Source: Microcaldota archaeon
GTDB lineage: Archaea; Micrarchaeota; Micrarchaeia; Micrarchaeales; CABMGC01
Reading direction: 5' to 3'
DNA: 64,000 bases
Assembly (NCBI GenBank): GCA_021796225.1
Contig: JAJYOL010000001.1
Coordinates: 67,471-131,470 of the forward strand
A program made the translations under genes and the position numbers. The notes beneath the pieces are model-generated. The model had not been told where the DNA came from. It made no database searches and was given only the letters and a program-made list of their open reading frames with translations. Below are positions 1 through 64,000 of the stretch, in pieces; positions within the stretch are counted from its first letter, which is position 1; each line of letters opens with the position of its first letter.

Positions 1-576
1 CAGCGTGAACCGGCAGCGGTAAAGGCCAAGGCACAGGCAGCTTCCATCAAGCCGTATTCCAAAGATCAAAAAACAAAAAATGCCGTTCAGGAAAAAAGGA
101 AATTTCTTCCATACGCGCTTGCCGTAATCGCCATTGCAATTGTGGTCGCAATCGCCTTTCTGCTATTAAATCCGAGAGTGACTTCGCAGGTTCCTTTCCA
201 GACATTCAAACAGAATTTCAATTCCGCTCCACGGGTTGCAATAGCCCTTACTTATACGAATGACACCAACTATGCCAACGAAGTGCCCTGCATGACCAAC
301 CTCGTCGAAATAGTCGGAAGGACAAGGAATGCGAGCACGATAGACCTGTTGATACTGAATAGCACGTCGTGTACCTATTCTCCAGGCGGCCTCGGGGTAA
401 ATGCACAGATAAAGACGACAAATGCGAGCACGTGTCTCAGAATAGCGAATTCTGAGCCGAGCTTATTCCTTAATTCCAGCATATCAAATTCCACGCTTAT
501 TACTGCAAACCACATGTACGTGAATGCAAACCAGGAATATCTGGCAAAGTGCAGCATAGCCGCCGAATTCGGATGA
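1..576 (+). CDS. Membrane-anchored hypothetical protein, 5' truncated by window edge
   Basis: Frame 1 is open from base 1 (QREPAAVKAKAQ...KFLPYALAVIAIAIVVAIAFLLLN) to the stop at 576; one TM followed by an extracytoplasmic domain. Confidence 0.7.
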   Translation, partial: QREPAAVKAKAQAASIKPYSKDQKTKNAVQEKRKFLPYALAVIAIAIVVAIAFLLLNPRVTSQVPFQTFKQNFNSAPRVAIALTYTNDTNYANEVPCMTNLVEIVGRTRNASTIDLLILNSTSCTYSPGGLGVNAQIKTTNASTCLRIANSEPSLFLNSSISNSTLITANHMYVNANQEYLAKCSIAAEFG

Positions 577-646
577 GCAATCAGATTCTTCCGCGTTAAC
601 GTATAAAGGTATAAGAATTCCGATAACATATCCGTTATAGACACCC

Positions 647-1552
647 ATGCCCAGTTTCAATAGACTCCAATCCGCAATGGAATACCTAATGACGTACGGG
701 TGGGCCATACTCGTCATTGCCGTTGTCCTTGGAGTTCTCTATTCACTCGGAATTTTCAGTCCATCAAACTTTGCGCCGAAGGCACAACCCGGATCGTGTC
801 AGGTATTCCGCCCGAATGGTCCTGAAACAACTTTTAATCTAAACTTAGAAGGAACATGCAGTGAAGAACTACCTGAATATGCTGGGTTCTTCAACGGACA
901 AACTAGTTACCTAACAATTCCCGATTTTTCAAGTATCAATCCTGATTCAAGCAGCAACTCCAAATCAATAATTTTTTGGATATACCTTACAGGATATCCC
1001 TCAAATGACGTCGATAATAATTTCATACTATTTACCCCCAGTAACAATGGTCCTGCACTGCGAGTCGCATATGTGCTTGAAAGTAGCGGGGTAGTTTATG
1101 ATTCAAATGGCTGCAATGGAGAATGGACGCAAACAGGAACGAGATCATCTCTCCAACTTAATAAATGGATACAAGTGGCTGTCGTTCGACAGAATTCCAC
1201 CATTTCTATCTATTACAACGCAACTTCACAATCAATATATGGAAATCCAATGGGTAACATATGTTCTGGAAGCAGTTCATACTTTATAGGAAAACCCGAA
1301 GTCAACGGAGCACCGTCATGGCCTCCGTATTATATCTCAAATATACAAATATACGATTCCCCTATGTCTCAAAATGATGTTACCGCACTTTATCAGGAAG
1401 GAATAGGGGGCTCACCCATACACTTGCAAAATCTTACTGCTTGGTGGCCATTAAACGGAGATGTAAACGACTACAGTGGAAACAATAACAACGGTGTGCC
1501 AACCAGTGTGCGATTTACAGGTACGTGGCAAAATGGATATACGTCGCCTTAA
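647..1552 (+). CDS. LamG-like surface protein with class III/pilin-like N-terminus (copy A)
   Basis: N-term RLQSAMEYLMTYGWAILVIAVVLGVLYSLG; jellyroll-like motifs ...GFFNGQTSYLTIP...ISNIQIYDSPMSQNDVTALYQEGIGG...WWPLNGDVNDYSGNNNNG. Confidence 0.8.
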   Translation: MPSFNRLQSAMEYLMTYGWAILVIAVVLGVLYSLGIFSPSNFAPKAQPGSCQVFRPNGPETTFNLNLEGTCSEELPEYAGFFNGQTSYLTIPDFSSINPDSSSNSKSIIFWIYLTGYPSNDVDNNFILFTPSNNGPALRVAYVLESSGVVYDSNGCNGEWTQTGTRSSLQLNKWIQVAVVRQNSTISIYYNATSQSIYGNPMGNICSGSSSYFIGKPEVNGAPSWPPYYISNIQIYDSPMSQNDVTALYQEGIGGSPIHLQNLTAWWPLNGDVNDYSGNNNNGVPTSVRFTGTWQNGYTSP

Positions 1553-1563
1553 CCGGGATTAAT

Positions 1564-2424
1564 ATGAGATCAAGAATCCAATCCGCAATGGAATACCTAA
1601 TGACATACGGGTGGGCAATACTCGTCATTGCGGTTGTCCTTGGCGTTCTTTATTCACTCGGAATATTCAGTCCTTCGAACTTCGCACCGAAGGCACAACC
1701 CGGATCGTGTCAGGTATTCCGCCCGAACGGCCCCGGCACAAGTTATGATGCGAATCTCGAAGGAACGTGCAGCGGCGAACTGCCGCAGTATGTCGCACAG
1801 TTTGACGGGGCATCGAGTTACATATATTCATCAACTTCAAATTCCATCCCGATGTCAATAACGGCATGGTTTGAACTATACGATTTACCTACTGGAAATA
1901 CGAGTTATGGCATAATATCGAGCCATCAGGGAGAAGCATTTCCCACAATGAAGGTTTCTCTGATCGCAGGAGTCCCCGGATTAAGTATTTGCGGGACTAA
2001 TATAGGGAGCACTGCAAGCCCAATAGCGCTAACTACCGGAAAATGGTATTTCGGAACATTGATAGTAAATTCTTCAGGACAATTTGTCTATCTGAATGGC
2101 GGAAATGTGGGTTCGGTTTATGCCACACCAAGCATAAGTACCAATCTTGTGAACATAGGTTATCAACCCGGCACATGTGGCGAAGTGGGGTATTTTTCAG
2201 GAGCATTATCAAACATACAGATATACAACACTTCCCTATCCTTAAACGATATACAAAGCATATATGCCGCGGGAATAGGCGGCGTACCAATCGATGCAAA
2301 ACACATAATCTCGTGGTGGCCCCTCAATGGCAACCCCCAGGATTATAGCGGAAATAATGCGGCAGTGATTTCATACAACGTCATATACAGCGGTTCTTGG
2401 GCTGGTTCTTACTCTCCGCCTTAA
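1564..2424 (+). CDS. LamG-like surface protein with class III/pilin-like N-terminus (copy B)
   Basis: Start re-assigned to MRSRIQSAMEYLMTYGW; tandem paralog of the preceding gene with near-identical 5' end. Confidence 0.8.
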   Translation: MRSRIQSAMEYLMTYGWAILVIAVVLGVLYSLGIFSPSNFAPKAQPGSCQVFRPNGPGTSYDANLEGTCSGELPQYVAQFDGASSYIYSSTSNSIPMSITAWFELYDLPTGNTSYGIISSHQGEAFPTMKVSLIAGVPGLSICGTNIGSTASPIALTTGKWYFGTLIVNSSGQFVYLNGGNVGSVYATPSISTNLVNIGYQPGTCGEVGYFSGALSNIQIYNTSLSLNDIQSIYAAGIGGVPIDAKHIISWWPLNGNPQDYSGNNAAVISYNVIYSGSWAGSYSPP

Positions 2425-2430
2425 TCAGCA

Positions 2431-2883
2431 TCATACTGGCGTTGCATTCGCACTAGGTAGTATCTGAACGGCTGTCTCTTCCAGAATCTGTGCGGAATTC
2501 ACTCCAAGTATTGCTTCAAGCCTTCTTCCTATCTCCTTTGTCTTTCTCATGGTCACGGTGTAGCTTTTCTCGCATTTCTTGAATTCTTCGAGTTTTATGA
2601 AGTACCATCCCTCACCGGACATTCTCCACGCGACGAAGGTTGGGAATGAAGTATTTTTTTCCCATTCCAGCAGCTTCTCGAATTGGTCGTAATCGAGGCT
2701 GAGACTTCCCTTGTCCCAGGCCTTGCATTCGATGCAAAACGCTTCCCTATCCTTCAATGCTATTATGTCAGGACCGAGCGCATTAACCCCACTGCCGGCA
2801 CTTCTTATCACGGAATAGCCCTTGCCGTAAAATACGTTAAGCAGCTCCCTTTCGCTCCTTGCCCCTTTCATGTATCTGTGCAT
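2431..2883 (-). CDS. hjc: Holliday junction resolvase Hjc
   Basis: KGARSERELLNVFYGKGYSVIRSAGSG...PDIIALKDREAFCIECKAWDKGSL: archaeal Hjc nuclease pattern. Confidence 0.85.
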   Translation of the reverse strand: MHRYMKGARSERELLNVFYGKGYSVIRSAGSGVNALGPDIIALKDREAFCIECKAWDKGSLSLDYDQFEKLLEWEKNTSFPTFVAWRMSGEGWYFIKLEEFKKCEKSYTVTMRKTKEIGRRLEAILGVNSAQILEETAVQILPSANATPV

Positions 2884-2960
2884 AAAGCCGCCAACGTTAC
2901 TTCACAACCCAACTTATTAAATCTTATCATGCAATATTTTACCACACTCCGGATGATAAT

Positions 2961-3800
2961 ATGTTTGAACGCGTTAGATCAGGATGGCACGTGGCTTCGG
3001 CAATCAGAAAATTAGTATTCAAGGATAAGGACCTGCTGCTCTATCCAGTAATATCGGCGATTATCCTGTTTATTACGACAGTAGCCGTGTTCGTGCCCCT
3101 TGTGCTATTCAAGGAAGTGACAAATACCGGATTCATACTGGCAATGTTCCTGTACTACATTCTGGTGTATTTCATATCCTCGTTCGTAATAGCATCGATG
3201 CTGATAGCATTCCGGGCATATAATTCGGGCAAGAGAATAAGCGTGGCGGAATCATTCTCACGCGCATCGAAGTATTTCGTATTGCTGCTCGAATGGGCCG
3301 TCTTCGAAGCTGTAGTAGTGATGATAATAAGGGTTATAGAACAGAGGCTCGGCAACGTTGCGGGGCTGCTGTTCAATGCCGTTGCATCGTTGGCAATGTC
3401 CATTGCTGTGGTATTCGCCATTCCTGTAATAATCGACAAGAAAACAGGGCCTGTTGAAACGATAAAGGAGAGCACGACCTTCATATTCAATAATTTCGGC
3501 AAGACATTCGGCGGGATAATATTCTCCGACCTATATTCGCTCCTTTTCATAGTTTCCGGTTTCGTACTGATTATCGTGAGCACGGTCGCAATGATGGCAT
3601 CGTTGATTCTGGGTGCCGTAGTCCTGCTCGCGGGAGTGCTTCTCATAGTATTCGGCTTCATGCTGGATTATACGCTCTCCAACCTGTTCAAATTCGTGAT
3701 TTACGACGCCATGAACGGCGGAAAGCTTCCCGAAGGCATAACCAAGGACATGATTGATGCCAGCATAAGGACGAAACAACAGAAAAAGCCGCGTTTTTGA
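2961..3800 (+). CDS. Polytopic membrane protein (DUF6159-like)
   Basis: MFERVRSGWHVASAIRKLVFKDKDLLLYPVIS followed by multiple TM segments. Confidence 0.6.
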   Translation: MFERVRSGWHVASAIRKLVFKDKDLLLYPVISAIILFITTVAVFVPLVLFKEVTNTGFILAMFLYYILVYFISSFVIASMLIAFRAYNSGKRISVAESFSRASKYFVLLLEWAVFEAVVVMIIRVIEQRLGNVAGLLFNAVASLAMSIAVVFAIPVIIDKKTGPVETIKESTTFIFNNFGKTFGGIIFSDLYSLLFIVSGFVLIIVSTVAMMASLILGAVVLLAGVLLIVFGFMLDYTLSNLFKFVIYDAMNGGKLPEGITKDMIDASIRTKQQKKPRF

Positions 3801-4081
3801 TGCAAGACAAACTGACACAATAGGATTATTAAGCTTTTTATCCCCATGGATAATTGAAATAGTAACCTTACGCAGTGACGGCATGAATTATCATATTGAT
3901 TTTGAAATCCAGGGCTTGTGGCATAAAAGTTCACTCTGCCCTACTTTTGGCCTTAGCACTGCATAACGGCACTATTTCTCAAACTGTACCCTAAAGGGAA
4001 GACGGCTCACAAAAGGAAGAATATTATCCGTGTGCTTCTTTCCGGAAAGCGGTGCTTGCAAAACTGAAAAAGGTAGTATAA

Positions 4082-5449
4082 ATGGCAAAAACTTATCTGG
4101 AAATTGTAAAGTACATGGTGGAAGCAAAGTTTACCATAGAGGGAAATGTAGACAAACCCGACATAATAGGGGCCGTATTCGGCCAAACTGAAGGGCTTCT
4201 TGGAAACGAACTTGATCTTCGCGAACTTCAGAAGAACGGAAAGATCGGAAGAATAGAGATAGAAGTGCACGCCGGGGGCAACAGGACCAACGGAAAACTC
4301 TTCCTTCCGGCTTCGCTTGACAGGATAGAGACATGCATACTTGCAGCTGCGGTAGAAGCCGTAGATCGCGTAGGGCCATACGAAGCAAACTTTCACGTGG
4401 AAAAGGTCGAGGATACGAGATCCGAGAAGAGAAGGAAGATATTGGACAGGGCAAAGGACCTCGTGCGCATACTTCTCAATACGGAAATACCTGACAGCAG
4501 GGAAATAGCAGAAATGGTGCAGTCGGACGTTCGTGCAAGCGAAATCGTGACTTACGGTCCGGAAAAGCTGCCTGCCGGTCCCGACGTCGGAAAGAGCGAA
4601 GAGATAATCATAGTGGAAGGCCGTGCAGACGTGCTTAACCTTCTGAGGAACGACATAACCAATGCGATAGCGGTCGGCGGTGCCACGAATAACATACCTC
4701 GCACGATAACGGAACTGTGTGGACAGAAGGAAGCGACCGTTTTCGTAGACGGGGACAGGGGTGGCGATCTTATAATACGTTCCCTCATGAATGCCGCTGA
4801 AATAGACTTCGTTACGAAGGCTCCTGACGGCAAGGAAGTGGAGGATCTCACGCGCAAGGAGATAATTAAGTCGCTGCGCTCAAAGACCCCTATAGACCAG
4901 GACAGCGGATCAAAGCACAAGAACGGTGCGCCGCAGCAGCAGTTTAGCCAGCATTCGCAGCAGCAACAGAGATATCAGGAGAGGCCGCAGATGCAGCAGA
5001 AAAGGCAACAGAGTCCTCCTCCGGTAGATTCCGCTCCGCAGATAAAAGAGGTACTGCAGAAGGATGACGAATCATCACTTCCGCAGATAGAATCATCGGA
5101 ACCAGAATCAAATGAAAATACCCAAAGCGCTCAAGAAGAACCGGCTCTGCAGTCGATAGTGCTTACCGAGCTTACGAACGGGTTAAACGAACTGTCCGGA
5201 ACGTTAAGAAGCAGGCTCTACGGCTCGACCGGGGATGTATTGAAAGAGATACCAATACGCGAACTGCTTACAGAGGTTCAGGATTCCACGGACGTTTACG
5301 CCATAGTTCTTGACGGCGTGATAACACAGAGACTTGTCGAATTGGCAACCCAGAAGGGTGTTAAGGCCATATACGGTAACAGGGCAAACCAATTCCAGAG
5401 AAGGGACAAGAGCATTCTCCTTTACACGAAGGAGCGCGGCATGCTGTAA
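4082..5449 (+). CDS. dnaG: Archaeal DnaG-like primase (TOPRIM)
   Basis: IIIVEGRADVLNLLRNDITNAIAVGG and TVFVDGDRGGDLI TOPRIM motifs; full archaeal DnaG layout with a Q-rich linker. Confidence 0.93.
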   Translation: MAKTYLEIVKYMVEAKFTIEGNVDKPDIIGAVFGQTEGLLGNELDLRELQKNGKIGRIEIEVHAGGNRTNGKLFLPASLDRIETCILAAAVEAVDRVGPYEANFHVEKVEDTRSEKRRKILDRAKDLVRILLNTEIPDSREIAEMVQSDVRASEIVTYGPEKLPAGPDVGKSEEIIIVEGRADVLNLLRNDITNAIAVGGATNNIPRTITELCGQKEATVFVDGDRGGDLIIRSLMNAAEIDFVTKAPDGKEVEDLTRKEIIKSLRSKTPIDQDSGSKHKNGAPQQQFSQHSQQQQRYQERPQMQQKRQQSPPPVDSAPQIKEVLQKDDESSLPQIESSEPESNENTQSAQEEPALQSIVLTELTNGLNELSGTLRSRLYGSTGDVLKEIPIRELLTEVQDSTDVYAIVLDGVITQRLVELATQKGVKAIYGNRANQFQRRDKSILLYTKERGML

Positions 5450-5504
5450 TGCTAAACGGAAAAAAGGCCTGAAGAGCCGTTGCCGCTTCATTGCGTTGTC
5501 AATG

Positions 5505-6731
5505 TTACATGACGGCCTTCACGATTCCCATGCCTGAGAATTTCCCCTTATCGTAGATCATAAATCTGCCCAGGTCACGGATTTTTGCGAAAGGCTCGGC
5601 GCATATCCCTCCGGAAAGTCTTATTTCCGCATATGCCGCAATGCGCGTTTGGTACGTCTTCTTCTCGCTTATCTTTCCGGTTTCGGGTTTCACGAATTGT
5701 TCGATCTTTACCCTTCCTTCTATTTTGCGGTTGTTTATCACTACGCTGACTTTTTCCGGTATTCTTCCCAATATGAATATTTCGGCGTAGAGCGTGGTTA
5801 CCGAATCGATATTCGTATCGCTTCGATAAAGGACCATCCCAGATTGGGCAGAATATTTTTTATCGTCATTCTTTAATTCCAATGCGATATTTTTGCCAAG
5901 ACGTGCACATGAAATTTCTGCAGTGCCCGAGACTATTTTCGTAACGGTAGAATATTCCTCAAACGGCAGGATCTTTACCTTTTCATTTCTATACAGTGTG
6001 CCGTCCAATATGCGGCCTAAAAGAAATGTTTTTTCCTCATATTTCATTTTTCCCTGTATCTCCACCCTAAGCTCATTGTCTCCTTTCAGCGTCATGTCGT
6101 TCATTTCCGATACGACATCAAGAAGAGGCAATCCATGATACCAGGACATCCTGTTAGAACGTGCTGTAAGATTCTGCGACATGTATGCCGATATGGGTAT
6201 AAAACGAACCACTACATCCCTGGAGACATTGCCAAAGAATTTCCTCATTTGTTCAGAGAGATTGTAGAAAACCCGTCTTTCATATCCTGCTTCATCCATC
6301 TTGTTTACCGCAACTACGAAATTCCTTATCCCCAACATGTACGCTAGAAACGCGTGTCTGCGGGTCTGTGCGCTTATCCCTTCGTTTTCTTTGGCGGAGA
6401 CCATAAGCACTGCAGTATTCGCATACGACGTACCGTTTATCATATTCGTGATCAGTTCGTCATGCCCCGGCACGTCTATGAATTCAAGAAGGCGTTTTCC
6501 ATGTCTTAACTGCATACGCGTCGAATCGATGGTCGATCCCCGTCGTTGCTCCTCTTCAAAACGGTCAAGCAGCATGGCAGGCTCGAATTCCATTCCAATA
6601 TCCTTGGCTTCGTTTCTTGCATCTTCCAATCGTTGCTCCGACACGCTGCCTGTGCTTAACAAAAGATTCGCTATGAGCGTCGATTTGCCATGATCCCGGT
6701 GCCCAAGTACGACTATTCTTGATATTTTCAC
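5505..6731 (-). CDS. cysN: Translational-GTPase family protein, probable sulfate adenylyltransferase subunit 1 (CysN-like)
   Basis: VLGHRDHGKST, DVPGHDELI, NKMD GTPase motifs; directly upstream partner is CysD-like. Confidence 0.7.
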   Translation of the reverse strand: MKISRIVVLGHRDHGKSTLIANLLLSTGSVSEQRLEDARNEAKDIGMEFEPAMLLDRFEEEQRRGSTIDSTRMQLRHGKRLLEFIDVPGHDELITNMINGTSYANTAVLMVSAKENEGISAQTRRHAFLAYMLGIRNFVVAVNKMDEAGYERRVFYNLSEQMRKFFGNVSRDVVVRFIPISAYMSQNLTARSNRMSWYHGLPLLDVVSEMNDMTLKGDNELRVEIQGKMKYEEKTFLLGRILDGTLYRNEKVKILPFEEYSTVTKIVSGTAEISCARLGKNIALELKNDDKKYSAQSGMVLYRSDTNIDSVTTLYAEIFILGRIPEKVSVVINNRKIEGRVKIEQFVKPETGKISEKKTYQTRIAAYAEIRLSGGICAEPFAKIRDLGRFMIYDKGKFSGMGIVKAVM

Positions 6732-6735
6732 AGTA

Positions 6736-7542
6736 TCACATATATCCTAGAGCCCTGAGCTTCTCCATTATCCTTCGTCTTTCCTTATCCTGATTTCTTC
6801 CAGCCCGTTCTTCGACATTCGTATATTCGAGCTCTCCGATAATTTTGTTTATGCTGTTCGCATCTGATTTTACCGGAGAGGAACAGCCCGTACATCCGAG
6901 ACTCCTATATCGTTTTCCGCTTCTCGCATAATATAACGGATTCACGGGGATTTTCTCCCTTTTTATATAATTCCACACGTCCCTTTCCGTCCAATCAAGA
7001 ATTGGGTGTATTCTGGAATGTCCTCCGTTTTCCCCCTTTCGATAATTGTCCCACATATCTTCCCCCTGTTCCTTGTAATTCCATCTAAAGTTTTTGTCTC
7101 TGGGAGACACGTACCGTTCCTTCGCGCGTATGCCGTGTTCGTCCCTTCGGATTGAAACTATCAGCGCATCAAAGTGCTCTTTTTCCATCACTTTTCTTAA
7201 CGCGTTCGTCTTGTTTTCTCCGCAGCACGAAAATCCAGAAATCTCCTGTTTAATCTCGCTTTCGGCGACAATAAGATTCAACCCCCATTTTCTCGTCAAT
7301 TCCTTTCTGAATTTGTAAGTTTCCGGGAAGTCCATCCCATTGTCTATGTGTATTACCGGAAAAGGCACTTTTCCCAGGAAGGCCTTCCTGGCGAGTGCAA
7401 GCATGACGGTGCTGTCCTTGCCCATGCTCCATAGCGCGGCAACATTGTCAAATCTGGAAACGGCGGCGCGTAGAATGTAGATGCTCTTATTTTCAAGCTG
7501 CATGAGCTCCTGATATTCCATACAGCCACCCTTCTCAGGCAA
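6736..7542 (-). CDS. cysD: Sulfate adenylyltransferase subunit 2 (CysD-like, PAPS reductase family)
   Basis: LWSMGKDSTVMLALARKAF PP-loop, RRDEHGIRAKER, DWTERDVWNYI, ERAGRNQDKE...MEKLRALGYM match the CysD layout. Confidence 0.82.
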   Translation of the reverse strand: MPEKGGCMEYQELMQLENKSIYILRAAVSRFDNVAALWSMGKDSTVMLALARKAFLGKVPFPVIHIDNGMDFPETYKFRKELTRKWGLNLIVAESEIKQEISGFSCCGENKTNALRKVMEKEHFDALIVSIRRDEHGIRAKERYVSPRDKNFRWNYKEQGEDMWDNYRKGENGGHSRIHPILDWTERDVWNYIKREKIPVNPLYYARSGKRYRSLGCTGCSSPVKSDANSINKIIGELEYTNVEERAGRNQDKERRRIMEKLRALGYM

Positions 7543-7586
7543 GAGTTATATACGTAAGGAACCAATCCCGTATTGTAGATGGTATG

Positions 7587-8369
7587 ATGGCACTTAAGAA
7601 AGCGGTAATAACGTCGGCAGGACTGGGGTCCAGGATGCGCGAAATTACAAACGTGCTTCCGAAATCGCTCATTCCCCTTTACAAGGCGGAGAATTCCAAA
7701 AAGATTCTCGTTCCCATAATAGATTTCATATTCGCATCGATCAGCAATGTCGGGATAGATGACATATGCATAGTTGCCGGAGACAAGGAACATCTGATAA
7801 AAAAGCATCTTGAAGAAAAGAAGATAAAGAACGTCAGGTTTGTCTCGCAGCATCCTCCAAAAGGCTTCGGCGCGGCCGTGCTTGCGGCAGAGAAATTCTC
7901 ATCAGGGGATCCCTTCATGCTTAATACCGATGACATAGTGCTTACCTCGGGATACGACGTGCTTTCCGGCCTGTTCAAAAAACTGAATCCGGATGCGCTC
8001 TTTTTCATAAGGGAAGTTGGGAATCCGAAAAGATACGGGGTAGCGGTAGTTGAAGAGGAAGACGTTTTCATGAATCACAAAGTGTTCCGCGTAACCGACG
8101 TGGAGGAAAAACCGGCGAACCCGAAAAGCAATTTCGCAATAATAGGCCTTTATGCATTCTCTGGCAAAATCTTCAAGGCGCTGCGCGATTCGTCAAGCGG
8201 TGAAAACGTGGAGCTCACTCCTGCCATAGAACAACTAATAAAAGACGGGGGCAGAGTATATGCCATTCTCATCAAGGACGAAGTCACCTTGAACGTGGGC
8301 GACCCTGAAAATTATTTCAAGGCAATGTCCTACACATTCAACGAAGCGGAGAAAATGCTGAAGCCCTGA
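7587..8369 (+). CDS. Sugar-1-phosphate nucleotidyltransferase (GalU/UGPase-like)
   Basis: KKAVITSAGLGSRMREITNVLPKSLIPL nucleotidyltransferase signature. Confidence 0.8.
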   Translation: MALKKAVITSAGLGSRMREITNVLPKSLIPLYKAENSKKILVPIIDFIFASISNVGIDDICIVAGDKEHLIKKHLEEKKIKNVRFVSQHPPKGFGAAVLAAEKFSSGDPFMLNTDDIVLTSGYDVLSGLFKKLNPDALFFIREVGNPKRYGVAVVEEEDVFMNHKVFRVTDVEEKPANPKSNFAIIGLYAFSGKIFKALRDSSSGENVELTPAIEQLIKDGGRVYAILIKDEVTLNVGDPENYFKAMSYTFNEAEKMLKP

Positions 8370-9545
8370 TTACTTTCTCCATCTTACCTTCGGAAGTATC
8401 GCTTCCTTGTATTCTTCAAGCCTCTCTTTGTGCTTTGCAAGGTCCTTCAGTATTATGCCCATCTCTTCCCGTATGTTTCTTGTCGGCTTGGTAAGTCCCA
8501 ACGAAGGCAGAATCTTATGCTCCGGATTGTAGTAATGATCGTTTTCCTCAACTCTGGGATTTTCCACTTCGGTTATTTCGACGTTCATGCCCTGCTGTGC
8601 GGCAACTTCTTTTGTCATGGTTGCAAGGTCCTTCACGCTATACACTTCCGTAAATTGGTTTACGACCCTGTAGCCTTTTTCTTCAGGCCTGTTTTCTATG
8701 AGAAGCCTTAATGATTCCATGCTGTCTTCAAGTGAGAGGAATGCGCGCGTCTGGCCTCCCTTTCCATATACCGTAAGAGGCATGCCCAGCACCGCTTCCA
8801 CGCAATACCTGTTAAGCACCGTGCCCCAAACTCCGTCAAAATCAAACCTGCTGAATAGCTTGTCATTCGTTATTTCCTTTGTTCTGGTGCCGTACACCGG
8901 ACCCTGCATTATATCCGTTATGGTGGTGCCCCATATCTTGTTTGCATACAGCAGATTGTTCGTATCGTGCACTTTCGACCAGTGATACCACGAACCGGCG
9001 AACTTCGGGACTACTATCTTGTCGTTTTTGCCTCCTATCTGTGCGTTGACATACGGCGATTCCGGTATGTCGAAATTCGGGGTTCCGTATTCTCCCATGG
9101 TACCCATCTTGACCATGTGTATCTTTTTGCCCGGGTTGCGCTGTTCATATTTGCGCACAGCGTATACGAGATTGATAGTTCCAGTAAGGTTATTCCTGAG
9201 CGTGAAGTTCGCATGCTTTACGTTTATCATTGAATACGGGGCAGAGCGCTGTTCGGCGAAATGAACTATCGTATCCGGTTTGAATTTCGTTATTGCCTTG
9301 CTGAGCACCGAATATTTCGTCACGTCGCCTACTATGAATTCGAGCTCCTTTCCCATTATGTCGCGTACCGCATGAACACGGTCTTCAGGGCTGAGTATCG
9401 GCAGGCCGCTTGTAGATCCTACTTCGTCAACAGCCTTTCTGGTGTAAAGATTGTCGATTCCTGCAACATCGTGCCCTCTGGCAAGAAGCCTAAGTGCGAG
9501 GGGCCACCCGAGATAACCATCCATTCCTAGAATTAAGACTCTCAT
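8370..9545 (-). CDS. UDP-sulfoquinovose synthase (SQD1/Agl3 type SDR)
   Basis: VHFAEQRSAPYSMI, VKMGTMGEYGTPN, YHWSKVHDTNN, VYGKGGQTRAFLSLEDS, FNQFTE-like VNQFTEVYSVKDLA, NPRVEENDHYYNPEH: highly characteristic of SQD1. Confidence 0.9.
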   Translation of the reverse strand: MRVLILGMDGYLGWPLALRLLARGHDVAGIDNLYTRKAVDEVGSTSGLPILSPEDRVHAVRDIMGKELEFIVGDVTKYSVLSKAITKFKPDTIVHFAEQRSAPYSMINVKHANFTLRNNLTGTINLVYAVRKYEQRNPGKKIHMVKMGTMGEYGTPNFDIPESPYVNAQIGGKNDKIVVPKFAGSWYHWSKVHDTNNLLYANKIWGTTITDIMQGPVYGTRTKEITNDKLFSRFDFDGVWGTVLNRYCVEAVLGMPLTVYGKGGQTRAFLSLEDSMESLRLLIENRPEEKGYRVVNQFTEVYSVKDLATMTKEVAAQQGMNVEITEVENPRVEENDHYYNPEHKILPSLGLTKPTRNIREEMGIILKDLAKHKERLEEYKEAILPKVRWRK

Positions 9546-9851
9546 TCCGACACCTTAAATATACGATATGGATTTTGCCTGACAAGATTATTATTGGTTT
9601 GCTACCGTTCACTTTCCAGACTCGCACGCCCCTGTAATTATCGGAAAAGAAAAATCCCCACGGATTAATGAAAAGGCAAGTTTTTTAAGGACGTACTGGC
9701 TATTACATTATAGATATCTAAGTGAAATTCCTGACAAACGGGCATTAAACAAGGTGTTCCAATGACTGGCGCATATTAAAACACTGCTTTTCTTATTTTG
9801 ACTCTATTGCGGTAACTTGTGGGATTTTGGATTATCCCAGATATTTTATAC

Positions 9852-11261
9852 TTACTTATAATTCGTTATTTTTGCAGGTGCTATTTTTTTAGTGTCCTGA
9901 AGTACCCTGTACGCCCGCGTATATGCATTATCAAAACGCCTGTAACACAACGAGCCGACCAGCGTGTCCGTAACAATGGAGCTGCTGACAATGTTTCCAG
10001 GCAGTTTTTTATCTATCTGTTCTACCGCTTGTTGTAATTCTCCATCTTCAAAGACCGGCAGAAATAACGTGGCGCCAACCTGTGCACCCGTATTCCCACC
10101 AAGGCAATATTTGTTGACTACGCTGCCGTATTCAATATACTCAAAAAGAAACTTGTACCTGTTTTCCTTGATGCTTCTGAAATCCGTGTCTATCAAAAGT
10201 ATTATTCCCACGTACTTTATTGGCAATTTGGTTATGGTTATCGTCGGGCGCAATATTATGCCTCTCTCCACCAAGGAATTATATGTATATCTCGCGGTTC
10301 CCTTGTTAAGGTCGTGTTTTTTATCGATTTGCAAGAATTCGCATGTGCTATTGTTGTTCAATTCACTCAAAAGAAGCAATTCCCTGCGTCGCAATTGTGT
10401 TTTTTCCGGACGTGGAAATTCCTTGCTTTTATGCCAGATCCTATCCGATAAAATTTTTGTTATAAATGCATCCTTCAGAGGCATAAACGGGTAAATCTGC
10501 GCAAACTCCGTCAACGTTATAAATGCCTTATACCTGTCTAAAGCGTCCTTAAGCCGCAGCCTGAGCAAATCTTCCTGTGCCTTCAGCGGTCCATCGTCAA
10601 TCAAATATATTATCAGGTCATATTCTCCCTTGACCACCGCTGCAAATTGGACTTTATCCTCTCCCATCAGTATGTCTTCAAGTTCTTTTTTGGTAGGTGT
10701 AGCCCCTTCAAATTTTATAAAAACCAAATAAGGTATGTATCCGAGATTGTTCGTGTCTATTTCTAAAATGTATTTAATCCCCAACTTGTCTTCCAAGTAT
10801 TTTATCCTTGAATACAACGTTTGCTCGCTCAATCCAACCAGCTTGGACATTCTGGGAATAGGCATCCTTGCGTTCATGCTCAATGCCATCAGTATTTTGA
10901 GATCTGATTCCCTCAAATTCGGCTTTTCCTGTTGTATCTGCGTGACGTTTTCCTGTTTCGGCGCTTCGCTTTCCCCTTCTGTTCTGTTCCAGATTATCTC
11001 TCCGCCGTGCTCCGCTATTATGGCCTTCGCATTTTCAAAATCCTCCTTTGCCGACAGTTTCTTCTTGACATATATGCCTTCATCGGTTATTTTGCCCAAA
11101 TATTCCGAGACTATTCTTGTCTTTTTTGTCTCCTTGTTCCATACGCCTTTATCTCTGTAAACGTAATATTTTCCCTTTATGCGGCGCAACGTAATGGCAA
11201 ATTGGTAATCTTTTTTCAAGTGTTCGTACATCCTGGAAATTTTTTTAGGCGGAATTGGCAT
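9852..11261 (-). CDS. Lrp/AsnC-like transcription regulator, duplicated, with transposase-N-term-like domain
   Basis: Start re-assigned to MPIPPKKISRMYEHL; HTH LRESDLKILMALSMNARMPIPRMSKLVGLSEQTLYSRIKYLE and a second HTH RRRELLLLSELNNNSTCEFLQIDKKHDLNKGTARYTYNSLVERGII. Confidence 0.65.
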   Translation of the reverse strand: MPIPPKKISRMYEHLKKDYQFAITLRRIKGKYYVYRDKGVWNKETKKTRIVSEYLGKITDEGIYVKKKLSAKEDFENAKAIIAEHGGEIIWNRTEGESEAPKQENVTQIQQEKPNLRESDLKILMALSMNARMPIPRMSKLVGLSEQTLYSRIKYLEDKLGIKYILEIDTNNLGYIPYLVFIKFEGATPTKKELEDILMGEDKVQFAAVVKGEYDLIIYLIDDGPLKAQEDLLRLRLKDALDRYKAFITLTEFAQIYPFMPLKDAFITKILSDRIWHKSKEFPRPEKTQLRRRELLLLSELNNNSTCEFLQIDKKHDLNKGTARYTYNSLVERGIILRPTITITKLPIKYVGIILLIDTDFRSIKENRYKFLFEYIEYGSVVNKYCLGGNTGAQVGATLFLPVFEDGELQQAVEQIDKKLPGNIVSSSIVTDTLVGSLCYRRFDNAYTRAYRVLQDTKKIAPAKITNYK

Positions 11262-11611
11262 AATATAATTAACATAATGAAAATGTATAAAAACATTTGT
11301 TAAATTATTGACGGTTAACATATGTAAAATATACAATATACGAATATTGTCCATATTTTTCCGTTTTTTGCCATTATGGCGTCCAATTCTATCACTATAC
11401 TGTTAAATACCGGGAAATACCAATCAACATCAAGGGGATCGGGATGGTGATCCCATTATTGCTCCGCGCTCATTAATTTCGGCCGATCCGAAACATAACC
11501 CCACCCACTATTCTGCGGAGTATGATGTGTAAACCCCCTCCCCCATCATGATAAAATCTGCTGCTGGCCTTGCAAGTGCATTATCGAATGTGAAATCGTT
11601 CTGGTGTCGCA

Positions 11612-11782
11612 ATGGGTATTAGAAAAATGCTGTTTGGCAACGGAAAGAATGACAACAAGGACAAGTACTTATGCTGGATGTGCGATGACGCATATTCCCA
11701 ACCCGGCGATTTTCTAAACCACATAAGAGCATGCAAGCAAAAACAGGCATCGGCGCAATCGGTTGTAAAGGCATTCGAATAA
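11612..11782 (+). CDS. 56-aa C2HC zinc-finger microprotein
   Basis: MGIRKMLFGNGKNDNKDKYLCWMCDDAYSQPGDFLNHIRACKQKQASAQSVVKAFE; below the ORF track length cut-off. Confidence 0.6.
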   Translation: MGIRKMLFGNGKNDNKDKYLCWMCDDAYSQPGDFLNHIRACKQKQASAQSVVKAFE

Positions 11783-11898
11783 AGCCGATAAAACGTTTTC
11801 TATGTTGATCAAAAAGAAAGGTCACGTCGGATTATTCTTTTCTGTCCGTAACAAGGCATATAATGCTGCATTCCTATAATTGTCCAAACGGTCGTGCA

Positions 11899-12822
11899 AT
11901 GGATGGCTATGCCGACAGGCTTCTAAATGCGATAGCGGATAAAGGAACCCCCTGCATAGTGGGGCTGGACCCGAGAATAGACCAAATGCCCCTGTTTACA
12001 AAAAACAGCGGTTCTTCTTCAAGCACTTACGAGGAAACTGTGCATGATAGCATAATGGCTTATCACAGATGCGTTGTCGATGCAGTTGCTGACATGATTC
12101 CTGCGATTAAAATACAAAGCGCCTTCTTCGAGCAGTATGGCATCGGCGGCATGCGCGCATTTTACGATACGATACACTATGCAAAGAAAAAGGGCCTTAT
12201 GGTAATAGCGGATGCCAAACGCGGAGACATAGGTTCGACCGCACAGGCATACGCCAATGCTTTTCTAAGTGGAGAAACGAACGGAGAACCTGACAAGCGG
12301 GCTCTTGCGGACTGTCTTACGATATCTCCCTACCTCGGCAAGGACAGCATTGACCCGTTTATTAAAACATGCATGAAATACGGAACTGGCGTTTCAATAC
12401 TCGTTAAAACCACGAATCCCGGTTCCGCAGACGTACAGAATCTTACGCTATCCGATGGCAAAAAGGTTCACGAACACGTTGCCGAAATGGTAAACTCATA
12501 TTCGAGTGAGAATCCGGGAGCCAACGGCTATTCATCAATAGGCGCGGTTGTCGGAGCCACATTTCCCGAAGAGGCGCGCAAACTCAGAAAAATGATGCCG
12601 CATGCGATATTTCTCGTGCCTGGTTACGGCCATCAGGGCGGCTCTGCGAAAAATGCTGCACTCTGTTTCAACAATGACGGACTCGGCGCGGTGGTGAGCG
12701 CTTCGCGAAGCATAACTTACGACTTCAAATCTCTCGACATTGCAGAGGAAAAATGCGTTTCGGAAATCCGCCTTAAAACAGAAGCGATGATATCTGACAT
12801 AAACGCAGCGATAAAGAGGTAA
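11899..12822 (+). CDS. pyrF: Orotidine 5'-phosphate decarboxylase
   Basis: GLDPRID, VIADAKRGDIGSTAQAYA catalytic motif, ISPYLGKDSIDPFI, VPGYGHQGG. Confidence 0.9.
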   Translation: MDGYADRLLNAIADKGTPCIVGLDPRIDQMPLFTKNSGSSSSTYEETVHDSIMAYHRCVVDAVADMIPAIKIQSAFFEQYGIGGMRAFYDTIHYAKKKGLMVIADAKRGDIGSTAQAYANAFLSGETNGEPDKRALADCLTISPYLGKDSIDPFIKTCMKYGTGVSILVKTTNPGSADVQNLTLSDGKKVHEHVAEMVNSYSSENPGANGYSSIGAVVGATFPEEARKLRKMMPHAIFLVPGYGHQGGSAKNAALCFNNDGLGAVVSASRSITYDFKSLDIAEEKCVSEIRLKTEAMISDINAAIKR

Positions 12823-12924
12823 AATCGCGACAGCGCGCAATCCACACCTATCTTTTTATATATGCTAAAACATCTGATTAATGATTGAGGTTTGTCTCAA
12901 ACTCTACGCTTAAGTTGGTTTTCA

Positions 12925-13929
12925 ATGTCTGTTGCAATACGGTCGAGGGCTCCGTTTCGCGCAAGTTTTGCCGGGAGTTTTACCGATTTGAGGGAATACT
13001 ACGAACAGCACGGCGGCGACGTGCTCGAGACCGCACTCGGCATATATTCCTACGTCACAATACGCGAGAGGCATGACGATGAAATTCATGTGGAGCATGA
13101 ACTGCTTAACGTATCGGACAAGGGTGCGGTGGGCAAACTCGAAAGGATGACTCCTTTTTACTCTAAGGTGATAGAGCATTTTTCTCCGAAAAAGGGATTC
13201 GACATGATACTCAACATGGACGTGGGCCACGGTTCAGGCCTTGGTTCCTCTTCCGCATCATTGGTTGCAATGATAAGCGCTTTTAACGACTGGCTGGGTC
13301 ACGGAATGGATAATTACCAGATTGCCGAGCTTGCCCATGATCTTGAAAGAAACACGCTCAGCATATATGCGGGAAAGCAGGATCCCTATTCCTGCACATT
13401 CGGGGGATTCAACTTCATAGAATTTTCAAAAGACGAAGTCGTGGTAAACAGTATGAAGCTTGACGACGAAGTCCTTCGTGAATTGCAATTCCGTACTGTA
13501 ATAACGAGCACGGGGATAAGCAGGCATTCCGGGGATTATGTAAAGCTGCTCATAGACAAGATAGAGCAAAAAGACGAGAACGTCCTGCAGACGCTTTCAA
13601 AGATTAAGGATGCGGCAAGGGAGATAAAGGACACCATATACAAAGGGAAGCTTTCGGAGATAGGTTCGCTGATAAGCAAGGAATGGGAGCAGAAGCGCAG
13701 CCTTCTCAAAGGCATGTCAAACGAAAACGTGGAAGCGCTATTCAAGCTGGCGTACGATAACGGCGCTGAAGGCGGGAAATTACTCGGCGCGGGAGGAGGA
13801 GGCCATATACTTTTTATAGTCAACGAAGAAAGCAGGTATCGCCTGATACGCACGCTGGCCCAACGGGGACTTTCCGTCTATACTCCGGAATTTTCGGCAA
13901 CCGGGGCGTATTCCTGGCATACTAAATAA
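12925..13929 (+). CDS. GHMP-family sugar kinase (heptose-7-phosphate kinase-like)
   Basis: RAPFRASFAGSFTDLREYY, GHGSGLGSSSASLVAM, GGKLLGAGGGGHILF. Confidence 0.85.
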   Translation: MSVAIRSRAPFRASFAGSFTDLREYYEQHGGDVLETALGIYSYVTIRERHDDEIHVEHELLNVSDKGAVGKLERMTPFYSKVIEHFSPKKGFDMILNMDVGHGSGLGSSSASLVAMISAFNDWLGHGMDNYQIAELAHDLERNTLSIYAGKQDPYSCTFGGFNFIEFSKDEVVVNSMKLDDEVLRELQFRTVITSTGISRHSGDYVKLLIDKIEQKDENVLQTLSKIKDAAREIKDTIYKGKLSEIGSLISKEWEQKRSLLKGMSNENVEALFKLAYDNGAEGGKLLGAGGGGHILFIVNEESRYRLIRTLAQRGLSVYTPEFSATGAYSWHTK

Positions 13930-13961
13930 TCGAAGGTGAGTGCATCAAGCGCATACTATTC

Positions 13962-15026
13962 ATGGAGACCGGCTCTTTCAAAGCCATAGGCGGCGCGGCA
14001 GTCGATACGTACATGATGTACAACGCACTGCTTCACACGCACAAGTATGCGATAGACCTGCATGAAGACGCATCGAAGCTGAGTGCATCCGTAAAGACGG
14101 TATCGCGCAACAAACTGCTTTCAAGGGAATACGACGTGGTAATACTCAATTCCATACGTGACGTACCGCTTGCCGAGCAGTACAGGTCAAAGCATCCGAA
14201 TGCGAAATTTATCTATATAGACAGGGGAAACGTGCTTTTGAATTTCCAGAATGCCGGGATAAAACGCATCCTTCCAAAAATGGTCATAAGATACAAATAT
14301 CTGCTGCAGCTGAAGCGCTTTTTGAATCATTACGTTGCAATTACCGCGGAACAGGCAGAATTCGCGGGCATGTTTTTCGATTCCTCACGCACCTCATTCC
14401 ATCATATAAACATAGCTCCGCACAAGGAATTCAGGAGCCTCGGTCTGAACAAGCGCGGGATTCACGCGATCGCTGTAGGGAGATTGGATGAACGCCAGAA
14501 AAAGCTCGCATTCATGCTCTATGGCATAAAGAAGGTTGTTACGCAGCACAAGGAACTCAAAAAGAAAATACTCCTGAAAATAATAGGCACGGGACCGGAT
14601 GAGAACAGGTACAAAATGCTTGTTAAGTCTCTCGGAATTTCGGAAAACGTCGTGTTTGAAGGATTCCAACGCGGCGAGGTCCTTGTCAATTTATACAATA
14701 CCGCATCGTTTCTCGTTTCGACATCCGAATGGGAAAGTCCGGGCAGAAGCTTCCTCGAAGCGATGGCATGCGGCCTTCCTGTATTGCTCAATACTAATAA
14801 CAATGCGGCGCTGAGCTATTCTCCGATGCAGAGCATGGTCAAGGACGGGCACAACGGGCTCGTTTACATATACGGCGACCTTGACGATTTTGCCGAAAAG
14901 TTCTACACCCTTTACAGCAGAAAGGCGCTTGCGAGGAAACTCGGAGAAAACGCACACGTATTCGTAAAGAAATTCAGCTTTGAGAACACGATGAAGGAAT
15001 ACGAAAAAATAATCGACTCGATGTAA
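13962..15026 (+). CDS. Glycosyltransferase family 4-like
   Basis: AVGRLDERQK, GTGPDENRY, VSTSEWESPGRSFLEAMACGLPVL. Confidence 0.8.
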   Translation: METGSFKAIGGAAVDTYMMYNALLHTHKYAIDLHEDASKLSASVKTVSRNKLLSREYDVVILNSIRDVPLAEQYRSKHPNAKFIYIDRGNVLLNFQNAGIKRILPKMVIRYKYLLQLKRFLNHYVAITAEQAEFAGMFFDSSRTSFHHINIAPHKEFRSLGLNKRGIHAIAVGRLDERQKKLAFMLYGIKKVVTQHKELKKKILLKIIGTGPDENRYKMLVKSLGISENVVFEGFQRGEVLVNLYNTASFLVSTSEWESPGRSFLEAMACGLPVLLNTNNNAALSYSPMQSMVKDGHNGLVYIYGDLDDFAEKFYTLYSRKALARKLGENAHVFVKKFSFENTMKEYEKIIDSM

Positions 15027-15041
15027 AGCCAGAGCGCTTCG

Positions 15042-16292
15042 TTATTTTATAATCACTCTGTCCGATATCTCGATTATCCTGTCTATGCTGTACGTCACGG
15101 GGTTTCCGAAACTCGTGTTTATCGTGAATCTGCCCGCATTGACGTTAATGCTTGCAACCTTTCCTATCAATGCGCCGAGTTCGTTCACGACGAGTTTGTC
15201 ACGTATCCTCTTGTGCCTTAGCACTCTTCTCCTGAGGAAGCCTGTGAATAGGGATATCACTATTCCTGTCGCTATTGCGATTATCGTGTAGAAGAGCAGC
15301 TGTCCGAAGTAAATCTGCCCTATTATCCATGCGACGAACGAGAGGGACAACACCCAGAAAATTATCGAAGAGCCGACATACATCCCGTATTTGAAATTCC
15401 TGAAGATGTATCTGGTATCGCGCGCGTCAAGCATCCTTCCTATGAGATAGAATATCAGTATAAACGGCATCAGTATCAGAAAACCCTCAATTGCCGATGC
15501 ATATCCATTCATCTGATTTCCCGTGAGACGGTACTGCGATATGTAGCTGCCGTTTGCTATGAACAGTGCCGCTATCATGAACACTATGGATACGAGATAA
15601 AACACGAAGCTCATTCGGTCTATGCTGAATCCGAATCCCTTGAACGAGTTGATGAACGAGTCCTCGAGCCCGAATCCCTTTATGAGCAGATATGCCCCTA
15701 TCAATGCCGCTGGAGGTTCCCATCCGACTCCTGCTATGTAGCTGAGCGCGAAAAGAAGTATGAGCACGGCGGGCAGTCCGAAAACGATTCTTGCATAATG
15801 CGGTTCCTTGAGCTTCTCAAGCACCGTGAAATAAGTATTTTCAAGCCCTTCGGCCTGTTTGACCGTTACCGTTCTGACGCTGTTTATCTTTACCCTTGAT
15901 TCTATTACCGGAAGGACGCGCCTGTCGCTTGCACCGTCTGTCACAAATATGCACGAATCCGCATGGTATTGCTCCAGAACGAGCTCAATCTGCCTCGATA
16001 TTTCAAGGTCCGCGTTGTATCCTTCGTCTTCGGAACCTGTGATGGTCGCTACGTTTACAAGATAGCCCTTGTCGAGCATCTCGTCGTAAAGCCTTACCGC
16101 TTCGAACATCGTGTTCGCATCGGTATCCTGCGGATCCGCAAGAGCGAGCTGCGTGGCCCCGTTAAGATTCTGCACCTTTCCCATCAGCGGGCCGCTTATC
16201 TTCGTCTTTCTGTAAAGGTCGTTGTCAATATCTACCGCTAGGATGAGTATTCTTTCCTCCTTATTTTTGATGTTTATCCCACCCGCAGCCAT
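15042..16292 (-). CDS. DUF373 family membrane protein
   Basis: ILILAVDIDNDLYRKT...ITGSEDEGYNADLEISRQIE...VTDGASDRRVLPVIESR plus multiple TM. Confidence 0.8.
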   Translation of the reverse strand: MAAGGINIKNKEERILILAVDIDNDLYRKTKISGPLMGKVQNLNGATQLALADPQDTDANTMFEAVRLYDEMLDKGYLVNVATITGSEDEGYNADLEISRQIELVLEQYHADSCIFVTDGASDRRVLPVIESRVKINSVRTVTVKQAEGLENTYFTVLEKLKEPHYARIVFGLPAVLILLFALSYIAGVGWEPPAALIGAYLLIKGFGLEDSFINSFKGFGFSIDRMSFVFYLVSIVFMIAALFIANGSYISQYRLTGNQMNGYASAIEGFLILMPFILIFYLIGRMLDARDTRYIFRNFKYGMYVGSSIIFWVLSLSFVAWIIGQIYFGQLLFYTIIAIATGIVISLFTGFLRRRVLRHKRIRDKLVVNELGALIGKVASINVNAGRFTINTSFGNPVTYSIDRIIEISDRVIIK

Positions 16293-16429
16293 GAATAAAT
16301 AATAGCAGGAGAGAATTTATAAATGCTGATTGCAATTCTTCCTGCATTGCAATCCTTACTGCGATGTCGCGGCAAAAGCGCGATATGCAAGAAGATATTT
16401 ATTCTGCCTGCAACATAATCTTTCTACAT

Positions 16430-16550
16430 GCCAGGGTGGCAGAATCCGGTAACGCGCCGGTCTTGAGATTTGCTCAAGAGCTGATATGGTGATGCAAACA
16501 GGCCAACCGGTGCCCGCAAGGGCTTTAGGGTTCAAATCCCTACCCTGGCG
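16430..16550 (+). tRNA. tRNA-Ser(TGA), intron 16468-16504
   Basis: Acceptor GCCAGGG/CCCTGGC, long variable arm GCCCGCAAGGGC, T-arm TAGGGTTCAAATCCCTA, G73; anticodon loop CTTGAG^A with 37-nt intron in canonical BHB context. Confidence 0.88.
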
Positions 16551-16624
16551 TTTATTTTCCGATTTTCCCAAATTTCCGATTCGCCGTGCCATACATTCAT
16601 AACGTTTCCTTCATAAGTTAATTC

Positions 16625-17377
16625 ATGGATAAGATAGGAATTTCCGGAAATAAGATTCTAATAACCGGCGGAGCAACCGGAATAGGTTTTGCAATAGCCA
16701 AGGCCTTTCACGATCTGGGAAACGAGCTTCTGATATGCGGAAGGAGGGAATCAAAGCTCCAGGAAGCCGCGGTGAAACTGCCCGGAATAAAGATCCTGAA
16801 ATGCGACATTTCCAAAAAAGAGGACAGGCGCATGCTGTACGACTTTGTAGATTCCGAATTCGGCGGAATCAACATTCTTGTAAACAACGCGGGAATACAG
16901 CGACCTATAGATTTCAGAAAAGGCGAAGAAGACCTGCTCTCAAACGGCGATGAGATAGAGATAAACCTCAAGGCGCAGATAAGCCTCGCGGCACACTTCA
17001 TACCGATACTCATAAACAGGGAGAATTCCGCGATAATCAACATATCTTCGGGGCTCGGATTCGTGCCGCTTGCGCGCTTTCCAATATACTCGGCTACGAA
17101 AGCCGCGATACACTCTTTCAGCATGTCCTTAAGAAAACAGCTCGAAGGCACCAATCTTAAGATTTTCGAAGTGATACCCCCTACTGTTTACGACACGGAA
17201 CTCAAGGGGAAACCTCTCGACAAAACGGACTGGATGGTATCCGCATCCGAAGTGTCGTCGGCAGTAATCGACGGCATCAGAAACGGCGAATACGAAATAG
17301 CCATCGGTCCTGCGAAGAAATGGTCGAAGAGTTCCAGGGAAGAGCTGGACAAATTCTTCAACGATGTAAATCACTGA
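16625..17377 (+). CDS. SDR family oxidoreductase (DltE-like)
   Basis: ITGGATGIGFAIAKAF, NNAGI, YSATKAAIHS. Confidence 0.85.
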   Translation: MDKIGISGNKILITGGATGIGFAIAKAFHDLGNELLICGRRESKLQEAAVKLPGIKILKCDISKKEDRRMLYDFVDSEFGGINILVNNAGIQRPIDFRKGEEDLLSNGDEIEINLKAQISLAAHFIPILINRENSAIINISSGLGFVPLARFPIYSATKAAIHSFSMSLRKQLEGTNLKIFEVIPPTVYDTELKGKPLDKTDWMVSASEVSSAVIDGIRNGEYEIAIGPAKKWSKSSREELDKFFNDVNH

Positions 17378-17442
17378 AAAATCACCGCGCTGTTTTTAAA
17401 TGTTCCATCCTTAGGAAGAACTGGGAAGATCGTGGTGAATTT

Positions 17443-18381
17443 ATGAAGTCGATAATGTCCTTTACCGATATATCTGTTGAAGATTTCTATCCTCTGCTGT
17501 CTCGTGCTGAAAAGTTGAAGGCGCTGATTAAGAGCGACAAATGTCCGGATGTGCTTAATGGTAAAGTGGTAGGTCTCCTATTTGAAAAACCTTCGACAAG
17601 AACCAGAACCTCTTTTGAGACCGCAGCATTCCGATTGGGTGCGGATCCGTTGTACATGGCTGGAGCGGAATTGCAGCTGTCACGCGGAGAGCCGATAAAG
17701 GATACCGCAAGGGTGCTTGGCGGATATCTCGATGCGATAGTCGCGCGCGTTTATTCTCACGACACCGTGTTGCAACTCTCGCGCCACTCTGGTCTTCCGA
17801 CGATAAACGGACTCAGCGATCTCGAACATCCGACGCAACTGGTATCTGACATGCTTACAATAATGGAAGTTAAAGGACGTATCGAAGGATTGAACGTTTC
17901 GTATATCGGCGATGGAAACAACGTTGCAAACAGCCTGCTGCTTGCATGCGCGACTGGCGGTGCAAATGCCACGATAGCGTGCCCGAAAGGATACGAACCA
18001 AACGCGTCTATTCTTGCAAATGCAAAAAGAATTGGGTCAAAAACAGGTTCGAAGATACGCATACTTAACGATCCGCACGAAGCGGCACATCATGCCGACG
18101 TACTTTATACTGACGTGTGGGTGAGCATGGGGCAGGAAAGCGAAACCAGGAAAAAGATGAAAGTGTTCAAAGGCTATCAGATAAATGGAGAATTGATACG
18201 TGCGGCAAAGAAGGACGTTTCGGTGATGCACTGTCTGCCTGCGCATCGCGGACTTGAGATAACCGAAGAGGCGCTTGAAGGCAAGCATTCTATAGCGTGG
18301 CAGCAAGCGGAGAACAAGGTCTACGGTGCCGCGGCGATATTGGAAATGTCGATGAACAACAATTCGCGAAAGAGGAAATGA
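17443..18381 (+). CDS. arcB: Ornithine carbamoyltransferase (catabolic, ADI operon)
   Basis: FEKPSTRTRTSFE, HPTQLVSDMLT, MHCLPAHRG; start re-assigned to MKSIMSFTD. Confidence 0.9.
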   Translation: MKSIMSFTDISVEDFYPLLSRAEKLKALIKSDKCPDVLNGKVVGLLFEKPSTRTRTSFETAAFRLGADPLYMAGAELQLSRGEPIKDTARVLGGYLDAIVARVYSHDTVLQLSRHSGLPTINGLSDLEHPTQLVSDMLTIMEVKGRIEGLNVSYIGDGNNVANSLLLACATGGANATIACPKGYEPNASILANAKRIGSKTGSKIRILNDPHEAAHHADVLYTDVWVSMGQESETRKKMKVFKGYQINGELIRAAKKDVSVMHCLPAHRGLEITEEALEGKHSIAWQQAENKVYGAAAILEMSMNNNSRKRK

Positions 18382-18385
18382 CATC

Positions 18386-19315
18386 ATGGACGTGCTTATA
18401 GCCCTCGGTGGCAATGCGATTCTTCAGAAGAATGAAAAGGGAACCTATGGGGAACAGCGGCGCAATATCCGCGAAACGGCACGGCATATCGCACGCATAA
18501 TACGCAAAGGCCATCGCGTGGTAATCACCCATGGCAACGGTCCGCAAGTCGGAGATATACTCCTGCGCAACGAAATGGCAAAAGACAAAATACCTCCGAT
18601 GCCTCTGCACGTATGCGGTGGCGAAAGCCAGGGGATGATCGGATTCATGTTGGTGCAAGAGCTATCAAACGTCCTTGCAGACATCGGGATAAGGAAGGAT
18701 GCGGTCTGCATTCTTACCCGCACGCTTGTAAATCCGAAAGATCCGCATTTCAAAAACCCTTCAAAGCAGATAGGCCCTTTTTATGAAAAATCCGAAGCAA
18801 CTGTTATTGCAAGAAAAAACAATTGGACAATGGTAAAAGAAGACGGGAAATACCGCAGAATAGTTCCATCCCCTATTCCTATCGACATACTCGAATTCGA
18901 ATCAATACGGGGATTGCGGGACAAGGGTAAGATAGTCATATGCACCGGCGGTGGCGGTGTACCCGTGATAAAAAAAGGAAAGCGTTACACAGGAGTCGAT
19001 GCAGTAATCGATAAGGATATCGCGTCATCGATGCTTGCTAAAAAACTGAAGGTCGACATGTTACTGATTTTGACAAATGTCGAAGGCGTATTTGCCGATT
19101 ATGGGAAAAAGAACCAACGCATTCTGAAAAACATAAGCGTAAAGGAATGCGGGAAATATCTGGAAGGCGGGCAGTTCGAACGTGGAACGATGGAACCGAA
19201 GGTGCGTGCTGCAATGGAATTTGTCAAAACGACTGGAAAGACGGCAGTGATAACATCACTTGAAAATGTGGATCTCGCAATAAACGGAAAAGCGGGAACC
19301 GTCATATCGAAATAG
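18386..19315 (+). CDS. arcC: Carbamate kinase
   Basis: IALGGNAILQ, VITHGNGPQVG, CTGGGGVPVI, GTMEPKVRAAMEFV. Confidence 0.92.
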   Translation: MDVLIALGGNAILQKNEKGTYGEQRRNIRETARHIARIIRKGHRVVITHGNGPQVGDILLRNEMAKDKIPPMPLHVCGGESQGMIGFMLVQELSNVLADIGIRKDAVCILTRTLVNPKDPHFKNPSKQIGPFYEKSEATVIARKNNWTMVKEDGKYRRIVPSPIPIDILEFESIRGLRDKGKIVICTGGGGVPVIKKGKRYTGVDAVIDKDIASSMLAKKLKVDMLLILTNVEGVFADYGKKNQRILKNISVKECGKYLEGGQFERGTMEPKVRAAMEFVKTTGKTAVITSLENVDLAINGKAGTVISK

Positions 19316-19417
19316 CTGTATGGCTGCACGGTTGGCGATTGTATGATCAGGGTGGCAAAATGTGCGATGTTTTAAAATCCCTTTCATTCAGTGTATAATG
19401 ATTACCGGTTGGGGGAA

Positions 19418-20980
19418 ATGGCCAATAATAGAAATCTGAAAAAAGAATTAGGGTTGCTTGCTCTCGTTGCGATAAGCGTCGGCGGGGTCATAGGATCCGG
19501 AGTCTTTGTCATACCTGCCATCATGGGCAGCGTTGCAGGTCCAGCATTCGTTCTCGCGGTAATACTCGTAGGCATAATAGTAATGATACTGGGTTTGGCA
19601 TACGCCGAACTAGGCGCTGCATATCCGTTGGAAGGGGGCCCGTATTCCCTTCCGAGGAAAGCGATGGGCAACAGCACCGGATTCGTGATGGGCTGGGGCT
19701 ATTTCATATACGCATTCACCGGCACCGCTGCAATAATAGACATATTCATAACGTATCTCGGATATTACGTGCCGGGATTGGCTAACAATTTCGTCCTCAC
19801 CCCTCTCGGGATAGGCATAGGCCTGCTTGCCCTTTTCATATTCACGCTGATAAACATACTGGGAGTGCGCTTCGGAGCAATGTATTCAATAGTAACAACA
19901 CTGGGTAAAATCATACCGCTGCTTCTTTTCGGAATCATAGGCTTGATGTTCTTCAAGTCGTCAAATTTTTCGCACTTCCTTCCATTCGGATTGGGCGGAT
20001 TGGGTCTGGCCATGGCATTCGACTTCTTCGCGTTCACCGGATTTGAGGCTGTAACGGTTCCTGGAGAAGAAGTGAAAAATCCAGGCAAGACGATACCCCG
20101 TGCAATGATACTTACCGTGCTGATAGTAGTAGCCGTGTACACTCTGATATCCGTCGCATTTACCGGAATGTTTAACTGGAGCAACGCAGGGATAAGCGTA
20201 GGCGATTGGGGAAGCATAGGAAATCTTTCCTCCCCTCTTGCCACTGCTGCAAGCTCCGTGGGACTCCCGATACTCGTCGTTATTATCGTGATAGGTGCAA
20301 TAATAAGCACCGCGGGAAGCGGCGGAGACTGGGTTTTGCTGCAGGCAAGAATACCATTTGCCATGGCGAAAAACAGGCTCTTCTGGGGCCCTATGGATGA
20401 CATAAACAAGAAGTATGGGACTCCGGTCAAGGCAATAGTATTCGCATCGGTGCTTACCGGGATAACGATGCTGCTGCTCCCGAACTTCCCTGATGTCGCA
20501 TTGATAGCATCGATAACAACACTGGTGCCATATGCCGCTGCGGCTCTTGCGCTTCCGATATTGAGAAAGACGGATCTGAAGACAAAGAGGCCGTTCAGGC
20601 TGTTCGGCGGCACTGCATTTGCCGTAGTGGGCTTCGTGCTTGCGACATTCCTCGTATACTGGGCATCGTGGCCGTGGACATTCATAGGCGCGCTGCTGAT
20701 GCTGATCGGTTATCCTCTGTACGTACTGCTTAAGCACGGCCGTGCAATCGAGATAAAGCGCAACCTCTGGCTCATGGTTTATCTCATAGGGATAATAATC
20801 ATGTCGTTGATAGGGGATCCGAATTACACCTACAACAATTTCCTTCCGATAGGTCCGTTGGGGTGGATTACATCTCCTTATGACCTCATAGTATTGGGTG
20901 CGTTTGCGCTCTTCATCTTTGCATGGGCATACAGGACGAACACGTCATACAAGCCGCTGTCCGGCGACAGTGTAAACTAG
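19418..20980 (+). CDS. APC-family amino acid permease (likely arginine/ornithine exchanger by context)
   Basis: LGLLALVAISVGGVIGSGVFVIPAIMG, about 12 TM; sits between arcC and arcA. Confidence 0.8.
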   Translation: MANNRNLKKELGLLALVAISVGGVIGSGVFVIPAIMGSVAGPAFVLAVILVGIIVMILGLAYAELGAAYPLEGGPYSLPRKAMGNSTGFVMGWGYFIYAFTGTAAIIDIFITYLGYYVPGLANNFVLTPLGIGIGLLALFIFTLINILGVRFGAMYSIVTTLGKIIPLLLFGIIGLMFFKSSNFSHFLPFGLGGLGLAMAFDFFAFTGFEAVTVPGEEVKNPGKTIPRAMILTVLIVVAVYTLISVAFTGMFNWSNAGISVGDWGSIGNLSSPLATAASSVGLPILVVIIVIGAIISTAGSGGDWVLLQARIPFAMAKNRLFWGPMDDINKKYGTPVKAIVFASVLTGITMLLLPNFPDVALIASITTLVPYAAAALALPILRKTDLKTKRPFRLFGGTAFAVVGFVLATFLVYWASWPWTFIGALLMLIGYPLYVLLKHGRAIEIKRNLWLMVYLIGIIIMSLIGDPNYTYNNFLPIGPLGWITSPYDLIVLGAFALFIFAWAYRTNTSYKPLSGDSVN

Positions 20981-20992
20981 CAAGGTATTCCG

Positions 20993-22291
20993 ATGGAAGG
21001 CAAGATAAACGCAGAATGGGATCACCTGAGAAAGGTGGTCGTGCATTGGCCCGGAATAGAAATGTTTTTCGGACTGCTCAATCCGTCGGCTTCGCTCTAC
21101 GAACGCGCATTCAATCAAACTGCCGCACTCCAGGAGCATGACAATCTCGCGACGGCTCTTCATGACGAATTCAAGGTGGACGTTCTCGGACTTCGCGAAC
21201 GCATAACATATTATGCGGAAAGAAACAGGAAAGCGAAAGAATTGTTGGTTGAAACCGCGTTGAGCCACATAGAATTCGTAGGCAGTCCGAACGCGATATC
21301 GGCCGCAAAGAAACAACTGCGTGACAACATAGATACCTACGATACGGATTATTTCCTGAACATAATACTGCTGATGCCACGCATGCTTTTGAGAAAGGGA
21401 AAGGGCGTGCAGGCCGTTCACATAAACATAACCGAGAGGGATCCGCTTACCAATCTGTATTTCATGCGCGACCAGCAGGCCGTCACCGACAAAGGCATAT
21501 TTCTCTCACGCATGTCAAAGCCGCAAAGGAGGCACGAGCCTGCGTACACGAAGTTGCTCTGGTCGATGATGAAGCTTCCCATAGCTCACGAAACAAAGGA
21601 TCCGGGAACGTTTGAAGGCGGCGATTTCATACCGATGGGAAAATTTGCGCTTGTAGGGCAGGGTGACAGGACAAACAAGGACGGTGTGAATCAGATGCTG
21701 AAGCACGGCTTGTCATTCAAGGAAGTGGGAGTGGTGCATCAGCCAAATCATCCGCTCATACCGAGCAACGAACCCGATCCGATGATCGACATGCACCTCG
21801 ATACCTACTTCAACGTTGCCGGAGACGATACTGTAATTGGCTCGGAAGCTTTGTTCAAAAGGGCGAAAGTCGACGTTTACTTCAAAGACGGGAAGATTTA
21901 CCGCAAGAGCAAGGAGAATACGAACCTGTTCGACTACATGAAGAACAAGGGCTTCAACATGATAAATCTCTCGACATTGGAGCAGATGTCCTATTCCTCA
22001 AATTTCCTGTGCATAAAGAATCACACGATACTCGCGGTGCAGAGCAGCGTCATAATCGGAAAGGTGTTGAAAAATCTGGAGCTTAAAGCAAATGCCGACA
22101 GAAAACGTTATGGCGCACTATTCGCTCAGGCAAAGAAGGATTATGAACGGTTTTCCAGAACCGGGAAGGTATTTCCGCACAGGAGCGAGCTGCGCGACAA
22201 CGGCATAGACTACTATGCCGTCGATTTGAAGAACATAACCGGAGGGTACGGCGGTGCGCACTGCATGACTGCCGCAATATCACGGGAATGA
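20993..22291 (+). CDS. arcA: Arginine deiminase
   Basis: NLYFMRDQQAV, GTFEGGDFIPMG, GGYGGAHCMTAAISRE catalytic Cys motif. Confidence 0.92.
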   Translation: MEGKINAEWDHLRKVVVHWPGIEMFFGLLNPSASLYERAFNQTAALQEHDNLATALHDEFKVDVLGLRERITYYAERNRKAKELLVETALSHIEFVGSPNAISAAKKQLRDNIDTYDTDYFLNIILLMPRMLLRKGKGVQAVHINITERDPLTNLYFMRDQQAVTDKGIFLSRMSKPQRRHEPAYTKLLWSMMKLPIAHETKDPGTFEGGDFIPMGKFALVGQGDRTNKDGVNQMLKHGLSFKEVGVVHQPNHPLIPSNEPDPMIDMHLDTYFNVAGDDTVIGSEALFKRAKVDVYFKDGKIYRKSKENTNLFDYMKNKGFNMINLSTLEQMSYSSNFLCIKNHTILAVQSSVIIGKVLKNLELKANADRKRYGALFAQAKKDYERFSRTGKVFPHRSELRDNGIDYYAVDLKNITGGYGGAHCMTAAISRE

Positions 22292-22377
22292 ACCGTTTTT
22301 CAGCCTTTTTAAAGCTATCTATTCCGTTTCGTCTTTTGACTTACATTAAAACGTTGTTTAAGAACGGAATGAGCTGA

Positions 22378-23784
22378 ATGTTACTACCTGTTAATGTGGT
22401 ATTAATGCAGAAATTGTCAAACACACAGCGTAAAGCGATGAATTTGTTATTGGAAGGAAAGCTGAAGCCGCACGCGATAGCCAAGGAATTGAACATGTCG
22501 GAACTGAGCGCCGTGCGTATCAGGCGTGCATATTTGGAAGAGAAATACGACCTTTCACTCAGCGGAATATTGCCTGTAAATGGCATGGATTACACTGAAG
22601 CTGCAAAGCGCGGTCTTACCGCTTCAATAGGACACATGGGTGGAGGCCCTCTCGTAAGTTTCTTCGAAGCAAGGAATATGATAAGAGATGCAGATCCCGA
22701 CGTCAATAAAGAAAGGCCATTTTTCTTCGCAACTACTGAAGGATTCATGGGTCCGGGATTAATGCGCGGAGTGTCCGCGGTTGAAAAGAGCGGCGGAGCA
22801 AAAGTCGAAATAATCGACGATAAGATGACCAGAAGCGTCGGCATAGTGACTCCTCATACAAAAGAAATAGAAGAATTTGTAAACAGCCCTGAAGGTTTTG
22901 CATTCTTGAGAAACGTTTACAACAAGACATCAAGTCACAGCGATCTCAGATCAGTTGATGTATATACTGCTGATGACGGTATGGCCATAGCGCTTGTCTT
23001 TGCTGCACCTACTGGTGCTGCAATGGGCATGAATATGCTGACTGAAGGTGCAAATGCCGCGGTCAAAGCCCTGATTTCCGAAGTAATAATTCCAAAGCTC
23101 AACAAAATGGGGAAAAGAACACCTACCGGCGATCTGTTCGGTGCGGACGACTTTGGCATCATAGCCAGCGGGAATCTTTGTACTGATAAGAAAGTATCAA
23201 GGGTAAATACCGAACGCGGAAGGGGGCTCACACTTAGAATATCAACAACCATCCCGGAAACTGTCGCAATTGGCGTATTGAAAGCAACTCCACAAGGAAT
23301 GGCAAACGTTGGCAAATACAAGAACGGGGTATTTTCAACAATCGGCGGAGTCATGGGAAGAAATTCCGCTATAGCGAATCCCGTTTCAGCATTCTTCCTC
23401 GCATACGGGCAGGATGCCGCACAGGTTGTCGGCCCTTCCGCAGGAGACGTTCAGGTAACGATTAACAATGGAAATAAATCGCTTGAAGTGGTTGTAGACA
23501 TTCCAGTACTCGAAGTGGCAACCATCGGCGGAGGAACGTTCCTGCCTCTTCCACGCGCGCTTCTTACCGCTACCGGCGTATACGGACTCGGAGATCATAC
23601 AGGAATATCGAAACGCTTATTTGGGAGCTATCTCGGTGCAATAATTCTCGGATACGAGGTAAACGCACTGGCCGCTTTAAGCACGGACCACCTCACATCG
23701 GCTCACAGAAACGCGCTCGAGGCAAACAGGAGCACAAGTGCGGCAACAAACATGTCAGTTCCTTTGATAAACGCAAAAAGATAG
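22378..23784 (+). CDS. hmgA: 3-hydroxy-3-methylglutaryl-CoA reductase
   Basis: ATTEGFMGPGLMRG, APTGAAMGMNML, GQDAAQVVGPSAG, GGGTFLPLPRALL. Confidence 0.88.
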   Translation: MLLPVNVVLMQKLSNTQRKAMNLLLEGKLKPHAIAKELNMSELSAVRIRRAYLEEKYDLSLSGILPVNGMDYTEAAKRGLTASIGHMGGGPLVSFFEARNMIRDADPDVNKERPFFFATTEGFMGPGLMRGVSAVEKSGGAKVEIIDDKMTRSVGIVTPHTKEIEEFVNSPEGFAFLRNVYNKTSSHSDLRSVDVYTADDGMAIALVFAAPTGAAMGMNMLTEGANAAVKALISEVIIPKLNKMGKRTPTGDLFGADDFGIIASGNLCTDKKVSRVNTERGRGLTLRISTTIPETVAIGVLKATPQGMANVGKYKNGVFSTIGGVMGRNSAIANPVSAFFLAYGQDAAQVVGPSAGDVQVTINNGNKSLEVVVDIPVLEVATIGGGTFLPLPRALLTATGVYGLGDHTGISKRLFGSYLGAIILGYEVNALAALSTDHLTSAHRNALEANRSTSAATNMSVPLINAKR

Positions 23785-23820
23785 TGGAAACCAGCGCCCG
23801 TATTCCGCTTCATTCCAATA

Positions 23821-23874
23821 CTTTGCATGAATGCAAAGGAAGCCCACACCGTTTACGGGTGGGAGGATGTCACG
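23821..23874. mobile_element. Orphan IS200/IS605-like right-end / omega-RNA-like hairpin remnant
   Basis: GGAAGCCCACACCGTTTACGGGTGGGAGGATGTCAC: hairpin flanked by GAAG and GAGGATGTCAC as in tnpB-associated right ends; adjacent palindrome CTTTGCAT-GA-ATGCAAAG-like (23821-23838). Confidence 0.5.
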
Positions 23875-23949
23875 AAGAGAACGATTAGGTCACCATGTTT
23901 CAGGGAAGTATTTTAAATCGGTGTGTCCTATTTTTTTCGGAGGATTTTC

Positions 23950-25512
23950 ATGAAGATAACACACATAGGTTTGGGTATAGTCATACTCATATTGGTAGGC
24001 GCATTCATAGTGTACAATTACAACGCGCCGCACGGCACATACACCGCACCAACGGGCAGCCAGGCAAATCTGGTTCCAATACAGCTTACGGATCCTCCTC
24101 AGGTGCCTGCCGGAACTACCTCTTTGATAATAGATTATTCTTCATTGCAGGTACGCACGTCGGGTTCTGCAAACACCTCCTCCGTATGGACAAGCTCAAA
24201 TACGAGCGGATCCGTAGACTTGCTTTCCCTGTTGAACTATTCTGAAACGATAGGCACGGTATCGCTCCCTGCAAATGCGGTAATACGCGCTGTAAAGTTT
24301 AACATAACTTCTGCAAGCATAACGATAAACGGCACGACTTACGGCGTTACCGTACCCGGCAATACCGTAATACAGTCGCAATTGAATCTTCCAAGCAATA
24401 CTCTCGGCACAAATCAGAGTTCATTGCTTCTTTCTCTCTCGCCTACGGTTGTAAGCATACTGACTCCGAATTCGACTATCTTCGTTCTGGTCCCTTCGCT
24501 TAATGCAGTGGTGGTACCTCGCGGCGCGTCAAATTCGATAACCGTAAGAGGATACAGGGAAAAGCTCAATTCAAGGACAAATGAGAGCATCGATTCGTCA
24601 AGGCCAAACCTTACGATAGTAAGTGCAAGCCTCGTGACTTCCGCCGGCAATTCGACAGAGATAACCGTTACGGTAAAGGACGATTCAAACAGGAGCGTGG
24701 TTCTGAAGCACATGTCCATATCTGGAAAACTGTCAACGCAATTGAACAATTCCATGGTGTACATGAACACGGAACGCGTTCAATCTGATCTTCTTGAAAG
24801 GCTTGCCGCAGTACCTAACTGCACAAATCTTTCAATTGAGAATACGAACATATCGTCGGACATTTCAAGCAGGGCCAATCTTCCGATGATTCCTGCACAG
24901 ATAGGTGCGAGACTGGATGGAAACGGCGAGGCTTTTAACAACAGCACTGCAGGCAAAATATACAACGGATTTTCAAAGACCGTATCCAACGATTTGGGCG
25001 ACAACGGAAAGAATTTCACACCAGGTGCGATAGTCAACGGGATAGGCGCAAACATATCGAACACGCTTTCAGGCAAAGGAATAAACCCAATATTCCAGAC
25101 ACGCGGTGAATTCGAAGACATTAACACATCGCTGTTGCATAGTTTCGGACTCGGCGTTAACAACAGCGTATGCACTCCAAACGGCATTCTTGCATTCAGG
25201 AACAGGCTCAATGTGAGCATAACGAACATCGCTTCGAAAATGAAGACCGAACAGGAAAGATACGGCTTGATCACGCTGTTTATTGGTTCCAACGGTTCTG
25301 TATACGTTCCTTCAACGATAAACGATTCCGAGAACTATACGCATATAGGATACACGATACCTGCCAATGGCACTGCGACGTTCACGTTCAACGGAACGTT
25401 GCGCCTCGGAGAGAGCGGGATATCCATGCATCTCCTTTCAGGTTCTGACTATCGTATAACACTGTTCGGAGAAGACGGCGCATATGCGGCAACGAATGTT
25501 ACCGCAGGCTGA
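23950..25512 (+). CDS. Secreted/membrane-anchored hypothetical protein, Ser/Thr/Asn-rich
   Basis: MKITHIGLGIVILILVGAFIVYNYNAPHG single TM anchor; many NxS/T sequons. Confidence 0.65.
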   Translation: MKITHIGLGIVILILVGAFIVYNYNAPHGTYTAPTGSQANLVPIQLTDPPQVPAGTTSLIIDYSSLQVRTSGSANTSSVWTSSNTSGSVDLLSLLNYSETIGTVSLPANAVIRAVKFNITSASITINGTTYGVTVPGNTVIQSQLNLPSNTLGTNQSSLLLSLSPTVVSILTPNSTIFVLVPSLNAVVVPRGASNSITVRGYREKLNSRTNESIDSSRPNLTIVSASLVTSAGNSTEITVTVKDDSNRSVVLKHMSISGKLSTQLNNSMVYMNTERVQSDLLERLAAVPNCTNLSIENTNISSDISSRANLPMIPAQIGARLDGNGEAFNNSTAGKIYNGFSKTVSNDLGDNGKNFTPGAIVNGIGANISNTLSGKGINPIFQTRGEFEDINTSLLHSFGLGVNNSVCTPNGILAFRNRLNVSITNIASKMKTEQERYGLITLFIGSNGSVYVPSTINDSENYTHIGYTIPANGTATFTFNGTLRLGESGISMHLLSGSDYRITLFGEDGAYAATNVTAG

Positions 25513-25558
25513 ATGGAAATAAAACATTCGCGTGCGGCGCGTTAAACGCCGTATGCAA

Positions 25559-25996
25559 TCAGTTCCCCGTTGCGAGTTTCTTCTTTATCGAAGAGCTTTT
25601 GTAGATGCGGGGATTTGCCTTCCTTTTTATTCTTATTACTTTGGCAGCAATGCCTTTGCCGTGCAGCCATTCGGAAAGCATTTTCGCATTTGCTTCCTGG
25701 TCGTAGCCCAGTGCGATCACGTTCGGCCTGTACTTTTTAATCACGTCGAAGCGCGCTTCCCTGTCTGTAATCCTGTTGCCCAGCACTGCAAGATCCACCA
25801 TTTTCAATGAGGATATAAGCTTAAGGCGATCCTTTTCATTGAAAAGAGGCTGCTTGCCCTTCATAAGCTCTATGCTGCTGTCCCTCGCCACCACTACCAC
25901 GAGCCTGCTCCCGAGCTTCTTCGCTTCGCTTAAGTAAAGAAGATGCCCTGGGTGCAAAATGTCGAAAGAACCGAATGCGAGTACCGTGCCTTCCAT
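25559..25996 (-). CDS. FAD synthetase-like (RibL) / cytidylyltransferase family
   Basis: AFGSFDILHPGHLLYLSEAKKLG HxGH motif. Confidence 0.78.
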   Translation of the reverse strand: MEGTVLAFGSFDILHPGHLLYLSEAKKLGSRLVVVVARDSSIELMKGKQPLFNEKDRLKLISSLKMVDLAVLGNRITDREARFDVIKKYRPNVIALGYDQEANAKMLSEWLHGKGIAAKVIRIKRKANPRIYKSSSIKKKLATGN

Positions 25997-26169
25997 ATTC
26001 CTACCGTATGGATAAAGCTTGCGGGCGAGGGTTTATAAATATGTAAACCGATACTTAGTATAGGCATTGCTTACCTGTTCCGGCATTCGGATTCCGGAAG
26101 AATGAGCTATACAAGCGAAAGAATTAAATATACAAATAGCTATAAAAATCTCTGTCGTAGAACATTATC

Positions 26170-26463
26170 ATGGTTTACGACAATAAGAATATAGTGCTTA
26201 ATGAATTAATCGGTCTGAAGGTCAAGGTTCTTCGATCCCTGGACAAAAAGCAGTCGGGAATCAAGGGCGTAGTCGTTGACGAAACAAAGAACACCCTTCT
26301 GATAGAAACAGAGAATGGCAGGAAGAGAGTTGTAAAGAAGATCTCCGTTTTCAGGTTTTATCCTGGCAGGAAATCCTACAGGGTTGACGGAAACGAGATA
26401 AACTTTCGCCCCCAGGATCGGATCGAGAAGGCCATTAAGTTTTACAGGATAAGAAAAAAATAG
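26170..26463 (+). CDS. rnp1: RNase P protein component 1 (Rpp29)
   Basis: ELIGLKVKVLRSLDKKQSGIKGVVVDETKNTLLIETENG...; first gene of r-protein cluster. Confidence 0.85.
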   Translation: MVYDNKNIVLNELIGLKVKVLRSLDKKQSGIKGVVVDETKNTLLIETENGRKRVVKKISVFRFYPGRKSYRVDGNEINFRPQDRIEKAIKFYRIRKK

Positions 26464-26474
26464 ATGTTGATGGT

Positions 26475-26759
26475 ATGGAATGCAATGACAACAGATGCCC
26501 TGTGCACCACGGAATAAATCCCAGAGGCATACAGCTTACGGGGATAGTGGTCAGCGACAAGGCCAAGAAGACCGTCATAATTGAAATGGATTCCGCAAGC
26601 TACATGTACAAGTACGAACGTTACCTCAGAAAGAGATCAAGGGTTCCCGCTCACAATCCGGATTGCATAAACGCAAAGACGGGAAACGTCGTAAACATTG
26701 CGGAAACCAGGAGGCTCAGCAAGACAAAATCCTTCGTCGTTACTGGAATAATAAAATGA
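26475..26759 (+). CDS. rps17: Ribosomal protein uS17
   Basis: CPVHHGINPRGIQLTGIVVSDKAKKTVIIEMD; RRLSKTKSFVV. Confidence 0.93.
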   Translation: MECNDNRCPVHHGINPRGIQLTGIVVSDKAKKTVIIEMDSASYMYKYERYLRKRSRVPAHNPDCINAKTGNVVNIAETRRLSKTKSFVVTGIIK

Positions 26760-26772
26760 TTGGTTGTTGATT

Positions 26773-27177
26773 ATGGTAAAAGGAGTATCCTCAAAGATAA
26801 CAAAGACTCTCGTTCCCGGATCCGTATTCGTTTCCGCGGACAACAGCGGGGCATACATGTACAAGATGATACACATAATAGGTAAGACGGGAGGAAAGCA
26901 CGGAAGGCTTTCTGCAGCAGGCGTCGGGGATACCGTATCGGCAAGCGTGATAAAGGGAAATGCCACTTATCTGAAGAAACCCGTTCGGGTCATCATAATA
27001 AGGCAGAAGGCTCTCATAAGAAGGGCAAACGGAATGCGTGTAAGATTTGAAGACAATGCCGGAATGATGGTCAGCGATGAAAATCTGCCGATCGGAACCG
27101 AAGTAAAGGGTGCAATGGCTCGCGAAGTAGTCGAAAGATTTGTCAAGGTCGCGGGAATAGCATCAAGGATAATATAG
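26773..27177 (+). CDS. rpl14: Ribosomal protein uL14
   Basis: SADNSGAYMYKMIHIIG; FEDNAGMMVSDENLPIGTEVKGAMAREV. Confidence 0.93.
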   Translation: MVKGVSSKITKTLVPGSVFVSADNSGAYMYKMIHIIGKTGGKHGRLSAAGVGDTVSASVIKGNATYLKKPVRVIIIRQKALIRRANGMRVRFEDNAGMMVSDENLPIGTEVKGAMAREVVERFVKVAGIASRII

Positions 27178-27186
27178 TTGATATTT

Positions 27187-27570
27187 ATGATAGAAAGCAG
27201 CCAGCCAAGAAAGGAAAGGAAGTACCGCTTCACGGCACCGATGCACGCAAGGCAGAAGTTCGTGCACGCTCACGTGTCAAAGGAACTCGCAACGAAGCTT
27301 GGGATAAAGTCAAGAAGCCTGAGCATGCGCAAGGGCGATACCGTAAAGGTATTCGCGGGAAGCCAAAAAGGAAAGACGGGAAAAGTATCAGAAGTCAACC
27401 TCAAGACGGGCCGCGTGTTCATAGACGGAATAACGAGAAAGAACGCGAAGGGCAAGGAACTTCCTGTACCTGTATATTCATCAAATCTTTATCTTACGGA
27501 TCTCGACTTGTCCGACAAGCTGAGAAACAGCAAGATAGAGAGCCTCAAGACTAAGAAGACGGTGGCATAA
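27187..27570 (+). CDS. rpl24: Ribosomal protein uL24
   Basis: KSRSLSMRKGDTVKVFAGSQKGKTGKVSEVNLKTGRVFIDGI. Confidence 0.93.
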   Translation: MIESSQPRKERKYRFTAPMHARQKFVHAHVSKELATKLGIKSRSLSMRKGDTVKVFAGSQKGKTGKVSEVNLKTGRVFIDGITRKNAKGKELPVPVYSSNLYLTDLDLSDKLRNSKIESLKTKKTVA

Positions 27571-28250
27571 TGTCAAGAAAGGGAAATAGTAGACACATAA
27601 ACAGATTCGCGGCAAGCAGATACCTGAAGGTCAACAGGAAGGTATCAAAGTACATAGCAAAGCCTACGGCAGGAAGATATCCGTTGGAGAACAGCATCGC
27701 GCTTATAACGTTGCTGAGGGAAAAACTCGGAATCGCGGCAAATTCCGCCGAGGCAAGATACATAGTAAAGAATGGAAACGTCTCGATAAACGGGAAGACC
27801 ATACGCAACGAACGCTATCCTGTGGGATTCGGCGATACGCTTACGCTTTCAAAATCGGGCAAATCATACAAGGTTGACGTTGCAAAGAAGAGCATCGTAT
27901 CCCTTCAGGAGATAAAATCCGAGACGAAGGAACGCACGCTTAAGGTAATAGGAAAATATGTCGGTGCAAAGAACACCATGATGCTTCGCCTTTACGACGG
28001 TTCAGTAATCAAGGGAAAGAATGACATAAAGGTAAACGATTCAGTCGTAGTAAACGGCAATTCCATAAAGTCCGTAATAAAGATGCAGAAGGGCGCAAAA
28101 TGCTATGTGGTAAAGGGCGCGCACGCATCGGAGAACGGAAAGATACTTGAGATAATAAGCGGAACCGCGACAAGGAATCCGATAGTGCATGTTGAAGGCA
28201 CGACGAAATTCAGGACGCTTCTTGACAATATAATGGTAACGGGAGAATGA
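27570..28250 (+). CDS. rps4e: Ribosomal protein eS4
   Basis: S4 domain ARYIVKNGNVSINGKTIRNERYPVGFGDTL; order in operon. Confidence 0.9.
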   Translation: MSRKGNSRHINRFAASRYLKVNRKVSKYIAKPTAGRYPLENSIALITLLREKLGIAANSAEARYIVKNGNVSINGKTIRNERYPVGFGDTLTLSKSGKSYKVDVAKKSIVSLQEIKSETKERTLKVIGKYVGAKNTMMLRLYDGSVIKGKNDIKVNDSVVVNGNSIKSVIKMQKGAKCYVVKGAHASENGKILEIISGTATRNPIVHVEGTTKFRTLLDNIMVTGE

Positions 28251-28807
28251 TTATGGCAGATTCACAGCAGAATGACAAAAAGGCAACGTCGCCTATGCGC
28301 GAGATTCGCCTGGACAAGGTAGTTGTCAACATAGGTCTCGGCGACAACGAAAACCTTTACACGAATGCAAAGACGCTGCTCAAGAAACTTACAGGAAAGG
28401 AAGCGGTGCCTACCCGTTCAAAGAGGAGGGAACCGGAACTTAAAATAAGAAAGGGACAGGTAATAGGCGTCATGGTAACGCTCCGCGGCAAGGACGCACA
28501 GAGCTTCCTCGGAAGGGCGCTCGATGCGAACAACAACACAGTTCCGGAAGGCGCGGTTGCAAACAACTCGCTCAATTTCGGAATTCACGAATATATTTAT
28601 TTCTCCGGAGTGAAATATGATCCTAAAATAGGGATGCTTGGCATGAACGTCAATGCCTCTTTCGGAAGAAAGGGCAAGCGCGTCGAGCTTAGGAAGATAA
28701 AGGCCGGTTCGATAGACCTCAAGCACAGGAACATAGGCCCTGAGGATCTGCGCAGCTTCGTCTCGGAGAAATTCTCAGTCAAGTTTGCGGCAAAAGAAGG
28801 TGCATAA
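28247..28807 (+). CDS. rpl5: Ribosomal protein uL5
   Basis: VNIGLGDN...LTGKEAVPTRSKRREPELKIRKGQVIGVMVTLRG. Confidence 0.93.
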   Translation: MIMADSQQNDKKATSPMREIRLDKVVVNIGLGDNENLYTNAKTLLKKLTGKEAVPTRSKRREPELKIRKGQVIGVMVTLRGKDAQSFLGRALDANNNTVPEGAVANNSLNFGIHEYIYFSGVKYDPKIGMLGMNVNASFGRKGKRVELRKIKAGSIDLKHRNIGPEDLRSFVSEKFSVKFAAKEGA

Positions 28808-28811
28808 TTAC

Positions 28812-28970
28812 ATGAAGATGAAATACGAGCTCAAGTATCGCGGAAAGAACCAGAGAAAGTGCAGAATGTGCGGCACGTCAAGAAGCTTAATCCGCTCTTA
28901 CAACCTGTACGTATGCAGAAGATGCTTCCGCGAGGTCGCACAGAGCATCGGTTTTGAGAAATACAGATGA
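28812..28970 (+). CDS. rps14: Ribosomal protein uS14
   Basis: CRMCGTSRSLIRSYNLYVCRRCFREVAQSIGFEKYR. Confidence 0.93.
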   Translation: MKMKYELKYRGKNQRKCRMCGTSRSLIRSYNLYVCRRCFREVAQSIGFEKYR

Positions 28971-28974
28971 TATT

Positions 28975-29358
28975 ATGGTAGATGTTCTAGCTGATACGAT
29001 AAACAAGATAAAGGTCTACGAGTCAAGAGGATTGTACGAGTGCTATGCTCCTTCGACAAAACTGATACGTTCGGTTCTCGAAGTGATGAAGGCAAACAAC
29101 TACATCGGCGGATTCGAAGAGGTAAAGGAAGGAAAGTTCACGAAGCTCAAGATAACGCTTTCAAAGAAGATAAACGACATAGGGGTCATCAAGCCCAGGT
29201 CTTCTGTAAAGCTTGGCAATTACCAGAAGTACGAGGAGCGTTACATACCGAGCCTCAATTTCGGAATACTGATACTCGCGACATCTGACGGTGTGATGAC
29301 GAACAAGGAAGCGAAGCAGAAGAACATCGGGGGCAGGCTTCTGGCATATGTATACTAA
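28975..29358 (+). CDS. rps8: Ribosomal protein uS8
   Basis: VLADTINKIKVYESRG...FGILILATSDGVMTNKEAKQKNIGGRLLAYVY. Confidence 0.92.
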   Translation: MVDVLADTINKIKVYESRGLYECYAPSTKLIRSVLEVMKANNYIGGFEEVKEGKFTKLKITLSKKINDIGVIKPRSSVKLGNYQKYEERYIPSLNFGILILATSDGVMTNKEAKQKNIGGRLLAYVY

Positions 29359-29370
29359 ACGGAGATATTC

Positions 29371-29895
29371 ATGAAGGAACTGGAGATTAAAAACGGAGCC
29401 ACTGTCGCCGTGGAGAACGGCATAGTGACGATAAAGGGCAAGCACGGCTCCACTACGAAGAAGTTGGACCCGAGGCTCGTTTCCGTAAAGGTTGACGGCA
29501 GCAAGGTCATCGTATCCGCTGCTGGAAACAAGAAGCTCCAGAAGAAGGCCGCTCTTGCGGAGATGGCATTCTCAACGGAGATACGCGACGCCATACAAAG
29601 CGTAACCGAAGGCATAGAAAGAAAAATGACGGTCGTATTTGCACACTTCCCGATGTCCATATCCGTAACTGGAAAGGACGTCGTAATCAAGAACATATTC
29701 GGCGAGAAAGTGCCTCGCATTGCAAGGATAGTCGGCGATTCAAAAGTTCAGATAAAGGGACAGGACGTCACCGTCACCGGGGCAGACAAGTACGATGTTG
29801 GCCAGACCATGGCAAACATAAGAATCGCATGCAAGGCCCGCGGACAGGACAGCAGAGTATTCCAGGATGGCATATATCCTGCACATGAGGAATGA
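29371..29895 (+). CDS. rpl6: Ribosomal protein uL6
   Basis: ENGIVTIKGKHGSTTKKLDPR...HFPMSISVTGKDVVIKNIFGEKVPR. Confidence 0.92.
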   Translation: MKELEIKNGATVAVENGIVTIKGKHGSTTKKLDPRLVSVKVDGSKVIVSAAGNKKLQKKAALAEMAFSTEIRDAIQSVTEGIERKMTVVFAHFPMSISVTGKDVVIKNIFGEKVPRIARIVGDSKVQIKGQDVTVTGADKYDVGQTMANIRIACKARGQDSRVFQDGIYPAHEE

Positions 29896-30260
29896 TTATG
29901 GAAAAGAAAAGACATCCAAAATTCGTCGTACCAAACTTTGGGCTCAAGACCCGGAAAAGGGTAAGCGCAAGATGGAGGATGCCTAGGGGCATAGACAGCA
30001 AGAAGCGCGTCAAGAAAAAGGAGAGCGGCGCGTCGCCGAGCATCGGCTACAAGAACAGGCCGGAGCTCAGATATGCAAGGTCCGACGGCGTATTCGAAAC
30101 GCTCATTCACAACGAAGGCGAGCTGCTGTCTGCCGCAAAGACAAAGAAGGACACGATAATCAGATTCGCGCATTCGCTTTCCGTAAGGAAGAGAATCGCA
30201 CTGCAGGCGATCGCAGACAAGCACGGCCTCAAGGTCGCAAACAAAGTTCGCAAGGTGTAA
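29892..30260 (+). CDS. rpl32e: Ribosomal protein eL32
   Basis: RWRMPRGIDSKKRVKKK...SPSIGYKNRPELR. Confidence 0.92.
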   Translation: MIMEKKRHPKFVVPNFGLKTRKRVSARWRMPRGIDSKKRVKKKESGASPSIGYKNRPELRYARSDGVFETLIHNEGELLSAAKTKKDTIIRFAHSLSVRKRIALQAIADKHGLKVANKVRKV

Positions 30261-30262
30261 TC

Positions 30263-30754
30263 ATGACGATAAAGTTTACAAAGAGAATTGCAAGCCAGCT
30301 TCTGAATCGCGGTGAAAATGCGATAAGGATAAATGCTTCGGCAATGGATGACGCGTCGAAGGCAATCACGCGCGAGGACGTCCGCAGGCTCATCGGCTCC
30401 GGAGGAGTATTTGCACTGAAGGAAAAGCACAACGTCAGCGCAAGATCTAAGCTTCTCAAGCAGAAGAGATCCGAGGGAAGAAGCAGAGGTCCGGGACTCA
30501 GGCGCGGAACGAGAAAGGCCCGTGCCGGAATAAGCTGGGAAAAGAAGGTCCGCTCGCAGCGCTTCGTTCTCAAGAGGCTCAAGGAAATGGGCAAGCTCGA
30601 TACTGTAATGTTCAACAAGATGTACGGGCTGGTAAAGGGAGGAACCTATGCCAGCAAGGCTGCAATGCTTCTCCACCTTAAGGAAGAAGGCATAACGCTT
30701 ACCGAACAGGAAACAGCAAAGATAAACGAGGCCTTCAAGGCGCAGTACAAGTGA
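30263..30754 (+). CDS. rpl19e: Ribosomal protein eL19
   Basis: RKARAGISWEKKVRSQRFVLKRLKEMGKLDTVMFNKMYGLVKGGTYASKAAM. Confidence 0.92.
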   Translation: MTIKFTKRIASQLLNRGENAIRINASAMDDASKAITREDVRRLIGSGGVFALKEKHNVSARSKLLKQKRSEGRSRGPGLRRGTRKARAGISWEKKVRSQRFVLKRLKEMGKLDTVMFNKMYGLVKGGTYASKAAMLLHLKEEGITLTEQETAKINEAFKAQYK

Positions 30755-30763
30755 GTGAGTTAA

Positions 30764-31345
30764 ATGCGAAAAATGATAAAATCCATGAAGTTCAGGCGCA
30801 GACGCGAAGCAAGGACAAACTACAAAAGCAGGATTGCCCTCGTCAGCAGCGGACTGGACAGGATAACCGTCAGAAAGACTTCAAGGAAGATAGTCAGCCA
30901 GATATTCAGGTACGACGAGAAAGGAGACGTCGCACTTCTCTATGCTGATTCAAGCGAATTGTCCGCATTCAAGTGGCCGTCGCGCTCAAACAGGCCTACG
31001 GCATATCTGCTCGGTCTCCTTCTTGCAAAGAAGATAAAAGCCGATTCCAAATTGAAGTCCGCTGAATTCATACTTGACATAGGATTAAGCTCTCCGGTGA
31101 AGAATTCGATACCGTTCGTCTTCGCGAAGGGATGCATCGATGGCGGAATAAAGCTCCGCAGCGGCATCTCGATCGACGAGAAGACATATAACTGTTCGGA
31201 CGCAAAATATGCTAAGGAGCTTAAGGAGAAGGACCCCGAGAAGTACAAAAAGCAGTATTCCGCATACATAAAGGCCGGAATAGAAGCCGATGCGCTGGGT
31301 TCCCTTTTCAATAAAACAAAGGAGTTGATATTAAATGCCGGGTAA
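30764..31345 (+). CDS. rpl18: Ribosomal protein uL18
   Basis: MKFRRRREARTNYKSRIALVSSGLDRITVRKTSRKIVSQI. Confidence 0.92.
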   Translation: MRKMIKSMKFRRRREARTNYKSRIALVSSGLDRITVRKTSRKIVSQIFRYDEKGDVALLYADSSELSAFKWPSRSNRPTAYLLGLLLAKKIKADSKLKSAEFILDIGLSSPVKNSIPFVFAKGCIDGGIKLRSGISIDEKTYNCSDAKYAKELKEKDPEKYKKQYSAYIKAGIEADALGSLFNKTKELILNAG

Positions 31346-32027
31346 ATTTGGATACAAGAGAGACAGGAGAGACAGAAGGGACAGGAGAGACGAGGAACAG
31401 GTAAACCTCCTTGCCCAGTGGGAGCCAAAGACCAAGATAGGACAGCAGGTAAAGAATGCGCAGATAACGAGAATAGAGCAGATATTTGCAACTGGAAAGC
31501 CCATCAAGGAAACCGAAATAATAGACACGCTTATACCTAATCTTGAGGACAATGTTCTCGAGATCGCATCCGTACAGAGGATGACTAAAAACAACAGGAA
31601 GCAGAAATACCGCGCCACCGTTGTCGTCGGAGACAGAAACGGGCACATAGGTCTCGGAGTAGGAAGAGACGTTGAAGCAAGGCCTGCAATAGATTCCGGA
31701 ATAAAGGATGCGAAGAAGCACATGATATCGATAAGTCTTGGTTGCGGTTCTCAGGAATGCAACTGCAATTCATCACACAGCCTTCCGCTGAAGCTCAGCG
31801 CGAAGTGCGGCAGCGCACACGTCATACTCAAGCCGGCTCCGAAGGGAGTAGGCATAGTCGCAGGCGAGACAGTTAAAAGCGTACTCGAACTCGCGGGAGT
31901 TAAGGACGTCTGGACCTTCTCGAGAGGAAGAACCCGCGACGTATACAACGTTGCGCTCGCAACATACAAGGCACTCGACAAGCTGTACGGCCTAAAGAAC
32001 ATAGAGGCTTTGCAGGTAAAGAAGTAA
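31335..32027 (+). CDS. rps5: Ribosomal protein uS5
   Basis: RYRATVVVGDRNGHIGLGVGRDVEARPAIDSGIKDAKK; repeated RRDRRD N-term. Confidence 0.93.
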   Translation: MPGKFGYKRDRRDRRDRRDEEQVNLLAQWEPKTKIGQQVKNAQITRIEQIFATGKPIKETEIIDTLIPNLEDNVLEIASVQRMTKNNRKQKYRATVVVGDRNGHIGLGVGRDVEARPAIDSGIKDAKKHMISISLGCGSQECNCNSSHSLPLKLSAKCGSAHVILKPAPKGVGIVAGETVKSVLELAGVKDVWTFSRGRTRDVYNVALATYKALDKLYGLKNIEALQVKK

Positions 32028-32102
32028 CTTGCATCGGGTTTCTTCACTCGTGCACCGCAGCCTGATAAAAATAAAATAAAGGATTAGCTTCGGCTCCTTT
32101 TC

Positions 32103-32729
32103 TCAGAAGCCGAGTTTCTGCTTTACGAATATCACTTTCGTTCGCCCAGGCACTATCTCCTTGCTTATTATGAGTGTCTTCGCGATCACGCTTCCCATCC
32201 CCATCTTTTCGTGCATCCTCTTATCTTCAAGCGGGAATACGTATTCGTTTATTCTTCTGAATGCGGAATCGAGGTCTTTGACTATCTTCTGCGCCCCTAT
32301 CACCAATATCACATGATCCGCTCCGTAAGCATACGATCCTATCTGGCTTCCAGAAGCCGAAGCTACGACTATCTGCCCGGATTCCGTAACCGCATGCGCG
32401 CTTCCGACTGCATATTGGTGTGCGAGCACGCTCTTCCTGTACTTGTCGCGTTCCGCCTTGTCGTTTATGCTGTACATCATCTTCCTTAGCGATTTGTACT
32501 TCGTGCTTTCCAGAAGCTCTCCCACCATGCCCATCTCGTCAAGTGTAATCGAAGACGCTTCCATGATCTCGCTTCCTTCCGGAATCGAGTCGTAGACTTC
32601 CTTCTTCGCATCTTCCGCGCTCTCCGCTATGGTTACCTTTATCCCGTTCTTTTCCATTATGTTTTTCACGTTCTCGAGCGTCTGATCGTCCGCAATTCTG
32701 TCCCATTCCATAGTCTCATCCTTTTGCAA
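32103..32729 (-). CDS. LUD-domain protein (LutC-like)
   Basis: EASSITLDEMG, GSAHAVTESGQIVVASASGSQIG, LVIGAQKIVKDLDSAFRRI. Confidence 0.8.
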   Translation of the reverse strand: MQKDETMEWDRIADDQTLENVKNIMEKNGIKVTIAESAEDAKKEVYDSIPEGSEIMEASSITLDEMGMVGELLESTKYKSLRKMMYSINDKAERDKYRKSVLAHQYAVGSAHAVTESGQIVVASASGSQIGSYAYGADHVILVIGAQKIVKDLDSAFRRINEYVFPLEDKRMHEKMGMGSVIAKTLIISKEIVPGRTKVIFVKQKLGF

Positions 32730-32832
32730 AGCTGTATTTGCCGCATATTGTATTTAATGCCTATTGCCTTCACCGTGCCTTTGCGATACAAATGCGATAC
32801 CTTATTACATTGCGATGCGGTATATTCGTGTT

Positions 32833-33207
32833 TACATGGGCGATGTCTTGGAACAAAAACTGAACACGGTAAAATTCAAGAAGATCCTGTTTGGAGAGCC
32901 GGCGGTATTCTTCATACCGGCAATGAAGATCAACGATCCCAAAAACAAGAGCCTGGCCGAAGGCATGCACGATTTCCTGATAACCGAATTCGGCGGCTAC
33001 ACCTCGGAGAGGGGCAACATTCTCGGCTATTGGAGGGAGAAGGCAAGCACCGATTATACGGAGCATGTAAAATACATTGTCGCATTCAAAAGCAAGGCAA
33101 AGCTCCGCCTCCTGGAAAAATTCATAGCCGAACTTGCAAAGAAGCTCGATGAAAAGGCAATCTACATGGAAACAGGCAACAGTTCCTGGTTAATCTACAC
33201 GCAGTAG
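32833..33207 (+). CDS. Conserved hypothetical protein
   Basis: ORF from the in-frame ATG giving MGDVLEQKLNTVKFKKILFGEPAVFFIPAMK; no recognised domain. Confidence 0.55.
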   Translation, partial: YMGDVLEQKLNTVKFKKILFGEPAVFFIPAMKINDPKNKSLAEGMHDFLITEFGGYTSERGNILGYWREKASTDYTEHVKYIVAFKSKAKLRLLEKFIAELAKKLDEKAIYMETGNSSWLIYTQ

Positions 33208-33223
33208 ATTCTGCCTGCTTTTT

Positions 33224-34231
33224 TCACGGAAGAGGATATGTGGAATAGAATGAAACGTTCGTAGCCACGCCGTCATTGTTGTTTCCGCTGTAATCATTCG
33301 CATTTCCGTTCAGCGGCCACCAGCCTATGAGGTTCTGCAGTCTCAACGGCGTTCCGTCTATTCCTTCCGAATAAAGCCCCGTAAGTTCCTGTGTTGAAAG
33401 CGGCGTATTGTAAAGCTGTACGTTTGAAATCATTCCATTCAACGGATATATGTCGCCGTTAGGAAATATCGTCGCACCGAGCGAGAATGAATTCGTTGTC
33501 TGGAAGGAGCGCGGAGAAAGCACTACCGTGGAAAACGCGCTGTTGTTTTCATACACCGTCGCAGTGCCGTTGCTCTGGTTATACGTTGCAGCTATGAAAA
33601 TCCATTTGTTTTCTATGAAGGAATAATTCGTCGCGGATTTCCATTTAACATAAGAACCGTTGATCCATAGAACTCCGCACGCCCCGTTGTTACCTCCGTA
33701 TCCGTACAAGGCTATGCCCGAGCTCGGGCTCGGATTTGTACCCATTATGCCCTGGCACGGCGCGCCGTCCGGTCCATACCAATACACCCATGCCGTTATC
33801 GTAAATCCTGGAGAGCTGTATCCCAGATAATTCGGATTGGAAAATTCATTTCCTATGTTGAGGTTTGGCAACAATATGTATTTCGGATATGATACTCCTC
33901 CGTATCCTTTTCCATTGCCGCTGCTTCCACCGTTCAACTCACTCATGGAAAGGGTTCCGAATGAAGATGCATACTCGGGAAGCGAGCCGCTGCATTCTCC
34001 CTGCAGGCCTACATCCGTCGGATTGTATGGCCCGAGAGGCCTTATCACCTGGCATGCACCAGGCTGCGTCCTTACATTGAATGAAAACATATTAAGACTG
34101 AAAAGCACGGCGAGCACTATCGCAATGACGAGTATTGCCCATGCGTAGGTCATGAGGTATTCCATTGCGCCTTGCGATTCCACCGGCGCTTTCGATTTGC
34201 GCTTGTGCGCCCTTGCTGTTCTTTTAGGCAT
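33224..34231 (-). CDS. LamG-like surface protein with class III/pilin-like N-terminus (copy C, divergent)
   Basis: ESQGAMEYLMTYAWAILVIAIVLAVLFSLNMF ... ISNVQLYNTPLSTQELTGLYSEGIDG...GWWPLNGNANDYSGNNNDGV. Confidence 0.8.
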   Translation of the reverse strand: MPKRTARAHKRKSKAPVESQGAMEYLMTYAWAILVIAIVLAVLFSLNMFSFNVRTQPGACQVIRPLGPYNPTDVGLQGECSGSLPEYASSFGTLSMSELNGGSSGNGKGYGGVSYPKYILLPNLNIGNEFSNPNYLGYSSPGFTITAWVYWYGPDGAPCQGIMGTNPSPSSGIALYGYGGNNGACGVLWINGSYVKWKSATNYSFIENKWIFIAATYNQSNGTATVYENNSAFSTVVLSPRSFQTTNSFSLGATIFPNGDIYPLNGMISNVQLYNTPLSTQELTGLYSEGIDGTPLRLQNLIGWWPLNGNANDYSGNNNDGVATNVSFYSTYPLP

Positions 34232-34318
34232 GATATCTGTTAAGATTGATTAATTTAAGAATGCGACTGTTCGCTGCGCCCGCTTTATAAACGATTCAAA
34301 TCCCGCCAGATTCCGATT

Positions 34319-34690
34319 TCAAAGCTCCGTATATTTCTTATTCGACCCTTTGGATTTTTCTATCGGATATTTCAGAGCGGATTTCCGCATTTTTTCCTTC
34401 AACGCTTCCGAAAGGTCTATGTCGTATTTTTCGCAGATCATCAGCACCGCCCAGAATACGTCTGCAAGTTCATCCTCTATGTCTGTCCTTTTCTTTTCGT
34501 CCTTGAAGAAACTCTCGGATTGCTCTTCCGTCTTATAAACGAATATCTCTACGACTTCCGCCGCTTCCGCAGCTATCGCCATAGCCAAATCCTTTGGCGT
34601 GTGGAACTGATCCCAATCCCGTTCGCCGTTGAATTTCTTTACCAAAGCCTTGAGTTCGTCTAGCGTCGTCGCATTGTCCATTCGCATCAA
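34319..34690 (-). CDS. MazG-like nucleotide pyrophosphohydrolase
   Basis: DLAMAIAAEAAEVVEIF ... DIEDELADVFWAVLMICEKYDIDL. Confidence 0.82.
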   Translation of the reverse strand: MMRMDNATTLDELKALVKKFNGERDWDQFHTPKDLAMAIAAEAAEVVEIFVYKTEEQSESFFKDEKKRTDIEDELADVFWAVLMICEKYDIDLSEALKEKMRKSALKYPIEKSKGSNKKYTEL

Positions 34691-34697
34691 CCGTTAT

Positions 34698-34862
34698 TCA
34701 GAACGATGTCTGTTCCATCTGTATCGCACAGTTGGGGCAGTCATACGTATTCTCCCCTCCGGCAACCGCGCACGTCAGGCACGTATACCCTCCGCATCCG
34801 TCGCAATACAGGCAGGGCCCGCGAAGCGGTTTCCCACAAACAAAGCATTTTACGTCTGCCAT
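34698..34862 (-). CDS. Small zinc-ribbon protein
   Basis: MADVKCFVCGKPLRGPCLYCDGCGGYTCLTCAVAGGENTYDCPNCAIQ: several CxxC pairs. Confidence 0.6.
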   Translation of the reverse strand: MADVKCFVCGKPLRGPCLYCDGCGGYTCLTCAVAGGENTYDCPNCAIQMEQTSF

Positions 34863-34936
34863 GACAATAAAACACAGCTCAAGCATATAATACGTTCACA
34901 AACTTTCATGCCATTCACATGTCCTAAAAAAAGACA

Positions 34937-35116
34937 GTGGATATTATCAAGAAAATAGCAGCAAAGGCTGCTAGACGTATTGGATTATCAAAAAGGCACT
35001 TGTTCAGGCTGAAAGAAAAGGATAAAAGAAGGAAAGAGACTAAGGCTGAAAAGGAAGATGTTGAGAAGATTCTTATAAGGATTATCTGCCGAATTCATAC
35101 AGCAATAACTTTATAA
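34937..35116 (+). other. Possible HTH/transposase-like ORF remnant (GTG start)
   Basis: VDIIKKIAAKAARRIGLSKRHLFRLKEKDKRRKETKAEKEDVEKILIRIICRIHTAITL; HTH-like AARRIGLSKRHLFRL. Confidence 0.25.
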
Positions 35117-35146
35117 GTTTTCTTGCATAAAAATCATCTGAGAATT

Positions 35147-35536
35147 ATGAGGGCTAGTAGGTTGATTTGGCCGATTACACTTGTACTCTCATTCTTTGCA
35201 ACAGTCTTGTTTGCGCCTACTTATTTCTTTGCTCCCTCTTGCCAATCCTCATATTTTGAACATGCTTTTTCTGGAGCCTGTGGAGTTAATGGGTATCTAT
35301 ATGGTATATCCGCCATAATTCTACTTGTTTCTGCGTTCTTTGTAGTCAACAACATTAGCGCAGGACGTTCTGACTTTAAAACTTGGAGTGTTGGTCTATT
35401 GGGCGTAGCTTTTGTAGTACTTGCAGTGGTATTTTGGTTCGGCGGAGACGCAGCAGCTTTAGTATTGGTTCTACCAGCAGCATACGCCGCTTACAGATTT
35501 AGAAGGAGAACTGGAATATTTGTATACAGAGGATAA
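35147..35536 (+). CDS. Four-TM hypothetical membrane protein
   Basis: MRASRLIWPITLVLSFFATVLF... with several hydrophobic segments. Confidence 0.55.
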   Translation: MRASRLIWPITLVLSFFATVLFAPTYFFAPSCQSSYFEHAFSGACGVNGYLYGISAIILLVSAFFVVNNISAGRSDFKTWSVGLLGVAFVVLAVVFWFGGDAAALVLVLPAAYAAYRFRRRTGIFVYRG

Positions 35537-35540
35537 TAAA

Positions 35541-36488
35541 ATGGCAAACGGCACGAAATTACTTCTGTACATTGCCTGCATTGTAATAGTCATATTACTT
35601 CTCTACATTATTGTGATCAAGCCGCACAATATAACATCTTCTAGCACTACAACGATTAACTATTCGAGCACACAGAATCAGAGCATTAATACCATTCAAC
35701 CAGTATATAACCCAACAAGCTACAAAGGTCAAGCTCCTGTTATATTTACCAATACAACAATATTAACTGGCGATATAGTAACTACTGGTAACATAACCAT
35801 CTTATTACGTGGAGTGACTCTTAATACAGTAGGTTACAGTCTCATATCTGGCGGAACGCTTAATAATCAAGGCACAATAATTTCAAGTTTAGCAGGCAAC
35901 GGTGGATCAAGTACAAATCAAAATGGAGGCAATATGCCATACTCATACGGGGGCAGCGGTGGCGGTGGTTGGGCTTATGGTTGTGGCAATGCTGCCGGAG
36001 GTAACAATGAAGGTATCGGCGGTAATACACAAGTGGCTGGGGGTAAAGGTGCAACCGGTTTCAATGCTGGAGGGGGAGGTGGCGCCTCTACAAATCAATC
36101 TACCTTGACTAACCTACAGGTTCAAACAATGTACAATAATGGCATGGCCCAATATCTTGAAGGGGCAGGCGGCGGAGCAGCAACTAATTGTGACACCTTA
36201 GCAAACGGTGGGAGCGGCTCTTTTGGGGTGTATATACAAGCCACCAATGTTATAGCAGGGAATATTAACACGGTTGGGCAATCCGGCAACGGCGGTAATG
36301 AAGAAGCCGGTGGTGGCGGAGGAGGTGGTGCAATCTTTATAAGCTATGGTAACGGGGGCTATCAGGCAGGATTCTATAATACAACTGGTGGCGGAGGAGG
36401 AACTGGGCTTTATGGTAAAGGAGGGGCAGGCGGTAGCGGGGCCGTTCTAGTTTATAATTATGGCAGGTCACCACCAATTTCCACATAG
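35541..36488 (+). CDS. Secreted glycine-rich (polyglycine-helix/adhesin-like) protein
   Basis: MANGTKLLLYIACIVIVILLLYIIVI signal anchor, then GGSGGGGWAYGCGNAAGG..., GGGGGGGAIF, GGGGGTGLYGKGGAGGSGAVLVY. Confidence 0.65.
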   Translation: MANGTKLLLYIACIVIVILLLYIIVIKPHNITSSSTTTINYSSTQNQSINTIQPVYNPTSYKGQAPVIFTNTTILTGDIVTTGNITILLRGVTLNTVGYSLISGGTLNNQGTIISSLAGNGGSSTNQNGGNMPYSYGGSGGGGWAYGCGNAAGGNNEGIGGNTQVAGGKGATGFNAGGGGGASTNQSTLTNLQVQTMYNNGMAQYLEGAGGGAATNCDTLANGGSGSFGVYIQATNVIAGNINTVGQSGNGGNEEAGGGGGGGAIFISYGNGGYQAGFYNTTGGGGGTGLYGKGGAGGSGAVLVYNYGRSPPIST

Positions 36489-36552
36489 CCAGCAAGATTT
36501 ATTCAAAATCATGTTCAAAATGGTTATCTTATATATAACCCCTAAAAAGAAA

Positions 36553-36626
36553 CGGGGGGTCTGGGATTTGAACCCAAGTCTCCAAGACCCGAACCTGGAA
36601 GCCTAACCAAGCTAGCCGAACCCCCC
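36553..36626 (-). tRNA. tRNA-Pro(CGG)
   Basis: Minus strand GGGGGGT TC GGCTAGCTTGGTTAGGC ... loop TTCGGGT ... ACTTGGGTTCAAATCCCAG ACCCCCC G. Confidence 0.88.
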
Positions 36627-36634
36627 ATATTGTT

Positions 36635-37735
36635 TCAGAGCACTACCGCTCCGTTCTTTGTCACCAGAATATCGTCTTCAATGCGCGCTCCTCCGAAGCC
36701 AACGATGTAAATTCCCGGTTCGACGGAAGTCACGGTGCCTGCCTTGAGCTTGAATTTTGCACTGGGCCACAATCCAGGGCCGTCATGCACTTCTATTCCT
36801 ACCGAATGGCCGAGCGCGTGCGTGAATTTGCCTTTGTACACGCCGCCGTTCGCAGTATCAATCCTTGTCTGTGCCACGAGATGCGGCTTGCTTCCGAGAA
36901 CGCCTTCCTTTATCGACTTTATCGCAAGCTTCTGCGCTTCCTTTACCGTATTGATGACCGCCATCTTCTTTTCGAAATCCGGTATCTTCTTCTTGTAATT
37001 TCCGAAAATGAACGTTCTGGTTACATCGGAGCAGTAATTGTCTATCTTTGCACCTGCATCTATAAGAACGAAATCCCCATACCTCAGTTTGGTGCCGTCC
37101 GGCATATGGTGCGGCAACGCCGCATTCTTTCCGAAGCAGACGATGGTGCTGAAAGCCGTGCCGTCGGCCCCGAGAGACTTCAATGCGTTTTCAAATATGG
37201 TGCAGAGCTGTTTCTCCGTCATTCCAATCTTCAATGCCCTTCTTGAAACCTCTATGGCCTTTTTTGTTATGCTGCTGCCCTTTCTTATCCTTTCTACTTC
37301 CATGGGCGTTTTGACAAGCCTCACGGAAACGAACGCATCGGACACGTCGACCATTTTTTTCACCGAATACCTCTTCCGTATGCTCAAATAGTACGAATAA
37401 GGCATGAAGCCCGCGTTTATCCCTATCGTTTTGCCGGAAATCTTGCGCTTGAGCAGTTCAAGTTTCTTCTTCGAATCTACGTTTATCACGCGCATGGATC
37501 CGGATTTCTGCTTCAGCGCCGTCTCGTATTCCAGAGGCGAAGTGAATAGGGTCATTCCGTGCCTTTCAAGGAGCAGGAAGCTCTGCTCGAATATGCCGCT
37601 CCTGAAATCCGTCATGTATATGAAATTGGGATCCTCGTTATCCGTATTGACTATCAATATGCTGTCAAGCCCCTTCGCTTTTTGGTGCGCGAAGATATCC
37701 TTAAGCCTGGCCTTTACCGTCTTTTCGCTTAACAT
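36635..37735 (-). CDS. Xaa-Pro aminopeptidase (M24)
   Basis: VLIDAGAKIDNYCSDVTRTF, HALGHSVGIEVHDGPGL, TSVEPGIYIVGFGGARIEDDILV. Confidence 0.88.
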   Translation of the reverse strand: MLSEKTVKARLKDIFAHQKAKGLDSILIVNTDNEDPNFIYMTDFRSGIFEQSFLLLERHGMTLFTSPLEYETALKQKSGSMRVINVDSKKKLELLKRKISGKTIGINAGFMPYSYYLSIRKRYSVKKMVDVSDAFVSVRLVKTPMEVERIRKGSSITKKAIEVSRRALKIGMTEKQLCTIFENALKSLGADGTAFSTIVCFGKNAALPHHMPDGTKLRYGDFVLIDAGAKIDNYCSDVTRTFIFGNYKKKIPDFEKKMAVINTVKEAQKLAIKSIKEGVLGSKPHLVAQTRIDTANGGVYKGKFTHALGHSVGIEVHDGPGLWPSAKFKLKAGTVTSVEPGIYIVGFGGARIEDDILVTKNGAVVL

Positions 37736-37785
37736 AGAACCAAATATATAGGGATGCGAACATAAATAACATTTGGGAATCGAGC

Positions 37786-39006
37786 ATGGAAGAGGCAGAT
37801 CTTGTAGTAAAAAGAACCAATGCGGTTTACCAGAACATGCAGAATCCATACCTTTTGAAATATTACTACAAATCGAAGATTCTGGACCGCATTCAGGGCA
37901 ATGACGTGGCAGGTTCCTCTCCTCCTGACATATTCGTAGGCAGGTTCGGCTACCCGCACGTTTACATAGGCCCGCTTGTTCCTCCTGAAATCGGGGATAC
38001 GTCGATAATGGGCTCTCCGGAGCAATGGGTCGGAATGAGCATACCGAAGATAGTCGAGATGCGGTCCACGCTTGTACGGGGGATGTATCGCACGAAAGTC
38101 ACCAATGCGGACAACGGCAGGATAGAGGAAATGATAAAGGAGCTCGCGCTTGCGGACAAATCCGGCACCGTAGAGGAAAAGCTTTCCAGGAAGCCCACGC
38201 TGGGAATGCATCTTGACGAAAACAGCCAGCCGTACGGCCCGAGCGCGATAATGCGCGACATGACTCTTGAGAACGTGAAGACCAATAAAAACATAGAGAA
38301 GGCATACGGCGATACCGCCCTTTCCGCTACGAATGCCATAGTCGAACTGTACGACAAGGGGACTCCCGTTTCAAAAATACAGAAATCGCTCTCTGCGGGA
38401 ATACTCGGGGTGTCAAAGCGGAGGAAATTCGTTCCCACCCGCTGGAGCATAACGGCTGTTGACGATACACTCTCAAAGCACAAGCTGGAAACCGTAAAGG
38501 AGAACCAGCCGATAGATTCCATACGATTGTATCTTGACACTGCGCTTGACAACAGATGGGCCATACTCATGGTACCCGGGAGCTGGGAATACGAGCTTGT
38601 CGAAGCCTGGTATCCGAATACCACATGGAACCGTGAAGGTGCAAACATAGCAATATACTCTTCATACGAGCCATTTGACGGCAGAAGCAAGTATGCCGAG
38701 ATAGGCGGATGCTACTATGCCGCAAGGCTCGCTTCCTCCGAATTGCTTGACAAGGCGCAGGGCCAGGCGAAAGTCGTCATCTTAAGGGAAGCACACCCAG
38801 GCTACATAATGCCTGTCGGAGTCTGGAACGTGAGGGAGCACGTGCGCGCCGCGTTGAGCAAGGAACCGATAATGATGAACACCATGAAAGATGCACTTAA
38901 TGCGATATCCTCATTCATGGATATTTCCATACCTGCATGGATAAAGAACAGCGCATTGTTGCGGAATCTGCTGTATCGGAAGACTCTTTCCACTACAACG
39001 TTATGA
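37786..39006 (+). CDS. Nre family DNA repair protein
   Basis: PPDIFVGRFGYPHVYIGPLVPP, ALSATNAIVELYDKG, KFVPTRWSITAVDDTLSK. Confidence 0.85.
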   Translation: MEEADLVVKRTNAVYQNMQNPYLLKYYYKSKILDRIQGNDVAGSSPPDIFVGRFGYPHVYIGPLVPPEIGDTSIMGSPEQWVGMSIPKIVEMRSTLVRGMYRTKVTNADNGRIEEMIKELALADKSGTVEEKLSRKPTLGMHLDENSQPYGPSAIMRDMTLENVKTNKNIEKAYGDTALSATNAIVELYDKGTPVSKIQKSLSAGILGVSKRRKFVPTRWSITAVDDTLSKHKLETVKENQPIDSIRLYLDTALDNRWAILMVPGSWEYELVEAWYPNTTWNREGANIAIYSSYEPFDGRSKYAEIGGCYYAARLASSELLDKAQGQAKVVILREAHPGYIMPVGVWNVREHVRAALSKEPIMMNTMKDALNAISSFMDISIPAWIKNSALLRNLLYRKTLSTTTL

Positions 39007-41212
39007 CATTTTCCCTTCCGCCAGCTGCCTTGAATGTTTTCGTGTTTTTCTTCTTCTCCCCGAGCACCTTGACAACGTACTGCTTGTTAAGCAAGGTGTT
39101 TTTCACAATTATTCCCCCTTGCTCGTCCGTTGTTCCTTCCCAAACGGTCTCTCCAAGCCTTAAAATCCTCAATCTGACCGTTACCGGCTCATTATTGCTA
39201 TTTTTTATCAAAACCGCCATGTTTTCTATTCTTCTGTCTCGTTTTACTGACGGTTTGTCATAATGGGTGTTATTTTTAGGATAATATGCCTTCGCAGAAG
39301 CAAATACTGTGTTGTGTTGAACCCTGCTACCATATTCAGTACTCAAATAGCTTAGTGCGCAAGTTCCCTGTTTGAGATTTTTAAGTTTCCATATGACCTC
39401 TTTATCCTCAGACGTTTTGAATGCTAAGTCATTATACGCGTATTTCGCAGTGTCCGAGCTTTGCCTGAAATACATTTTAATCTGGCAGAGTCTTCTCAAT
39501 CCTATGCTTATATCTGTCACGCTATGCGTAATCAACATCAAACCTATCCCTTTTTTCCTAAAGTCCTGTATCCTCTGCTTAAGGTCTTTAGTCGCGGCAG
39601 ATATCTCTTCGTTTCCGAAAACCAATTGGGCTTCCTCTATACATATGAGCATTCTAAGTTTGTCATTTCCTTTTTCATCAAATTCATCTGCAAATCCATA
39701 AAACTGGTTTAAGATCAATGCGTAAAAGAACGGTTTCATATTATTGCTTACTTTTGAAAGATTGAATACGACTCCTGTAGTCAAAAGGTCCCTAAAGTTT
39801 ATACCTTCCTTATATGCGAATTGGGGTTTGGAGAGCATAAGTCTCAGGAGTTGCAGGGCCGCCATTATGTTTTCTCCGTGTTTGGTATACGTTACGCCGA
39901 CATTGGTCCTTTTTGCATGCTGTTCTATGACTGCGAATTCTACATAACTATAAATTTCATCAGGGTCTACTTTTTCACCTTTTTCATATACTTTTTGAAA
40001 TGCTGAAAGAAGGCTTTTTTCTATGGCGTTTGTATACGGGCCTGCGTTCGAAGCCGAAGACAACAACATAGCAAGATTTTCATAAAATTTCGAAATTCCT
40101 ATGTCCGCATCGCACTTGAAGAAATTTATATTTGCGTCCGTCTCGTAAAGATCTATTACCTGCATCCCATGTTCTCTGCCAAACTCATCCCATTCCGTAG
40201 TGGGCGAGATTATGATACTATTTGACCCTTCTTTTTCATTTAATTCGTCTATCAATCTCATTGCGGTTGCTGTCTTTCCTGTGCCAGGCAGGCCTGTTAT
40301 TATACTGCCTAAATTGAATGCATCTGCACCCGTATTCAACAACATCCCGCTTTTTCCTGCTCCCGATTCCAAATATTCCCCTATATTGATACTGCCGGAA
40401 CTTTTAGGGCAAGTTGTTTCTATCGTATTTTCAATGTCTGTACTACTAGAAACCGTTATCATACATGTCGCATCAGACAATGACATTGGAAATGCATCCG
40501 CATGCTCTGCTTCTTTGTAGAGCTTTTCCATATTGTCTATCCATATCTCTTTTTCACGAATGGCAAATATTTTTGATTTTATATATTCGCGTATATGGGA
40601 ATTGGGAATTTCGCCGGAAATAATTATATTAACAGCAAACGAAATCCCGTTATTTGCCATAGCTTCGTCAAGGGAGCTTAATAAAAGTGCAAAATTTTTC
40701 CTTTCATCCGATCCGTAATACAAATCTCGTTGCACAGATTCCGAAAATCCTGTAATTCTGTTTCCATGGTTTCTGTTTATTCGTATATCCATTTTGCTTA
40801 TCCTGTCCTCTATATCTTCCTTAAATCGCTTAACATCTTTTATATTTTTTGGGACGAACAAAAAAAATATTTGGAGGTCTGAACCCCTAAATATTTTATA
40901 CATGTCACGAAACAAATCTGTATTTTCTAAATACGTATCTTCATGTTGCACTTTTTGAGGATACTTTGCAAAACTGCTTATACATATTCCTTTTCCTTTA
41001 ATTAGACTAAATCCACTATAAGGGATTAAATTTAATCCAGGTAAACTGCCGTTCAGCTTTAAATCAACGTTGTTGGCTTCTGTTATCAGCAGCGTATTCC
41101 CTCTTTTAAGATCGTGACAAAGAAAAAACGACGTGCCAAGAATCGTGTCCATGAACACTTTTTTATCTATTTTTGACGGCACGCTTCCAAAATTAAAGAC
41201 GTTAAATTCCAA
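38993..41212 (-). CDS. VirB4/HerA-like ATPase with C-terminal beta-sandwich-like domain
   Basis: Walker A GLPGTGKTATAM, Walker B LRMLICIEEAQLVFG, THSVTDISIGLRRL; C-term VRLRILRLGETVWEGTTDEQGGIIVKNTLLNKQYVVKV. Confidence 0.78.
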   Translation of the reverse strand: MEFNVFNFGSVPSKIDKKVFMDTILGTSFFLCHDLKRGNTLLITEANNVDLKLNGSLPGLNLIPYSGFSLIKGKGICISSFAKYPQKVQHEDTYLENTDLFRDMYKIFRGSDLQIFFLFVPKNIKDVKRFKEDIEDRISKMDIRINRNHGNRITGFSESVQRDLYYGSDERKNFALLLSSLDEAMANNGISFAVNIIISGEIPNSHIREYIKSKIFAIREKEIWIDNMEKLYKEAEHADAFPMSLSDATCMITVSSSTDIENTIETTCPKSSGSINIGEYLESGAGKSGMLLNTGADAFNLGSIITGLPGTGKTATAMRLIDELNEKEGSNSIIISPTTEWDEFGREHGMQVIDLYETDANINFFKCDADIGISKFYENLAMLLSSASNAGPYTNAIEKSLLSAFQKVYEKGEKVDPDEIYSYVEFAVIEQHAKRTNVGVTYTKHGENIMAALQLLRLMLSKPQFAYKEGINFRDLLTTGVVFNLSKVSNNMKPFFYALILNQFYGFADEFDEKGNDKLRMLICIEEAQLVFGNEEISAATKDLKQRIQDFRKKGIGLMLITHSVTDISIGLRRLCQIKMYFRQSSDTAKYAYNDLAFKTSEDKEVIWKLKNLKQGTCALSYLSTEYGSRVQHNTVFASAKAYYPKNNTHYDKPSVKRDRRIENMAVLIKNSNNEPVTVRLRILRLGETVWEGTTDEQGGIIVKNTLLNKQYVVKVLGEKKKNTKTFKAAGGRENVITL

Positions 41213-41220
41213 ATCGTCAC

Positions 41221-41499
41221 CTATATGGCCAAATAGAACACCGTAAATGCAAACGCGTTGATTATTGCGGCAAATAATATCAGTTTTAACCTGTTTTGTC
41301 CGCCAATTCCTATTGTTTTTTCAATGGCAAACAATAAAACCAAATCCGATAATACTGAAAGAAACACAAAATAAGGAAAGCGTATCCCGATTGCGGCAAT
41401 TATCAGCATAATTCCCGGCAGCAGGCCCAGACTGGAAATTAGGAAAACAATTTTTACCGAACCGTTTATAGTTTTTTCATATCCTGTATCTTTATTCAA
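41221..41499 (-). CDS. Small membrane protein, probable TTG start overlapping upstream stop (TTGA)
   Basis: LNKDTGYEKTINGSVKIVFLISSLGLLPGIMLIIAAIGIRFPYFVFLSVLSDLVLLFAIEK...; about 3 TM. Confidence 0.55.
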   Translation of the reverse strand: MNKDTGYEKTINGSVKIVFLISSLGLLPGIMLIIAAIGIRFPYFVFLSVLSDLVLLFAIEKTIGIGGQNRLKLILFAAIINAFAFTVFYLAI

Positions 41500-41684
41500 A
41501 TAATCACCAGAACAAGTGTCGCGGAGATAAACAACATTATGGCATATACCTGCCATAAAATGGCGTTAATCCTAAGAAAACGCCCCTTTTGCATACTTTC
41601 TATAATCAATGCGTCTGCAAAACTGCTTGTTAATACGATGCTAAGTTTAAACAGCACGCTTCTGCTAATTATTAAATAATTCAT
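41496..41684 (-). CDS. 62-aa two-TM membrane protein (T4SS module)
   Basis: MNYLIISRSVLFKLSIVLTSSFADALIIESMQKGRFLRINAILWQVYAIMLFISATLVLVII. Confidence 0.5.
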   Translation of the reverse strand: MNYLIISRSVLFKLSIVLTSSFADALIIESMQKGRFLRINAILWQVYAIMLFISATLVLVII

Positions 41685-42279
41685 TTCCAATCCCTTGCAC
41701 GTTTGCATTGTCGTTAAACAGAAAACCAAGCAAATATCCTGTCGAAGGATTAAATTTTTTCATGCGTTCTAAAAACCGATCTCTTTCTGTTACAAAGAGC
41801 TTAATTTCCGATGTTCTATTAGTTGACAAGCGTTTTTCCAACTTATCAATATTTTGCAGATCGGAATAATGAAACACATTAAATGCCTTATTCTTAATGT
41901 CATAATTCGAATGTAATTTTATTCCGCGTATTAGGGCATTTTCATAAATTATCCGCTTAAACAATGCCTCTTTGATGTCATCGTCATCGGATATCCATCC
42001 GTTCCACTGTATCTCTTCTTCTTTAGCATATTTTATGCAAAGAATATTTGTTCTAACTACCTGGGGATACTCCTCACTACCGTACAATTCTTCATGTGCT
42101 ACTGGAAATCGCTTTTTAACCGATAAATACTGCATTTTGTCGAATTTTTGATTATGGCTTTCAAAATTATCAGTACTCGTATCAATGAAAACGCGTTCAT
42201 CAAAAAATTTAACCGACATCGCAAGATACATTATGCCGATCCCTATCACTATCGGCAGAAACTGGTACAGATATGACAA
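41665..42279 (-). CDS. N-terminally membrane-anchored hypothetical protein (T4SS module)
   Basis: MSYLYQFLPIVIGIGIMYLAMSVKFF anchor; co-directional, tightly packed. Confidence 0.6.
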   Translation of the reverse strand: MSYLYQFLPIVIGIGIMYLAMSVKFFDERVFIDTSTDNFESHNQKFDKMQYLSVKKRFPVAHEELYGSEEYPQVVRTNILCIKYAKEEEIQWNGWISDDDDIKEALFKRIIYENALIRGIKLHSNYDIKNKAFNVFHYSDLQNIDKLEKRLSTNRTSEIKLFVTERDRFLERMKKFNPSTGYLLGFLFNDNANVQGIGNELFNN

Positions 42280-42284
42280 AGAAT

Positions 42285-42965
42285 TTAACGTAATCTCACC
42301 AAGCGAAATTTTTCTCCGTTCACAGCAATTTTTTTATATCCCAAATTCGGAAGAAAATCAAGTGCATTGTTCACTTCTGGTTCGGAAATCCCTAAATCCG
42401 TGCAGATATCCTTGACACTCGAACCGGTTGTATACTTCAGTACTATAAAGTTTGCCACGGTTCTATTCAATTTATTCATAATCCCCAAGATGTCCCTATT
42501 CAGCTTGTCATTTTGATAAAGCAAATTAGATATCCTTTTTGCAAGTATTATATCGGATGACTTTTCCATCGTTTCTGAGTCAAAACTCTTAAATCGGCGT
42601 TCCAAATCCTCTCCGTATAATATGTCTATTAAATATGGGAAAATATCCTTCACTTCTATTTCGTATTCCGTATCCAAAACGGCGACTATGCTGATAAATT
42701 TAAGAATGCCTTCCTTTGTAAAATAACGTGGCGTCATCGACGAATGGATTTCCACAATTATCTTATTCTTTTCAAACAAAACGTAATATTTGCAATTTTC
42801 CGTCGAACTGGGCAATGAATATTTCAACCTACTCCCATGTGCAATACATACATTTCCCGGATACATATCCATCTTTTCTTTAACGGATTCCAAATCGCTT
42901 ATTAAATAAGCCTTTACAGGAATTTTACTTATCAAATATAGTTTGCTATTCATTTGTGTTACCAA
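42285..42965 (-). CDS. Hypothetical protein with C-terminal winged-HTH (T4SS module)
   Basis: IMNKLNRTVANFIVLKYTTGSSVKDICTDLGISEPEVNNALDFLPNLGYKKI. Confidence 0.6.
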   Translation of the reverse strand: MVTQMNSKLYLISKIPVKAYLISDLESVKEKMDMYPGNVCIAHGSRLKYSLPSSTENCKYYVLFEKNKIIVEIHSSMTPRYFTKEGILKFISIVAVLDTEYEIEVKDIFPYLIDILYGEDLERRFKSFDSETMEKSSDIILAKRISNLLYQNDKLNRDILGIMNKLNRTVANFIVLKYTTGSSVKDICTDLGISEPEVNNALDFLPNLGYKKIAVNGEKFRLVRLR

Positions 42966-44067
42966 TTTCTCTTATCACGCTTGCAAATGCATCTGCTATA
43001 TCCTCGTCTTTTATATGCAAGTCCTGAAATGCAAGCAGGATTTTTCTCCTATTCACTCCTGAAATAATCAAAAAGTTCATTAGTTTGTCCAATCGCACAC
43101 TTTTTCTATTGCGTATCTCCGAAATTAATGCTGATGTTTTACCCGAATCATTACATAATCCCCTAATGACGTTTTCCAATTTTTCCATACTTACGTCTAG
43201 TCCCATATCATCTCCCATAACTATTTGTGCCGTATGTCTTACATTCACGCCATATACTCTGACCTTGAATACTGTCCTCTCTCGCGTGTTAAACAAATTT
43301 ATAATTTGACAATTTCCCCGTTCAAGATTTTGTATGTCTCTTATCCGTTCAAACGCGATAGAGTAATTTTTTGTCAATACTTCCAACGATTCGGAATCCG
43401 TGGTCTTGAATACAATCAAAGTCGCAATATTTGATAGAAATTGCGGGTCCACATCTCCTATCATTTGGGATGCTATTATGATACCGGTTCTATATTTTCT
43501 TCCTTCCCTTATTAACGACTCTAAAATTCTTTTTCCTTTTACCACTTTCCATGCTTCGTCTAATATTACAAAAACCGGCAAACCTTTGTTTATTCCCCTT
43601 CTCTTTATTTCGTCAGATATGAATTTCAAAATTTCAAGTCCTTCTCTTACTTTTTGATTTTCATTTGATTTACTTAAGTCAAAATAAGAAAGTGACGGTT
43701 TATCCTCACAGATTAATTTATGTATATTTTTCGCTTCAGGCTTCCCTGCCGGTTGTCTATTAGAAATTTCTGCATATTCCCCTGTAAAATCTATCACTAT
43801 GACTATACTGTCCAACGTCGTTTCTAATCTTAACATAAGACTTCTTGTCAAATGCGTTTTTCCGCTCCCGGTCATTCCCGTTATAAATATATGTGGATTA
43901 ACAAGTTCTTTGAAATTAATGAAAAAAGGCACGTTCCATGGTTTGGCACGGCCAATATACACTCCATTCTCAGATGCAGCGACCATTGACCCTGCAGATG
44001 GGCTGTTCACGTTCGGCATTATCATGGTATTGCATGCTTGTTTCATTGTGTACACTTTTTTTGCCAT
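42946..44067 (-). CDS. VirB4-C/HerA-like motor ATPase (T4SS module)
   Basis: IFITGMTGSGKTHLTRSLMLRLE, VFVILDEAWKVVKGKRILESLIREGRKYRTGIIIASQMIGDVD. Confidence 0.78.
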   Translation of the reverse strand: MAKKVYTMKQACNTMIMPNVNSPSAGSMVAASENGVYIGRAKPWNVPFFINFKELVNPHIFITGMTGSGKTHLTRSLMLRLETTLDSIVIVIDFTGEYAEISNRQPAGKPEAKNIHKLICEDKPSLSYFDLSKSNENQKVREGLEILKFISDEIKRRGINKGLPVFVILDEAWKVVKGKRILESLIREGRKYRTGIIIASQMIGDVDPQFLSNIATLIVFKTTDSESLEVLTKNYSIAFERIRDIQNLERGNCQIINLFNTRERTVFKVRVYGVNVRHTAQIVMGDDMGLDVSMEKLENVIRGLCNDSGKTSALISEIRNRKSVRLDKLMNFLIISGVNRRKILLAFQDLHIKDEDIADAFASVIREIGNTNE

Positions 44068-44075
44068 GCTACTTC

Positions 44076-44798
44076 CTATATTGCTTCTAAAAGGGCTTCA
44101 CCGGATAACATCCTGTATTCCATACCTGTAACTACTGAAAAAGAAGCTGCTATTCTTTCCAAAGCATGTCTTACTTCCCGTTCGGCGTCTATTCTATCCA
44201 TTGAATTTGAAAATGTTGTTAACAACGTTTCAATTTCATAAGCTCTACCGCCAGTTTTTATGGAATTTATCTCGTCATTCATCAATGAAATTTGTTTCTG
44301 GATTTCATTCATTTTTCGATATTCCTTATTTTCGAACCGTTCGAGCAATATCTCTTTCATACCTTTTTTTGTTTCTAATGTCTGTACAAAGCGATTTTTG
44401 TCTATTTCAACAACCTTTATTGTGAATTCGAACTGTCCTTTCACATCTTCCATAAACTTGATAATCGCCTTGCTATCAATTTCTACATCTGCATTTTTTC
44501 TTTCCATCTTTGCTATAGCCATTGCGTTATACACGCGTCCTTTCTTTTTGCTGACTGCCAGTAAATCCGAGCTTAATGAATAGTCATTTCGTATCTCGAT
44601 CACTTTGGATTTTTTTAACAGGAAATTGTTGACGATATGACCAGAATTGTAATACACAGCGGACAAAACCAGCATGATAATGGAAATGAAGAAAACAGCC
44701 AAACTGTGAAAAATCATGCTTGCGAACAAAGTTAGGCCTGACAGGGCATAAAACGCATAAGAAAAGATCCTGTCATTTAACCGTTCTGATTCCATCAT
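44076..44798 (-). CDS. Two-TM protein, candidate VirB3/VirB4-N-terminal-like subunit
   Basis: Two N-terminal TMs then soluble domain (KNADVEIDSKAIIKFMEDVKGQFEFTIKVVEIDKNRFVQTL...AEREVRHALERIAASFSVVTGMEYRMLSGEALLEAI) directly upstream of motor ATPase. Confidence 0.5.
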   Translation of the reverse strand: MMESERLNDRIFSYAFYALSGLTLFASMIFHSLAVFFISIIMLVLSAVYYNSGHIVNNFLLKKSKVIEIRNDYSLSSDLLAVSKKKGRVYNAMAIAKMERKNADVEIDSKAIIKFMEDVKGQFEFTIKVVEIDKNRFVQTLETKKGMKEILLERFENKEYRKMNEIQKQISLMNDEINSIKTGGRAYEIETLLTTFSNSMDRIDAEREVRHALERIAASFSVVTGMEYRMLSGEALLEAI

Positions 44799-45826
44799 AT
44801 CACGTTAAATTTTCCAAAATTTGCCTCGGATCCCAGAACCCTTGCGAATTCTCTTACCGATATGCCTGTAATTATAAGGCTGAATGCAGGCAGAATGAAC
44901 GTGTAGACGATAAAATATCCTATTTCATAAAGAATAGCGCTTAACAATTTGTTTACGTTTTGATATACTTGCTGTACTGCAGTTATTGTCATTGTCGAAA
45001 CTGTACCTACTATGGAATTTCCGACCAGGCTATTATATGCAAAAACCTGTCCTTCAACCTGATTTGCACTACTTCCTACTTCAGTAAGATTTCCCGGACT
45101 AATGTTGGCCTTATACGAATTTGCTATATACGCGTTGAATACGTAAGAAAGGGGATATACTGCATACAAACCTATTGCTAATGCTATAAAGAATCCTCCG
45201 AGACGCCTTGTGGGGTAAAATGTCCTCAAAACTATCCCGGTCGGAAAGATTACCGTCATTGCACTGGCCGATATGAAAAGAATCAGTGCCCCCTGAACGA
45301 CCGCTCCTATAATGACTGCATTGAGCATTTTTATAATATACTGGATTTCTGCCATTACTGGGGATATTATTGGATTAAACGAGATTGTCAATACTGCCAA
45401 ATTGATTTTGACGGCTGCTATGGCACCTAAAATTCCATTCAATGAATATAATCCCACGAGGAATTCAGTTGCAGATGAAAGAATTGAATTGTGATAAACT
45501 CCTGAAAGCGTGTATCCATTGCCTATCATATAATTATATGCAAGACATATGGCAACGTTTTGTGCTACAGATCCCGGGCAATTCATTGTTATGTTATTTC
45601 CGCTGGCAGAATTTATTATCGGAGTAATAAAACCGGCCGGCGACACCGAGAGAAATACAAAGCCGACCAGTGCACTATTTACCACGGCCTGCCATATTTC
45701 ATTTTTTCCAAAATCTTTGAATCGTTTTTCATTGATTGCATATCCGAGTCCAAGCAAAATCCCTCCCGACGCTATCATTATACCTATGACATATATCGCT
45801 ATGGTAAATCCCTGTTCCACTGGCAT
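44795..45826 (-). CDS. Polytopic membrane protein, VirB6/TrbL/CedA-like
   Basis: 343 aa with multiple TM segments; FILPAFSLIITGISVREFARVLGSEANFGKF C-term; adjacent to VirB2-like gene. Confidence 0.62.
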   Translation of the reverse strand: MPVEQGFTIAIYVIGIMIASGGILLGLGYAINEKRFKDFGKNEIWQAVVNSALVGFVFLSVSPAGFITPIINSASGNNITMNCPGSVAQNVAICLAYNYMIGNGYTLSGVYHNSILSSATEFLVGLYSLNGILGAIAAVKINLAVLTISFNPIISPVMAEIQYIIKMLNAVIIGAVVQGALILFISASAMTVIFPTGIVLRTFYPTRRLGGFFIALAIGLYAVYPLSYVFNAYIANSYKANISPGNLTEVGSSANQVEGQVFAYNSLVGNSIVGTVSTMTITAVQQVYQNVNKLLSAILYEIGYFIVYTFILPAFSLIITGISVREFARVLGSEANFGKFNVI

Positions 45827-45835
45827 GTTGGCATC

Positions 45836-46213
45836 TCACAAGGTATTTGCAGTAAGGTTGGTCAATAACGTTGAAGAAGCAATGGCAAATCCGTTTGAAG
45901 TAACGGAAAGCACTGCGACCACTATCGCGCCTATTATCATATCTATTGCCATGGTGTGCAGAGTTGCACGCTTATACGAAGGAAAAAGTTGGCCTATTGC
46001 ATAGAAAATGCCTGCGGTTATAAACAATATGGCGCTTAGCAACGGTCCGACGTGCATCAACAACTGTTCGATGTAACTAAGTGTGCCTATCAAATTCAAC
46101 AAGACAAACATGTTGCGAAACAATGACACTGGCGTTGCAATAATCGGTATCAGAATCGGCACTGCTATTCTGAAATCCCTCCCGTTATTTTGTATACTCA
46201 TATACTCACTCAT
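45836..46213 (-). CDS. VirB2/TrbC-like pilin (CedA1/TedC-like)
   Basis: LLMHVGPLLSAILFITAGIFYAIGQLFPSYKRATLHTMAIDMIIGAIVVAVLSVTSNGFAIASS: helical hairpin with basic loop. Confidence 0.65.
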   Translation of the reverse strand: MSEYMSIQNNGRDFRIAVPILIPIIATPVSLFRNMFVLLNLIGTLSYIEQLLMHVGPLLSAILFITAGIFYAIGQLFPSYKRATLHTMAIDMIIGAIVVAVLSVTSNGFAIASSTLLTNLTANTL

Positions 46214-46408
46214 GTAGATAAGTATACAATATAATACTACAATATATATTTAAGCTTTGCTATTTTGCAGGTTTTGTTAAATAAGTAACTTTTGTTTAAA
46301 AAGTCCAAAAATCTGTTAAAAGGATCTTTTATGGTTTATCCGCATTTCATCATGGCGTAAAACCTTTAATGATGCTCATTTGTTTCTGATGCCTTTAAAA
46401 ACAGAAAA

Positions 46409-46494
46409 CGCTGGGACCGAGAATCGAACTCGGGAAGGCCATTTCTAGCCAAACAGCTTAGCAGGCTGCCGCCCTACCACTAGGCGATCCCAGC
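46409..46494 (-). tRNA. tRNA-Ser(GCT)
   Basis: Minus strand GCTGGGA TC GCCTAGTGGTAGGGC G GCAGC CTGCTAA GCTGT + long variable arm + CCCGAGTTCGATTCTCGG TCCCAGC G. Confidence 0.92.
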
Positions 46495-46499
46495 GCCGT

Positions 46500-46797
46500 T
46501 ATGCAGCAGAAGCCAACATTGCATAATGGACACGCAAAGGTTGACTGCAATTCCACTCAGCCCTGTATCTCCAAAGCATAGTTCTTTGTACGCATTCACG
46601 TTGGCCGTGAAAAGCTCTATACTTAGGGTTGCTCCTTCCGGCCTGGCCCGGTTCATATACAGGACTACCACTGGAGGCAGGACCTCAACGTTTCATTGAA
46701 GGCCTCTGCATATTTCACTATACGTTGCAGGCATACGGCCCACCTGAAGGGGATTTGTGGAAAGGGAAACCCCTAGCTTCCCGCCTTTCTGCTGCGA
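46500..46797 (-). ncRNA. SRP (7S) RNA
   Basis: Minus strand contains GAACCGGGCCAGGCCGGAAGGAGCAACCC (helix 8 SRP54-binding motif); termini GCAGCAGAA/TTCTGCTGC form helix 1 (46787-46795 with 46503-46511). Confidence 0.88.
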
Positions 46798-46923
46798 TAT
46801 ACATTTGTTAATGGTATTTAATAAGCTTGTTTGTTGGCTCACGCTGAAGCTGATTCATTGATGAAAAATACAAGAATAAGAAAAATAAAAAAGAAAAAAA
46901 AATCTAATCTAATTAGAAACCTG

Positions 46924-47280
46924 TTACTCTTCTTCTGACGAGTCCTCTGTTGAAACGTCGGATTCAGATGCTTCAGAATCTTCCATTTCTGCAGATTCTG
47001 AAGGAGCACCTTCACCTACCATTTCGCCCAGAGCAAATCTGGCTCTAACGTCGGTTATTCTTACTTTTACAGTCTGTCCCTGCTTCGCATCCTTTACGAA
47101 GATGACAAATCCATCCTTCTTTGCTATTCCGTCTCCTTTGGAAGCCTGAGCCTCTATGGTTACTTCTATTTCATCTCCTGCCTTTACTGGCTTTGGAAGG
47201 AAATAGTTTGGCTTCATACCTCCTCTTCTGTCTCCTCTGTCGCCGTGATCTCCACGGTCGCTTCTTCCGAAATCTCTCAT
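46924..47280 (-). CDS. TRAM-domain protein with RGD-type N-term and acidic tail
   Basis: AGDEIEVTIEAQASKGDGIAKKDGFVIFVKDAKQGQTVKVRITDVRARFALGEMV. Confidence 0.85.
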   Translation of the reverse strand: MRDFGRSDRGDHGDRGDRRGGMKPNYFLPKPVKAGDEIEVTIEAQASKGDGIAKKDGFVIFVKDAKQGQTVKVRITDVRARFALGEMVGEGAPSESAEMEDSEASESDVSTEDSSEEE

Positions 47281-47494
47281 TTTATTTCCTCTGTAGAATT
47301 AGCGTTTTACGCTTTACTACTTGGTAATAATATGCTTATACTCCTTTATAAAGATATTGCTCTCGGATTGACGTCTAATGGCTATGGGACGTTTTATGCC
47401 CCCTTTTCTTTAAAAAGGCTTTTTATACGGCCGTAAATACTCTTTTTGCACTGTTTATTATACTATCGTCGATTCATATTCATTGGGGGTATGG

Positions 47495-48025
47495 ATGAGT
47501 GTAAGAGCTATTACTGCTCAGTCTAATCCGGTTAGGGTATTGTCTTTTATTGTGCCGCAGCTGACGCATGAAATGCCGCTTAAGAGCAGGTATGAAAACC
47601 TGTTCAGGGATTGTTTACTCGACGCTGGCATACCTACCAGATACGAATCATTGCGTTTTTACCTTAAGGAATACAACAATATCGGCAATGAAATAACGTA
47701 CACTCCTGATTTCATATCGAATCTTACGGTAAATGGGAAGATAGTGCTCTTTGAGCCGCATCCGATGCGATTCATGGGTCTTGGGCAGATACACAGGGAC
47801 GTGGCAAAATTCCATGCATTCATGGAACTTGAAGAAGGAAATTACCACCTGATAGTCGCTTCGGACATCAATTCCATGCTGTTAAGCACAAGAATCAACA
47901 AGGACGTTTCATATTTTTCTTCGGAATATTGGGAAATCCCGGTAATACCTATGAATGCCGAGAATCCGGAAACGCGCGCGGTCATAATGAACAATCTGAA
48001 AGAACTGCTGCGCCGCGCAGATTGA
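47495..48025 (+). CDS. Hypothetical protein, possibly PD-(D/E)XK-like fold
   Basis: MSVRAITAQSNPVRVLSFIVPQLTHEMPLKSRYENLFRDCLLDAGIPTRYE...YTPDFISNLTVNGKIVLFEPH. Confidence 0.45.
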   Translation: MSVRAITAQSNPVRVLSFIVPQLTHEMPLKSRYENLFRDCLLDAGIPTRYESLRFYLKEYNNIGNEITYTPDFISNLTVNGKIVLFEPHPMRFMGLGQIHRDVAKFHAFMELEEGNYHLIVASDINSMLLSTRINKDVSYFSSEYWEIPVIPMNAENPETRAVIMNNLKELLRRAD

Positions 48026-48031
48026 TGCTGA

Positions 48032-49405
48032 TTAAGCAAGACCGGTCAGCACGGCTCCCGCATGCGAAGCAAGAGTTATCAGCGGTTGAGGATACACGCC
48101 AAAAATTATCGTTATGCCGATACACGCAATTATCGCTGCTTTCAGCGGAAGCTTCAGTTTCATGCGGACCGCATTGTCCTTGGCGGTATATGCCGCTATG
48201 ATCGGCCTTGCATAATAATAGATTGATATGATGCTGTTTACTATACCGACAATTGCAAGCCATACCATGCCTCCCCCTATCGCGCTTGTGAACAGCAGAA
48301 GTTTTCCGATAAATCCTGTAGTAAACGGCAAACCCGCCATGGACAGCATAAACAACGTCATGCCAAAAGCCGCAAGTCTGCTTTCCTTGTTAAGTCCTAT
48401 CACGTCGTCTATCTCGACGCGGTCTCTGCTCTCAAGCCATGCGACTATTGCGAATATTCCTATGAATAGAAAAACGTGTGCAAATATCTGAACGAGCGAA
48501 GCGGTCAATCCCGCTGGTGTCGCGACCGCTATCCCTATCATTATATAGCCGGCCTGTGCTATCGACGAATATGCGAGCATGCGTTTCAGTCGCGTTTGCA
48601 TTATTGCGGCAAGGTTTCCATACAGCATCGTTGCGGCTGCGAGAACCGCAATCAGCATGTGAAGCGAATCAAAACGTACGAACACGACGAAAAGAACCTG
48701 CAGCAATGCGGCAAATCCTATCTTCTTGTTTATCCCGCCAAGCATTGCGGTTGCGTATGCCGGCGAACCGTCATAAATATCCGGTATCAGGATGTTGAAT
48801 GGGAATATGCTCGCTTCAACTCCTATCGCGGCTATGAATATCACTGCGGAAAGTGCGAGCAATCCCTTGCCCGCATAAGGCGATATGGCCAGGCTTCCGG
48901 TGCTTCCGTACATGAGCACCGAAGCTATTGCGAGCATTGCAACCGACAGCGATGCTGCTATGAAGAATTTTGTAGAAGCTTCAAGGCTTTTCCTTGACAT
49001 TATCACGACGAATACAGAAGCTATGCCCATCAGTTCAAGGCCTATGAATATGGTTATAATCGAAACCGACGAAGCGACGATGTATGCGCCCATTAGCGAA
49101 AACGACGACATCACTGCAAAATCCCAAAACGCGGTTTTTTGACAGTATGCAATCATGCTTACCAATGCGAGTCCTACCGTTGCAATCAGCATGAAGAACA
49201 GGGAGAAACCGTTTATCGCAACCGTTGACGCTACCGTCTGATTCGTTCCAACGTACAGCATGTATGCTATAACAATCGCCAAAGCCGCAAGCACTGAAAG
49301 ATCGAATGCGAAATGCACCTTGGGGTTTCCGATAAGCCTTGCAAGTATGTTTCCTATTATCAACGTTCCGCACAGCGCCGCAAAAAGGTACAACAATTCA
49401 ATCAT
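48032..49405 (-). CDS. nuoN: NADH dehydrogenase-like subunit N
   Basis: Start re-assigned to MIELLYLF; polytopic antiporter-like; MLGGINKKIGFAALLQVL, LKRMLAYSSIAQAGYIMIG, MAGLPFTTGFIGKLLLF. Confidence 0.85.
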   Translation of the reverse strand: MIELLYLFAALCGTLIIGNILARLIGNPKVHFAFDLSVLAALAIVIAYMLYVGTNQTVASTVAINGFSLFFMLIATVGLALVSMIAYCQKTAFWDFAVMSSFSLMGAYIVASSVSIITIFIGLELMGIASVFVVIMSRKSLEASTKFFIAASLSVAMLAIASVLMYGSTGSLAISPYAGKGLLALSAVIFIAAIGVEASIFPFNILIPDIYDGSPAYATAMLGGINKKIGFAALLQVLFVVFVRFDSLHMLIAVLAAATMLYGNLAAIMQTRLKRMLAYSSIAQAGYIMIGIAVATPAGLTASLVQIFAHVFLFIGIFAIVAWLESRDRVEIDDVIGLNKESRLAAFGMTLFMLSMAGLPFTTGFIGKLLLFTSAIGGGMVWLAIVGIVNSIISIYYYARPIIAAYTAKDNAVRMKLKLPLKAAIIACIGITIIFGVYPQPLITLASHAGAVLTGLA

Positions 49406-51189
49406 AACATCACATACATGTACAGTGCAAGCAGAAGCATTCCCGCGGCGAATGCGAGTACGTACGGATTGATGCTTCCAACAGTTGCCTTCCTCGCATA
49501 CTTTGACAATACCACCGTAACGTGTCCAAACCAATCCACAAGTTCGTTGATGTATGTGTCGAGCAGCATTATCCCGTCTGCTATTTCATACATGAATATC
49601 GTAAAGAGCCGATATCCGAACAGCATGATTCTTCTGTTGTACATTATGAAATCGAGAACCGATCCTTCCGCGATTCTTTTTTTCGCACCCGGTTTGTACA
49701 TCATATATCCCAGAAATGCACCTGCTATTATCAAAACGGTGGAGAGAACCACGTCAAAAATATCCGTCGTCGGAATGGAGCTGCCAAGCAGATATTTTTC
49801 TATCGTGCCGTGCGTCAAATATCCCGGCATGTAGAAGAACAGCGCCGACGCGGCAACCGTGCATATCGCAAGTACCGCAATCGGATACGTTATCTTTCTT
49901 GATTCCGCTTTGTATCTGAGTTCCGTCCCGAAGCTCTGAACGGGCTTCGAAATCATCGTGAACCATCTAAATATGAAAAGGCTCGTCATGAAGCTTATTG
50001 CGGATATGACTGCATATACGAGCAGATTTGCAGAAACGCCAGCATCAATTCCAGCGATGGAAAATCCTCCTGACAACGGAAGGAATCCGGCAAGTGAGAG
50101 TATTCCTATCGCGGTCGAAATGTAGAGCACGCGGTTGTATCTGAGCCCTCCCACCTTTTCAAGATCTTCATTATCTGTGGATCTCATCACCGCGCCTGCG
50201 CTGAAGAAGAGCAATGCCTTGTAGAAGCTCTGTATCACGAAGAAATATATCGCTGCAAATATAGCGCCGCTGCCTACTGCAACTAGCATGAGCGACAATT
50301 CCTGCGCCGTCGAATATGCTATTACGCGTTTAATCTGTTTTTCACGTATCGCATTCAATGTGGTAAGCACTGCGGAAACAAGCCCTACAATCAACATTAT
50401 GTTCAGCGCCTTGCTCGCCGCAAACAACGGGAACAGAACGATCGCGACGAATACCCCTGCTTTTACCATCGTAGTGCTGTGAAGGAATGCTGAAACTGGC
50501 GTAGGGCCTTCCATCGCATCGGGCAGCCATTCCTGGAATGGGAACTGCGCCGATTTAGTAAATACCGCAATGAGCAGGAGCAGCGATCCCAGAAACGCGT
50601 CCGTGCCTCGCTGATATTTGGCAAAATCCAGTATGCTTGCAAAGTTAAACGTTCCAAAGACGTGCCAGAAGACGACTATGGATGCAAGCAGTGCAATGTC
50701 CCCCATGAGCACCATCGTTATCGCGAATCTCGACGCTCTTGCGGCTTTTTCACGGGAATACCAGAATCCTATGAGCAGATAGCTGAAAAGGCTGAGAAAC
50801 TCCCAGGCTATGAACGTGAGTATGAATCCTCCGCTCATGGAGAACGCGGCCATTGCTATTTCAAATGAAAGTATCTCGATGTAAAATCTTCGCTGTTCGC
50901 TTCTTATCTCCATGAATCCCGCTGAGTATATCATTATCAGCGTGCCTACGAAAAGAACTACGAAAAGAAGAAGCGTGTTGAACTGCGCCATCGTTACCGT
51001 GATGCTTACGGCAAGCGTGCCTACAGTAAACCATGTCAGCGTCGTGCTTCCGTGGCTCAAAAACGGCATCGTAAGGAGGCTCGCCAGGCTTCCGATTACC
51101 GCCACGTACCTTCCTTTCATCCCGAGATTGCCAAGTGCAACTAGCACGAGCGCAACGATCATCGGGATTAATGCAAATAACGCTAGCAA
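49402..51189 (-). CDS. nuoL: NADH dehydrogenase-like subunit L
   Basis: SAQFPFQEWLPDAMEGPTPVSAFLHSTTMVKAGVFV, IKRVIAYSTAQELSLM. Confidence 0.92.
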   Translation of the reverse strand: MLALFALIPMIVALVLVALGNLGMKGRYVAVIGSLASLLTMPFLSHGSTTLTWFTVGTLAVSITVTMAQFNTLLLFVVLFVGTLIMIYSAGFMEIRSEQRRFYIEILSFEIAMAAFSMSGGFILTFIAWEFLSLFSYLLIGFWYSREKAARASRFAITMVLMGDIALLASIVVFWHVFGTFNFASILDFAKYQRGTDAFLGSLLLLIAVFTKSAQFPFQEWLPDAMEGPTPVSAFLHSTTMVKAGVFVAIVLFPLFAASKALNIMLIVGLVSAVLTTLNAIREKQIKRVIAYSTAQELSLMLVAVGSGAIFAAIYFFVIQSFYKALLFFSAGAVMRSTDNEDLEKVGGLRYNRVLYISTAIGILSLAGFLPLSGGFSIAGIDAGVSANLLVYAVISAISFMTSLFIFRWFTMISKPVQSFGTELRYKAESRKITYPIAVLAICTVAASALFFYMPGYLTHGTIEKYLLGSSIPTTDIFDVVLSTVLIIAGAFLGYMMYKPGAKKRIAEGSVLDFIMYNRRIMLFGYRLFTIFMYEIADGIMLLDTYINELVDWFGHVTVVLSKYARKATVGSINPYVLAFAAGMLLLALYMYVML

Positions 51190-51190
51190 T

Positions 51191-51499
51191 CTACCACTTC
51201 ATTCTGGTAAGCTTCGAAACGTCGAAGTTTATTCCTTCGGATTTCATGTAAACGTAAAGTACGATCATTACCATTATCTCCGCAGCAGCAACGGCCCATA
51301 TCGCGATGAGCATTATGAACGCCTGCGGATTCGCCGTTTTAGACGCGTCGAAGAACGATATCAAAAGAACGGTACTCGCTGCGAATATCGATTCGATACC
51401 GAGCATCATGGCTATGAAATGCCTGTTCGATGTCATTCCTGCCATGGCTATTCCGACAAGCGCAAATGCCAATCCGGTAAGGTAATACAATTCAAGCAT
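51191..51499 (-). CDS. nuoK: NADH dehydrogenase-like subunit K
   Basis: HFIAMMLGIESIFAASTVLLISF...WAVAAAEIMVMIVLYVYM. Confidence 0.88.
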   Translation of the reverse strand: MLELYYLTGLAFALVGIAMAGMTSNRHFIAMMLGIESIFAASTVLLISFFDASKTANPQAFIMLIAIWAVAAAEIMVMIVLYVYMKSEGINFDVSKLTRMKW

Positions 51500-51972
51500 C
51501 AGAATACCAATTTTACGAATTTCTTAAGCACGACTATGCTTCCTATAAGCGCGCCGAACAGGAGAATGACCACCATGTATATCATTGGATAATACCGCAT
51601 GGCACTTCCAAGATACGCATTCATCTGCGTTCCGGCCAATGTTCCTCCTGTGTTGCCTGCAAGAAATATGAGCCCTATCGAGATTATGGTGGCTATCGGG
51701 AAGAAAAGCTTCGGATTGAATTCCGCGGAGCCGCGCTTTTCCATGGCTACCGTAACCATAAGATACGAAGAGAATCCGCCTACGAATATGAACAGTTGAA
51801 GCATCGCTATGAGCGTCTGTCCGAGTAGGATGAATACCACCGCGCTTCCTGCAAAGACGAGCGTGAGGTAAAGCACGGAGTGCATCATGTTCCTCTTGAA
51901 GAAAATCGCCGCTGCGGAAGCTACCATAACCAATGCGACGGCACAGAACAGGATCAAATCTACGTAGGGCAT
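51499..51972 (-). CDS. nuoJ: NADH dehydrogenase-like subunit J
   Basis: KRNMMHSVLYLTLVFAGSAVVFILLGQTLIAMLQLFIFVGG. Confidence 0.86.
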   Translation of the reverse strand: MPYVDLILFCAVALVMVASAAAIFFKRNMMHSVLYLTLVFAGSAVVFILLGQTLIAMLQLFIFVGGFSSYLMVTVAMEKRGSAEFNPKLFFPIATIISIGLIFLAGNTGGTLAGTQMNAYLGSAMRYYPMIYMVVILLFGALIGSIVVLKKFVKLVF

Positions 51973-51977
51973 TTCAA

Positions 51978-52337
51978 TTACTCCAATTCTTCCGGCCTCT
52001 TGAGAAGCTCGCGCTTGTCATAGGCTTCGTATGAATAATCTTTGGACAGCGTAAGGCATTTTGGCGGACAGACCTCTTCGCAAAGGCCGCAGAACAGGCA
52101 CCTCTCGAGTCCTATCTGAGGCATTTTCTTCTTGCCCTTTTCCGTAACCACGTCTACCATTGTTATTGTCTTGTTCGGGCATATCCTTTCGCACGCGGAG
52201 CAGCTTATGCACGTATTCATGTCGAGTCTCAGTTTGCCTCTGTAGCTGTCCGGAAGGGATTCCCGATGCTCCGGATATTCCACCGTTGTCCTTTTTTCAC
52301 CGGCGGATTTTATCGATTTGAGCAGGGATTCTATCAT
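51978..52337 (-). CDS. nuoI: NADH dehydrogenase-like subunit I (2x[4Fe-4S] ferredoxin)
   Basis: CISCSACERICP and CLFCGLCEEVCPP; start re-assigned to MIESLLKS. Confidence 0.9.
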   Translation of the reverse strand: MIESLLKSIKSAGEKRTTVEYPEHRESLPDSYRGKLRLDMNTCISCSACERICPNKTITMVDVVTEKGKKKMPQIGLERCLFCGLCEEVCPPKCLTLSKDYSYEAYDKRELLKRPEELE

Positions 52338-52339
52338 TT

Positions 52340-53353
52340 TTACGCCACGAATATAATATAAGTCAATATAAGATTTATTAAGGACAACGGGAGCAACCAC
52401 ATCCATCCGAGCCTCAGCATGCGGTCTATTCTCATTCTCACTGTAGTTGCCCTGATTATTATCGTGAACAACGCAACCAGCGTGGCCTTGAATATGAGCC
52501 ACACGGGTCCGGGAAGCACCGGCCCGCTCCATCCCCCGAGAAATATTATCGCTACGAGAAGGCTTCCCAGAAACATGCGCGTATAGTCTATGAATAGTAC
52601 GAGTGCGTAATATGGAGAGCTGAAATCCGTGAGCCATCCCGAAATGAGTTCCGAATCGGCTTCGCGTATGTCGAACGGTGGCCTTTCAAATTCCGCAAGC
52701 ATCGCTATGAAGAAAATAACGAAGCCGATGGGCATGAGCAGTGCGAAGTATCCCCTGCTCGCCTGCGTGAGTACGACCTGCTGTATGTTGAAGCTGCCGG
52801 AGAGCATTGCAGCGGCCGCGACCACGAGGACCATCGGAAGCTCGTAGCTCAGCAGCATGAGCACGGATCTCTGCGCGCTTATGTGCCCGAATTTGTTGCC
52901 GCTTGATACTCCTCCTACAAAGACCGCAAGTGGCATGAACGATATAAATACGAAAACGATGAGAAGCCCGGTTCCGAAATTCGCCACCTGCAGCGAATGC
53001 GCAAACGGGAGAATGAGAACTAGGAACGTGCTCGCCGAGAGAATGAATATCACGGAAAGCTGCATCAGTCTGAGATTTGCATTCGACGGCACGATGTTTT
53101 CCTTCGAAAGAAGCTTTATCAGATCCGCAAGGTTTTGCAGTATTCCATATTTGCCTACGTATGTAGGGCCGTGCCTGTGTTGAATCTTCGCAATTATCTT
53201 CCTTTCAGCCCATCCGAACATGTATGAAAAAATCGCTATGACTATCATTACGCCTATGGCGTAAATGAGCACCGCTATTGCTGAAAGAAGCAGGTTTCCC
53301 GAATTAAGCCACGCCTGCCACAGGCCTATTATATTGTAACTACTTGTCAACAC
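52340..53353 (-). CDS. nuoH: NADH dehydrogenase-like subunit H
   Basis: AERKIIAKIQHRHGPTYVGKYGILQNLADLIKLLSKE; FERPPFDIREADSELISGWLTDFSS. Confidence 0.95.
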   Translation of the reverse strand: MLTSSYNIIGLWQAWLNSGNLLLSAIAVLIYAIGVMIVIAIFSYMFGWAERKIIAKIQHRHGPTYVGKYGILQNLADLIKLLSKENIVPSNANLRLMQLSVIFILSASTFLVLILPFAHSLQVANFGTGLLIVFVFISFMPLAVFVGGVSSGNKFGHISAQRSVLMLLSYELPMVLVVAAAAMLSGSFNIQQVVLTQASRGYFALLMPIGFVIFFIAMLAEFERPPFDIREADSELISGWLTDFSSPYYALVLFIDYTRMFLGSLLVAIIFLGGWSGPVLPGPVWLIFKATLVALFTIIIRATTVRMRIDRMLRLGWMWLLPLSLINLILTYIIFVA

Positions 53354-54509
53354 AACCCATCACCATGTCAAGAGAGCCGAGTATTGCGAAGAGGTCTGCA
53401 GTCTTGCATCCCCTTGCAACGTATTCCAATGCGGACAGATTTACGAAATTCGGGGATCTTATCGAAAGCCTGTAAGGAGATTGCGGATCCGCAATCATGT
53501 ACATCATCAGTTCTCCTCTCGGTACTTCTCTTCTTACCATAACTTCCCTATTCTTCGCTGCCGGAAGTATCAATTTCACCGGCATGCCTATCGCATCTCC
53601 TTCCGGGATCATGCGCAGCGCATTTTTTATGAGTCTGAGACTCTCCTTGATTTCAAGCATGCGCACCTTGTATCTTGCGAAGTTGTCCCCTTTATGTTCC
53701 GTCTGCATTTCAAAATTCAGTCTGTCGTATACGTAATACGGATTATTCTTTCTAACGTCATACTGCACTCCCGAAGCGCGGAGAACGGGCCCGGTAACCC
53801 CTAACTCTACGGCATCGTCCCTATTCAGTATTCCTACGCCTTTCATTCTTTCCATGAATACAGGATTGCTTTCCAGATAATGCTCGTATTCGCGGATTCT
53901 TTTTTCTTCCCTGTTTATGAAAGCAATGCAATTCTCTTCAAAATCCTTCGGTAAATCGAGATTCACTCCTCCGAGCCTCATGTTCACGTAAAACATGCGC
54001 TCTCCCGTAGCCTGTTCGAGAAGTCTGAGCACCATGTCCCTGTCTTCAAAGGTCCACATGAACATCGTGAACATTTGCCCTATGTCATTGCACATAGTGC
54101 CGAGGAAGAGAAGGTGGCTTGCTACTCTCTGCAATTCCAATTCTATTACGCGCACGTACTGCGCACGCTCCTTCACATCGACTCCCAATGCCGCTTCGAC
54201 GGCGGAAACGTATGTTTCATCATATGCCAAAGGAGAAACGTAATCCAACTTTTCCATGTAAGGGTGTGATTGAAGATATTTTCTCGTTTCCACAAGTTTT
54301 TCCACCCCGCGGTGAAGCATTCCGATATGCGCTTCCACATTTTCGACGGTATCGCCTTCAATGTCCGCAACGAGGCGCAATACTCCGTGTGTGCTGGGGT
54401 GTACGGGGCCTATGTTTATTCTCGTTACCATTATTACCATCACTTTTCCGTTTCGTATTCCGAATTCCATGCAAAGCTCTTTCTCAATGGGAATGAGGTT
54501 CCATCCCAT
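53340..54509 (-). CDS. nuoD: NADH dehydrogenase-like subunit D (49 kDa)
   Basis: INIGPVHPSTHGVLRLVADIEGD...HIGMLHRGVEKL...VPRGELMMYMIADPQSPYRLSIRSPNFVNL. Confidence 0.94.
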   Translation of the reverse strand: MGWNLIPIEKELCMEFGIRNGKVMVIMVTRINIGPVHPSTHGVLRLVADIEGDTVENVEAHIGMLHRGVEKLVETRKYLQSHPYMEKLDYVSPLAYDETYVSAVEAALGVDVKERAQYVRVIELELQRVASHLLFLGTMCNDIGQMFTMFMWTFEDRDMVLRLLEQATGERMFYVNMRLGGVNLDLPKDFEENCIAFINREEKRIREYEHYLESNPVFMERMKGVGILNRDDAVELGVTGPVLRASGVQYDVRKNNPYYVYDRLNFEMQTEHKGDNFARYKVRMLEIKESLRLIKNALRMIPEGDAIGMPVKLILPAAKNREVMVRREVPRGELMMYMIADPQSPYRLSIRSPNFVNLSALEYVARGCKTADLFAILGSLDMVMGCVDK

Positions 54510-54817
54510 TTTTCGAGAAGCAGCTTCTTTATGCGTCTGCCCTTTATGCTAACGCCGAACATTTCGTAAAGTTCCCTTTCATACCAGTCCGCAGCCTTGA
54601 ATATCTCCATGACTGACGGCACCCACACATCATCCGGGTTCAAATCCACGGAAATTACCTGATCGTCGTTCTTTTCAATATCCCTTACGAAATACAGCAC
54701 TTCGAAATTCTTTACGTAATCCACTGCCGTTATCTTGACAAGATACGTGTATCCGTCCTTTTTCATCTGCTCCAGTTTTTCCAGGAGCTTTTCCCGTTCA
54801 ATCTTCAATCTTTCCAC
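54440..54817 (-). CDS. nuoC: NADH dehydrogenase-like subunit C
   Basis: VWVPSVMEIFKAADWYERELYEMFGVSIKGRR. Confidence 0.92.
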   Translation of the reverse strand: MERLKIEREKLLEKLEQMKKDGYTYLVKITAVDYVKNFEVLYFVRDIEKNDDQVISVDLNPDDVWVPSVMEIFKAADWYERELYEMFGVSIKGRRIKKLLLEKWDGTSFPLRKSFAWNSEYETEK

Positions 54818-55373
54818 CCATCTTGTCCTGAAGTTTCATAAGTGCCTGAAACAGGTTCTCCGGTCTAGGAGGACATCCGGCAACGTATACGTCGACAGGA
54901 AGCACCTGATCTATGCCTTTTATTATGTTGTAGCTTTCCCACCACGGTCCGCCGCACGTTGCACATTCTCCAAAAGCGATTACATGCTTGGGCTCCGACA
55001 TCTGTTCGTACAATCTTTTTATTTCAGGAACCATTGCCTTGGTGACCCAACCTGCAATTATCATGACGTCGCACTGTCTCGGGCTTGGCCTGAAGAGAAG
55101 GTAACCCTTTCTTTCCGCATCTATTCTCGCAGCGCCGAAGTCCATAAGCTCCATTGCACAGCACGCCAGTCCGAATTGCATCGGCCAAAGCGAATTCTGT
55201 CTCGCCCATTTTATCACGCCTTCCGTAGGTCCCGCCGATTTTATCAAGTCGGAAAGCTTTCCGAACATGACGTTGGGCTTGATGCTGTATTTTTTTAGCG
55301 ATTCCGCAGTGAGCCTCTCCATCTCCTTTCGAGCATTCATGAATTCCGCACTGCTCTTGTCTATCTCATCCAT
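54798..55373 (-). CDS. nuoB: NADH dehydrogenase-like subunit B
   Basis: FGLACCAMELM, RPSPRQCDVMIIAGWVT, GECATCGGPW, VAGCPPRPENL. Confidence 0.95.
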   Translation of the reverse strand: MDEIDKSSAEFMNARKEMERLTAESLKKYSIKPNVMFGKLSDLIKSAGPTEGVIKWARQNSLWPMQFGLACCAMELMDFGAARIDAERKGYLLFRPSPRQCDVMIIAGWVTKAMVPEIKRLYEQMSEPKHVIAFGECATCGGPWWESYNIIKGIDQVLPVDVYVAGCPPRPENLFQALMKLQDKMGGKIED

Positions 55374-55738
55374 TAGTAGTACCTCTCATATTTGACTGTC
55401 AGCAGTGCGAGGAACTCCAGCACTATGCCCGCACCGAATAGGATCAGCATCGCCGTGCCGTACGCGCCGCCAAGCGCCTTCGCGTTTATGGCCCACACCA
55501 ATGCCACTACGGTAATGATTTCAAACAGGATAAAGAGCGGAAAATAATAAAGATACTCGTTCATGGTGCTTGTCCTGCTTCCCCTGCTCCCTTCACCGCT
55601 CTCGTAATTGTTGTTTTTTACCTGATTTGGCACGCTTCTTCTCCTTGCCAATATGGAAAAAGCCAGCATTGACAGAGGCTCAAAGAGCGATAGGATTACG
55701 AATACAGCAACCACTATATACGCTTGCGGCATGAACAA
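55373..55738 (-). CDS. nuoA: NADH dehydrogenase-like subunit A
   Basis: YESGEGSRGSRTSTMNEYLYYFPLFILFEIITVVALVWAI. Confidence 0.85.
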   Translation of the reverse strand: MFMPQAYIVVAVFVILSLFEPLSMLAFSILARRRSVPNQVKNNNYESGEGSRGSRTSTMNEYLYYFPLFILFEIITVVALVWAINAKALGGAYGTAMLILFGAGIVLEFLALLTVKYERYY

Positions 55739-55854
55739 CTATTGGATACATAATTTAATATTGATTTGTAGACATAGAGTTTCGTGTTCTTCATACGGAA
55801 TGCATCCTGCCATTTAGAAAGTTTTATTAGCTGGAGCAGACCTATTCTACAGCA

Positions 55855-55929
55855 GGGCTCGTAACTCAGCTTGGCTAGAGTGGAAGGCTTTTAACCTTTA
55901 AGTCGTGGGTTCAAATCCCACCGGGCCCG
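55855..55929 (+). tRNA. tRNA-Lys(TTT)
   Basis: GGGCTCG TA ACTCAGCTTGGCTAGAGT G GAAGG CTTTTAA CCTTT AAGTC GTGGGTTCAAATCCCAC CGGGCCC G. Confidence 0.93.
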
Positions 55930-56018
55930 TTTACAGAATATCCCCGCAGCGATTCCTTCTCCCGTGATATTATATACTTTTCTCGGGCTATTAACTAACG
56001 GCATTTACCGTGATTTGC

Positions 56019-57482
56019 ATGGCAGACGATTCAAAGATGGACAAGCTCAATCGCTTGATAAAAGAAGGGGTAACTCCCTATCCTTATTCATACAAGACTA
56101 CGCACAAGTCCTCTCACATAACTTCTCATTATTCCGAACTTGAAGGCAAGCAGGTAAGCGTTGCAGGGAGGGTAATGGCCCGAAGAGGAATGGGCAAGTT
56201 GTCATTCCTTGATGTTTTCGACAGTGCCGGCAGGATACAGGTGTTGGTGCGCGCAGATTCCGCAGACGAATCGTCCATGAAGCTTCTCGAATTTCTCGAT
56301 ACCGGTGACATAATAGGAGCCGAAGGTACGGTTGTCAAGACAAAGAAGGGAGAAATCACCGTCGAGGCAAAGCGGATTACCATGCTTGCAAAGTCGCTGC
56401 GCACACTTCCTGAAAAGTTTCACGGCCTTACCGATACCGAATTGAGGTACAGGAAAAGATATCTCGACCTTATGGTAAATCAGAACGTCAGAAATTTTCT
56501 GTCAACACGCGCTGCAATATTGAAATATTTCAGGGACTTTCTCGATTCCGAAGGATACACGGAATTCGAAACTCCCGTCCTGCAGCCGACATACGGTGGA
56601 GCAAATGCAAAGCCGTTTACCACCGAGTATGCGGCGCTCAATACGAAAGTCTATTTGAGAATATCGGACGAGCTCTATCTGAAAAGGCTCATAATAGGCG
56701 GGTTTGACAAGGTATATGAGGTATCGAAGGATTTCAGGAATGAAGACATAGATTCGACACACAATCCCGAGTTCACGCAGATAGAATTCTACGAAGCGTA
56801 CAAGGATTACGAAGACTTCATGAAACTCACCGAACGCATGGTAAGCGGATTGGTAAAGAAGCTCTTCGGAAGCTACAAAATAACGTATCAGGGCAGGGAG
56901 GTTGATTTTACCCCTCCATTCAAAAGAGTCTACTGGGTAGACGAGCTGAAAAAGAAAACGGGCATAGACATAACCGAAATGACCGATGCGGAAGCCGCTT
57001 TAATCGCGAAAAAAGAAGGGCTTGAAACCGATATCAAAAACGCATATCACGTTTCCGATAGCCTCTTTGACAAATACGTCAAACCCGATCTCTGGAACCC
57101 TGCATTCGTGGTAGATTTTCCTGCTTATATGTGTCCGCTCACGAAGGACAAGCGCGGCAACCCGAAGCTCAGCGAAAGATTCGAGTTTTTCATCGCAGGG
57201 AAGGAAGTCGGGAATTGCTATTCCGAACTTACCGATCCTATAGAGCAGCGGAAAAAATTCGAAGCGCAGGATTCCGCAAGGAAGAAGGGCGATTACGAAA
57301 TGCCTCCTTCGGACACGGACTTTCTCGAAGCCATAGAATACGGGATGCCCCCTACCGCGGGCATGGGCATATCGATAGATAGGCCGGCAATGATACTTAC
57401 CGATACGGCTTCAATAAAGGAAGTCATCGCTTTTCCTGCAGTGAAGCCGGAAAAGCCTGAAAAGAAAGAAAAAGAGAAATGA
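56019..57482 (+). CDS. lysS: Lysyl-tRNA synthetase, class II
   Basis: RYRKRYLDLMVNQNVR, FETPVLQPTYGGANAKPF, FRNEDIDSTHNPEFTQIEFYEAY, YGMPPTAGMGISIDR. Confidence 0.95.
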   Translation: MADDSKMDKLNRLIKEGVTPYPYSYKTTHKSSHITSHYSELEGKQVSVAGRVMARRGMGKLSFLDVFDSAGRIQVLVRADSADESSMKLLEFLDTGDIIGAEGTVVKTKKGEITVEAKRITMLAKSLRTLPEKFHGLTDTELRYRKRYLDLMVNQNVRNFLSTRAAILKYFRDFLDSEGYTEFETPVLQPTYGGANAKPFTTEYAALNTKVYLRISDELYLKRLIIGGFDKVYEVSKDFRNEDIDSTHNPEFTQIEFYEAYKDYEDFMKLTERMVSGLVKKLFGSYKITYQGREVDFTPPFKRVYWVDELKKKTGIDITEMTDAEAALIAKKEGLETDIKNAYHVSDSLFDKYVKPDLWNPAFVVDFPAYMCPLTKDKRGNPKLSERFEFFIAGKEVGNCYSELTDPIEQRKKFEAQDSARKKGDYEMPPSDTDFLEAIEYGMPPTAGMGISIDRPAMILTDTASIKEVIAFPAVKPEKPEKKEKEK

Positions 57483-57536
57483 GCCTGCAAAACAAAACAG
57501 CAGGCAAAATAATCCCTAATCAAAACGCGTTTACGT

Positions 57537-58286
57537 TCAGTCGTACTTGAACAATACGCTTACGCTTTCCGTTACGGTACTCGTTCCCGTGTATATTGTA
57601 GGTTCGGAAACACTGCCAAGTGACGAGCCTGCCGTAGAATACAACGGAGTCACCGGATATACATAATATCCAGATACGGATACGTTGACCGGAGATATCT
57701 GAACTCCAGCACCAGCTACGCCGTGCGCCTGGGTTGTCGCATTCTGCATTGCTATCGAAAGTGCCTGTGCGCTCAATTCTGCAATCTGCGAAGCTGAAAG
57801 TTTCGCCTGCACTGAAGAAACGTACGTATTCGGTATCTGAGACAATGCGTCAAGCACGCTTCCCGTATCCGAAACATTCGGAAGCAATATTCTGACGGTT
57901 TCCGTAGCAAGGTATCCCGTAGGCACAGACCCCCACGTTCCATTCACATACGTGTAATTGTATGCTTTCGTAAGCGAGTAAGAAGTCGTAGATATGCTGC
58001 TTAAATTTCCATTGACGTATCCTATCAGCGTTGTATTTATTACGGACATTGTTGCAGACAGGTTATGCGTTGCCTCCGAAGCGTTGACACCGGTACCGTT
58101 TACCTGTATATGCAGCACCTCCTGTGTTGCCGCTGCAGACGCGGATCCCGTGGCGCTTACCAAAATGGTTCTGCCATTGCCCACATGCGATTGAACACCG
58201 CCGTATGTAATGCCATACACCGAAATTACACCTGCCACAATAATCGCAACAATTGCGATTGCGGAGTGCATCATATATGTTTTCAT
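57537..58286 (-). CDS. SIMPL-domain (DUF541) exported protein
   Basis: ILVSATGSASAAATQEVLHIQVNGTGVNASEATHNLSATMSVI... with N-terminal signal. Confidence 0.7.
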   Translation of the reverse strand: MKTYMMHSAIAIVAIIVAGVISVYGITYGGVQSHVGNGRTILVSATGSASAAATQEVLHIQVNGTGVNASEATHNLSATMSVINTTLIGYVNGNLSSISTTSYSLTKAYNYTYVNGTWGSVPTGYLATETVRILLPNVSDTGSVLDALSQIPNTYVSSVQAKLSASQIAELSAQALSIAMQNATTQAHGVAGAGVQISPVNVSVSGYYVYPVTPLYSTAGSSLGSVSEPTIYTGTSTVTESVSVLFKYD

Positions 58287-58333
58287 GATATCACAATATT
58301 ACTCCAATACTCCTCTTCTTAAATATACATACG

Positions 58334-59215
58334 CTACCTGCACCGCCTTTCAAGTTTTTTCATGACTTCCGGTATTGCATCTACTATATCGCTTGCCAAT
58401 ATATGGTACCCTTTCTTAGAGTAAAGATAATCTCCTATTTGCGTATGTACGAATGCGCCTGCAATTGCACTTGAAAAAACATCGCCATTTCCGGATGACA
58501 ATCCTCCTATGATACCAGAGAGAACGTCGCCGCTTCCCATGGTGGCAAGCGCGGCGGTCTTCGCCCGTATTACCTTTACCATTTTGCCATCAGTAACGAT
58601 CGTATCGTGCCCTTTCAGAAGAATTACCGTTCCAAACCGCAGCGCCGCATTTTTTGCATATCCTACACGTGCTTTAAGATCTTTTACCGGAAGCGTCTTC
58701 CCCGTAATTTTATGAAATTCGTTATCATTTGGTGTAATCAGCAATTTTTCACGCTCCTTTATGCCTTTCAGTGCACCAATCGCATCGGCATCGACGATTA
58801 CACACTTTCCAGATTTCACTGCGTGGTTAACTACGCGCGCTATTGCTTTTTCCGTCTCCTTTTCCCGTCCGATTCCAGGCCCTATGACTATCGAATCCGC
58901 TTTGTCCGCTTCGGATTCAAGCAGCTTGACGGACTTCATGCCTATGGACTTTCCGGGAATGCCTTTTACTATTATATCCGGAGACAGTTTTCTTACCGCA
59001 TCGACTATTTGCTCAGGCACGCATGTTATTGCATAGCCCGAACCCGTTCTCATTGCCGCCAATGTGGAATAAGCTGCAGTAGAGGCGAGAACCGGCGCGC
59101 CATGAAACGTGCCGTTCCCCCCGACGATGAATACTTTTCCATTTTCCCTTTTATTTGAATACGGATCACGTTTTCTCAATGCATGACAGAAATCCTCGAT
59201 GCCTGCAATTTCCAT
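58334..59215 (-). CDS. nnrD: ADP/ATP-dependent NAD(P)HX dehydratase
   Basis: GKVFIVGGNGTFHGAPVLAS, VIGPGIGREKETEK, LITPNDNEFHKITG, ATMGSGDVLSGIIGGLSSG. Confidence 0.88.
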   Translation of the reverse strand: MEIAGIEDFCHALRKRDPYSNKRENGKVFIVGGNGTFHGAPVLASTAAYSTLAAMRTGSGYAITCVPEQIVDAVRKLSPDIIVKGIPGKSIGMKSVKLLESEADKADSIVIGPGIGREKETEKAIARVVNHAVKSGKCVIVDADAIGALKGIKEREKLLITPNDNEFHKITGKTLPVKDLKARVGYAKNAALRFGTVILLKGHDTIVTDGKMVKVIRAKTAALATMGSGDVLSGIIGGLSSGNGDVFSSAIAGAFVHTQIGDYLYSKKGYHILASDIVDAIPEVMKKLERRCR

Positions 59216-59259
59216 AACATTCTCATCTATTCAAATCCTTATTAAATGCGCGTGCGATT

Positions 59260-60138
59260 TTACACAATGTGACCAAATAATATTCCAATAATCATCAAAA
59301 TTCCAAACAGTAGTGTAAGGCGGGATATTCTCGCAGGAGCATCGCGTGCAATTTTCTCATGCATCATCTTCCATATGCCATATGCGGGATATGCACTGAT
59401 CAATACGAGCAATGACAGCAGCGGTATCATCTTTAATATCACGAACAGTATGGTGGTAACATAGACTGCAGCAAGCAGCCCGGAAAAAAGAGCAAGCGAA
59501 GAATATTTTCCTATTGCCGTCACGACACTGTGCACGTGTGCTTTTTTGTCTTCATCTATATCCCTAATATTGTTTGCTATTAATACCAGTGTTATCAACA
59601 AACCGATAGGTATTGATACCACTATCGGGATCAAAGACAAGGAACCGCTTTCGGCAAAAAAGGCGCTTTCAACTATCAACGGCCCGTATACTAAGAATAC
59701 TGCCACTTCACCAAGTCCCAATGCCTTGATGCTCTTTTTCCCTATGGTATAGAAATATGCAAATCCTGCCCCGACGAATCCAAGAATCAGTATCCAATAG
59801 CTGCTTTCCATTGCGACATAGAGTCCGCACAGGAGTGCAACAGCGGACATGAAAATAACCGCATACCACAATTTTTTAATCGTTATACTTTTTGCAATAA
59901 GCGGATGCCATTGGCCTTCCGATGCCGAATCTTTTCGTTTGTCTATTCCGTACTTGAAATCGTATATCTCGTTTACCACGTTTGCTATGCCGTTAAGCGC
60001 TACGACTCCTATGATCATCACAACGTACACGGCAAGATCAAATTTTGGCAGTGCGAGTGCGACTCCCAATGTTACGGAAACGAAATTCAATGGGAATGAC
60101 CACGCCCTTATTGCAGCCATCCACTTCAGTACGTCCAT
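59260..60138 (-). CDS. UbiA-family prenyltransferase (MenA-like)
   Basis: NGIANVVNEIYDFKYGIDKRKD, ALGLGEVAVFLVYGPLIV, NNIRDIDEDKKAHVHSVVTAIGK. Confidence 0.82.
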   Translation of the reverse strand: MDVLKWMAAIRAWSFPLNFVSVTLGVALALPKFDLAVYVVMIIGVVALNGIANVVNEIYDFKYGIDKRKDSASEGQWHPLIAKSITIKKLWYAVIFMSAVALLCGLYVAMESSYWILILGFVGAGFAYFYTIGKKSIKALGLGEVAVFLVYGPLIVESAFFAESGSLSLIPIVVSIPIGLLITLVLIANNIRDIDEDKKAHVHSVVTAIGKYSSLALFSGLLAAVYVTTILFVILKMIPLLSLLVLISAYPAYGIWKMMHEKIARDAPARISRLTLLFGILMIIGILFGHIV

Positions 60139-60224
60139 CGATAAGCTATTGCTGCGTAAGGCTTATGAGCTTTATCAACCAGAAGCAACAGCATTAAAAA
60201 CCACATCGTCGGATATTCTGTTGT

Positions 60225-61148
60225 ATGACAAAAAAATGCCGCATTGCAAGGCCCTTTCAAGGTATCTTAATCTACAATTGTAAATTATGCAAAATACAAT
60301 CTGCAATGGAATATCTCATGACCTACGGGTGGGCCATACTCGTCATTGCGGTTGTGCTCGGTGTTTTGTACTCTCTTGGGGTATTTAGTCCTTCCAACTT
60401 CGCGCCTAAGGCACAACCAGGAAGCTGCCAAGTTTTCCGTCCGAATGGGCCCGGGACATCTTATGATATTAATCTGGAAGGAACTTGTAATGGCGAATTG
60501 CCGCAATATGTCGCGCAGTTTGATGGACAAAGTTATGTACAGATGGGGTTTAACATTACTTCATCATTAATTACTTCTAGTACTGGCGTTACGGAATCCG
60601 CATGGATATATATTTTATCTTTGCCAAATGGGGATCCGACAGTATTTAGCATCAACGACGCACAGTTGGGTTTAGGAAAAGTAACATCAACTACTGCACA
60701 GGTTAGACCATGCGTAGGAAGTGCTTGTCCACTAAGTGTCAATACGATTCCTACTAATCAGTGGGAACAGATATCATATACGTATAATGGGACTACTGGC
60801 ATAATATATATCAATGGGATTAATCAGGGGACTTTTAGTGCAGGTTCGCTTAGTACCAATGGGGTAGCTTGTATAAGTCAAGTTTCTCTCCACACTGCAT
60901 GCAATGGCGGTTGGCCTTTCGATGGATATATTTCCAATATACAAGCCTACAACACTTCTTTCTCAGCAAATGAAATATCTATGCTTTACAACGAGGGCAT
61001 AGGTGGTGCACCAATTAAACCGCAAAATCTCATCGGTTGGTGGCCTCTCAATGGGGATGTTAATGATTACAGTGGTAATAATAACAATGGGGTTCCAACT
61101 AAAGTTTTGTTTATAGGAACATGGCAGAGTGGATATACACCACCGTAA
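60225..61148 (+). CDS. LamG-like surface protein with class III/pilin-like N-terminus (copy D)
   Basis: KIQSAMEYLMTYGWAILVIAVVLGVLYSLGVFSPSNFAPKAQPGSCQVFRPNGPGTSYDINLEGTCNGELPQYVAQFDG; start codon uncertain. Confidence 0.78.
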   Translation: MTKKCRIARPFQGILIYNCKLCKIQSAMEYLMTYGWAILVIAVVLGVLYSLGVFSPSNFAPKAQPGSCQVFRPNGPGTSYDINLEGTCNGELPQYVAQFDGQSYVQMGFNITSSLITSSTGVTESAWIYILSLPNGDPTVFSINDAQLGLGKVTSTTAQVRPCVGSACPLSVNTIPTNQWEQISYTYNGTTGIIYINGINQGTFSAGSLSTNGVACISQVSLHTACNGGWPFDGYISNIQAYNTSFSANEISMLYNEGIGGAPIKPQNLIGWWPLNGDVNDYSGNNNNGVPTKVLFIGTWQSGYTPP

Positions 61149-61158
61149 TGGGATGAAT

Positions 61159-62067
61159 ATGAAATCAAGACTGCAGTCTGCAATGGAATATCTTATGACA
61201 TATGGTTGGGCCATACTGGTGATAGGAGTAGTTCTTGGTGCATTGTATTATCTGGGGGTTTTCAACCCTGTAAATCTCGCTCCGCGCGAACATCCTGGAT
61301 CCTGTTCTGTTTACAGGCCTAACGGGCAATGGAATACAAGTTTCATAGGGCTTACCGGAACATGCAATTCCGGAATCCCGCAGTACGTTGCGAGTTTCAG
61401 CGGAAAAAACGGCTCATATATTTCTCTCGGGAATTCTACTCAACTGAGTCCTGAAAACGGAATAAACGGCGCAATGACCTTTTGCATGTGGTACAGGATA
61501 AATTCCGCTACAGGTTATGACGGACCGATGATAAAAGGGGAATTGGGTCCAAGCAAGGGCAACGCGTGGGAATACACGCTGGATCAAAATGGTGCACCAA
61601 CCTCCTTTACTATATGGAATGGTGCAGGAGTAAATGTTGCCTGGAAGAGTACGGTAAAATCCATGTCCTTGGTAGAGAAACAATGGCTCTTCTCGTGTTT
61701 TACATATAATTATACAGAAAAGTCCGATTATTATTATCTAAACGGAACCGAATATGCCGGTTCGTTTAATTCACTGGAAATGGGCTCTGCGGGTTCGGGT
61801 CTGCTTATAATAGGACAGGGGGAACACGGTCCATCAAACGTTTCGATATCTAACGTTCAGCTGTACAACAATTCTTTGAGTTCTGCAGACATAGGCCAGT
61901 TGTATACCGAAGGCATCGGCGGAGCACCAATCGCATTGTCGAGTCTTGTGGGCTGGTGGCCTCTCAACGGAAATGCTGATGACTATTCGGGAAATGGGCA
62001 AAATGGCGTTGCATACAATGTCACATTTACAGGTGCGTATCTCAGCGGCTATTCGATACCCGGATAA
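61159..62067 (+). CDS. LamG-like surface protein with class III/pilin-like N-terminus (copy E)
   Basis: MKSRLQSAMEYLMTYGWAILVIGVVLGALYYLGVFNPVNLAPREHPGSC...GWWPLNGNADDYSGNGQNGV. Confidence 0.8.
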   Translation: MKSRLQSAMEYLMTYGWAILVIGVVLGALYYLGVFNPVNLAPREHPGSCSVYRPNGQWNTSFIGLTGTCNSGIPQYVASFSGKNGSYISLGNSTQLSPENGINGAMTFCMWYRINSATGYDGPMIKGELGPSKGNAWEYTLDQNGAPTSFTIWNGAGVNVAWKSTVKSMSLVEKQWLFSCFTYNYTEKSDYYYLNGTEYAGSFNSLEMGSAGSGLLIIGQGEHGPSNVSISNVQLYNNSLSSADIGQLYTEGIGGAPIALSSLVGWWPLNGNADDYSGNGQNGVAYNVTFTGAYLSGYSIPG

Positions 62068-62101
62068 TTTCTTCAAACAAATGTGCGCAACAATTAAATA
62101 A

Positions 62102-63031
62102 TTGCGGACGAATGTACAATATATCTTGAAATCGGTGGGATTTGTGGTAAGCAATAAGGAACTGCAAAAAATAGCGGAGAAGGAAAGCAGAAACGAACTT
62201 ACCGATTATACGATATACAAAGAACTTTCACGCGTGAAAGCGCCTGCAAACATACGCGCAACATTTTCCCGGCTTTCCAGGATGGAGTACACGCACTATT
62301 TATTTTGGAAAAAATACTGCACGAATAAGAAAATACGTCCGATAACATTAAAAGTAAAATTCGTGCTGCTTCTGCGGCACGTTCTGGGTGCGTCATTTGC
62401 AATAAAATATCTGGAAGGCGGCGAAACACAGGCGATAGAAAAATACGAACGTCTCAGAAAAGCAGTTCTGAAAAAGGATATTCCTACCATAAACAAGATA
62501 ATAAAAGATGAAGAATACCACGAAAGGGCGTTTGCGGAAAAGGTAGAAACCAATTATGTAAAATATGTGTCTTTCGTAGTCCTTGGGCTTGCCGATGCAC
62601 TCGTGGAGATAGCCGGAATACATGCCGGTTCGCTTGGCATATACAATTCGACGCTTCTTACGGGGCTTGCGGGAATAATCGCTGGCGCGGCCGCGTCTCT
62701 TTCAATGGCATCAGCGGCATACGCACAAGCAAAACAGGGATTCAAAGGTTCCGCGAAGACCGCCGCACTTTATACTGGTTTTTCATATTTCGTCAGCGCG
62801 GTTATACTCGCATCGCCATATTTCGTAACCAAGCACATGCTCGCTGCCATAGTGGCAAGCATGGTGTTGGGCATGGGGATAATCTATTCGGTCAGCTGGT
62901 ATAATTCCATACTGTCCGGAAGCAAATTGAGAAAAGATTTCTTCGAACTCGCCGGAATAATGCTGGGTGCAACTATAGCGCTGTTCATACTAGGTTTCAT
63001 CATCAGGCACTTCCTCGGAATTTCCGTCTGA
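62102..63031 (+). CDS. Rubrerythrin/ferritin-like - VIT1/CCC1 fusion membrane protein
   Basis: N-terminal helical domain with SRMEYTHYLFWKKY and DEEYHERAFAEKV; C-term VLGLADALVEIAGIHAGSLG...GLAGIIAGAAASLSMASAAYAQAKQ. Confidence 0.78.
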   Translation: MRTNVQYILKSVGFVVSNKELQKIAEKESRNELTDYTIYKELSRVKAPANIRATFSRLSRMEYTHYLFWKKYCTNKKIRPITLKVKFVLLLRHVLGASFAIKYLEGGETQAIEKYERLRKAVLKKDIPTINKIIKDEEYHERAFAEKVETNYVKYVSFVVLGLADALVEIAGIHAGSLGIYNSTLLTGLAGIIAGAAASLSMASAAYAQAKQGFKGSAKTAALYTGFSYFVSAVILASPYFVTKHMLAAIVASMVLGMGIIYSVSWYNSILSGSKLRKDFFELAGIMLGATIALFILGFIIRHFLGISV

Positions 63032-63045
63032 GCGTCCTGGAGATT

Positions 63046-63549
63046 TTACGCCTGCAATTTCTTTGCCTTTCTACCGCGCTTGTTCTTACTGCCGCCACTT
63101 ATTTTCGTTTCTTCGTTTATCAGCACAACACTTGCCGTGCCCTTTTTGAAATATCTTGAAAGCGCCCATCCTATCAATCCTCCTGCCGTTCCGAGAATTA
63201 TCGAAAGGACGTCTATTTCCGCAATGTTGACAACGATGTTCTGTTCGAATTCCGCAAGCGTGTTCTGAACCGTCGCATTGAACGCTATTCCCGTATTGTT
63301 CAACGTCGCCGCACTACCGTGAAGGCTGAAAGCGATCATTACTGATATCATGTACCCGATCCAGATCCCTACGATTGCACCTATCAATGCGCCTACTATC
63401 GCGGAAACCTTCTTGTTGTCTTTCATCAGGTATCCCGCAACCGTGCTTCCAAGCAGCACGCTGAAGAAGCTTATTAAAAGTGAGCTAAGCCCTGCGACTA
63501 TCATACCTATTGCGAATCCCTTTACTATGTTCCTGTTTCTCGTGTTCAT
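63046..63549 (-). CDS. Polytopic membrane protein, hypothetical
   Basis: MNTRNRNIVKGFAIGMIVAGLSSLLISFFSVLLGSTVAGYLM..., basic C-term KNKRGRKAKKLQA. Confidence 0.6.
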   Translation of the reverse strand: MNTRNRNIVKGFAIGMIVAGLSSLLISFFSVLLGSTVAGYLMKDNKKVSAIVGALIGAIVGIWIGYMISVMIAFSLHGSAATLNNTGIAFNATVQNTLAEFEQNIVVNIAEIDVLSIILGTAGGLIGWALSRYFKKGTASVVLINEETKISGGSKNKRGRKAKKLQA

Positions 63550-63632
63550 ACAACCGTCCTACGCCTAACTATATACCCGTCAATCTTTTTAAGGGGCTTG
63601 ATGCTTGCAAAAGCTTAATATGCTTCCCATGC

Positions 63633-64000
63633 ATGAATTCGAATATCATGCGCTTTGCCAGAAAACTTCCCATGCTCTTCGGTTCGATAATATTGGTAGA
63701 GCTTCTCGGTTCGATAGGCACCGTGTTTACCGCGCCTGAAATAACGTCATGGTATGCTACCTTGCAAAAACCGATATTCACTCCTCCTTCATGGGTGTTC
63801 GCGCCGGTATGGATAACACTCTTCGCACTTATCGGGATATCGTTATATCTGGTTCTGGAAAAAAGGCAAAGGCATCAGCGTGCCTTTCGCCTATCCGCCG
63901 CGGTCTTTTCAATACAGATGTTCCTTAACATACTGTGGTCTGCCTTATTCTTCGGGCTTCATTCACCGGCGCTCGGGCTCGCATGCATAATATTCCTGCT
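63633..64000 (+). CDS. tspO: TspO/MBR family protein, 3' truncated by window edge
   Basis: MRFARKLPMLFGSIILVELLGSIGTVF...WYATLQKPIFTPPSWVFAPVWITLFALIGISLYLVLEK...QMFLNILWSALFFGLHSPALGL. Confidence 0.8.
   Translation, partial: MNSNIMRFARKLPMLFGSIILVELLGSIGTVFTAPEITSWYATLQKPIFTPPSWVFAPVWITLFALIGISLYLVLEKRQRHQRAFRLSAAVFSIQMFLNILWSALFFGLHSPALGLACIIFL

Follow-up and report, generated by a model that had tools for sequence, protein, structure and literature searches.

A T4SS-like gene module with a divided VirB4 in Micrarchaeota

Nine tightly packed genes in a Micrarchaeota genome raise the question of which machine they encode, and whether it moves DNA. Nucleotide synthesis is lacking in Micrarchaeota (PMC5864196), and members of the group live in contact with hosts and bear thin filaments (PMC11329633). 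For Mia14, type IV pili were described without mention of VirB (PMC5498576), while the Ced and Ted systems are known from Thermoproteota (PMC9905601, PMC11868833). A partial literature search returned no description of a VirB2/VirB4 machine in Micrarchaeota, which is weak evidence of novelty. A first-pass annotation had proposed a compact T4SS or Ced/Ted-like DNA-transfer module. Profiles were built from the proteins of the window, the 64-kb stretch of DNA analysed here as a whole, and were used to collect approximately 40 gene neighbourhoods, which belong to two families within the order, as well as 51 named contigs; these two sets are not independent, because they partly overlap.

Layout and inheritance of the locus

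The nine open reading frames lie between 38993 and 46213 of the window, all on the minus strand, and direct checking of coordinates, strand, and lengths agreed with the first-pass annotation throughout. Designated by the lengths of their products, the genes are separated by 9 nt (125/343), 8 nt (240/373), 5 nt (226/204), and 8 nt (111/739), or overlap by 4 nt (343/240), 20 nt (373/226), 65 nt (204/77), and 61 nt (77/111). The underlying assembly comprises 789 kb and is 83% complete. Among named relatives, Candidatus Micrarchaeota MAGs are the closest, in line with the earlier assignment to a DPANN archaeon. A BRE/TATA-like archaeal sequence, GCAAAGCTTAAATATAT (46244..46260, minus strand), was read by eye approximately 30–47 nt before the pilin ATG and may serve as the promoter.

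The GC content per kb was lower within the module (0.35–0.41) than in its surroundings (0.42–0.52), and amounted to approximately 0.37 overall against a background of 0.47. The AT-richness noted earlier was thus found here, but it is no general property of the module: in relatives, the difference between module and upstream flank averaged −1.5% (39 loci), with module GC ranging from 0.25 to 0.58. The marked AT bias is specific to this genome, and its use as a mark of foreign origin of the system was rejected.

Upstream, the module is flanked by tRNA-Ser, and downstream by a convergent NreA repair gene. Recent integration at tRNA-Ser was considered and rejected, since neither an att-like repeat nor a duplicated end of the adjacent tRNA-Ser was found, and NreA adjoins the module in both families. 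Two further proteins of the window were recorded: a membrane-anchored one (33224-34231), from a class III signal-peptide-like family that turns up close to the module in 20 loci, and one that is rich in glycine and looks secreted (35520-36488).

Homologues elsewhere were detected for eight of the nine module proteins, and 87 of 90 Micrarchaeota loci shared the order pilin, 343-aa, 240-aa, and 373-aa protein, the gaps having medians of ≤4 nt; the gene set is therefore not a chance arrangement. The 226-aa gene was also present in 74 of these loci, and the 739-aa ATPase was encoded in the same stretch in 48. Phylum-wide, 240-aa-type proteins were found in 263 of 297 Micrarchaeota genomes, encoded by separate short genes, and the pilin profile matched in 213 of 302, part of both sets of matches stemming from other T4SS-like loci.

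In a tree of the 343-aa protein, the two families were separated by one change, with modest support of the deep branch (48/90). This split, together with NreA as convergent neighbour in both families, argues for a resident gene set. No relatives of the pilin or the 343-aa protein were detected in the IMG/VR viral collection at the sensitivity used. The preferred reading is that of a resident and not of a mobile module; its inheritance looks vertical, and most of the sampled Micrarchaeota relatives carry it at a fixed chromosomal place. The module of the Micrarchaeota contigs is also present in three contigs titled Candidatus Marsarchaeota (L091, L102, and L115), whose labels are probably wrong.

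Pilin, membrane protein, and ATPases

The 125-aa protein (45836..46213) consists of a hydrophobic N-terminal segment followed by a hairpin of two helices joined by a basic loop, as judged from hydropathy. Its homologues matched PF18895 (T4SS_pilin) in 40 of 49 cases (best 4e-7) and PF04956 (TrbC/VirB2) in 38 of 49, which confirms its annotation as a VirB2-type pilin.

The 343-aa protein (44795..45826) is polytopic, with approximately seven TM segments and two invariant Cys residues in a loop. Its earlier identification with VirB6/CedA found no support: searches against Pfam and NCBIfam, the latter also as a check for a CedA homologue, gave no match, the comparison with PDB by sequence returned noise only, the hhalign probability of its profile against 12 VirB6 proteins was below 1%, and Foldseek searches of PDB and BFVD with an AlphaFold model (pLDDT 83) yielded no significant fold match. 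Because neither sequence nor profile nor fold pointed to a recognisable relative with a known function, the protein is treated as a candidate VirB6/CedA-type channel, based on its topology and its position directly after the pilin. A kinship between pilin and 343-aa protein, as reported for CedA1 and CedA, was not seen by hhalign; one weak match of a paralogue (4e-4) was obtained.

Paralogues of the 343-aa protein were encountered in a second T4SS-like locus of the same genome (L037:7249-19515, L037 being G000:C9; minus strand). It comprises six tandem copies of 384–504 aa, two genes of the 240-aa type (VirB4-N-domain-like), a 505-aa CedD/VirB4-class ATPase with DEAW, a 98-aa separate copy of the motor C-terminal domain, and a paralogue of the 226-aa protein (L037:7249-7986); no pilin match was found at this locus. 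Tandem arrays of six paralogues also occur in other Micrarchaeota (L129:7184-14568, L130:2074-9522, L131:4076-11725, and L132:1975-9477), and those of L129 to L131 adjoin secreted or lipoprotein-like proteins of 1200–1400 aa.

The 240-aa protein (44076..44798) had no match by sequence. Its AlphaFold (AF2) model (pLDDT 89) was compared to PDB with Foldseek, and the 13 best matches were all R388 TrwK/VirB4 entries (prob 0.99–1.00; TM-scores of 0.34–0.43 over the query), the next best match reaching 0.33. The length of the alignment fits the soluble part. The protein thus consists of a two-helix membrane hairpin and a VirB4 N-terminal domain, encoded by a gene of its own. Of the earlier designation as VirB3/VirB4-N-like, the VirB4 part is borne out by fold, while a VirB3-like nature of the N-terminal hairpin can only be presumed.

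The adjacent 373-aa protein (42946..44067) contains Walker A (GMTGSGKT) and Walker B (LDEAWK) motifs and a helical C-terminal domain. CedB was the best NCBIfam model (1e-17), and the Pfam matches were AAA_10 (3e-13) and DUF87 (3e-13). The Walker B motif DEAWK compares with DEFWK of R388 TrwK, and DEAW was present in 79 of 84 homologues. This confirmed the annotation as a motor ATPase of the VirB4/CedB class, although the score against the CedB equivalog NF041017, the top-scoring model, was 63.9 bits at a cut-off of 700. VirB4 is therefore represented here by an N-domain, recognised by fold, and a motor, recognised by family and DEAWK, on two genes. In single-protein hhalign comparisons with R388 and pNOB8 proteins, the match came from the motor only. 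Relatives were also examined for a fused form of the 240-aa and 373-aa proteins, which would directly prove that the two make one VirB4; no intact case was found, and two long frames were interrupted by stops.

The second ATPase (739 aa, 38993..41212, TTG start) belongs to the FtsK-HerA superfamily, with the Walker B sequence IEEAQ and no TM segment. Its best named NCBIfam model was CedD (1e-7; 31 bits at a cut-off of 600 for the equivalog NF053655), and a TrwB domain was found in 4 of 21 homologues. Judged by sequence, it appears to be neither clearly a VirB4 nor a VirD4. Of its annotation as a second VirB4/HerA ATPase, the FtsK-HerA class and the association with the module hold, but not clearly the VirB4 assignment. 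Homologues of the 739-aa ATPase and strong homologues of the 343-aa protein were both present in 69 of 98 genomes, both absent in 18, and discordant in 5 and 6; the resulting P value (Fisher, 1.5e-10) is only indicative, because the genomes are related and incomplete. Among genomes at least 90% complete, 36 had both, 11 neither, and 2 and 1 were discordant. In relatives, the 739-aa gene is often located elsewhere, in several genomes far from the module while still co-occurring with it. Both genes were missing in members of 14 genera, and since eight of these also include members with both genes, repeated co-loss is probable. Residues ~650–739 form a beta-rich-looking C-terminal extension, for which 2 of 21 homologues matched CarboxypepD_reg weakly; this is unusual on a cytoplasmic motor.

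The remaining genes differ in their conservation. The 226-aa protein (42285..42965), whose gene overlaps that of the motor, is soluble with a C-terminal helix-turn-helix (weak sigma70_r4 match) and was kept in 35 of 41 loci. The 204-aa protein (41665..42279), with one N-terminal TM segment and a soluble domain according to hydropathy, is patchy (homologues in 22 of 41 loci). The 77-aa two-TM protein (41496..41729; 2 of 41 loci) is lineage-specific, the 111-aa three-TM protein (41221..41556; 1 of 41) was found at this locus only, and both are local and hardly conserved.

Proposed function and alternatives

Pilin family, VirB4 N-domain fold, and motor family together make it very likely that the module is a T4SS-derived machine. 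It is best read as a chromosomal, relaxase-less, Ced/Ted-like system with a physically split VirB4. In the proposed assembly, the VirB2-type pilin would form a pilus and the 343-aa protein a membrane channel, beneath which the 240-aa protein, by its hairpin and VirB4 N-domain, would anchor the separate 373-aa motor, so that the two proteins would jointly make one VirB4. The 739-aa ATPase may act as a second motor or as a coupling protein.

The relaxase families PF03432 and PF08751 were detected in none of 61 and none of 41 relatives, respectively, which extends the earlier observation that no relaxase is encoded here. ComEC was likewise found in none of 61 relatives. Because no DNA-nicking enzyme, which conjugation needs, was seen, the machine probably moves DNA among these archaea or from their hosts, perhaps by import. 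Uptake appears the likeliest task, since neither the tested relaxase families nor mobile relatives were found, and Ced and Ted provide the nearest working precedent of a domesticated relaxase-less T4SS that is reported to import DNA (PMC9905601, PMC11868833). We assign a probability of approximately 0.5 to a DNA-transfer machine with import as the likelier direction. DNA would enter via cell-cell contact, that of kin serving recombination and that of the host being used as DNA and as nucleotides. A more specific version, cross-species uptake of host DNA for nucleotides and new genes beside a second machine with a six-paralogue channel, seems unlikely. The minimal DNA-import or transfer device proposed earlier thus holds in outline for pilin, VirB4 N-domain, and motor, with VirB6/CedA not confirmed and with import and the partner, host or kin, being presumptive.

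The same parts could serve other tasks. A T4SS for host interaction, delivering proteins to the archaeal host or swapping proteins or metabolites with it, would resemble those proposed for Patescibacteria and nanohaloarchaea: epibiotic Patescibacteria carry a near-universal, chromosomal, relaxase-less T4SS (PMC12102498), VirB4-type ATPases of nanohaloarchaea were proposed to deliver effectors (PMC10266531), and Micrarchaeota filaments and host contact were observed by cryo-tomography (PMC11329633). We regard this as doubtful, as a DNA importer is the nearest of the named models to the motor and the operon contains no recognisable effector or chaperone gene. Donation of DNA to kin or host by chromosomal conjugation or export is quite unlikely; the core parts are common to conjugation machines, but the absence of PF03432 and PF08751 from the relatives, the lack of viral-collection relatives, and the fixed locus speak against it.

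VirB4 and VirB6 are required to build conjugative pili, and ARM-1 cells bear thin filaments; the motors might hence drive extension and retraction of a pilus used for attachment only. The second large, co-occurring ATPase, however, exceeds the needs of a pilus and resembles translocases, so that we consider the chance of this slim. Repair ATPases of the HerA-NurA type, placed near unrelated membrane genes, are highly improbable. Both ATPases match the HerA domain and a repair gene, NreA, lies next door, but NurA was found in none of 31 Micrarchaeota relatives while four archaeal control genomes were positive, and the motor shares its operon with pilin and VirB4 N-domain in the 87 conserved loci. 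A grouping with HerA-NurA repair, named beforehand as the outcome that would speak against a transfer machine, was thus not observed, and the DEAWK motif of the 373-aa motor, similar to DEFWK of TrwK, likewise points towards VirB4. A 582-aa HerA/CedD-like ATPase with the Walker B motif DEAE is encoded on another contig (L038:8809-10557, G000:C15); its C-terminal domain is possibly nuclease-like, NurA itself being undetected in the relatives.

If DNA transfer is the correct reading, two DPANN puzzles become testable, namely the nucleotide supply of symbionts without synthesis and gene exchange with hosts. The separation of the anchored VirB4 N-domain from its motor, phylum-wide in the sample, is a natural dissection of ATPase docking.

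Comparison with known systems

The Ced system of Sulfolobales (CedA, CedA1, CedA2, CedB, CedD, and CedE) shares with the module a VirB2-type pilin, a polytopic membrane protein, two HerA/VirB4-class ATPases, a chromosomal location, and the lack of a relaxase (PMC11868833, PMC9905601). In contrast to Ced, the Micrarchaeota module is one compact operon with separate N-domain and motor, whereas CedB and CedD each combine part of the N-domain with a motor. As the CedB and CedD cut-offs were not reached, we do not claim membership in Ced; being below these equivalog cut-offs, the module is a new variant.

In Ted of Thermoproteales (TedC, TedA, and TedB), the gene immediately after the pilin gene likewise encodes a polytopic protein, and a VirB4-class ATPase lies nearby; pilin and polytopic gene stand in this order in the 87 of 90 loci. 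Ted, however, has a single full-length VirB4 (TedB), while the N-domain here has a short gene of its own in all of the phylum sample, and the HerA, ParA, and Rad50 genes of Ted loci were not seen. With R388/MPF-T (VirB2, VirB3, VirB4, and VirB6), the module has in common the pilin, the fold of the VirB4 N-terminal domain, and the D-E-x-W-K Walker B motif; it differs in its two-piece VirB4 and in having no outer-membrane core and no relaxase found.

The T4SS of Patescibacteria is similarly near-universal, chromosomal, mostly relaxase-less, equipped with VirB2-type pilins, and present in ultrasmall epibionts (PMC12102498), but it has a bacterial FATA-type VirB4 and a different gene set. The parallel with this other large group of ultrasmall epibionts suggests convergent retention of a relaxase-less T4SS.
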